A DNA stretch of 34,164 nt, from assembly GCA_903918315.1 (NCBI GenBank), contig CAIXEA010000221.1, positions 1 through 34,164 of the forward strand, in the 5' to 3' direction. Shown here piece by piece: positions 1 to 34,164 of the stretch. The position numbers and the translations under genes were made by a program. Position 1 is the first letter of the stretch; each line of letters begins with the position of its first letter. The notes under the pieces were generated by a model. That model was not told the origin of the DNA, made no database searches, and was given only the letters and a program-made list of their open reading frames with translations. The stretch comes from an uncultured Acetobacteraceae bacterium. GTDB taxonomy: Bacteria > Pseudomonadota > Alphaproteobacteria > Acetobacterales > Acetobacteraceae.

Positions 1-40
1 CAACCAGCGCCCAGTCGTCGTCCGTCATCCGTGTCAGCAT
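1..40 (-). CDS. Transposase, IS5-like, N-terminal fragment (cut by window edge)
   Basis: Minus-strand ATG at 40-38 encodes MLTRMTDDDWALV before the window ends. The TDDDWALV start is typical of IS5-family DDE transposases (sequence-family recognition from only 13 residues). A purine-rich GGGAG lies about 7 bases upstream of the ATG as a plausible ribosome binding site. Nothing can be said about the catalytic domain. Confidence 0.6.
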   Translation of the reverse strand, partial: MLTRMTDDDWALV

Positions 41-134
41 GGTCGGCTCCCTGAAACCGACCTCCTATGAGTCAGACAACAGAGCGCGCCGGAATCCCCA
101 AAAATGGCATATCAGGGATTCCGTCCACACGGCC
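1..134 (-). mobile_element. Left-edge fragment of an IS5-like insertion sequence
   Basis: The first 40 bases encode, on the minus strand, the start of a transposase, so the window opens inside an insertion sequence whose 5' end points into the window. The outer end is placed at about 134 by inference: read on the minus strand, the DNA there begins GGCCGTGTGG, which resembles the termini of IS5-group elements, and it is preceded by TTA (a possible TNA target). An 8-bp inverted repeat (91-98 with 115-122) lies in this non-coding end. Beyond about 135 the sequence becomes autotransporter passenger repeat. The exact boundary is uncertain because the other IS end is outside the window. Confidence 0.6.
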
Positions 135-3100
135 TAATGCGTCCGCGGTCAGTGTCGCGGGCCAGCTGACCAGCCTTATCAATACTGCATTGATACAAAG
201 CAACGGGTCCGGCGGAACCGGCGTTTCCGTGACCGGCAGCCTGGCCAGCATGAGCAATTCCGGCCAAATTCAGGCCGCGAGCGCCGATGGCGTCGGCCTG
301 TCCGTGGCGGGGAACACCGGCACGCTGAGCAATATCGCGGGTGGCCTGGTCAGTGGCGGCGCCTTCGGCCTTGCGGTTGGCGGCACGGTCGCGGCGCTGT
401 CCAATAATGGCGCCGTGACGGGCAATACAGGCCTGTTCGTCGCCAGCACCGGCAGCGTCGACACGATCGGCAACGGCCTGGGCGGCACCATCGCCCATAC
501 CGGCAGCGTCGCCGGCAATGGCCTGTGGATTCAAGGCACCGTGAATGCCGTCAACAACAGCGGCGGCGTGATCCGTACCGATAGCGCGGGCTTGGCCGGC
601 ATCCTGGTCGACACCCAAAATCTTGGTGCGATCAACAACAGCGGCACGATTCTGTCCAGCAACGGGCCCGCGATTGCTTATGCCGCCGGAGCCTCGGTGA
701 CCGGCGTCATCAGCAATACCGGCACCAACGGTCTGATTCAAGGCGGTCCGGCGGATGGGAGCGGGATCGCGATCGATACGTCGCTCGCGACGGCCGCGCA
801 GACCATCAGCACCAGCGGTTCCATCGTCGGCGCCATCCTGCAAGGGCACGGCGCCGACGTCTTGAACGTGCAGGGCGGTGGCATCAAGGGCAATATCGTC
901 GGGCAGGACGGGGCCAATGGAACGGTCAATTTCGCCACGGGCAGCGGCAACACTTTCACCACCGCCGGCAATATCGGTGGCGTCGACTTCGTCAACGTTC
1001 TGTCCGGCACCCTGGCCGTCGCGGCCGGGAACAGCATCACCGCCACGAACGCCAACGCTGTCGGCGTCAATATGCTTGGCGCCGGATCGGGTCTGTCGAA
1101 TAGCGGGCTGATCACAGCGGGCGAAATCGGCGTGTCGATCGTGGGCGGACCCGGTGCTTTCGCGATCGATCAGGTCGTCAACAATGCCGCGGGCACGATC
1201 AGTTCGGGGTCCGTCGGGATAGCGATCGGCGACCCGTTCGGCGGGCCGACGGCGGCTTATGTCAATACCGTCAGCAACAGCGGCCAGGTGCTGGGCCCCG
1301 ACGCGGGCGTCTACATCAATGGTCAGGCCGGGACCATCACCAACCAGGCGGGCGGGCTGATCCTGTCCAACGGCGGCGGCGCGCAAGGCCTGGTGATGCA
1401 GGCCGGCACGGTGTCACTCATTCAGAACGCCGGCATGATCAGCGGCACCAACGGTTCGTTCGGCGGCGCGTTCGGTGTTGGTATTGCCAGCGGCACGGTC
1501 GACAGGCTCGTCAATACCGGCACGATTTACGGCGATTCCTTCGGCGTTGGCGCTGCGTTCGGCGGCACGATCGGCACGGTGGACAACAGTGGCCTGATCA
1601 ACAGCCTTCAGAACGGCGTCTCGTTGTACAGCGACGGAACGATCACGGCGTTGCTGAATCGCCAGGGTGGCGTCATTTCCGGCAATTTCGACGGGGCGGA
1701 AATCGACGGCAATCTGACCTTGCTGTCCAATGCCGGGACGATCACGGGTGACACCGGTGTTCTCGTCAACACAACCCAGTTTGGCACGCTGACCAACAGC
1801 GGCGCCATCACGGGTAACAACACCGGGATTTTTTATACCCCTGGGGCATCGATCAGCGGCGGCATCACCAATACCGCGACCGGCCTGATTCAGGGCGGGC
1901 CGAGCGACGGGTCCGGCATAGCCATCGACGCCGGCCTCGCGACGGCGGCGCAGACGATCAACACCGCCGGGACCATCATCGGCGCGATCATGCAGGGGCA
2001 AGGGACCGATCTGCTGCATGTCACCGGCGGCAGCATCACCGGCAGCATCGTCGGGCAGACCGGCTTTGGCGGCTCGGTCAACTTCGATCTCGGAACCAAT
2101 GGGACCTTCGCCACTGGTGGCAATATCGGCGGGGTTGATAACCTCAGCCTGACGTCAGGGGCGCTGACGATCTCGTCGGGTAATACGGTCGCGATATCGA
2201 CGGCCGATTCGTCCGGCATCGTGTTGTTCGGCCACAATCTGACCCTGACCAACAAAGGGGTGATCGCTTCGACCACCGACGCGGGTTCGTCGGTCTTCGT
2301 CGGGCCGATGGCTGACGGGGTGGCGCTTTATAACACGCAAGGTGCCGTGATCAGCGCGGCTGGCAGCGTGTCCAGTGCCATCCGCGTGTTCGGCAATGCG
2401 ACGACGATCGACAATGCCGGCACCATTGCGTCCACGGGTAAAGACTCGGCAACGGGCATCGATGTGTTCGGCGTGGTCGGCACGATCACCAACCAGTCCA
2501 CCGGCCTGATCCAGGCGAGCAATGCCGGAACGCTCGCCACCGCGATCGAAATCCAGCTCGGCGCCACGGTCGCGGCGATCGCCAATGCCGGCCAGATTCT
2601 GGCGCCGCTCAACACCAATGGCTTTGGCATCAATGTCGACGGCGCGGTGGGTGCGATCACCAACCGCAGTGGCGGAACGATTTCGGCCGGCTACAACGCC
2701 ATCAATGTGTCCGCCACCGGTTCGGTCACCTCCATCACCAATTCAGGCCTGATTTCGGGCGCCACGAGCGGTGGCGACGGGATTGAGATTGCCGGAATCG
2801 CCGGGACCATCACCAATAATGCGGGCGGCGTCATCGCGGCGGATGTCCAGTTTGGCGATGGCATCTATATCGACGGGGGGGCGACGGTCGGCGCCATCGC
2901 GAACAGCGGCTCGATCTCATCCAACGCCGCCGGGGCGGGTGCCGCCATCTATGTCGGTGGCGTTCTGACGTCGCTCACCAACAATGCCGGCGGGGTCATC
3001 AAGTCGACCAACGCGGCCATCGAGATCGACACCACCAGCCTGGGCACGATCGGCAACTATGGCACGATCTCATCCAGTGGCGCGGCTGCGATATTGTATG

Positions 3101-6100
3101 ATTCCAAGGCGTCCGTTTCCGGCAGCATCAACAACTATGCCACCAGCGGTCTGATCCAGGGCGGCACCGTCGGCGGCACGATCATCGCGATCGATGCCAG
3201 GCTTGCGACCGGCCCGCAGACGATCAACACCGCCGGGCGGATCGTGGGCGACGTGCTGCAGGGCACCGGCGCCGATACCTTGAACGTGCTGGGCGGCACC
3301 ATCACCGGCGATATCATTGGCCAGGCCAATGCGGGCGGCACGGTCAACTTCAACCTCGGCAACGGCAACACCTTCGCGACCGCCGGCAATATTTCCCAGG
3401 TCGATCTGAATGAGGTGACGTCCGGCACGCTGCTGGTTTCGGCGGGCAACACCATCACCGCCTCCACCCCGAACAATGCGGGGCTGCACCTCGCGGGCAA
3501 TGGCACCGGCCTGATTAACAACGGGACCATCCAATCGGTCGCGCAATTTGGTGTGGTGACGGATGCCGGCGTGACGGCCGGTTCGATCGTCAACAATGCC
3601 AGCGGCGTCATCAGCGGCGGTGCCGGCATCTTCGCCAATGCCATCACGTCGATCAGCAATTCCGGTCTGATCACGGGCGCGGCCCAGGGCATCTACGCGG
3701 CGGGCGCGGTTGGCACGATCACCAACAATGCCGGTGGCACGATCCAAGGCGTCGTCGCGAATGCACAGGCCATTTCCGTCAGCGGCGGCACGGTCACGAC
3801 GGTCATCAACAACGGGCTGATCGCCGCAACCGCCGCCGGCGGGGCCGGGATCCTGGAGAACAGCACCGGCAATGCCGGCGCCAGCATCGGTTTGATCAAC
3901 AACACCGGCACGATCAATGGCGGCGGCCAGGGCGTGATCGCCTATCGTGGCCTGATCGGCACGATCACCAACAGCGGGCTCATCCAATCCGTCTCGGGCG
4001 TCGGTATTCAGACGAATGCGATCGGCAGCATCACGACGGTTTCGAACAGCGGCGTCATCCGGGGCTTGAGCGCCGGCATCCGGTCGGATGGCTCCATCGG
4101 ATCGATCACCAATCTCACGGGCGGGTCGATCCTGGCCACGGGCCCGAGTGGTTCGGGCATCCTGATCAACGGCAGCGTTGGGACCATCACCAATCAGGCG
4201 GGGGCACTCATTGATCCGCCGCCGGCGCCGGGTCAGGCCTCGTACGGGATCAACGTCGCCAGCGGCGGCAGCCTTGGGCAAGTCGGCAACGCCGGCAGCA
4301 TCGTCGGCAGCGCGGACGGGATCCTGGTCGCCGGTTCGGCCGGAACCATCACCAATACCGGGCCTGGCGGCGTGATCACGGCGACCGGGACCAATGGCGC
4401 GGGGATCGCGACCGCTGGCGGCAGCATCACGACCATCACCAATAGCGGGCTGATTTCGGACACCAATACCGGCGGCGATGGCATCATCGTGAATGTCGGC
4501 TCGATCGGCCTGATCAGCAACACCGGCACGATCCTGGGCACTGACGCGGGCGTCTATGCCTCGGTCGGGTCCATTGGGACGGTGTCGAACAGCGGCTCGA
4601 TCGGCTCATCGGCTAATAACGGCGTCCGCGTCGGCAGCACGGGGACCATCGCCTCGTTGATCAACAACGCCGGCGGCACCATTTCCGGTGCCGTGGCTGG
4701 GGTCAGCGTCGCGGGCATCGTGGGGGCCGCGTCCAACAGCGGGTTGATCTCCGCGCCAACGGGAACCGGGCTGTTCGTGACCGGCGCCATCGGCAATGGC
4801 ACCACCACGGGCTTCACCAACACCGGCACGATCCAGGGCGGGCCGTCTAATGGCTCGGGCACCGCGATCAACGATCAGGGTGCCAGCGGGGCGGAGCGGA
4901 TCGACACGTCGGGCGTGATCATCGGCGCGGTGCTGCAGAGCGGGAAAGCCGATCTGCTGCATGTGACCGGCGGCAGCATCACGGGCAATGTGGTGGGGCA
5001 GAGCGGTGCCGGCGGCACGGTCAATTTCGATCTCGGCGCGGGTAACACCTTCACGACCGCGGGCAATATCGCGCAGGTCGATACCGTGACCGTGACCACC
5101 GGCACGCTGGCGGTGGCGTCGGGCAACACGATCACCGCGTCGAGCGCGAATGCGGTCGGTGTGACCCTGGCCGGGGCGGGCACGGGCCTGACCAACAGCG
5201 GCACCATCAACGGCGGGACCGGCGCCGGCGTGAATGTGACGGGCAGCGTCGTCTCCTTCGTCACCAACACCGCGACCGGGGTCATCAAAGGCAGCACCCA
5301 GGGCATTGCTGTCCTTAACAATCTGGCGGCGATCAACAATCTCGGCCAGATTTCCGGGGGCGGGCAGGGCGTCTATGTGGGCGCCAATGGCGTGGCCGGC
5401 TCGGTCACCAACAGCGGGACGATTTCGGGCACGGGCACCGGCGGCGACGGCATCCAGGTCGCGGGCGGCAGGATCACCGGAACCATCGCCAACAGCGGCC
5501 TGATCCAGGGCTCGGGCACTGGCACCGATGCCGGCATCCTGCTGTCGGGCGGATCGATTGCCGTGATCAACAACAGCGGCACGGTCACCGGCGCCGCCAA
5601 CGGTGTCTGGGACAATGCCGGCTCGATCACGAGCCTGTTCAACACGGGTTTGATCCAGGCCACGGGGTCCGCCGGGGCGGGCGTGAACATCGGGTCCGGG
5701 GCCACGATTGGCACGGTCACCAACAATGGGCCGGCGAATAACGGCTCTTTGGGCGTGGGCACCATTCAGGCCACTGGCCAGAACGGGGTTGGCCTGCTGG
5801 TCGCGGGCACCACGGGCGCGCTGAACAACTACGGCCTGATCCAGGAAACCGCGACGGGCGGCACCGCGATCTCGGTCACCAGCACGCTGTCGTCGATCAC
5901 CAACTTCAACGGCGCGGTCATTCAGGCGACGGGAACCAACGGGGTCGGCATCAGCGGGTCGGTCGGAACGATCACCAACAATGCCGGCGGCGCCATCCTG
6001 GCGACCGGCACCAATGGTGTCGCGATCAAGACCGGCAATGAGGTGCTGATCAGCAACGCCGGGATCATCAACGGCAGCGGCGCCAATGGTGTCGGCATCT

Positions 6101-9100
6101 ATGCGCAATCCGGCACCGTCGGCACCATTTCCAATGCCGCCGGTGGCACGATCACGGGTGCGGCGAACGGCATTGCCTCGCAGTTCGGTCAGGTCGGGAC
6201 GGTCAGCAACAACGGCCTGATCTCGGCTGGTGTTGCCGCGATCTCCAACCAGGCCACGCTTGGCTTCGGGCTGATCAGCAACGCCGCCACCATCTCCGGC
6301 GGGATCGTCAATTCCTCGGTCGGTGGCAATATCGCAACGATTGGGACGATCAGCAACGCCGGTCTGCTCACGGCCGCCGGCAATGCGATCTACACCAACG
6401 GCACGATCACGACCGTTGCCAATACCGGCACGATCACCTCCGCCGCCGGCGACGCGACGGTGTTGGTCACCGCGACCAGCAATACGCCGAGCGGCAGTGG
6501 CTTCATCGGCACGCTGACCAATACCGGCGGGCTCATCCAGGATACCGGGATTGGGTCTGCTATCTCCGGCTCCATTGGCACGATCACCAACGACGCGACC
6601 GGGGTCATCCGCGCGAGCATTGGCGCCGGTATCCAAACCGGCAACAATACCCTGGTCAGCAACAGCGGCCTGATCAGTTCGACCTCAGGCGCTGGTATCG
6701 CCGCGGCGTCGGGCACAACGGTGACCGCGATCACCAATCTGGCCAGCGGCACGATCACCGGTGGTGGGAGCGGTGTGCAGTCGGGCTTTGGGCATATCGG
6801 GACGCTGACCAATAGTGGCCTGATCTCCGGCGGAACCTACGGGGTGCTCAATTACGCCAATAATGGCATCGGGACGCTGGTCAACAATGCCGGTGCGACC
6901 ATCACGGGCGTCCAGTTTGCCATTCAGAACGGCGTGGCCGACAGCGCCATCATCCCGACCATGGGCTCGATCGCCAATGCCGGCACGCTGTCCTCCGCCG
7001 GGGAGGCTATTTATACCAACGGCACGATCACCACGCTGTCCAACACGGGTCTGATCACCGGCGCGACCGGTGTGGATGTGGCGAACGCCAACGGCGTTGG
7101 CCTCATCGGCACGCTCAGCAACACCACCGGCACGATCAAGGCGACGGGCAGCGCGGGCCACGCCATCAATGTGAGCGGCTTGATCACGCTGTTGTCCAAT
7201 GGCGGGACCATCCTGGCCACCAACGCCGGGAACGGGATCAATATCAGCGGTGGCTCGATCGGAGCGATCAACAACACGGGTCTGATCACCCAGGCCGGCG
7301 CCGCTGGCTCGGGCATCTCCAACAGCAATGGCACCATCGGCGTCCTGACCAATGGCGGCACCATCTCGGGCGCCAGCGCGGGTGTGACGAACGCCGGCGG
7401 TACCATCACCACGCTGACCAACAATGGTACGGTGACGAGTATTGGCACCGGCGTGGATTCGTCTGCCGGCGGCGCGATCGGGACCCTGAGCAATACCGGT
7501 CTGGTGAGCGGGACGGCGGCCGGTGTGGCGCAATCCGCGGGCACGATCGCCAGCCTGTCCAACAGCGGTACCATCCAGGGGGCCGTCGGTATTCGGGCGA
7601 CGTCGGGCGGGGTGATCACCACGCTGACGAACAGCAACCTGATCCAATCCACCGGGTCCGGTTCGGCGATTACTTCGGACTCGAAAAGCGTCATCAACAC
7701 CATCGCCAACAACAAGGGCGGGCTGATCCTTTCGCCGAGCGGCACGGCGATCCAGGTCGCCCCCGCGATCGCGACCGCGATCACCAATGCCGCGGGCGCG
7801 ACGGTCCAGGGCGGGGCGGCGAATGGCTCCGGCACAGCGATCGACGGCAGTGGCGGCGCGGGGGCGATGACGCTGACCAACACCGGCACGATCATCGGCG
7901 GGGTTAAGCAGGGCCATGGCGCGGATACGTTCAACCTGTCGGGCGGGGTGTTCACGGGCAATGTGACCGGCCAATCCAACGCGGGCGGCACGGTCAATCT
8001 GGCCCTGGCCTCGGCGACTTTGGGCGGGACTGACACTTTCACCAATGTTGACAACGTGAACCTGACCTCGGGTCTGCTGACCCTGACGTCGGCGGGCAAT
8101 GTCATCACCGGTGCCAAGGCATTCAACATCAGCAACGGGGCCACCACGGCGCTCGACAGCACCTCCATCGTGGGGGCGGTGACGACGACCAACAGCGGCA
8201 TCGTCAGCGTGGGCACCAACACGGCGACGTTGAAAGGCAGCTATGTGCAGACCAGCACCGGCTCGCTGAACATCACCGTGGCCGGCAATCTCGTGAACGG
8301 CACCAACGTCAATACCTGGGGTGGGCTCAACCTCACCAACAACGGCACGGCCGCGGTCAATGGCGGGACGGTGGCGCTCCACTTCACCGGCCTGACGACC
8401 TTCACGCCGCCGATGACGATCATCACGAGCACGGTGGGGGCGAGTGCGGCGAACGGCGTCACGATCACCGACGACAGCCCGAACCCGTTCTACAACATGC
8501 CGAGCCTGGTGGTGTCCGGCACCAACCTGAACATTGCCTTCGCCACCCCGACACCGTCACAGGTTCTGCCCTATGCCTATACGTTCCTGGGTGGAACGCC
8601 GACCGCGCTGACGCCGTATTCGATCTCGGCGAAGGATGCGTATGCGGCGCGACTGGCGAGCCTCAATCTGCCGACATTCGGCAAGATGATCACGATGCTG
8701 TCGCAGTCGACGCCAGCGCAGATCGACTCGTATGAGAAGCAGGCCGCGCCCTGGACGATCGCCAATGCCTTGTCGGTGTTCGGCAATGGGATGATCGCCA
8801 ATGATGGTCTGACAACCTCGGTTGAGGGGCGTTTGATCGCGGCCCGGGCGACGGCCGGGATGGCGGCGGGTGATGAGGCGGGTCGTGGCTTCACCGCCTG
8901 GGCGCAGCCGTTCGGTGCGTCGATCCAGCAGGGCGCCAAGGACGGGTTCGGTGGGTTCAATGCCGCCAGCTACGGCGCGGCACTCGGCGCGGATACCATG
9001 GTGCGCCCGGATCTGCGCCTCGGCGTCGGGTTCAGCATCGCCAATACCGATATCCGCTACAGCGGCGCGACGTCCGGCAACACCGACAACGTGCTGAACA

Positions 9101-9711
9101 TCCAGCTCGGCGCCTATGGCACCTGGTTCAGCGACGGGTTCTTCGTCGATGGCAACATCGCCGGCGGCTACAACAGCTTCACGTCCAAGCAGAACATCAC
9201 CGGCCTGGGGCAGCAGTCGGCCAATCATTCGGGTGAGCAGTTCACCATGAAGATCGGCGCCGGCTATGAAGCCAGGATCGAGGGTGCGGTCATCACGCCC
9301 AGCATCTCCTTCCAGGAGATGCACATGAACTTCGGCAGCTATGCCATGGCCGGCGGCAGCGGCCCGACGGCCAATATCAACAGCCAGAGCGTCGATCTGC
9401 AGCAGGGCAAGATTGGGGTCCGCCTCGCTTACCCGATCCAGGGCGATGAGGGCTGGAAGTTCACGCCGGAGGTTCATCTGAACTACGTGCATAACTTCAA
9501 CACCACCGGCGTCACCACCACCGGCACCTTCGCCGGGGGCCTTCCCTTCAACGTCTTCGCCCCGGCGCGGGACGCGGAAGTGGTCAATGTCGGCGCTGGC
9601 CTGACCATTGCCCAGGACGGCCCCTTCGCATTGAGCGGTGTGTATGACTACTCGGGCGGCGAAACCGCCCACATCCACAGCTTCTTCCTGCGGGTGAAGT
9701 CCGACTTCTGA
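67..9711 (+). CDS. Giant autotransporter (type Va-like), 5' end probably replaced by IS DNA
   Basis: A 3214-residue open frame. Residues ~24-2870 are a Gly/Asn/Ser/Thr-rich passenger built of short units of the type GTIxxxxNxGxIxG, expected to form a parallel beta-helix on the cell surface. A PL1-like passenger segment lies at about 2720-2830, a helical linker at about 2880-2938, and a C-terminal autotransporter beta-barrel at ~2939-3214 that ends in Phe, as the BAM machinery requires. The barrel is intact. There is no Sec signal peptide or extended signal region: the frame enters passenger repeat at about residue 24, and residues 1-22 lie in the probable IS end. The ATG at 67 has no Shine-Dalgarno; the bases before it are CCTCCT. 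The gene is therefore probably a 5'-truncated remnant whose real start was lost. It was probably an adhesin or biofilm protein, which is inference from the family. Confidence 0.85.
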   Translation: MSQTTERAGIPKNGISGIPSTRPNASAVSVAGQLTSLINTALIQSNGSGGTGVSVTGSLASMSNSGQIQAASADGVGLSVAGNTGTLSNIAGGLVSGGAFGLAVGGTVAALSNNGAVTGNTGLFVASTGSVDTIGNGLGGTIAHTGSVAGNGLWIQGTVNAVNNSGGVIRTDSAGLAGILVDTQNLGAINNSGTILSSNGPAIAYAAGASVTGVISNTGTNGLIQGGPADGSGIAIDTSLATAAQTISTSGSIVGAILQGHGADVLNVQGGGIKGNIVGQDGANGTVNFATGSGNTFTTAGNIGGVDFVNVLSGTLAVAAGNSITATNANAVGVNMLGAGSGLSNSGLITAGEIGVSIVGGPGAFAIDQVVNNAAGTISSGSVGIAIGDPFGGPTAAYVNTVSNSGQVLGPDAGVYINGQAGTITNQAGGLILSNGGGAQGLVMQAGTVSLIQNAGMISGTNGSFGGAFGVGIASGTVDRLVNTGTIYGDSFGVGAAFGGTIGTVDNSGLINSLQNGVSLYSDGTITALLNRQGGVISGNFDGAEIDGNLTLLSNAGTITGDTGVLVNTTQFGTLTNSGAITGNNTGIFYTPGASISGGITNTATGLIQGGPSDGSGIAIDAGLATAAQTINTAGTIIGAIMQGQGTDLLHVTGGSITGSIVGQTGFGGSVNFDLGTNGTFATGGNIGGVDNLSLTSGALTISSGNTVAISTADSSGIVLFGHNLTLTNKGVIASTTDAGSSVFVGPMADGVALYNTQGAVISAAGSVSSAIRVFGNATTIDNAGTIASTGKDSATGIDVFGVVGTITNQSTGLIQASNAGTLATAIEIQLGATVAAIANAGQILAPLNTNGFGINVDGAVGAITNRSGGTISAGYNAINVSATGSVTSITNSGLISGATSGGDGIEIAGIAGTITNNAGGVIAADVQFGDGIYIDGGATVGAIANSGSISSNAAGAGAAIYVGGVLTSLTNNAGGVIKSTNAAIEIDTTSLGTIGNYGTISSSGAAAILYDSKASVSGSINNYATSGLIQGGTVGGTIIAIDARLATGPQTINTAGRIVGDVLQGTGADTLNVLGGTITGDIIGQANAGGTVNFNLGNGNTFATAGNISQVDLNEVTSGTLLVSAGNTITASTPNNAGLHLAGNGTGLINNGTIQSVAQFGVVTDAGVTAGSIVNNASGVISGGAGIFANAITSISNSGLITGAAQGIYAAGAVGTITNNAGGTIQGVVANAQAISVSGGTVTTVINNGLIAATAAGGAGILENSTGNAGASIGLINNTGTINGGGQGVIAYRGLIGTITNSGLIQSVSGVGIQTNAIGSITTVSNSGVIRGLSAGIRSDGSIGSITNLTGGSILATGPSGSGILINGSVGTITNQAGALIDPPPAPGQASYGINVASGGSLGQVGNAGSIVGSADGILVAGSAGTITNTGPGGVITATGTNGAGIATAGGSITTITNSGLISDTNTGGDGIIVNVGSIGLISNTGTILGTDAGVYASVGSIGTVSNSGSIGSSANNGVRVGSTGTIASLINNAGGTISGAVAGVSVAGIVGAASNSGLISAPTGTGLFVTGAIGNGTTTGFTNTGTIQGGPSNGSGTAINDQGASGAERIDTSGVIIGAVLQSGKADLLHVTGGSITGNVVGQSGAGGTVNFDLGAGNTFTTAGNIAQVDTVTVTTGTLAVASGNTITASSANAVGVTLAGAGTGLTNSGTINGGTGAGVNVTGSVVSFVTNTATGVIKGSTQGIAVLNNLAAINNLGQISGGGQGVYVGANGVAGSVTNSGTISGTGTGGDGIQVAGGRITGTIANSGLIQGSGTGTDAGILLSGGSIAVINNSGTVTGAANGVWDNAGSITSLFNTGLIQATGSAGAGVNIGSGATIGTVTNNGPANNGSLGVGTIQATGQNGVGLLVAGTTGALNNYGLIQETATGGTAISVTSTLSSITNFNGAVIQATGTNGVGISGSVGTITNNAGGAILATGTNGVAIKTGNEVLISNAGIINGSGANGVGIYAQSGTVGTISNAAGGTITGAANGIASQFGQVGTVSNNGLISAGVAAISNQATLGFGLISNAATISGGIVNSSVGGNIATIGTISNAGLLTAAGNAIYTNGTITTVANTGTITSAAGDATVLVTATSNTPSGSGFIGTLTNTGGLIQDTGIGSAISGSIGTITNDATGVIRASIGAGIQTGNNTLVSNSGLISSTSGAGIAAASGTTVTAITNLASGTITGGGSGVQSGFGHIGTLTNSGLISGGTYGVLNYANNGIGTLVNNAGATITGVQFAIQNGVADSAIIPTMGSIANAGTLSSAGEAIYTNGTITTLSNTGLITGATGVDVANANGVGLIGTLSNTTGTIKATGSAGHAINVSGLITLLSNGGTILATNAGNGINISGGSIGAINNTGLITQAGAAGSGISNSNGTIGVLTNGGTISGASAGVTNAGGTITTLTNNGTVTSIGTGVDSSAGGAIGTLSNTGLVSGTAAGVAQSAGTIASLSNSGTIQGAVGIRATSGGVITTLTNSNLIQSTGSGSAITSDSKSVINTIANNKGGLILSPSGTAIQVAPAIATAITNAAGATVQGGAANGSGTAIDGSGGAGAMTLTNTGTIIGGVKQGHGADTFNLSGGVFTGNVTGQSNAGGTVNLALASATLGGTDTFTNVDNVNLTSGLLTLTSAGNVITGAKAFNISNGATTALDSTSIVGAVTTTNSGIVSVGTNTATLKGSYVQTSTGSLNITVAGNLVNGTNVNTWGGLNLTNNGTAAVNGGTVALHFTGLTTFTPPMTIITSTVGASAANGVTITDDSPNPFYNMPSLVVSGTNLNIAFATPTPSQVLPYAYTFLGGTPTALTPYSISAKDAYAARLASLNLPTFGKMITMLSQSTPAQIDSYEKQAAPWTIANALSVFGNGMIANDGLTTSVEGRLIAARATAGMAAGDEAGRGFTAWAQPFGASIQQGAKDGFGGFNAASYGAALGADTMVRPDLRLGVGFSIANTDIRYSGATSGNTDNVLNIQLGAYGTWFSDGFFVDGNIAGGYNSFTSKQNITGLGQQSANHSGEQFTMKIGAGYEARIEGAVITPSISFQEMHMNFGSYAMAGGSGPTANINSQSVDLQQGKIGVRLAYPIQGDEGWKFTPEVHLNYVHNFNTTGVTTTGTFAGGLPFNVFAPARDAEVVNVGAGLTIAQDGPFALSGVYDYSGGETAHIHSFFLRVKSDF
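730..8118 (+). repeat. Five equal-length 107-aa modules inside the autotransporter passenger
   Basis: A 321-nt module occurs five times: 730-1050, 1882-2202, 3148-3468, 4825-5145 and 7798-8118. Each begins with an xxIQGG/xxVQGG motif, carries GADxLxVxGG and a GNIVGQ-type core about 45 and 60 residues in, and ends near AGNxITA. All five have the same length, checked by a shared codon position 291 nt into each copy. The intervals are 831, 945, 1356 and 2652 nt, all multiples of three and filled with shorter beta-helix units. This suggests a folded cap or punctuation unit recurring along the helix, or segmental duplication. Confidence 0.8.
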
Positions 9712-9730
9712 TCCACGTGAGGCCCATAAA

Positions 9731-9764
9731 AGCCCGCCAATCCGCAAGGACTGGCGGGTTTTTC
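9731..9764 (+). terminator. Rho-independent terminator of the autotransporter gene
   Basis: CCCGCCA (9733-9739) pairs with TGGCGGG (9752-9758) and is followed by a T-rich tract (TTTTTC). It lies 20 bases after the stop codon of the autotransporter. Confidence 0.85.
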
Positions 9765-9781
9765 TTTGGGATGGCAGGTGC

Positions 9782-9888
9782 TTAGAGCGTGATCGGCGGA
9801 GGTGGAATCACCGGAGCCGTGAATCACGCGATCAAACAATCGGTTAGAGCATGTCCGGTGCGCCTGAAAGCACCGGACATGCTCTAGC
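9782..9888. repeat. 107-bp palindromic intergenic repeat, copy 1
   Basis: This copy is identical to 13487-13593 except at two bases (9856 and 9875). It has two halves, each opening TTAGAGC. The second half is a perfect 16-bp stem (9845-9860 with 9869-9884) around an 8-base loop. The first half holds GCGTGAT/ATCACGC and GGTG/CACC inverted pairs. The last bases (CTA at 9884-9886) form the TAG stop codon of the minus-strand racemase. It resembles REP/MITE-type repeats of alphaproteobacteria. No target duplication is visible. Confidence 0.85.
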
Positions 9889-10588
9889 CGTTTGCCCAGG
9901 CAATCGCGGCGCGGGCGAGGGCATCGATCGTATCCACCACCGGCGCATGCAGGCCCGCGGCCGGGCCGGCCTGAATACCCAGCGGGATCTCGGTGCAGCC
10001 CAGCACGACAGCGGTTGCGCCGCGCGCGGCCAGATCGTTGGCCACAGTGGCGAGGGGTTCGTAGGCATCCGCCACCCGGTTGGCTTTGACCAGGGCAATG
10101 GCCGGGGTGACAAAGCGCTCCATTTGGTCAGCGTCTGGGGTGATACAGTCCCAGCCCTGGCTCGAAAGCCGCTCCTGATACAGCCGCATGGCGAGGGTGG
10201 CGGCGGTGCCCATCAACCCGATCTTGCCGGGTGTAATCCTGAGCCGGCGCAGATCCGCCGCGGCCGCGTCAACGATATGCAGGATCGGGCGCCCGGCGGC
10301 CTGCCGCATGGGTTCGTACCAGCCATGGGCGGTGTTGCAGGGAATGGCGATGGCGCCGCATCCCGCCTGTTTGAGGCCCTCGATCCCTCGCAGCAATGCG
10401 GGGAGCGGGTCCTCACCGCCGGGCCGATGGGCGCGCGTCCGATCGGGAATGCGGGGGTCGGACCACAGGACGGCCGGGATATGGTCCTGGTCGCGGTCCG
10501 CTGGGGTCAGCAGGGTTAAACGCAACATGAATTGCGCGCTGGCTAACGGCCCCATACCGCCCAACACACCCAGAACCTTGTCGTACAT
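9884..10588 (-). CDS. Aspartate/glutamate racemase family protein
   Basis: 234 aa, a normal length for the family. The N-terminal GVLGGMGP motif and the two catalytic cysteines, Cys84 in PCNTAHGW and Cys198 in LGCTEIPL, are all present, so it should be an active cofactor-independent amino-acid racemase with two-base chemistry in the cytoplasm. Aspartate is the likeliest substrate, but glutamate or hydantoin cannot be excluded from sequence. It is the last gene of a minus-strand operon, starting 2 bp after the yaiI stop, with a GGGGGTAGGA ribosome site just before the ATG. Its TAG stop lies in the right arm of the 107-bp repeat, so insertion of the repeat may have set its C-terminus. Confidence 0.88.
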   Translation of the reverse strand: MYDKVLGVLGGMGPLASAQFMLRLTLLTPADRDQDHIPAVLWSDPRIPDRTRAHRPGGEDPLPALLRGIEGLKQAGCGAIAIPCNTAHGWYEPMRQAAGRPILHIVDAAAADLRRLRITPGKIGLMGTAATLAMRLYQERLSSQGWDCITPDADQMERFVTPAIALVKANRVADAYEPLATVANDLAARGATAVVLGCTEIPLGIQAGPAAGLHAPVVDTIDALARAAIAWANG

Positions 10589-10590
10589 TC

Positions 10591-11052
10591 CTACCCCCGT
10601 TTGGCTGCCTGAACCGCGCTATCCAGCGCGCTCAGGAAGCGGGAGCGGTCCTGTTTCGTCAATGGGGAGGGGCCACCGGTGGCCATGCCGATCTCGCGCA
10701 TGTGGCGGGAGATTTCGCGCCCGGCGAGCGCGCTGCCGATATTATCGGCGGTCCAGACCTTGCCGTTCGGCGCCAGCGCCCGGGCTTTGCGGGCCAGGCA
10801 GCGCGATGCCAGCGGAATATCGGAGGTGACGCAGACGTCGGACGCGGTGATCCGCTCCGCGATCCAGTCATCGGCGATATCGGCCCCGGCCTCAACTGTG
10901 ATCAGTTGCACCAAGGGCCGCCCCGTTGGCCGAATGGGGCGGGATCCGTTGGACACGACGAAGACCGGCAAGCCCAGTCGGTCGGAGACCTTATAGACCT
11001 CCTCCCGTACCGGGCAGGCGTCGCCATCGACGTAGATGGTGACGGTCGGCAT
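10591..11052 (-). CDS. yaiI: YaiI/YqxD family protein (DUF188, UPF0178)
   Basis: 153 aa. The N-terminal YVDGDACPV signature, followed by a VVSNGS segment and a TSDIPLA segment, identifies the YaiI/DUF188 family, which has a PIN-like nuclease fold. The acidic residues at the start and in the TSD segment would form the metal site. The precise substrate of the family is not established. The start codon abuts the stop codon of the upstream RNA helicase and the racemase follows within 2 bp, so the three are co-transcribed and translationally coupled. The helicase neighbour fits a role in RNA metabolism, but that is inference. Confidence 0.9.
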   Translation of the reverse strand: MPTVTIYVDGDACPVREEVYKVSDRLGLPVFVVSNGSRPIRPTGRPLVQLITVEAGADIADDWIAERITASDVCVTSDIPLASRCLARKARALAPNGKVWTADNIGSALAGREISRHMREIGMATGGPSPLTKQDRSRFLSALDSAVQAAKRG

Positions 11053-12345
11053 TTAGGCGGCGGAGCGGGCGCCCATCTGACGACGGGGCGGGGCCGCGGG
11101 ACGGCGTTGCGCCTGGCTATCACGCGCGCCATCGCGGCCACCGGGCTTGTGCCCCGGCTTCGGCCCCTGGCGATTGCGGCGGGGATCTTCCGGCGCCGTC
11201 TGCGGCTGCGGCGCGCCACTGCCCTCGGCGATCGGGATCGGCCCGCCAATCAGGCGTTCGATGGCGCGCAGCGTGCCACGCTCGGACCCGTCGCAGAAGG
11301 TGATCGCATGGCCGGCGGCGCCGGCGCGCGCGGTGCGGCCGATGCGGTGGACGTAGCTTTCGGGTTCGACAGGCACGTCGAAGTTGATCACGTGGCTGAC
11401 GCCGGTGACATCGATGCCGCGGGCGGCGATATCGGTGGCAACCAGCACCCGGGCGCGGCCGGAGCGGAACTGATCCAGCGCCTTTTCCCGCTGCGGCTGG
11501 CTTTTATTGCCATGCAGCGCGTTGACGCGAATGCCCGAGGTTTCCAGGATCTCGCACACCTTGTTGGCGCCGCGCTTGGTGCGGGTGAACACGATGACGC
11601 GGCTGAATTCCGGGTCGTCCAGCAGTTTGCCCAGCAGCGGCAGCTTACCGGAAACGGGCAGGTGATAGACGGTCTGGTCGATCTTGGGCGTGGTGGCTTC
11701 CACCCGCTCAATCTCCACGCGGGCGGGATCGCGCAGCAGGCCGTTGGCCAGCGCGGCGACTTCGGCCGGCATGGTGGCGGAGAACAGCGCCGACTGGCGC
11801 TGCGCCGGCAGGGTGGCGACAATGCGGCGAATGTCCTTGATGAAGCCGAGATCGAGCATCCGATCGGCTTCGTCGAGCACGAACTGGCGCACGCCGCCGA
11901 GTTGAAGTTCGCGGGTCTGCATCAGATCACAGACGCGGCCCGGCGTGCCAATGACGATATCGGCGCCGCGGCGCATGGATTCGACCTGCTTGAAGCGGCT
12001 GGCGCCACCGATGATCACGACGGTGCGCAGCTTGCTGAAGGTGCCGAAGCTGCGAATCGCTTCGTCGATCTGCAAGGCCAGCTCACGGGTTGGGGCCAGG
12101 ATCAAAGCGCGGGTGCCGAACGGCGTCAGGCGGCCGGCTTCGGCGGACAGGTGGTGCATCAGCGGCAATGAGAAGGCGGCCGTCTTGCCGGTTCCGGTCT
12201 GGGCGATACCCAGCAGATCACGGCCGGTGAGCAGGGCCGGGATGGCCTGTGCTTGAATCGGGGTCGGCATCGTGAAATCCCGCGCGGCAAGGGCGCGCAG
12301 AAGAGCCTCGGCAAGGCCGAGGGTCGCAAACGTGGTTTGGGTCAC
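11053..12345 (-). CDS. rhlE: DEAD-box ATP-dependent RNA helicase, RhlE type
   Basis: 430 aa with the full motif set: Q motif PTPIQ (27-31), Walker A AQTGTGKT (48-55), PTRELA (85-90), TPGR (134-137), DEAD (158-161), SAT (189-191), ARGIDV (308-313) and HRIGRTAR (333-340). After residue 375 there is a basic Arg/Gly/Pro-rich tail typical of RhlE/CsdA-like proteins and likely to bind RNA. It unwinds RNA duplexes, for example in ribosome assembly or cold adaptation. The start is GTG (12345-12343) with GGAGC upstream. It is the first gene of the helicase-yaiI-racemase operon; its promoter must lie in 12346-12608, shared divergently with the phosphodiesterase gene. Confidence 0.95.
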   Translation of the reverse strand: MTQTTFATLGLAEALLRALAARDFTMPTPIQAQAIPALLTGRDLLGIAQTGTGKTAAFSLPLMHHLSAEAGRLTPFGTRALILAPTRELALQIDEAIRSFGTFSKLRTVVIIGGASRFKQVESMRRGADIVIGTPGRVCDLMQTRELQLGGVRQFVLDEADRMLDLGFIKDIRRIVATLPAQRQSALFSATMPAEVAALANGLLRDPARVEIERVEATTPKIDQTVYHLPVSGKLPLLGKLLDDPEFSRVIVFTRTKRGANKVCEILETSGIRVNALHGNKSQPQREKALDQFRSGRARVLVATDIAARGIDVTGVSHVINFDVPVEPESYVHRIGRTARAGAAGHAITFCDGSERGTLRAIERLIGGPIPIAEGSGAPQPQTAPEDPRRNRQGPKPGHKPGGRDGARDSQAQRRPAAPPRRQMGARSAA

Positions 12346-12608
12346 TGATAAAATAGCTCCAGCGCCGCCAGCCCTATGGCAAAGGGCGGTCGCCTGAATG
12401 TTCGCCGCCCCGCGCGATAGTGGGGACGAACGTGTTTCGGCTGAGATTTTCCCGGGAGGTCACGCCTGCGAAGGGCGCGCCCATCACGCATTCACGGAAA
12501 GACAAGCGGGGTATCCGCTCAATCCATGGAAATGGCAAGGCAATTCCGCGGTGCAACAATCGCAGTGCTGCCTTGCTTGGCCGCGTCATCGTACCGTAAA
12601 CGACAGAG

Positions 12609-13475
12609 GTGTCGATCTCTGCCCCCCCGAACCGTCGGTTTGATGTCTATGGTCACCGCGGTGCGCGGGGTCTGTTTCCGGAAAACACCGTGGAGGGTTT
12701 CAAGGCCAGCCTCGCCCTTGGGGTGAAGGCGTTTGAACTCGACGTGAACCTGACGGCTGACGGCGTGCCGGTGCTGGCCCATGATTTGGCGCTGAATCCC
12801 GCGATGACCCGTGACCCCGCCGGCCACTGGCTGACGACAGCGGGACCGCTGATTTCCTCCATGACCTTTGCCGCCCTGGAATCGTTCGATGTCGGCCGGA
12901 TCCGGCCAGGATCAAGGTTGGCCGCGCTCTTTCCGGACCAGGCGCCCGAGGATGGGGCGCGCATTCCGGCGCTGACGACCGTTCTGTCCCTCGGCGGGAT
13001 CGAGCAGTTTATTATCGAGTTGAAGGGAGATCCGCGTTACCCGGACCATACGGTGCCCGCCGCTGTGCTGGCCGATGCGGTGTGGGCCGCGGTTGCTGCC
13101 TGTGGTGTCGGAGCCCGCGTGGTGTTCGAATCATTCGATTGGCGCGGCCCGCGGCATCTGCGCCGCCTGCATCCGGAGGTCCGGCTGGCCTGGTTGACCC
13201 GGGCGGAGACCGTGCGGGACGCCCGACTGTGGTGGGGTGGACCGCATCCGGACGACTTTGGCGGTTCCGTGCCGCGCGCCGTCGCGGCGGAGGGCGGCAC
13301 GATCTGGGCGCCGGATTACACCGATCTGACGTCGGACCTGGTCGCGGAGGCGCAGTCCCTGGGTCTGTCGGTCCTGCCATGGACGGTCAATGACCCCGCG
13401 GCGATGCGACGCCTCCAGCGATGGGGCGTCGATGGCCTGATCACCGATCGGCCGGACCTCGCACCTTCGGGCTGA
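12609..13475 (+). CDS. ugpQ: Glycerophosphodiester phosphodiesterase family protein
   Basis: 288 aa TIM-barrel enzyme of the GDPD family, hydrolysing glycerophosphodiesters to glycerol-3-phosphate and an alcohol. Visible signatures are HRGARG with His16, the metal-binding ELD (Glu43 and Asp45), His58, the IELKGD strand and the C-terminal VDGLITDRP. There is no signal peptide, so it should act in the cytoplasm like UgpQ. The chosen start is GTG at 12609, since the HRG motif follows within 16 residues and no better ATG lies upstream in frame; the ribosome site is weak. No ugp transport genes are near, so the symbol is by similarity only. Confidence 0.87.
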   Translation: MSISAPPNRRFDVYGHRGARGLFPENTVEGFKASLALGVKAFELDVNLTADGVPVLAHDLALNPAMTRDPAGHWLTTAGPLISSMTFAALESFDVGRIRPGSRLAALFPDQAPEDGARIPALTTVLSLGGIEQFIIELKGDPRYPDHTVPAAVLADAVWAAVAACGVGARVVFESFDWRGPRHLRRLHPEVRLAWLTRAETVRDARLWWGGPHPDDFGGSVPRAVAAEGGTIWAPDYTDLTSDLVAEAQSLGLSVLPWTVNDPAAMRRLQRWGVDGLITDRPDLAPSG

Positions 13476-13486
13476 GCGGGCATGCA

Positions 13487-13593
13487 TTAGAGCGTGATCG
13501 GCGGAGGTGGAATCACCGGAGCCGTGAATCACGCGATCAAACAATCGGTTAGAGCATGTCAGGTGCGCCTGAAAGCACCAGACATGCTCTAGC
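13487..13593. repeat. 107-bp palindromic intergenic repeat, copy 2
   Basis: Second copy of the element at 9782-9888. The two differences (13561 and 13580, both A here) fall opposite each other in the 16-bp stem, so copy 2 has one A-A mismatch where copy 1 has a C-G pair. Its right end again supplies the TAG stop (13589-13591) of the minus-strand gene beside it. The element lies between convergent genes and may help end transcription from both sides. Confidence 0.85.
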
Positions 13594-14215
13594 AGTGCAG
13601 GAAGTTGGCCGTCACCGATGCCCGCTCCACCAAGGCCCTTAACGCGGGATTCTGATCGCTGTTTTCGGCCATGAGGGTTTCAATGGGGACGAAAAATTCG
13701 TGCGCGTGCGGCAGTTGGGTGCGTGCGAAGCCATCGTAATGAGGTCGTTTCAATCCGTACAGCACCCGCATTTCCCGCACCGGTAAAGTCACGTCCCGCG
13801 TAGGCTGGTGGTCGAAGATGCCCGATGCGCGCCAGCGCGCTGTCGGGTCTTCAGTCCCGACCGGGGCCAGGAGCCATCGGATCGGGCAGACGGCGAGCAG
13901 AGAATGGGTGCTGGGCGCGAAGCGAGACCGCTTATCAAGCAGATTTTGCAACGAGCCGCAGGCTTCGATGGCGAAGATATCCACATAGGGGTCGTTCCGA
14001 TTGCCGCCGAAATTGAGCCAGAGGCCATCGGGCAACGTGCGCATATGATTACTTCCGGGCAACTTTAAATAAGGATGTGCGGCACTGCCGACTTCAGAAG
14101 GGCGCCCGCAAAGCCAGGCGTCATTGGGCGATTTTGGCTTCAGTCCTGGTGGCCGTTGCGGCCACCGCTTCAAACGTGCCTTGACCAGTGTGTCCAATGA
14201 AGCGCTGTCATTCAT
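13589..14215 (-). CDS. Hypothetical protein, 208 aa, unrecognised
   Basis: The start is taken at ATG 14215-14213 (MNDSASLD) because AGGAGA sits 7 bases upstream; the frame continues open to 14326 but that extension has no ribosome site and lies in AT-rich DNA. The protein has no signal peptide and no membrane segments. A central stretch (about residues 75-115) reads DPYVDIFAIEACGSLQ, NLLDKRSRF and a hydrophobic CPIRWLL segment, and a later part has LPVREMRVLYGL. I do not recognise the family. Its location, hemmed in by the 107-bp repeat on one side and by low-GC DNA on the other, suggests an acquired or isolated gene. The stop codon is provided by the repeat. Confidence 0.7.
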   Translation of the reverse strand: MNDSASLDTLVKARLKRWPQRPPGLKPKSPNDAWLCGRPSEVGSAAHPYLKLPGSNHMRTLPDGLWLNFGGNRNDPYVDIFAIEACGSLQNLLDKRSRFAPSTHSLLAVCPIRWLLAPVGTEDPTARWRASGIFDHQPTRDVTLPVREMRVLYGLKRPHYDGFARTQLPHAHEFFVPIETLMAENSDQNPALRALVERASVTANFLHC

Positions 14216-14472
14216 TACACGTCTCCTGGATATCGAAGATCCTGTTTGCAACTTATGAGTGTAAATTATGCGAGACCAAGCCTGATGTGAAGGGAATTGT
14301 TGAGATAAACTAACTGAATCCCGCAAATTCGTCGTTATTTTCGAAAAAATAATTCGTTTTCGTTCTTTTTATGTTCTTTCTATTTTTGGGGAATTTGCGT
14401 GGTCGATGACCATTCAGATTATGTTCCGACGTTCTTCCAATGAGTTCGCGGGCGTTGCTAAACCAAACGATC

Positions 14473-14506
14473 AACAGGCTGTGGATAATGTTATCCACAG
14501 CCTGTT
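14473..14506. promoter_or_regulatory. Perfect 16-bp palindrome containing two inverted DnaA boxes
   Basis: AACAGGCTGTGGATAA (14473-14488) and its exact complement (14491-14506) flank a 2-base spacer. Each arm contains a perfect DnaA box: TGTGGATAA (14480-14488) and TTATCCACA (14491-14499). No T tract follows on the plus strand, so it is not an ordinary terminator. DnaA binding is inferred from the consensus; I saw no further boxes nearby. Confidence 0.55.
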
Positions 14507-14527
14507 AAAAAATTTGGCGCCGCGTAC

Positions 14528-14558
14528 AAAAAAAAGCCAGGGACCGGGGTCCCTGGCT
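14528..14558 (-). terminator. Rho-independent terminator of gltA
   Basis: On the minus strand an 11-bp GC-rich stem (14548-14558 with 14535-14545) with a very tight loop is followed by a seven-T run (14528-14534). It lies 19 bases after the citrate synthase stop. Confidence 0.92.
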
Positions 14559-14577
14559 TCGCAGACGGGGTGAAGGA

Positions 14578-15885
14578 TCAGCCGCGCTTGTCGACCGCGA
14601 CGTAAGCCCGTTCGGCGGCCCCGGTGTAGATCTGCCGCGGACGGCCGATACGCTGTTCCGGATCCTCGATCAGCTCCTGCCACTGGCTGATCCAGCCAAC
14701 CGTGCGCGAGACGGCGAACAGCGCCGTGAACATGCTGACCGGGAAGCCCATCGCCTTGAGGATGATCCCTGAATAGAAGTCCACGTTGGGGTAAAGCTTG
14801 CGCTCGACGAAATACGGATCGTTCAGCGCGATCTTTTCCAGCTCCATCGCGAGGTCGAGCAGCGGGTCGCCCTTGATGCCCAGTTCTTTCAGCACGTCGT
14901 GGCAGGCCTGCTGGATGATCTTCGCGCGCGGGTCGTAGTTCTTATAGACCCGGTGACCGAAGCCCATCAGCTTGGTGTGGTTGCCCTTGTCCTTCACGTC
15001 GGACAGGAATTCCGGAATGTTGTCCACGTGGCCGATGTCGGACAGCATCTTCAGCACCGCTTCGTTGGCGCCGCCATGCGCCGGGCCCCAGAGGCTGGCG
15101 ATGCCGGCCGCGATGCAGGCGAACGGATTGGCGCCCGTCGAACCGGCCAGGCGCACCGTGCTGGTGGAAGCGTTCTGCTCGTGGTCCGCGTGCAGGATCA
15201 TGATCAGATCCATGGCGCGCGAGAGCACCGGGTTGATCTTATAGTCTTCCGTCGGCACGGCGTTGAACATGTAGAGGAAGTTTTCCGCGTAGGTCAGGTC
15301 GTTACGCGGATACATGAACGGTTGGCCGATGGTGTACTTGTACGCCCAGGCGGCGATCGTCGGCACCTTGGCGATCAGGCGGAACGCGCTGATGCGGCGG
15401 CTTTCCGGGTCGTTGATGTCCAGGCTGTCATGGTAAAAGGCCGACAGAGCGCCGACAACGCCGCACATCACCGCCATCGGGTGGGCGTCGCGGCGGAAGC
15501 CGTTGTAGAACTGGCGAATCTGCTCATGCAGCATGGTGTGGTGCATGACGCCCTTGTTGAACTCGGCCGATTGTTTGGCGTTCGGCAGTTCGCCATTCAG
15601 CAGCAAATAACAGACCTCCAGGAAGTTGGAGCTGTCCGCCAGCTGCTCGATCGGGTAGCCGCGGTACTGCAGCACGCCGACATCGCCATCGATATAGGTG
15701 ATCTTGCTTTCACACGATGCCGTCGCGCCGTAGCCGGGATCGTAGGTGAACACGCCAAGGGCGTTGTACATCTTGCGGATGTCGAACACATCGGCCCCGG
15801 CGGTGCCTGCCATCAAGGGGACGGTCAGCTTCCGGTTGGTGCCATCAAGGGTGATGGTCACGGTCTTCGGGGTGGTGCCACTCAT
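14578..15885 (-). CDS. gltA: Citrate synthase (type II, Gram-negative form)
   Basis: 435 aa, the usual length of the hexameric GltA type. It condenses oxaloacetate and acetyl-CoA to citrate. The N-terminal domain of the large form is present. Active-site segments are [10 protein letters not shown] (His232/His235), GPAHGGANE (catalytic His270), [13 protein letters not shown] (His311) and PNVDFYSG (catalytic Asp369). In acetic acid bacteria this enzyme also supports acetate resistance (AarA), which is family knowledge. The ribosome site GAGGA lies upstream of ATG 15885. It is monocistronic, with its own terminator, and divergent from lpxI. Confidence 0.97.
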
Positions 15886-15942
15886 GCGTCTATCCTCATT
15901 TTGCTATGGCGGTCCGAGGCCGCCGCATCCGATGTGTGACAT

Positions 15943-16000
15943 TAACCCTATGGCGCCTCGGGGAAAGAGGCAACCTTCGCGGACGCAGCATTTAGGGTTA
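15943..16000. promoter_or_regulatory. Inverted repeat in the gltA-lpxI divergent promoter region
   Basis: TAACCCTA (15943-15950) and TAGGGTTA (15993-16000) are exact inverted copies 42 bases apart, in the 124-bp gap between divergent gltA and lpxI. They could be operator half-sites; no known regulator motif is recognised and chance is possible. Confidence 0.25.
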
Positions 16001-16009
16001 TGAGGGACA

Positions 16010-16867
16010 ATGAATTCTCACGATGAAGCACCCCGCGCGCTTGGAATCCTTGCCGGGGGCGGCCGTTTGCCGCTTCAGGTCGCCAATGCGGCCAAGGCGG
16101 CGGGCCGGGCGGTGTTCGTCGTTGGACTTGAGGGGTTCGTCGATCGCGCATGGCTGGCGGACTGGCCGCATGACATCCTGCGTATGGGCGCGGCGGGACG
16201 AATCCTCTCCGCCTTGCGTGCGCATGCGTGCAAGGACCTGGTGCTGATCGGTCCCGTCCGCCGCCCATCCTTCTTCGACATGCGTCCGGATGCCGAGGGC
16301 GCCCGCATTGCCGCGCGCATCGGCCGCGCCGCGTTCGGCGGCGATGACGGCCTGTTGGCTGCCGTCATCAAGGTGCTGGGGGAAGAAGGGTTCCGTGTCC
16401 TCGGTGCCCATGACATTCTGCAGGAGGCATTGGGCCCGCGCGGCCTGCTGACACGCACCGCCCCCGATGCGACGGCGATGTCGGACATCGCCCGCGGCAT
16501 CGCGGTCGCGCGCGCCCTGGGCGCGGCCGATGTCGGCCAGGGTTGCGTGGTACAGGAGGGCGTGGTCCTGGCGGTGGAAGCCACCGAAGGCACCGACGCC
16601 ATGCTCGCGCGCTGTGGACCGTTGAAGCGCGAGTCCCCCGGCGGCGTGTTGATCAAAATCGTCAAACCCGGTCAGGAACGCCGAGCCGACCTGCCGACAT
16701 TGGGCCCGGATACGGTGGCGGCCGCGGCGGAGGCGGGGCTGCGCGGCATCGCGTTTGAGGCCGGTGGCGCGATCCTGGTAGACCGGGCCGCCACCATTGC
16801 CGCGGCAGACACGGCAGGGCTGTTCCTGCTAGGCCTCGACCCGGACGAGATTCACCCAAGGAGCTGA
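16010..16867 (+). CDS. lpxI: UDP-2,3-diacylglucosamine pyrophosphatase LpxI
   Basis: 285 aa protein of the LpxI (formerly DUF1009) family, which in alphaproteobacteria replaces LpxH and converts UDP-2,3-diacylglucosamine to lipid X in lipid A synthesis at the inner face of the cytoplasmic membrane. Signatures are the N-terminal [10 protein letters not shown] and the C-terminal [17 protein letters not shown]; Asp227 of RADLP corresponds to the essential Asp of Caulobacter LpxI. The start ATG at 16010 has GAGGG just upstream. The usual lpxD-fabZ-lpxA-lpxI-lpxB cluster is absent, so here lpxI stands apart, followed 5 bp later by the glyoxalase gene. Confidence 0.93.
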
Positions 16868-16872
16868 CACCA

Positions 16873-17259
16873 ATGAGCCGTTTTCTGCACACCATGCTAC
16901 GCGTGGGTGACTTGCAACGCAGCATCGACTTCTACGTCAAGGGCTTCGGCATGCATGAGATGCGCCGCCGCGACGTGCCGGATGGCAAATACACCCTCGC
17001 TTTCGTCGGCTACGGCAAGGAAGAAGACAATACCGCCATCGAGCTGACCTATAACTATGGCGTTGAGAAATACGAAATCGGCACGGCCTTCGGCCATCTC
17101 GCGATCGCCGTCCCCGATGTCGCCGCCGCTTGCGCCATCGTCGCCGCCAATGGCGGGGTCGTGACCCGCGCGCCCGGCCCGGTGAAGTTTGGCACCACGA
17201 TCATCGCCTTCGTGCGCGATCCCGATGGATATCTGATTGAGCTGATCGAGCGGGCCTGA
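16873..17259 (+). CDS. gloA: Lactoylglutathione lyase (glyoxalase I)
   Basis: 128 aa, standard size for the small Ni-type bacterial GloA. Its four metal ligands are all present: His6, Glu57, His75 and Glu123. It isomerises the methylglyoxal-glutathione hemithioacetal to S-lactoylglutathione in the cytoplasm. AAGGAG sits before the ATG, overlapping the end of lpxI, so both are probably on one transcript. Confidence 0.95.
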
Positions 17260-17276
17260 CGCTATCGGCCTCATAA

Positions 17277-17305
17277 CCGGGGCCGGTCTGAACGATCGGC
17301 CCCGG
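17277..17305. terminator. GC-rich hairpin between convergent gloA and purK
   Basis: CCGGGGCCG (17277-17285) pairs perfectly with CGGCCCCGG (17297-17305). There is no T tract on either side, so it is at best a weak or factor-assisted bidirectional terminator. Confidence 0.4.
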
Positions 17306-17318
17306 GGATGGGACGACC

Positions 17319-18443
17319 CTATCCCAAGATTCCCAACGCCGCCGTCACGCCGAATTCCCCCGGCAAGGCGCCCTTTGGGAACAGCCGCGTCGCATGCCCG
17401 ATCTTGCGGCCCGGCCGCGCTTCCGTCTTGCCATAGTGATGCGGGATCAGCCCAGGCGTGGCCAGGATCTCTGGCCAAAGCGCGGCTTCATCCGGCCCCA
17501 CCAAATTCTTCATCACCGCGTCCGAATGCCGCACCGCCGGTGGCAGCGGCAGCCCGGCGATGGTGCGGATATGCAGCTCAAACTGGCTCATGGGGCAGGC
17601 GTCGATCGTCCAATGGCCGGAATTGTGCGGTCGCGGCGCGATCTCGTTCGCCAGGACGCGGCCATCCTTGTCGACGAACATCTCCACCGCCAGCAGGCCT
17701 ACCAGATCGAGCGCACTGGCGATGTCACGGGCGATGGTCTGGGCGGCCTGGTCCACCGCCTCGGTAATGCGGGCCGGGGCCAGGGTGATGTCCAGGATAT
17801 GGTTGCGGTGGCGGTTCTCGACCGTGTCGAAGGCGGCCATCGTGCCATCGGCGCCCCGGCCGATGACGACGCTGATCTCGCACGCGAAATCGACGAAGCC
17901 TTCCAGAATGAGCGGCCGCGGCGCCAGGCGCTCAAAGGCCGGGGCCAGGTCCGCTGGCGTGCGCAGCATCGCCTGGCCTTTACCGTCATAGCCCAGCCGG
18001 GTCGTCTTCAGCACCGCCGGCAGGCCGAGCCGCGCGACCGCGGCTTCCAGTTCAGCCAGGGTTTCGACGATGATCCAGGGGGCGGTGGCAACCCCGGCCT
18101 GGTTCAGGAAGGATTTCTCGGCCTCCCGGTCCTGGCTGATGCGCAGGACGGATGGGGCAGGGCGGACAGGCTTGAGGGAGGACAGCAGGTCCAGCCCCTC
18201 GGCACTCACATTCTCGAATTCGAAGCTGATCACATCCACCGCGGCGGCGAAGGCGCGCAGGGAGACGGGGTCGGTGTAGTCGCTGATCGTGACGGAGTCG
18301 GACACCTGCGCGGCGGGGCTGTCGGTTTCCCGCGTCAGGATGTGGCACTTATACCCGAGCCGGGCGGCGGCCAGGGCCGACATGCGGCCGAGCTGTCCGC
18401 CGCCGACGAGCCCGATCGTGCTATTGGGCGGCAAGGGCCCCAT
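17319..18443 (-). CDS. purK: 5-(carboxyamino)imidazole ribonucleotide synthase PurK
   Basis: 374 aa ATP-grasp enzyme of de novo purine synthesis. It makes N5-CAIR from AIR, bicarbonate and ATP. The N-terminal GLVGGGQLGRM dinucleotide-like loop, the LKTTRLGYDGKGQ ATP-grasp strand, the ENRHRNHILD segment and the metal-binding NEIAPRPHNSGHWT motif are all present. Its ATG overlaps the TGA of purE (ATGA at 18441-18444 on the minus strand), indicating coupled translation. Confidence 0.96.
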   Translation of the reverse strand: MGPLPPNSTIGLVGGGQLGRMSALAAARLGYKCHILTRETDSPAAQVSDSVTISDYTDPVSLRAFAAAVDVISFEFENVSAEGLDLLSSLKPVRPAPSVLRISQDREAEKSFLNQAGVATAPWIIVETLAELEAAVARLGLPAVLKTTRLGYDGKGQAMLRTPADLAPAFERLAPRPLILEGFVDFACEISVVIGRGADGTMAAFDTVENRHRNHILDITLAPARITEAVDQAAQTIARDIASALDLVGLLAVEMFVDKDGRVLANEIAPRPHNSGHWTIDACPMSQFELHIRTIAGLPLPPAVRHSDAVMKNLVGPDEAALWPEILATPGLIPHHYGKTEARPGRKIGHATRLFPKGALPGEFGVTAALGILG

Positions 18444-18949
18444 CAGCTGGGATCTTCGACGGGTTCGAGGCCGACGGCGGCGGTTTGCTCGGCGCGGACA
18501 GCGTCCAGCCGTTCCGCCACCGCGGTGTCATGGAGCGCGAGAATGGAGGCCGCCAGCAGCGCCGCGTTCACCGCCCCGGCGCGCCCGATGGCCAGCGTGC
18601 CAACCGGGATGCCGGCGGGCATCTGAACGATGGAGAGCAGGCTGTCCTGCCCCTTTAACGCATGCGATTCGACCGGTACGCCGAGAACGGGGAGCGGCGT
18701 CCATGCGGCGCACATGCCGGGCAGATGGGCCGCCCCGCCGGCGCCGGCGATGATGGCATGCAATCCTCTGGCGCGGGCGGTGGTGGCATAGTCGCGCAGG
18801 CGGTCAGGGGTCCGGTGGGCGGACACGATACGGCACTCATGGGCGATGCCCAGGCGATCCAGCATGGCGGCGGCGTGACGCATCGTGGGCCAGTCCGACT
18901 GGCTGCCCATGATGATGCCGACCCGCGCCTGGGGGGCGGTGTTCGTCAT
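18443..18949 (-). CDS. purE: 5-(carboxyamino)imidazole ribonucleotide mutase PurE
   Basis: 168 aa class I PurE, which converts N5-CAIR from PurK to CAIR. Diagnostic segments are [15 protein letters not shown] with the catalytic His, and [12 protein letters not shown]. It follows the DUF465 gene at 18951-19154 by 1 bp and overlaps purK, forming an operon DUF465-purE-purK. Confidence 0.97.
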
Positions 18950-18950
18950 C

Positions 18951-19154
18951 TCAGGCGATATTGTCGGGGATCAGGCGGCTTTCGAGCCAGCTGACCTCGT
19001 CCTTGAGCATGAGCTTGCGCTTCTTCAGCCGCTGCAAATGCAATTGATCAGACGGCCCCTGATCGGCCAGACGGGCGATCACCGTGTCGAGATCACGGTG
19101 CTCACTCCGCAGTTCATGCAGCTTGCGCAGCAGCGAATCCCGGTCGGTCAGCAT
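18951..19154 (-). CDS. DUF465 (YdcH-like) small coiled-coil protein
   Basis: 67 aa, highly charged and predicted to be helical: [18 protein letters not shown], then [16 protein letters not shown]. This is the DUF465/YdcH pattern of two short antiparallel helices. The biochemical role is unknown. It is the first gene of the purE-purK operon, an arrangement seen in related bacteria, and is divergent from a second DUF465 gene at 19308. Confidence 0.85.
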
Positions 19155-19307
19155 GAGCCCACCATAGCATGAAACTTTCTGCCGCGCCCATCCGCCGCGG
19201 GGGCGATTTGGCTGGTTTCGTGTGTGGCAACGGCGTTACGCTGCCCTGCCGCTGTCACGACAGTGGCGGTGTGCGACCAACCGGTAGTCAACGGAGGTAC
19301 AACGCTC

Positions 19308-19481
19308 ATGAGCTATTCGACCCGTCTCGATGCCCTGAAACAGCGTCACGCTTCACTCGAAACCCGCATCCATGACGAGGATACCCGACCCCGCCCCGAC
19401 CCCATGGCGTTGACCCGATTAAAGCTTGAGAAGCTGCATCTGAAAGAGGAAATGGAGAAGCTGCTCGCTTTGGTGGATTAA
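19308..19481 (+). CDS. DUF465-like small protein, second paralogue
   Basis: 57 aa from ATG 19308, chosen because GGAGG lies 10 bases upstream; the open frame reaches back to 19224 but without a ribosome site. The sequence has the DUF465 pattern in short form: LDALKQRHASLETRIHDE, then LTRLKLEKLHLKEEME. The 5' leader contains a stem (19248-19256 with 19259-19267) with one G-U wobble. It ends 3 bp from the convergent trcR stop. Function unknown. Confidence 0.8.
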   Translation: MSYSTRLDALKQRHASLETRIHDEDTRPRPDPMALTRLKLEKLHLKEEMEKLLALVD

Positions 19482-19484
19482 GGA

Positions 19485-20063
19485 CTAAGCTGCCTCATCC
19501 GCTTCCGGCGGCGGGGGCAGCGGCACGGTGCGGCCTTCGCGCTCCAGGCGTTCATTCGCTTGCGCGACGGCCGCATTCAGGTCGCCCTGGCTGCATAGAC
19601 CCAGGATCACCGGGTCGCGCGGCTTGATATTGGCGCTGTTCCAATGCGAACGGTCGCGGACCTTCTGAATGGTCTCTTTGGTGGTCCCCATCAGCTTACC
19701 GACCTGCGCTTCCGAGAGCTGCGGGTAGTTGCGCAGCAGGAAGGCGATGCCGTCCGGGCGGTCATTGCGCTTGGCCACGGGGGTATAGCGCGCGCCGCGC
19801 AGGCGCTTCGGGGCCGGCAGGTTGCTCGCGATCAGCTTCAGCCGGGCGTTCGGGTCCGCTTCACAGCGGGTGATATCGGCGGCGGTGACCTGGACATTGG
19901 CGACCGGGTCGTAGCCGACAATGCCCTGCGCGACCTCACCATCGGCGATGGCCTGCACCTCAAGCGGATGCATGCCGCAGAAATCGGCGATCTGCGTGAA
20001 GGTCAGCGCGGTCTTTTCGATCAGCCACACGGCGGTGGCCTTGGGCATCAGCGGCAAGGACAT
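19485..20063 (-). CDS. trcR: Cell-cycle transcriptional regulator TrcR (DUF1013)
   Basis: 192 aa. It opens with MPKATAVWLIEKTALTFTQI and contains two helix-turn-helix-like stretches, FTQIADFCGMHPLEVQAI (about 23-40) and SEAQVGKLMGTTKETIQKVRDR (about 117-138), the pattern of the DUF1013/TrcR family restricted to alphaproteobacteria. Family members are described as cell-cycle-linked transcriptional regulators. The C-terminal 20 residues are acidic and proline-rich. It is transcribed alone and divergently from the DUF1192 gene. Confidence 0.82.
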   Translation of the reverse strand: MSLPLMPKATAVWLIEKTALTFTQIADFCGMHPLEVQAIADGEVAQGIVGYDPVANVQVTAADITRCEADPNARLKLIASNLPAPKRLRGARYTPVAKRNDRPDGIAFLLRNYPQLSEAQVGKLMGTTKETIQKVRDRSHWNSANIKPRDPVILGLCSQGDLNAAVAQANERLEREGRTVPLPPPPEADEAA

Positions 20064-20244
20064 GGCATGTTACTTTCTGGGGCGCACAAGGATGGGTACA
20101 CCGGGCCAGGCCGCGGGCACGGCAAGGCGCGGGGTATCGCAAGCCCCCCGCCCGGGGTCAAGCAGTTTACACGCCCTTTTCACCATAGGACCCCAGCGCT
20201 CAGCCACTATGATGCTGTAACACCAGGGATGAGGAGTGAATGCC

Positions 20245-20436
20245 ATGGCGATGGATGAGGACTTGCCGCTCCGCAAGCGGATGCGTTTGGAGAAATTGGT
20301 GCTCGATACGCTCGGTATCGATGAGCTGCGGGACTATATTGGCGAATTGCAGGAAGAAATCGCGCGGGTCGAGGCGGATATCATCCGCAAGAACAGTCAT
20401 CGCAGCGCCGCCGACGCTTTCTTCAAGCGGCCCTGA
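20245..20436 (+). CDS. DUF1192 family small protein
   Basis: 63 aa, starting at ATG 20245 with GAGGAG 8 bases upstream (an in-frame GTG at 20236 overlaps that site and is unlikely). The segment LEKLVLDTLGIDELRDYIGELQEEIARVEADI, continuing to RSAADAFFK, fits the short DUF1192 family of alphaproteobacteria: a helical protein with a leucine/glutamate heptad-like pattern. Function unknown. Confidence 0.82.
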   Translation: MAMDEDLPLRKRMRLEKLVLDTLGIDELRDYIGELQEEIARVEADIIRKNSHRSAADAFFKRP

Positions 20437-20450
20437 TTCAATCGAGGCGA

Positions 20451-20484
20451 AATAAGAAAATGGGGGAGCACGCTGGCTCCCCCA
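20451..20484 (-). terminator. Rho-independent terminator of the hsp20 gene
   Basis: On the minus strand TGGGGGAGC (20476-20484) pairs with GCTCCCCCA (20461-20469) around a 6-base loop, followed by TTTTCTTATTT. It lies 13 bases after the hsp20 stop codon. Confidence 0.88.
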
Positions 20485-20497
20485 GGTCTTACAGGGT

Positions 20498-20977
20498 TCA
20501 GGCTGCCTGTGTGGCGGGCGCGGCGGCCGGGTCATTGGCGATCGCCGCCTGTGTGGTGCCGCCGATCGCGATGCGGCGCGGCTTCAGCGACTCGGGCACC
20601 ACGCGCTTCAGCCCGACATGCAGCAATCCATTCCGCACATCGGCCCCTTCGACCACGATATGGTCAGCCAGGGTGAACCGGCGCTCGAACGCGCGCCCGG
20701 CGATGCCGCGAAACAGCAGCTCGGTCTTGGGGCTTTCCGACGGTACGCGCCCGGATACGAACAGCGCGTTGTCCTTGACCACGATATCGAGATCCTCTGG
20801 ACGGAATCCCGCCACGGCCACGGCCACGGTCAGGCGGTAGGTGTCCTCACCGGTTTTCTCGATATTGTACGGGGGATAGTTGGCTTCGGTTGCCGAAGCC
20901 GCGGTGTCCGCGAGGCGAGCCAAACGGTCGAAACCGATGGCGGTACGGAACAGCGGAGAGAAATCGAACGTCGTCAT
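20498..20977 (-). CDS. hspA: Small heat-shock protein, Hsp20/alpha-crystallin family
   Basis: 159 aa, class A bacterial (IbpA-like) small heat-shock protein, an ATP-independent holdase for unfolding proteins. The alpha-crystallin domain runs from about residue 37 to 135, with YNIEKTGEDTYRLTVAVAGF-type strands (AVAVAG here) and the class signature FRGIAGRAFERRFTLADH, then GLLHVGLKRVVPE and the KPRRI segment, a degenerate form of the C-terminal I-x-I anchor. The C-terminus adds an unusual Ala-rich tail (about 20 residues). It has its own RpoH-like promoter, a ROSE-like leader and a terminator, so it is monocistronic and heat-regulated at two levels. Confidence 0.94.
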   Translation of the reverse strand: MTTFDFSPLFRTAIGFDRLARLADTAASATEANYPPYNIEKTGEDTYRLTVAVAVAGFRPEDLDIVVKDNALFVSGRVPSESPKTELLFRGIAGRAFERRFTLADHIVVEGADVRNGLLHVGLKRVVPESLKPRRIAIGGTTQAAIANDPAAAPATQAA

Positions 20978-21060
20978 GGGAAACCTCCTGCGATAGCAAG
21001 GTCAACATCTGAGGCCGCCCGGAATGGGCCGACCCTGGCTTAGTCTCCGAAACCCCGATG
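20978..21060 (-). promoter_or_regulatory. ROSE-like RNA thermometer in the hsp20 leader
   Basis: The bases just before the hsp20 ATG form the hallmark ROSE hairpin on the minus strand: ACCTTGCT (21002-20995), loop ATCGC, then AGGAGGT (20989-20983). The Shine-Dalgarno AGGAGG pairs with CCTTGCT with one bulged G, as in rhizobial ROSE elements. A further small GCCC/GGGC hairpin lies upstream (about 21024-21036). At low temperature the ribosome site would be masked. The match is by structure and motif; no folding was computed. Confidence 0.65.
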
Positions 21061-21079
21061 GGCATTCCGGATGAAAGCG

Positions 21080-21108
21080 AGATGGGAAGCGTGACCGCTG
21101 TCGTCAAG
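21080..21108 (-). promoter_or_regulatory. Candidate RpoH (sigma-32) promoter of hsp20
   Basis: On the minus strand CTTG (21108-21105) is followed after exactly 18 bases by CCCATCT (21086-21080). This is one mismatch from the alphaproteobacterial RpoH pattern CTTG-N17/18-CYTATNT. It predicts a leader of about 95 nt that would include the ROSE-like hairpins. Confidence 0.55.
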
Positions 21109-21115
21109 AGGTATG

Positions 21116-21137
21116 GGGTGCGCGGTAACGCGCACCC
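21116..21137. terminator. Hairpin downstream of rpmE
   Basis: GGGTGCGCG (21116-21124) pairs perfectly with CGCGCACCC (21129-21137) around GTAA. It is 11 bases past the rpmE stop on the minus strand, but no T tract follows in that direction. A T6 run follows on the plus strand after a short gap. It probably ends or insulates rpmE transcripts from the hsp20 promoter. Confidence 0.4.
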
Positions 21138-21148
21138 GAACCGGTTTT

Positions 21149-21373
21149 TTACGCCTTGAGGCCGAGACCCGCGAAGCGCTTGTTGAACTTGGCCACCTGA
21201 CCGCCGGTGTCCATCATCCGCTGCACGCCGGTCCAGGCCGGATGCGATTTCGGGTCGATGTCGAGGCGCAGCGTGTCGCCTTCCTTACCCATGCAGGACC
21301 GCGTCGTGTAGGTCGTGCCGTCGGTCATGATGACGTTGATCGTGTGGTAGTTGGGGTGAATGCCCGGCTTCAT
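21149..21373 (-). CDS. rpmE: 50S ribosomal protein L31
   Basis: 74 aa, beginning [10 protein letters not shown], with the [28 protein letters not shown] and FNKRFAGL segments of L31. It is the cysteine-poor (C-minus) form, since the zinc CxxC motif is absent and only a single Cys is seen. The start at 21373 is set by homology; the frame stays open to 21436 without support. It is divergent from hpnN. Confidence 0.96.
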
Positions 21374-21571
21374 GGTCTGTCGTCCCGTTGAAAGATGGCG
21401 CGAACGATCCCGACCGGTCGCGCGAAGGGGCGGCATATAGCGGGTGAACGTGTCAGGCTCAAGGGGGACGTTCCCGCGGGGCGATCATGGGCTCGATTTC
21501 ATGCCCGAATCCATGGACCATCCCGCCCGGACGCCGTATCAGGACCTATCCGGCGGAGACCTCTGAAACCC

Positions 21572-24154
21572 ATGCTCAAACGCCTGCTTGTCCGTCTGGT
21601 CGATGCCAGCCGCCGGAATGCCGCGCTCGTCTTGTTGGGTGCGGCGTTGCTTGCTGGCTTCTCCGGCTTGTTCGCCGCCGGGCATCTTGGGGTCAGCACC
21701 GATACGGATCTTATGTTCGCGCCCAGCCTGCCCTGGCGGCAGCGGGCGGTGGCGATGGATAAGGCCTTCCCCCAATTCCGCGACCTGCTGGTCGCGGTCA
21801 TCGACGCGCGCGAACCGGAAGAAGCCGAGGCCACCGCTGCCGGGCTCGCCGCCGCGCTCGCCGCCGACACCACCCATTTCAGCACCGTCCGCCGCCCCGA
21901 CGCGCTGCCCTTCTTCCGTAAAGAGGGCTTGCTGTTCCTGGAGCCGAAGCAGCTGTCCGATCTCATGGATCAGACCATCGACGCGCAGCCGTTCCTGGGG
22001 CAGCTGGTGGCCGATCCCACGGCGCGTGGGCTCTTCGCGGCTTTATCCTTGCTGGGGATGGGTGCTGCGCGCGGGGAAGCCGATCTGACGCCGTATTTGG
22101 CCGCGATCAACGGGTTTCATCTGGCGATGGCCGACGTGCTCGCCGGCACGGCGCGCCCTTTGTCATGGCAGAAGCTGCTGAGTGGCGGGCTGAGTGAACT
22201 GGCTGGTCCGTACCGCTTCGTGCTGGCGCAGCCGCGGCAGGATTTCGGGGCGCTGCAACCGGGCGGAGATGCGACCGACGTGATGCGCGCCGCGATCGCC
22301 CAACTGGAGTTCGTGAAAGCGGGTTCGGCGCATGTGCGCATCACCGGGCAGGTCGCGCTGGCCGATGAGGAATTCGCCACCGTCGCCGAAGGTGCCGTGA
22401 CCGGCCTAATCGGCAGCGTGGTGCTGATCTCCCTCTGGCTGTTCCTGGCGGTGCGCAGCCTGCGTTTGATTGTACCGATTCTTCTGACACTCGGCCTCGG
22501 GCTCATGCTGACGGTCCTGTTCGCAGCCGTCGCGGTCGGCACGCTCAATCTGGTCTCGGTCGGATTCGGGGTGCTGTTCGTCGGCATCGCCGTTGATTTC
22601 GCCATCCAGTTTTGCGTCCGCTATCGCGAGAACCGCCATGCCACCGGCGATCTGGCCATGGCGATGCGCGATACGGCGGCGCAGGCCGGGGATCAGATTC
22701 TGGTTGCCGCCGCCGCCACCGCGGCCGGGTTTCTGGCTTTCGTGCCGACCGATTTCTCGGGTGTGGCGGAGTTGGGGCTGATCGCGGGCTTTGGCATGCT
22801 GATCGCGTTTGGTTGCACGCTGGGCTTTCTGCCCGCCGCGATCACGCTGTTCCGCCCGCGGGGGGAAGCCGCGGAGATCGGGTTTGCCTTCGCTCGTGGC
22901 CTCGACCCGCTGATCGCCCGGCGCTGCCGGCCGATCCTGGCCGTGTTCCTGCTGCTGGCGGTGGTGGCCGGTGGATTGTCGCCGCGGCTGGCTTTCGATT
23001 CCGATCCGCTGAACACCAAGAACCCGGATACCGAGGCGATGCGGGCTTTGCGCGATCTCATCGCCAATCCGCTCACCAATCCCTATACCATCGACATCCT
23101 GGTACCTTCGATCAAAGACGCCCGGGCGCTGACGGCGCGGTTGCAGCAAGTGCCGACGGTGTCGGGCGTGCTGGGGATCGCCACCTTCGTGCCCGCTGAC
23201 CAGGGGGACCGTCTGGCGGCGATCGCGGATGCGAACACCATCCTGGCCCCGACCATCGCGGTGCGCGGGGCGGCGGCGCCGATCAGCGCGGATCAGGTGC
23301 GGCTGGCGGCCAAAAGCGCGCTGTCGCAAATCGACCCGGCCTTGCCCAAACTGGCGGCGGACCATCCGCTGGCCGCCATCGCGCATGACCTGCGGCAATT
23401 GGCCAAAGCGGACGATTCAATGGCGATGGCAGCCAATGCCGCCCTGACCCGGTTCTTGCCGGACCAGCTCGATAATCTCCGCACCGCCCTGAGCGCGGAG
23501 CCGCTGACGCTGGACGCGCTGCCGCCGGAATTGACCCGTGATTGGCTGCTTCCGGATGGCCGGACCCGGATCCAGGTGCTGCCCACGGACGCGGCCCGCA
23601 CCAGTGCCGGCCTGCGGGCCTTCGTGAATGACGTGACCGCGATCGCACCGGAGGCGGGTGGCTCCGCCGTGACCATCCTGGCAACCGCCGCCACCATCAC
23701 CAGCGCCTTTCGATCCGCCGCGATCGGCGCCTTGATGGCGATCACGCTGATTCTGCTGGTGACGCTGCGGCGATTCGCGGATGTGCTGCTGGTTCTGGCG
23801 CCGTTGCTGCTATCGGCCTTGCTGACGCTGCTCGTTGTAGTCGTGCTGCCCCTGCCTTTGAACTTTGCCAATATCATCGCCCTGCCGCTGCTGCTGGGGG
23901 TTGGCGTGTCATTCAACATCTACTTCGTGATGAACTGGCGGGCGGGGCAACGCGGCCCGCTGGGTTCGGCGACCGCGCGTGCGATCGTGTTCTCGGCGCT
24001 GACCACCGCGACGGCGTTTGGGTCCCTGGCGCTGTCGATGCATCCCGGTACCGCCAGCATGGGCACGCTGCTCCTGATCAGCCTCGGCTGCACGCTGCTG
24101 GCCAGTCTGGTGTTCATTCCGGCGCTTCTGGCGGCATTATCGGCCGGGGACTGA
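21572..24154 (+). CDS. hpnN: Hopanoid transporter HpnN (RND/MMPL superfamily)
   Basis: 860 aa from ATG 21572, with GGAGA upstream; the frame is open to 21395 but that extension is basic, non-homologous and overlaps the rpmE leader. RND-type layout: TM1 (about 17-36), a first periplasmic domain (about 40-270) with the DTDLMFAPSLPWRQR start typical of HpnN, a TM cluster (about 275-460) containing GIAVDFAIQFCVRYRE, a second periplasmic domain (470-712) and a last TM cluster (713-858). HpnN moves hopanoids from the inner to the outer membrane in related bacteria. No other hopanoid genes are in the window, so it is separated from the shc/hpn cluster or the window misses it. Confidence 0.88.
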   Translation: MLKRLLVRLVDASRRNAALVLLGAALLAGFSGLFAAGHLGVSTDTDLMFAPSLPWRQRAVAMDKAFPQFRDLLVAVIDAREPEEAEATAAGLAAALAADTTHFSTVRRPDALPFFRKEGLLFLEPKQLSDLMDQTIDAQPFLGQLVADPTARGLFAALSLLGMGAARGEADLTPYLAAINGFHLAMADVLAGTARPLSWQKLLSGGLSELAGPYRFVLAQPRQDFGALQPGGDATDVMRAAIAQLEFVKAGSAHVRITGQVALADEEFATVAEGAVTGLIGSVVLISLWLFLAVRSLRLIVPILLTLGLGLMLTVLFAAVAVGTLNLVSVGFGVLFVGIAVDFAIQFCVRYRENRHATGDLAMAMRDTAAQAGDQILVAAAATAAGFLAFVPTDFSGVAELGLIAGFGMLIAFGCTLGFLPAAITLFRPRGEAAEIGFAFARGLDPLIARRCRPILAVFLLLAVVAGGLSPRLAFDSDPLNTKNPDTEAMRALRDLIANPLTNPYTIDILVPSIKDARALTARLQQVPTVSGVLGIATFVPADQGDRLAAIADANTILAPTIAVRGAAAPISADQVRLAAKSALSQIDPALPKLAADHPLAAIAHDLRQLAKADDSMAMAANAALTRFLPDQLDNLRTALSAEPLTLDALPPELTRDWLLPDGRTRIQVLPTDAARTSAGLRAFVNDVTAIAPEAGGSAVTILATAATITSAFRSAAIGALMAITLILLVTLRRFADVLLVLAPLLLSALLTLLVVVVLPLPLNFANIIALPLLLGVGVSFNIYFVMNWRAGQRGPLGSATARAIVFSALTTATAFGSLALSMHPGTASMGTLLLISLGCTLLASLVFIPALLAALSAGD

Positions 24155-24155
24155 A

Positions 24156-24173
24156 TTATCCACAGGCCTGTGG
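24156..24173. promoter_or_regulatory. Perfect DnaA box overlapping a palindrome, upstream of nrdA
   Basis: TTATCCACA (24156-24164) is a consensus DnaA box beginning two bases after the hpnN stop. It overlaps the 14-bp palindrome CCACAGGCCTGTGG (24160-24173). In E. coli DnaA boxes control the nrd operon; here the box is about 245 bp before the nrdA start. The palindrome might instead be a simple 3' hairpin of hpnN. Confidence 0.45.
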
Positions 24174-24329
24174 AACATGGGGAGAACGCCCCCGGTAAGC
24201 CATTGTATTCTGTTGGAAGTCTGGCCGATGGGCTAGAACAGGGCATGCGCGAGGCGGGCGCGTTGCGTGTCCTTCTTGCCACAGCCAGCACGCTGAATTC
24301 GCGCATCTAGTGGCGGAGCAGTCAGAATC

Positions 24330-24345
24330 CTGCCATATATTGTTC
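24330..24345 (+). promoter_or_regulatory. Candidate NrdR box upstream of nrdA
   Basis: CCATATATTG (24333-24342) matches nine of ten core positions of the NrdR consensus CwAtATaTwG. The flanks match poorly. A much weaker half-like site lies 31 bp upstream (24302-24311), a spacing typical of paired NrdR boxes. It is about 70 bp before the nrdA start. Confidence 0.35.
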
Positions 24346-24408
24346 ATAGCGAATCCGGCCCGCATCCGCAGGACTGTTCGCGGATGTAGATACAAACGGG
24401 AGGCCGAT

Positions 24409-26283
24409 GTGCTTGACGCAGTCCAAATGCCAGGTCGCCATCAGGTGCGGGTCGATCGATCCCGGGATGTGTTGCTGACCGATTTCGGCCGGGCGACGCT
24501 GACGGACCGGTATCTCATGCCGGGTGAGGAATTCCAGGATCTGTTTGCACGGGTTGCCTCTTACTACGGCGATGATACCGCCCACGCGCAGCGTATCTAC
24601 GATTACATGAGCAAGCTCTGGTTCATGCCCGCGACCCCGGTGTTGTCGAACGGTGGCACCCAGCGCGGCTTGCCGATCAGTTGCTTCCTCAATGAAGCAT
24701 CGGACAGCCTGGAAGGGATTCTGGGCCTCTGGAATGAGAATGTCTGGCTCGCCTCCAAGGGCGGCGGCATTGGGTCTTATTGGGGTAATCTGCGTTCTAT
24801 CGGTGAAAAGGTCGGGGCTGTCGGCAAGACCTCGGGCGTGATCCCCTTCATCCGGGTGATGGACAGCCTGACTCTGGCGATCTCGCAGGGATCGCTGCGC
24901 CGTGGCTCTGCCGCCGTCTATCTGCCGGTCTGGCATCCGGAGATTGAGGAGTTCGTGGAAATCCGCCGCCCGACCGGTGGCGATCCGAACCGCAAGGCGC
25001 TGAACCTGCATCACGGCATTCTGATCCCCGACAGCTTCATGCGCGCGGTTGAGGCTGATGAGCAGTGGTCGCTGCTGTCCCCCAAGGACAATGCCGTCGT
25101 GCGGTCGATTTCCGCCCGCGGGTTGTGGATTCGCATCCTGACCGCCCGGATCGAAACGGGCGAGCCGTATCTCATCTTCTCCGACCACGTGAACAACGCC
25201 CGGCCCGAGCATCACAAGCTGGCGGGGTTGGAGGTCAAGACCTCCAACCTGTGCAGTGAGATCACTTTGCCGACGGGGCGCGATCAGCACGGCAATGACC
25301 GCACCGCGGTGTGCTGCCTGGCGTCGCTGAACCTGGAAAACTGGTTCGAGTGGGAGAAGCATCCGACCTTCATCGAAGACGTGATGCGCTTCCTCGACAA
25401 TGTCCTTCAGGATTTCATCGACCGTGCGCCGCCGGGGATGGAGAAGGCGAAATACTCCGCCATGCGTGAGCGCTCGGTCGGGCTGGGCGTGATGGGCTTC
25501 CACAGCTTCTTGCAGGCGCTGAACGTGCCGTGGGAAAGTGTGACGGCCAAGGTGTGGAACAAGCGGATGTTCAAGCACATCCGCGGGCAGGCCGACGTGG
25601 CCTCGGTCATGCTGGCGGAAGAGCGTGGGGCGTGCCCGGATGCGGCCGAATACGGCGTGATGGAGCGGTTTTCCCACAAGATGTCGATCGCGCCGACGGC
25701 GTCGATTTCCATCATCGCGGGGAATTCCTCCCCGGGGATCGAGCCGATCGCGGCGAATGTGTTCCTGCAGAAGACGCTGTCCGGCAGTTTCTCGGTCCGC
25801 AACCGGCATCTGCAGAAGCTGCTGGCCGAACGCGGGCAGGACACGGATGAGGTCTGGTCGTCCATCACCACCACCAAGGGCAGCGTTCAGCATCTGGATT
25901 TCCTGACCCAACTCGAAAAGGACGTCTACAAGACCGCCTTCGAGCTGGATCAGCGCTGGATTATCGAACACGCGGCGGATCGGGCGGCCTATATCTGCCA
26001 GAGCCAGTCGGTCAACGTGTTCCTGCCGGCAAACGTGCACAAGCGCGACCTGCACCAGATCCATTTCATGGCCTGGAAGCGGGGTGTGAAGTCGCTGTAC
26101 TACTGCCGCAGCCTGTCGATCGCGCGCGCGGACACGGTCAGCGACAAGGCCGTGGCACCAGCCGCATTCACGGGCATGCTGGCCCCGGCCAATGACATGC
26201 AGATGCCGCTTCCCCTGGTGGCCGGACCAATCGCAAGCGGGGCGAACCCGAACGATTACGATGAGTGTCTGGCCTGTCAGTAG
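24409..26283 (+). CDS. nrdA: Ribonucleoside-diphosphate reductase, class I alpha subunit
   Basis: 624 aa from GTG 24409, chosen because GGGAGG lies 5 bases upstream; the extra 33 codons of the open frame have no support. It reduces ribonucleotides to deoxyribonucleotides. Catalytic parts: first redox Cys in LPISCFL (Cys92), the thiyl-radical motif SNLCSEI (Asn280, Cys282, Glu284), the partner Cys in AVCCLASL (Cys302), the radical-transfer pair in SLYYCRS and the C-terminal shuttle pair in YDECLACQ. An N-terminal ATP-cone is absent, so allosteric activity control through a cone is not expected. No nrdB (radical subunit) lies next to it, which is unusual; the next gene is the Grx-like selenoprotein candidate. 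Candidate DnaA and NrdR sites lie upstream. Confidence 0.95.
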   Translation: MLDAVQMPGRHQVRVDRSRDVLLTDFGRATLTDRYLMPGEEFQDLFARVASYYGDDTAHAQRIYDYMSKLWFMPATPVLSNGGTQRGLPISCFLNEASDSLEGILGLWNENVWLASKGGGIGSYWGNLRSIGEKVGAVGKTSGVIPFIRVMDSLTLAISQGSLRRGSAAVYLPVWHPEIEEFVEIRRPTGGDPNRKALNLHHGILIPDSFMRAVEADEQWSLLSPKDNAVVRSISARGLWIRILTARIETGEPYLIFSDHVNNARPEHHKLAGLEVKTSNLCSEITLPTGRDQHGNDRTAVCCLASLNLENWFEWEKHPTFIEDVMRFLDNVLQDFIDRAPPGMEKAKYSAMRERSVGLGVMGFHSFLQALNVPWESVTAKVWNKRMFKHIRGQADVASVMLAEERGACPDAAEYGVMERFSHKMSIAPTASISIIAGNSSPGIEPIAANVFLQKTLSGSFSVRNRHLQKLLAERGQDTDEVWSSITTTKGSVQHLDFLTQLEKDVYKTAFELDQRWIIEHAADRAAYICQSQSVNVFLPANVHKRDLHQIHFMAWKRGVKSLYYCRSLSIARADTVSDKAVAPAAFTGMLAPANDMQMPLPLVAGPIASGANPNDYDECLACQ

Positions 26284-26360
26284 GACCTGATGGGGGGATG
26301 CTGCATTGACCCGCCCCCGCCCGGCGCCTATCACATGCGAACCAACCACGGGATATCCCC

Positions 26361-27125
26361 ATGCGCAGTGACATCGAATTAAAGGTCTTCTGGCAGCCTG
26401 GTTGAACGAGTTGTTTGAAACTCAAGGAGTTTCTCTCGGTCCGTGCGATCGAGTTCGATTCGGTCAACATCCTGGAAGACGCTGAAGGCCTGCCTGAGCT
26501 CCGCCGGCTCGGCGCCCGCTCCATCCCCGTGCTGTCGCGCGGCGATGAATGGACGTTCGCGCAGAATATCGGCCATGTCGTCAAGTTCCTCGGCCTGAAT
26601 GAGGCGACCGGTCCCGCTTTGTCAGCCCCGCAGCTGATCGCGCGGCTCGACCTGTTCCTGGACGCGGCCATCCGCAATGTGAAGCTGATGCCGGATGATC
26701 GTCTGGAAACCGAGGTTCCGAACCGTCCTCGCAGCTACCGTGTGCTCAGCCACCATATCTTCCGCATTGCCGAGGTCTTCGTCGATGTCGCGGAAGGGGC
26801 GGATCTGACCTACGAGATGCTGGCGGTGACGCCGCCGGACGATATGGCCACCAGCGCGGCCATCTCCGCCTATGGTGAGGACGTTCTCACCCGGCTGCGG
26901 GCCTTCTGGGCGGCCAAGGCGGACAAATCCGGCAAGGAGACAGTGCAGACCTATTACGGTCCGCAGCTGCTGCATGAATATCTCGAGCGCTCGACCTGGC
27001 ACTCCGGTCAGCATGTGCGGCAGTGGTTCATGCTGCTGGGTATGAACGGCGTTACCCCGGATCGTCCGCTCGGTGATGAGGCTTTCGCAAAGCTGCCGAT
27101 GCCGAGCAGCGTCTGGGACGGTTAA
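26361..27125 (+). CDS. Predicted selenoprotein: glutaredoxin-like/DinB fusion, TGA at codon 15 read as Sec
   Basis: Read from ATG 26361, the frame gives MRSDIELKVFWQPG, then TGA (26403-26405), then TSCLKLKEFL and stays open to the stop at 27125 (254 residues). The part after the TGA is a complete thioredoxin-fold half (GARSIPVLSRGDEW with cis-Pro, up to about residue 80), followed by a DinB-like four-helix domain with candidate metal ligands His131/His132, His214 and His218 (WHSGQHVRQW). In Cys-containing relatives the motif is WQPGCxSC; the TGA replaces exactly the first Cys, giving U-x-x-C. A SECIS-like hairpin follows directly. Without recoding, the gene would only restart at TTG 26415, losing the active site. 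The ribosome site before ATG 26361 is weak; the gene follows nrdA by 77 bp. Alternatives are a nonsense mutation or sequencing error. The coding frame is certain; the Sec reading is inference. Confidence 0.72.
26403..26438 (+). promoter_or_regulatory. SECIS-like stem-loop immediately after the in-frame TGA
   Basis: After TGA and one A, CGAG (26407-26410) pairs with CTCG (26435-26438). Inside lies a perfect 7-bp stem GAAACTC (26417-26423) with GAGTTTC (26427-26433) around loop AAG, separated from the lower stem by TTGTTT on one side and a single T on the other. The apical loop is 18 nt from the TGA, inside the range reported for bacterial SECIS elements. The loop is small and lacks a G in its first two positions, which is a weak point. 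Confidence 0.5.
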
Positions 27126-27129
27126 AGCG

Positions 27130-27169
27130 GGAAGCGTCATCCTCGGGCTTACCCGAGGATGACGCTTCC
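27130..27169. repeat. Perfect 18-bp palindrome, REP-like, between convergent genes
   Basis: 27130-27147 and 27152-27169 are exact inverted copies around the loop CTTA. The core (GTCATCCTCGGG and its complement) resembles a dispersed palindromic repeat common in alphaproteobacterial intergenic DNA. It sits 4 bp after the stop of the Grx-DinB gene and 8 bp from the end of the OsmC gene, so it likely ends transcription from both sides, though no T tract is present. Confidence 0.7.
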
Positions 27170-27177
27170 GCGGTCCC

Positions 27178-27681
27178 TCACCCAATCGCGACGGAAATCT
27201 TCGGCGGGTTCTTGATGGTCTGCAGCACCACGCAATAGCGTTCGGTGGTCTGAATCATCCGCTCCAGCTTGGCCGCATCCGCGTCGCAATCGACATCGAA
27301 GCGCAGCGTCACTTCCGTCAGGCCCACCGGGGCGTTGCGGTCGATGGCCAGCGTGCCGCGCGCATCCCAGATGCCCTCCGCGATCACCTTGCCGCCGCGG
27401 ATGGTCACGCCCATCGCGGTCGCGACCGCGCGCAGGGTGACGCCGGCGCAGCCGACAACCGCCTCCAGCAGCATATCGGCCGAGCAGGCGAGTTCGCCGC
27501 TGCCGCCACCGGCCTTGTGCAGGCCCGCGGTGACCTTGCTGTGCCAGCTATCGACCACGATGGCGATGTCGTTGGGGTCGAGGCTGCCCTCGGCCCGGGC
27601 TGGGATCAGCGCGGCCTCCGGCTGATCGCGGTACAGTTGCTTCAATGGCGCCTGAATGGCGCGCAGGTCCTCGGCTTTCAT
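27178..27681 (-). CDS. OsmC/Ohr family protein
   Basis: 167 aa from ATG 27681, preceded by GAGGAG; the frame open to 27837 lacks a ribosome site. It has the OsmC layout, with one Cys in EAVVGCAGVTLRAVA at the start of the long helix and a second in TERYCVVLQTIKNPP, the pair that reduces organic peroxides in OsmC/Ohr proteins. The first is in the GCA context rather than the typical Ohr CF motif, so it is OsmC-like rather than Ohr. It is convergent with the Grx-DinB gene and divergent from the CoA-transferase; a role in peroxide defence is inferred. Confidence 0.87.
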   Translation of the reverse strand: MKAEDLRAIQAPLKQLYRDQPEAALIPARAEGSLDPNDIAIVVDSWHSKVTAGLHKAGGGSGELACSADMLLEAVVGCAGVTLRAVATAMGVTIRGGKVIAEGIWDARGTLAIDRNAPVGLTEVTLRFDVDCDADAAKLERMIQTTERYCVVLQTIKNPPKISVAIG

Positions 27682-27750
27682 TTTGGTCTCCTCGTGATGC
27701 GGTCGATTGCGGTTGGCAGAGGTATAGAAGTTCTCTCCGCTCGGCCAGAG

Positions 27751-27776
27751 TGGCGCTTCGAGTGTGGCGCTTCGAG
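27751..27776. repeat. Short tandem repeat in the OsmC / CoA-transferase intergenic region
   Basis: TGGCGCTTCGAG occurs twice (27751-27762 and 27765-27776), period 14, in the divergent promoter region. It could be a direct-repeat operator or chance. Confidence 0.35.
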
Positions 27777-27851
27777 AGCGGTGCGTCCCGGGCGGCTCTT
27801 GCCATGAACCGGTATGGATGGGATCAACTGTCCGCAAAATCGAGGATCGTC

Positions 27852-30218
27852 ATGCCCCTTTCCGGTTACCGTATTCTGCAACGCGGCTCCGGCATCGCGC
27901 TGGATTACTGCGGCAAGCTGTTCGCCGATTTCGGCGCCGATGTGATCAAGCTGGAACCGGCGTCCGGCGATCCGCTGCGGACGATGCCGCCGATCGTGGA
28001 CGGCGGCGAGAGCGGTGTGTTCGCCTGGCTCAACACCAACAAGAAAAGCGTTGTCGAGACGCAGGCGCATATCGACGCGCTGCTGCCGGGGGCTGACGTG
28101 CTGCTCGATGCCCGCCCGGCGGCCGACATCGGCGATGATCATGTTCAGCTGTCCCGCGCGAATCCGGGTCTCGCCATCACCGCCATCGACTGGTTCGGCC
28201 ATCACGGCCCCTATCGCGATTTCAAGGGCACCGAAGCGGTGTGCCGCGCGTTGGGTGGTCTCGTGTCCTTGACCGGCCCGGCGGAGGGCCCGCCCATTCT
28301 CGCCACCGAGTGCCAGCAAGGCCCGATTGCCGGCCTGGCCGCGTTCATCGCCACCGCGGCGGGGTTGTACGGGCGGAAGAACGGAGCGCGCAGCGTCAGC
28401 GTGAGCATCCATGAAACCGCGGTCAATGTCGCGGAGTATGAGGCCGCGGTCGCCTGGGATGCGGGGCATTCGCGCGCCCGTCCGGGCATCAACCGCTTTG
28501 GCCGCAACTATCCCGTCGGCATCTACCCCACCAAAAAGGGTCTGATCGGCGTCACCATCGTCACGCCCGGCCAGTGGCGCGCCATCTGCACCATGCTGGG
28601 CATGCCGGATTTGGCGAAAGAGCCGCGCTTTTCGCTGAACACCGACCGCCTTGCGGCCTCCAAGGAGATCGATGCGCTGTTCCAGCCGATATGGGAATCC
28701 CGTACGGCGGAGGAATGGTTTGAACTGGGGCTGAAGCACCGCCTGCCGATGGCGGTTGTGCCGACGATGGAAGAGCTGCTTGAGCAAGACGTCCATCGCG
28801 CGCGCGGCGCCTTCGTCCCCGTGCGGATCGGCGAGGCCGCGTTCGAGGCGCCGCGCCTGCCGCAGTATCTGACCGCCACCCCACCCCTGGCCGGCGGCAC
28901 CGCGCCCTTGGCGGGGGAGGATCACCCGATCTGGTCGGTGCCGGCCTATGGCAAACCGTCCGGCCCCGCCCCCGCCGGGCGGGGCGCTTTGGACGGCGTT
29001 CGGATCATTGATCTGACCATGGGCTGGGCCGGCCCCACCGCGGCGCGGCATCTGGGCGAACTGGGCGCCGAGATCATCAAGGTTGAGGCCTGCCAGTATC
29101 CGGACTGGTGGCGCGGCACGGATCTGCGCGCGTCGTTCATCGCGGAACAGAAATACGAGAAAATCCCGTGGTTCCAACTCATGAACCGCAACAAGCTGGA
29201 CGTGACCCTGGATCTCGCGAACCCCGAGGGGGTGGCACTGCTGAAGCGCCTGGTCGCCACGGCGGATGCGGTGATCGAGAACTACTCCTCCGAGGTGCTG
29301 GGCAAGCTGGGCCTGGATTACAGCGTGCTCAAGGACGTGCGTCCGGGCTTGGTGATGCTGTCGATGCCGGCCTTTGGATCGGGCAATGCCTGGAGCGATT
29401 GCCGCGCCTATGGATCCACGTTGGAACATGCGTCCGGCCTGCCCACGCTCACCGGTTCGGCGCATCACCCGCCGGTGATGAACCAGACCGCCTATGGCGA
29501 TCCCATCGGCGGGTTCAACGCGGCCTCGGCCTTGATGATCGCGTTGCTGCACCAGCAACGGACCGGGCAGGGTCAGAACATCGACATCTCGCAGGTGGAG
29601 TGCATGCTGCCGCTGGTCGCCCCGTCCTTGATCGAGCAGTCGGCGTTGGGGTTCGTGTCGCCGCGTATCGGCAACCGGCACCGCCAGCACGTGCCGCATG
29701 GCTGCTTCCGGTGCCAGGGGGATGATGCCTGGGTCGCCGTGGCGGTGTGTGACGACGCGCAATGGCGGACGGCGTGCGGCGTGTTGGGGCGCGCCGATCT
29801 GGCGCCATTGACGGCGGCGGAGCGGCGGGCGCGGGAGGATGAGCTGGAGTCCCTGATCGCGGCCTGGACCGCGCAACGCCCGGCGGAGGAGGCGATGAAC
29901 ACCCTGCAAGCCTCCGGGATCGCGGCGGGCGTGGCGCGACGGCCGGGGGACCTCGATCATGATCCGCATCTGACCGCGCGCGGCTTCTGGCACCGCCTGG
30001 ATCGCCCCTTCATTGGCATGCATTGGCAATCGTCCGCGGCCTGGCGGGAAGGGCGGGATGCTTATCCCGTCCGCCGGGTTGCCCCGACCCTGGGGCAGGA
30101 CAATACGGCGATCCTGGGGGGAATGCTGGGCCTGGACGCGGCGGCGCTGGCGCGCCTGGCGGCGGCCGACATTATCGGCACCGTGCCGAAGCCGCGGCGG
30201 GCCCAAGGGGATGTTTGA
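27852..30218 (+). CDS. Fused double CoA-transferase, class III (CaiB/BaiF family)
   Basis: 788 aa from ATG 27852 (AGGA upstream); the frame is open from 27645 but the extra 69 codons are unsupported. Two CaiB/BaiF units lie in tandem: about 1-365 (LQRGSGIALDYCGKLFADFGADVIKLE) and about 381-780 (GVRIIDLTMGWAGPTAARHLGELGAEIIKVE). The second has the catalytic Asp in YGDPIGG (Asp550), which forms the CoA-linked aspartyl intermediate. In the first, the equivalent segment is ECQQGPIAG with Gly157 in place of Asp, so it is probably catalytically dead and structural. Class III enzymes work as interlocked dimers, so a fused pair would act as a pseudo-dimer. The acyl substrate is not readable from sequence. 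Confidence 0.88.
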   Translation: MPLSGYRILQRGSGIALDYCGKLFADFGADVIKLEPASGDPLRTMPPIVDGGESGVFAWLNTNKKSVVETQAHIDALLPGADVLLDARPAADIGDDHVQLSRANPGLAITAIDWFGHHGPYRDFKGTEAVCRALGGLVSLTGPAEGPPILATECQQGPIAGLAAFIATAAGLYGRKNGARSVSVSIHETAVNVAEYEAAVAWDAGHSRARPGINRFGRNYPVGIYPTKKGLIGVTIVTPGQWRAICTMLGMPDLAKEPRFSLNTDRLAASKEIDALFQPIWESRTAEEWFELGLKHRLPMAVVPTMEELLEQDVHRARGAFVPVRIGEAAFEAPRLPQYLTATPPLAGGTAPLAGEDHPIWSVPAYGKPSGPAPAGRGALDGVRIIDLTMGWAGPTAARHLGELGAEIIKVEACQYPDWWRGTDLRASFIAEQKYEKIPWFQLMNRNKLDVTLDLANPEGVALLKRLVATADAVIENYSSEVLGKLGLDYSVLKDVRPGLVMLSMPAFGSGNAWSDCRAYGSTLEHASGLPTLTGSAHHPPVMNQTAYGDPIGGFNAASALMIALLHQQRTGQGQNIDISQVECMLPLVAPSLIEQSALGFVSPRIGNRHRQHVPHGCFRCQGDDAWVAVAVCDDAQWRTACGVLGRADLAPLTAAERRAREDELESLIAAWTAQRPAEEAMNTLQASGIAAGVARRPGDLDHDPHLTARGFWHRLDRPFIGMHWQSSAAWREGRDAYPVRRVAPTLGQDNTAILGGMLGLDAAALARLAAADIIGTVPKPRRAQGDV

Positions 30219-30411
30219 GGCGATGCGTGAGGGGCGGCGCTGGCTCACCATTAAGTGAACGCTCCATCTTCCTGTATTTAATAGGAAACGATGACATCCC
30301 ACGTGAGGGCGCGGTTTTACGCCAAAAATATATTGACGGAAACAAACGGGATCGATCACGATAGTTATCGGAGTGCCACAGGAAAATAGAAACCAGGCAG
30401 GAGAACGGATC

Positions 30412-32001
30412 ATGGCCGCGGATCAGTTGAACCAGGATGCCGGTGCCCATGGCGGGCAAGGATCGCAGGACGAAAAATTCGTTCGGCTGCTCGACCGGGG
30501 AACGTTTACGCCCCTGAGTCTGGCCAATCCTGAAGCCATTTTCGGGGCTCTCGTCGGGGTCGGCGCGGTCGATCCCAAGGCAACCATGGATCAGGGGAGC
30601 GACGGTCCCAATGATGACCCGGATCCGCAGGAAAATCCGCGTATCCCCGCCGGCTACACCTATTTCGGTCAGTTCATCGACCATGATCTGACCTTCGACA
30701 CCACCTCGACGCTCGATAACAAAGAGCAGCGTCCTAATAACGAACGCACGCCGCGACTGGACCTCGACTGCCTCTACGGGCTCGGGCCCGCCAGCGCGCC
30801 GTTCATGTATGATGGCGCGACCGGCAAGCTGCTCACCAACACCGCGCATCCCTATGACCTGCCGCGCGCCGGCAACGACCGGGCGATCATCGGGGATCCG
30901 CGCAACGACGAAAACGCGATGGTCTGCCAGATTCAACGCGGTTTCATCAAATTCCACAACGCGGTCGTCGACGCCCAGAATCCTGGGGGCGTGAAGGACG
31001 CGACGGCCGCGTTCAAAGCGGCGCAGCGTGAGGTTCGTTGGACTTATCAGAGCGTCATTCTCAACGATTACCTCGCCCGTGTGGTCCGGACCGATGTTCG
31101 GGACGGGTATCTCAACGCGACCGGCGTTCAGGGCCACTTTCAGCTCTATGGGCGGGATAAATGGGACGCGTTGCCGTTGGAATTCACGGCGGCGGCCTAT
31201 CGGTTTGGGCATTCCATGATCCGCAACGCCTATCGGCTCAATCAGGGGCAACCGGCCCCGCAGAGAATTTTCGATGGCGAGAACGAGCGGGTGGACTCCC
31301 TGGTTGGGTTCGGCTCGCTGGATCCGGGGCACCAGGTTGATTGGACGCTGCTGCTCCCCAATCCCAACGTGGCCGATACCGCGCCGGGACAGGCGCCCGC
31401 CCGCAATGACCACAGCGGTAAGGATCGCCTCCAGTTCGCCTATAAAATGGATACCAATATCGTGAACCCGCTGTTGCAACTGCCCACGGCGATAGCGGGT
31501 CAGTTGCCGGGCGGGCACCCGTTCCGGGCTTTGGCGGCCCGCAATCTGATGCGTGGCTACAATTTCAGGCTTCCGTCCGGACAGGATGTGGCCTGTGCGC
31601 TCGGCATTCCGGTGCTCGGTGCCAAGGATCTGGTCATTCGCACGCCGGCTGATGCGCCGAAGCATTGGAAGCCCTTCGCCGACATTCCCGGAATTGATGC
31701 GGAGTCCGCCGCCGCTCTGACGGCTGCCACGCCGCTTTGGCTCTATGCTCTGATGGAGGCGCAGGCGGGTATCCCACGAGATGTTGGTTTTGATGACGAT
31801 CAGATACTGCCGCATGTCACGACCGCGCTGGGGCCCGTCGGTGGGCGCATCCTGCTGGAGGTGTTTTATGGCATCCTGATTGCCGATGATGAATCGGTGC
31901 TGGCCGATCCGGGGTCGGAAGACTGGGTGCCGCTGGCCAATCCTGATCGCAACAAGCTGACCCTGTGGGACATTCTGAAATACGCGGGGGAGATACCGTG
32001 A
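30412..32001 (+). CDS. Animal-type heme peroxidase (peroxidase-cyclooxygenase superfamily)
   Basis: 529 aa from ATG 30412, with AGGAGA 8-10 bases upstream; a GTG at 30373 is in frame but unsupported. Key residues of the superfamily are present: distal FGQFIDHDLTF with Asp90 and His91, the distal Arg/Glu pair in GDPRNDEN (Arg163, Glu166; the same spacing as Arg239/Glu242 of myeloperoxidase) and proximal His266 in AYRFGHSMIRNAY. No signal peptide is seen, so secretion would need another route or the enzyme is cytoplasmic. Bacterial members oxidise halides or phenols with hydrogen peroxide; the substrate here is unknown. The 193-bp gap before it is comparatively AT-rich and probably holds its promoter. 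Confidence 0.9.
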   Translation: MAADQLNQDAGAHGGQGSQDEKFVRLLDRGTFTPLSLANPEAIFGALVGVGAVDPKATMDQGSDGPNDDPDPQENPRIPAGYTYFGQFIDHDLTFDTTSTLDNKEQRPNNERTPRLDLDCLYGLGPASAPFMYDGATGKLLTNTAHPYDLPRAGNDRAIIGDPRNDENAMVCQIQRGFIKFHNAVVDAQNPGGVKDATAAFKAAQREVRWTYQSVILNDYLARVVRTDVRDGYLNATGVQGHFQLYGRDKWDALPLEFTAAAYRFGHSMIRNAYRLNQGQPAPQRIFDGENERVDSLVGFGSLDPGHQVDWTLLLPNPNVADTAPGQAPARNDHSGKDRLQFAYKMDTNIVNPLLQLPTAIAGQLPGGHPFRALAARNLMRGYNFRLPSGQDVACALGIPVLGAKDLVIRTPADAPKHWKPFADIPGIDAESAAALTAATPLWLYALMEAQAGIPRDVGFDDDQILPHVTTALGPVGGRILLEVFYGILIADDESVLADPGSEDWVPLANPDRNKLTLWDILKYAGEIP

Positions 32002-32048
32002 TCCGCGCAAGGCTTGGCAGCCGGAAACCGCGGGTCTAGCGTCCGGGT

Positions 32049-33095
32049 ATGGCCAAACTCATTCTGACCGGCGACGTCAACCTCATGAACGTCACCGACC
32101 CCGGGACGCCCTTCGTTCGGGTGGCGGCGGCGTTCAGCGCGGCGGACCTGGTGTTTTCCAACCTGGAGTGCTGCCTCTATGCCCCGCCGCAGGCGCAGTC
32201 CTTTCATAACGAAGGGTTCTTCGCTGATCCGGACGTCGCGTCGGCCGCCCTGCGCCGCGCGCCGATCGGCGTGGTCGGGATCGCCAATAACGTGAACTAC
32301 GGGGAGGCGGCGATCCTGTCCTCCCTGAAGTATCTGGATCAGGCCGGTATCCCCCATACCGGCGCCGGCGCCAATGCGGCGGAGGCCAAGGCGCCGGCGG
32401 TGATCGAGCGTGCGGGGGTGCGGTTCGGCTTCGTCCAGCGGAGCTCGGTCTACTGGCCGACGAACCATGAGGCGGGGCCGCATGATCCCGGCATCGCGGT
32501 GATCCGGGGCAACACCGCCTATCAGGTGCCGTTGCACAAGACCCGGCCCGAGATCCCGCCGATGAACCGCCCGGGAATTCCCCCGATTATCGTCACCTGG
32601 GCGGAACCGTCCTATCTGACTGCCTTCGCCGAGGACATCAAGGCCCTGAAATCACGGGCTGATATCGTGGTGGCATCCTGCCACTGGGGCCTCGGCAAGG
32701 ATGTGCTGCAATACATGCGCGACATCGCCCACGCCGCCATCGACGCCGGTGCCGACATCGTCGTCGGGCATGGGCCGCATTATGCGCTGGCGGTCGAGGT
32801 CTACCGCGGCAAACCGATCTTCTATGGCCTGGGCAGCTTTTCCTTCCACACCGGCCATGGCGGCCGCGCCCACGGCAACTGGATCGGCATGATGCCCCGC
32901 GTCGAGGCGAACAAGACCGGGATCGAAGGCGTCACCTTCCAGTTCGTCCGCCATAATGCCGCCAATGAGACGGTGCTTTGCCCCCTGGGTGAGGAATTGG
33001 CGGAACTGCACGACATCCAGACCCGCAGCGCCCCCTACGGCACGCGGTTCACCCCGGAGGGCGATCAGGTCCGCGTCACCCTGTCAGACGGGTAG
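32049..33095 (+). CDS. CapA family protein (poly-gamma-glutamate synthesis-type metallophosphatase fold)
   Basis: 348 aa. N-terminal LTGDVNLM, FSNLECCL, GIANNVNYG, then SCHWGLG and VVGHGPH: the dispersed metal-ligand motifs of the CapA/PgsA family, a calcineurin-like fold. The canonical start of the family reads GDxML, while here it is GDVNLM. There is no signal peptide or TM anchor, unlike classical CapA, so it may be a soluble hydrolase rather than part of a capsule-secreting complex. It follows the peroxidase by 47 bp and is probably co-transcribed. Confidence 0.85.
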   Translation: MAKLILTGDVNLMNVTDPGTPFVRVAAAFSAADLVFSNLECCLYAPPQAQSFHNEGFFADPDVASAALRRAPIGVVGIANNVNYGEAAILSSLKYLDQAGIPHTGAGANAAEAKAPAVIERAGVRFGFVQRSSVYWPTNHEAGPHDPGIAVIRGNTAYQVPLHKTRPEIPPMNRPGIPPIIVTWAEPSYLTAFAEDIKALKSRADIVVASCHWGLGKDVLQYMRDIAHAAIDAGADIVVGHGPHYALAVEVYRGKPIFYGLGSFSFHTGHGGRAHGNWIGMMPRVEANKTGIEGVTFQFVRHNAANETVLCPLGEELAELHDIQTRSAPYGTRFTPEGDQVRVTLSDG

Positions 33096-33106
33096 ACCGC
33101 CTGGCG

Positions 33107-33946
33107 TCAGGCCAGTAACAGCACCCCGAGGCAAATCCCGCCGAACAGGAAGCAGTAATACGAGAACGGCGCCAGCGCCCAGGAGTCATGCCCCCGGAAA
33201 TAGCGCATCAGGAACCAGGTGCTGGCCCAGGCGGTGATGCCCGAGACGACCGCCGCGACCACCGAAAGTGTGAACATCCCCGGTTCCACACCAGCATGCA
33301 GCAGTTTCGGCACTTCCAGCGCCGTCGCCCCAAGAATGATCGGCGTGGCGATGAGGAAGGAGAAATGCGCCGAACCCTCATGATTGATGCCGCGCAAGAG
33401 CCCGCCGACGATCGTGGCGCCGGAGCGCGACAGACCCGGGATCAGCGCCAGGCACTGAAACAGCCCGATCACCAGCGCATCCATCCGGGTGAGGGAGGAC
33501 AACGCCCGCACGCCCACTCCGGCGCCGCGCAATTTTTCACCGAACAACAGCAGGAAGCCGTTTGCGATCAGGAATGAGGCGGCGATGACCGGCGATCCGA
33601 ACAGCCCGCGCACCAGCTTCTCCAGCGCGAAGCCGACGATGACGGCGGGAATGGTGGCAATGATGACCAGCAGCGTGACGCGCCGCGCCTCGCTGACCAT
33701 GTGGGCCTCACCCAGGCCGAGCGTGCCGGTGATCAGCGTCCACCAGTCGCGCCAGAAGAAGCCGAGCAGGGCGACCGCCGTGCCGACATGCAGCATGACC
33801 AGGAAGGGCAGGAATTCGTGGGATCGCTGATTGATGCCGGTGTGCAGGACCGCCGGCAGCACCACCGCGTGGCCGAGGCTGCTGACAGGAAAAAGCTCCG
33901 TCGCGCCTTGCAGAATGGCGATCAGGATCGATTGCAAAGCGGTCAT
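33107..33946 (-). CDS. uppP: Undecaprenyl-diphosphatase UppP (BacA)
   Basis: 279 aa integral membrane protein with about eight hydrophobic segments. It dephosphorylates undecaprenyl diphosphate to recycle the lipid carrier for peptidoglycan and other envelope polymers and confers bacitracin tolerance. The active-site motifs are QGATELFPVSSLGH (Gln13, Glu17, His26; consensus EFLPVSS is ELFPVSS here) and PGLSRSGATI. It converges on capA with an 11-bp gap. Upstream, the right-edge insertion sequence begins about 85 bp before its start codon, and may affect its promoter. Confidence 0.95.
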   Translation of the reverse strand: MTALQSILIAILQGATELFPVSSLGHAVVLPAVLHTGINQRSHEFLPFLVMLHVGTAVALLGFFWRDWWTLITGTLGLGEAHMVSEARRVTLLVIIATIPAVIVGFALEKLVRGLFGSPVIAASFLIANGFLLLFGEKLRGAGVGVRALSSLTRMDALVIGLFQCLALIPGLSRSGATIVGGLLRGINHEGSAHFSFLIATPIILGATALEVPKLLHAGVEPGMFTLSVVAAVVSGITAWASTWFLMRYFRGHDSWALAPFSYYCFLFGGICLGVLLLA

Positions 33947-34031
33947 GCGGGGTCCAGTCCGAATCGGTCGTCGCGGCCCAATGTATGGACCCGCCAGCGC
34001 GCGGGCAAACGCAGACTTTTCCGTCTGTGGC

Positions 34032-34164
34032 TAGCTCGTGATCTGTCCGGTGTTTGTAGCTCGTGACGTGTCCGGTCATCTGCCCTGTGAGGAACGGGGG
34101 CACAGATGGACCGGGCACGCATTCACGAAGGGATCCGTCGGATGCGTTTTTCCGATGTGTTGGA
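34032..34164 (+). mobile_element. Left end of an ISNCY/IS1202-like insertion sequence (cut by window edge)
   Basis: Two near-identical 20-bp direct copies of a TAGCTCGTGA...TGTCCGGT sequence (34032-34051 and 34057-34076) stand before a transposase start at 34106. Tandem repeats at the ends are seen in ISNCY-type elements; family assignment is tentative. The element continues beyond the window. Confidence 0.55.
34106..34164 (+). CDS. Transposase, ISNCY-like, N-terminal fragment
   Basis: ATG 34106 encodes MDRARIHEGIRRMRFSDVL before the window ends. GAGGAA lies about 11 bases upstream. The RIHEGIRRMRFSDVL start recalls helix-turn-helix DDE transposases annotated as ISNCY, which is recognition from 19 residues only. 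Confidence 0.6.
   Translation, partial: MDRARIHEGIRRMRFSDVL

Follow-up and report, generated by a model that had tools for sequence, protein, structure and literature searches.

Glutaredoxins (Grx) that carry selenocysteine (Sec) are already known. A Sec-containing glutaredoxin (PF00462, UxxC) is listed as experimentally verified in Table 1 of PMC13188914, which in 2026 catalogued 119 families and subfamilies of prokaryotic selenoproteins, and a Sec-containing Grx from the Sargasso Sea was reported in PMC1088965. Another group, the UXX-star glutaredoxin-like (seleno)proteins, is represented by the models NF041212, NF041211 and NF047338. The DinB/S-transferase-like enzymes carry out the metal-dependent transfer of low-molecular-weight thiols and have a three-histidine metal site (PMC5815605, PMC10950700), which in BstA of B. 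subtilis is made up of H67, H160 and H164 (PMC5815605); Gram-negative bacteria mostly use glutathione (PMC4360819). As for alphaproteobacterial selenoproteins, FdhA was reported to be the only one present in those Alpha- and Betaproteobacteria that decode Sec and had been examined by then (PMC1794560), and the alphaproteobacterium Afipia carboxidovorans is reported to have three known selenoprotein genes (PMC12013277).

In this study, we analysed a locus in which a glutaredoxin-like and a DinB domain are joined. It lies in a stretch of 34,164 nucleotides from an uncultured Acetobacteraceae bacterium, referred to here as the window, and it is very probably a selenoprotein gene with UGA decoded as Sec and a Grx-DinB product. 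The predicted protein resembles the known Sec-glutaredoxins in its Grx fold, in Sec being first in UxxC and in the stem-loop after the UGA. It differs from them in having a DinB domain, whereas their entries, compared by their listing, carry no mention of one, and in having its own conserved SECIS sequence. The UXX-star proteins are likewise Grx-like and Sec-containing, but the present protein is not a member, as it scored below the cut-offs of NF041212 (26.0 bits, cut-off 66), NF041211 (19.7 bits, cut-off 100) and NF047338 (23.6 bits, cut-off 97). With the DinB/YfiT superfamily (BstA, mycothiol S-transferase and mycothiol-dependent maleylpyruvate isomerase) it has in common the four-helix bundle and a three-histidine pattern ending in HxxxH; however, only in the present protein is a Sec-bearing Grx domain fused to this bundle, and its thiol-transferase role is a predicted one. 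Glutathione S-transferases also have a thioredoxin-fold N-terminal domain followed by an all-helical C-terminal domain, and they surface weakly in the fold search, but the two superpose poorly over the whole chain, with a TM (by query length) of about 0.24-0.35 and an rmsd of about 10-17, and their helical domain is GST-C while that of the present protein is DinB. Sec formate dehydrogenase (FdhA) depends on the same Sel machinery but is an unrelated protein.

The sequence-only reading of this locus had stated that no Grx-like/DinB selenoprotein was known, and none came to light in the literature and catalogue searches made. Searches of open-licence papers, judged by title and opening lines of the abstract, brought up no such fusion; no family in Table 1 of PMC13188914 is described as a glutaredoxin with DinB, and the word "DinB" is absent from the available text of that paper and of the deep-Sep paper, PMC12013277. 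No model of NCBIfam release 20.0 matched the protein above its cut-off, and the 12 families that matched at an E value of 1 include none of the catalogue's hypothetical-protein models NF045500, NF041374, NF049953, NF049942 and NF041197. Within these searches, the results support the notion of a new selenoprotein architecture served by a known decoding mechanism.

Results

The gene occupies positions 26361..27125 on the plus strand and would encode 254 residues with Sec15. Between the ATG at 26361 and the TAA at 27125, the sole in-frame stop is the TGA at 26403..26405 (+), the codon for residue 15, which would be read as the Sec that comes first in UxxC within the redox motif FWQPG-U-TSC. From this TGA to the final stop there are 240 codons, TGA counted. 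Hence the reading frame itself confirmed what had been proposed at the outset, namely a single TGA in an otherwise open 254-codon frame that stays clean afterwards.

A glutaredoxin-like domain covers residues 8-58 (26382..26534, +; PF00462, 32.5 bits, cut-off 22.9), and a DinB/S-transferase-like four-helix domain covers residues 107-221 (26679..27023, +; PF12867 or DinB_2, 24.8 bits, which is exactly its cut-off). In alignment A2, made up of 43 proteins chosen from 84, PF00462 matched all 43 members and PF12867 matched 32 of them (both at an E value of 0.001). Invariant in the 43 proteins, besides further positions, were W11, residue 15 (Sec or Cys), S17, C18, K22 and E23 on the Grx side, and R122, R124, H132, Y198, G200, R210, H214, Q217, H218 and R220 on the DinB side. 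The second cysteine of the motif (C18), which had been said to be preserved, is therefore kept throughout, and H132 together with H214-xxx-H218 corresponds to the three-histidine site of the DinB superfamily ending in HxxxH. The AlphaFold2 model had a mean pLDDT of 95.4 and a pTM of 0.90. With Foldseek, the DinB domain matched 6iz2 at a TM of 0.81-0.83 (by target length) and also 2p1a, 1rxq, the mycothiol S-transferase 8f5v and the maleylpyruvate isomerase 2nsf, and the Grx domain matched 7c10 and 3zit. The fold thus favours the DinB assignment, for which the Pfam score is borderline. A sequence search of the PDB (E value of 0.1) returned 8 sequences; two of these were weak, and the rest were glutaredoxins and NrdH that matched the N-terminal part.

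Relatives of the gene were sought in other genomes. A pattern scan of genome contigs, a method that reaches near kin only, gave 41 loci, which were pooled with those of a family search of 397 genomes (the best loci, up to 30, being taken) before exact duplicates were removed. From the loci listed, 65 distinct ones reach the codon in question, 22 with TGA, 28 with TGC and 15 with TGT; L024 and L074 end short of the codon and were excluded from the counts. A class search of 385 genomes, from which the best loci (up to 20) were taken, added 19 loci among the matches listed (17 TGA and 2 TGC), giving at least 39 distinct TGA loci and at least 45 loci with Cys (TGC or TGT) at the same codon. A further TGA locus (genome G448) and a further Cys locus (genome G699), read beyond these totals, agree with this pattern. 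The presence of Cys in 45 homologues substantiates the earlier statement that the TGA sits at the first Cys position of the redox motif. Of the 398 genomes in a phylum sample, 20 gave a match: the window's own genome and G461 over the full length, and 18 weakly over the N-terminal glutaredoxin part.

All 39 TGA frames run for 238-243 codons to the stop, TGA counted, and none showed another early stop or a frameshift. Random decay had been thought unlikely from the window itself; the recurrence of the same TGA codon in 39 distinct loci, always followed by a clean frame, argues for that view, and it answers the proposed check of close relatives for frameshifts and other stops. The sequence before the TGA is also kept, being FWQPG or a near variant in every one of the 39 rows. 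The residue preceding Sec is His (FWQPH-U-TSC) in L116, L119, L121 and L126, and Ala in L118.

A family tree was made by a quick method from an alignment in which the site and the next 18 residues had been masked, and it left 28 of its 81 inner branches open. It placed 31 Sec rows together, with 8 Sec and 20 Cys alphaproteobacterial rows around them in unresolved order, and the Sec/Cys label needs only 3 changes on it. This is compatible with one gain of Sec in the alphaproteobacteria and later returns to Cys, and Sec may be the older state in this class. The loop shared among the TGA rows argues for a single origin, and separate gains of Sec are possible. Nine family labels of the class (f1, f12, f53, f66, f67, f80, f93, f95 and f113) include genomes with the TGA form; judged by this spread, the Sec form is not a recent local Cys-to-Sec change. 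This refines the earlier suggestion that a new selenoprotein had arisen by replacement of Cys with Sec.

The strongest evidence, which was absent from the sequence-only reading, is a conserved SECIS-like stem-loop with covariation at 26435..26453 (+). It consists of a 7-bp stem (CUCGGUC/GAUCGAG) closed by the apical loop CGUGC (26442-26446), 36 nt from the UGA. RNAalifold, run on the 39 TGA rows, predicted a single helix, and this was the pairing of 26435-26441 with 26447-26453. The loop bases CGUG were invariant in all 39 rows; all 7 stem pairs formed in 32 rows and 6 of the 7 in the other 7 (97.4% of 273 cells paired), pair 39-57 being unpaired in 6 rows and pair 40-56 in 1. By comparison, all 45 Cys rows had at most 5 of the 7 pairs, and none had the full stem. 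Double-sided changes were found in 10 cells (a number reached in none of 500 shuffles) and in 3 of the 7 pairs (reached in 11 of 500 shuffles). The covariation score on the 39 rows was 0.241; no shuffle out of 500 reached it, and six slid controls gave at most 0.062. When only the 22 nearer rows were used, the covariation was weak, with 41 of 500 shuffles equalling the observed values, and so the signal depends on the wider 39-row set. The double changes are located in L070, L114, L121, L122 and the L124/L125/L128 group, that is, by reading of the alignment, in about five separate lineages.

The coding sequence over this region shows a matching constraint. Among the 22 TGA genes, synonymous differences (same-residue pairs) amounted to 0.19 over codons +1 to +17, against 0.46 for the remaining codons, and the lowest of the non-overlapping windows had 0.37; in 43 Cys genes the corresponding values were 0.44 and 0.46. 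At codons +14 (GCG/GAG/GGG) and +16 (GAG/GGG/GTG) of the 22 rows, the second base varies while the third is constant, which is the opposite of ordinary coding constraint and is what would be expected for bases of a stem.

According to the bSECIS model of PMC13188914 (Fig. 2 legend), the apical loop has 3-9 nt and the upper stem 4-16 bp; a G occupies one of the first two loop positions and is mostly followed by G or U; and the UGA is 16-37 nt from the apical loop, with a minimum free energy of -7.5 kcal/mol or lower (PMC13188914). The window's stem-loop fits the loop and stem sizes (5 nt and 7 bp), and its loop C-G-U-G has the G within the first two positions, then U. The spacing of 36 nt (columns 10-45 of alignment A1) is within the range, close to the upper limit, and the 19-nt hairpin folds at -7.6 kcal/mol. 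The same 19-nt fold reaches -7.5 kcal/mol in 14 of the 22 A1 rows, the weakest having -5.7 kcal/mol. Single-sequence folding of 63 nt gave a structure that is not unusually stable (z -0.75) and is uninformative as evidence, and an Rfam scan of the window produced no match at the gathering thresholds. When the stem-loop model (R1) was applied to the window's genome, with 150 of 2505 first-look candidates scored, it recovered its own locus plus one weak match (18.8 bits, E value of 0.33); the latter, by eye an ordinary glutaredoxin gene, was not taken as a SECIS.

Another hairpin, GAAACUC-AAG-GAGUUUC at 26417..26433 (+), lies between the UGA and the main stem-loop. It folds in 21 of the 22 A1 rows, L075 being the exception; over the 39 rows 82.4% of its cells are paired, with no compensatory change. 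Because L075 and many of the distant rows lack it, it was rejected as a general SECIS and appears to be a lineage-specific accessory, shared within the wider lineage of the window. A further point against a SECIS role is its loop, which reads AAG in the window and lacks a G at either of the first two positions. A basal stem is plausible from the alignment, in which the UGA-proximal strand 26403..26407 (+) would pair with 26453..26457 (+): 93.8% of its cells are paired, and C-G is changed to G-C in 3 related rows. Base 26453 is common to this stem and the main one, and the two pairings would therefore compete there.

The genome from which the window comes holds selA, selB, selC and selD, the machinery whose presence had been named as a check. 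SelA scored 556.7 bits (cut-off 267.9). The tRNA-Sec gene (70.5 bits, gathering threshold 47; tRNA-SeC(tca) by ARAGORN) adjoins selA on contig C97. SelD (297.1 bits, cut-off 125) forms the C-terminal portion of an oxidoreductase fusion of 741 residues, and the same protein has 475.9 bits against the fusion_not_SelD model, below its cut-off of 700. Two selB genes were found (405.7 and 399.2 bits, cut-off 242.25). Among 14 well-known control genomes, the cut-off was passed by selA in 1, selB in 2, selD in 2 and tRNA-Sec in 5; the tRNA-Sec match alone is thus not specific, and it weighs mainly through its anticodon and its place next to selA. The two SelB genes (L092:8388-10310, minus strand, and L093:9875-11899, plus strand) are 42% identical and are not on the selA/selC contig; each may act on its own type of SECIS, or one of them may be contamination.

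Across genomes, the TGA form goes together with selA. The family search matched 36 of the 397 genomes, 14 of them with TGA and 19 stop-free only (3 weak partial matches were omitted). SelA, above its cut-off in 98 of the 397 genomes, was present in 13 of the 14 TGA genomes and in 1 of the 19 stop-free ones (Fisher p 3e-7, with genomes treated as independent). The class search matched 36 of the 385 genomes, namely the window's own, 18 more with TGA and 13 stop-free only (4 weak partial matches were omitted), and selA was found in 17 of the 18 and 3 of the 13 (p 6e-5, with genomes again treated as independent). Pooled, these are 30 of 32 TGA genomes against 4 of 32 stop-free-only genomes. For 31 of the 32 TGA genomes, all but G094, the codon itself was read as TGA, and Cys was read there in 18 (16 + 2) of the 32 stop-free genomes, the other 14 being assigned by the absence of a stop. 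As the Sec/Cys label needs only the 3 changes on the tree, few independent events underlie the link with selA, which the Fisher tests therefore overstate. SelA was not detected in the TGA genomes G358 (920 contigs) and G407 (77% complete), probably due to incompleteness. In L129 (G448) and L130 (G488), about 10 kb or less separates selA from the selenoprotein gene.

Formate dehydrogenase was considered as a second selenoprotein of the window's genome and rejected, since none of its 7 PF00384 matches contains a TGA. In six TGA genomes, 1 of 38 PF00384 matches has an internal TGA (G014:C84:5443-6894, 96.2 bits); this molybdopterin-oxidoreductase match is possibly a second selenoprotein or a pseudogene.

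The genes next to the locus differ between lineages. A hydantoinase/oxoprolinase A-like gene (named by eye) was matched in 7 of the 39 TGA loci: in L013, L017, L018, L019, L021 and L023 it ends 24-27 nt upstream of the start, and in L067 a partial match lies further upstream. An isochorismatase-like gene (named by eye) is upstream in 11 of the 45 Cys loci (L076-L081, L083, L085, L090, L040 and L050), which suggests that it forms a small catabolic cluster with the Cys-form genes; flank lengths differ among the loci in both comparisons. Bug-type binding proteins (named by eye) are near the gene in some loci. Such neighbours would fit a catabolic or detoxifying setting, yet they vary, and this is only a lead. 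Beside the gene in the window is an OsmC-like protein (27181-27837, minus strand; 38.9 bits against the OsmC-related (seleno)protein model, cut-off 95), and OsmC-like proteins are also near the gene in L013, L019 and L064. Elsewhere in the window there are a 3214-codon open frame at 67-9711 (+) with no Pfam match at an E value of 1e-5, and a tRNA-Ser (GCT) gene at 13062-13145 (+).

Discussion

The occurrence of Cys at the TGA position in homologues, the sel genes in the genome and the conserved stem-loop together support the original selenoprotein reading. Most likely, the genome's own SelA, SelB, SelD and tRNA-Sec decode the UGA at 26403-26405 as selenocysteine, and this decoding would be directed by the bacterial SECIS stem-loop situated inside the coding region, 36 nt past the UGA. 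The product would have 254 residues, with an N-terminal glutaredoxin-like domain (U-T-S-C) and a C-terminal DinB four-helix domain carrying a predicted three-histidine metal site.

What this protein does can be proposed more tentatively, from its families. The DinB domain might be a metal-dependent thiol transferase or isomerase whose substrate is an electrophile and whose thiol is probably glutathione. The Sec-glutaredoxin domain tethered to it might reduce or de-glutathionylate the product, or supply a nucleophilic selenol, an arrangement comparable to that of glutathione transferases, in which a thioredoxin-fold domain is linked with a helical one; that a DinB transferase/isomerase is coupled to the Sec-glutaredoxin domain in this specific way is possible, and we hold it with limited confidence. 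Glutaredoxin domains reduce glutathione mixed disulphides. In view of this activity, the thiol transfer by DinB enzymes and the use of glutathione in Gram-negative bacteria, the likeliest role, still a provisional one, may be that of a glutathione- or selenol-dependent transferase, isomerase or reductase of small electrophiles. A bolder idea, which we think rather unlikely, is that the Sec-glutaredoxin is a built-in selenol cofactor of the DinB metal site, making the protein a self-contained selenol transferase/isomerase, and that this protein, and not formate dehydrogenase, maintains the Sec machinery in many alphaproteobacteria.

Other explanations have to be weighed against this one. The protein might be a selenoprotein in which the glutaredoxin half simply donates electrons in the manner of NrdH, perhaps to a ribonucleotide reductase (RNR) encoded just upstream, and the DinB half is incidental. 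Its best NCBIfam score is indeed with an NrdH-like model, and in the window the reading frame that ends 77 bp before this gene codes for an alpha subunit of ribonucleoside-diphosphate reductase (NF006577; 1015.7 bits against a cut-off of 620). However, that NrdH-like score is 31.9 bits, far beneath the cut-off of 85.75, and the DinB histidines are invariant in the 43 aligned proteins. Moreover, RNR is the neighbour in only 2 of the 65 loci searched, L001 and its near twin L063 (many loci hold at most about 1.5 kb upstream). The NrdH/RNR partnership was rejected on this count, short flanks included, and the donor explanation as a whole seems distinctly unlikely.

Low-level readthrough of UGA is common, and a downstream RNA structure can promote it. 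A near-cognate or suppressor tRNA (for Trp, Cys or Arg) might accordingly be imagined to read the codon in place of tRNA-Sec. Four observations make this very improbable: the 45 homologues have Cys, not Trp or Arg, at the codon; the TGA forms track selA; the downstream structure fits the bSECIS model; and the final stop of the gene is itself TGA in L016, L019, L067 and L070, showing that UGA is not reassigned in general. Slightly less probable still is a start downstream of the TGA, which would leave the 5' part untranslated and yield a short DinB protein without the redox residue. A 236-aa open reading frame from the TTG at 26415 is present in the window, and automatic annotation might choose it, but the conservation of FWQPG or a near variant before the TGA in all 39 rows speaks against such a start, as do the homologues with Cys, which code through the residues before this position. 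Finally, the TGA might mark a pseudogene or a sequencing/assembly error: genes in decay often show a lone in-frame stop close to their 5' end, and the source is a draft assembly of 241 contigs. This is extremely improbable, as the TGA is conserved, with no other early stop or frameshift seen, in 39 distinct loci. One of these belongs to the assembly of Acidisphaera sp. S103 (NZ_LMUJ01000051), a named strain, so that one assembly's base-calling error is not the cause. The invariant key residues of both domains in 43 proteins also contradict this explanation, as does a synonymous-site constraint near the TGA that the Cys genes lack.

On the preferred reading, a selenoprotein unrelated to formate dehydrogenase, with a very recognisable SECIS, would be present under nine alphaproteobacterial family labels, and its redox motif would bring a selenol to a protein that unites two folds of thiol chemistry, the glutaredoxin and the S-transferase-like one. 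Genes of this kind are easily misannotated as truncated DinB proteins without the active site. Genome G699 carries the TGA and Cys forms of the fusion on different contigs (L132 and L133), a natural Sec/Cys pair, and with both versions in one genome the advantage of selenium is directly testable.
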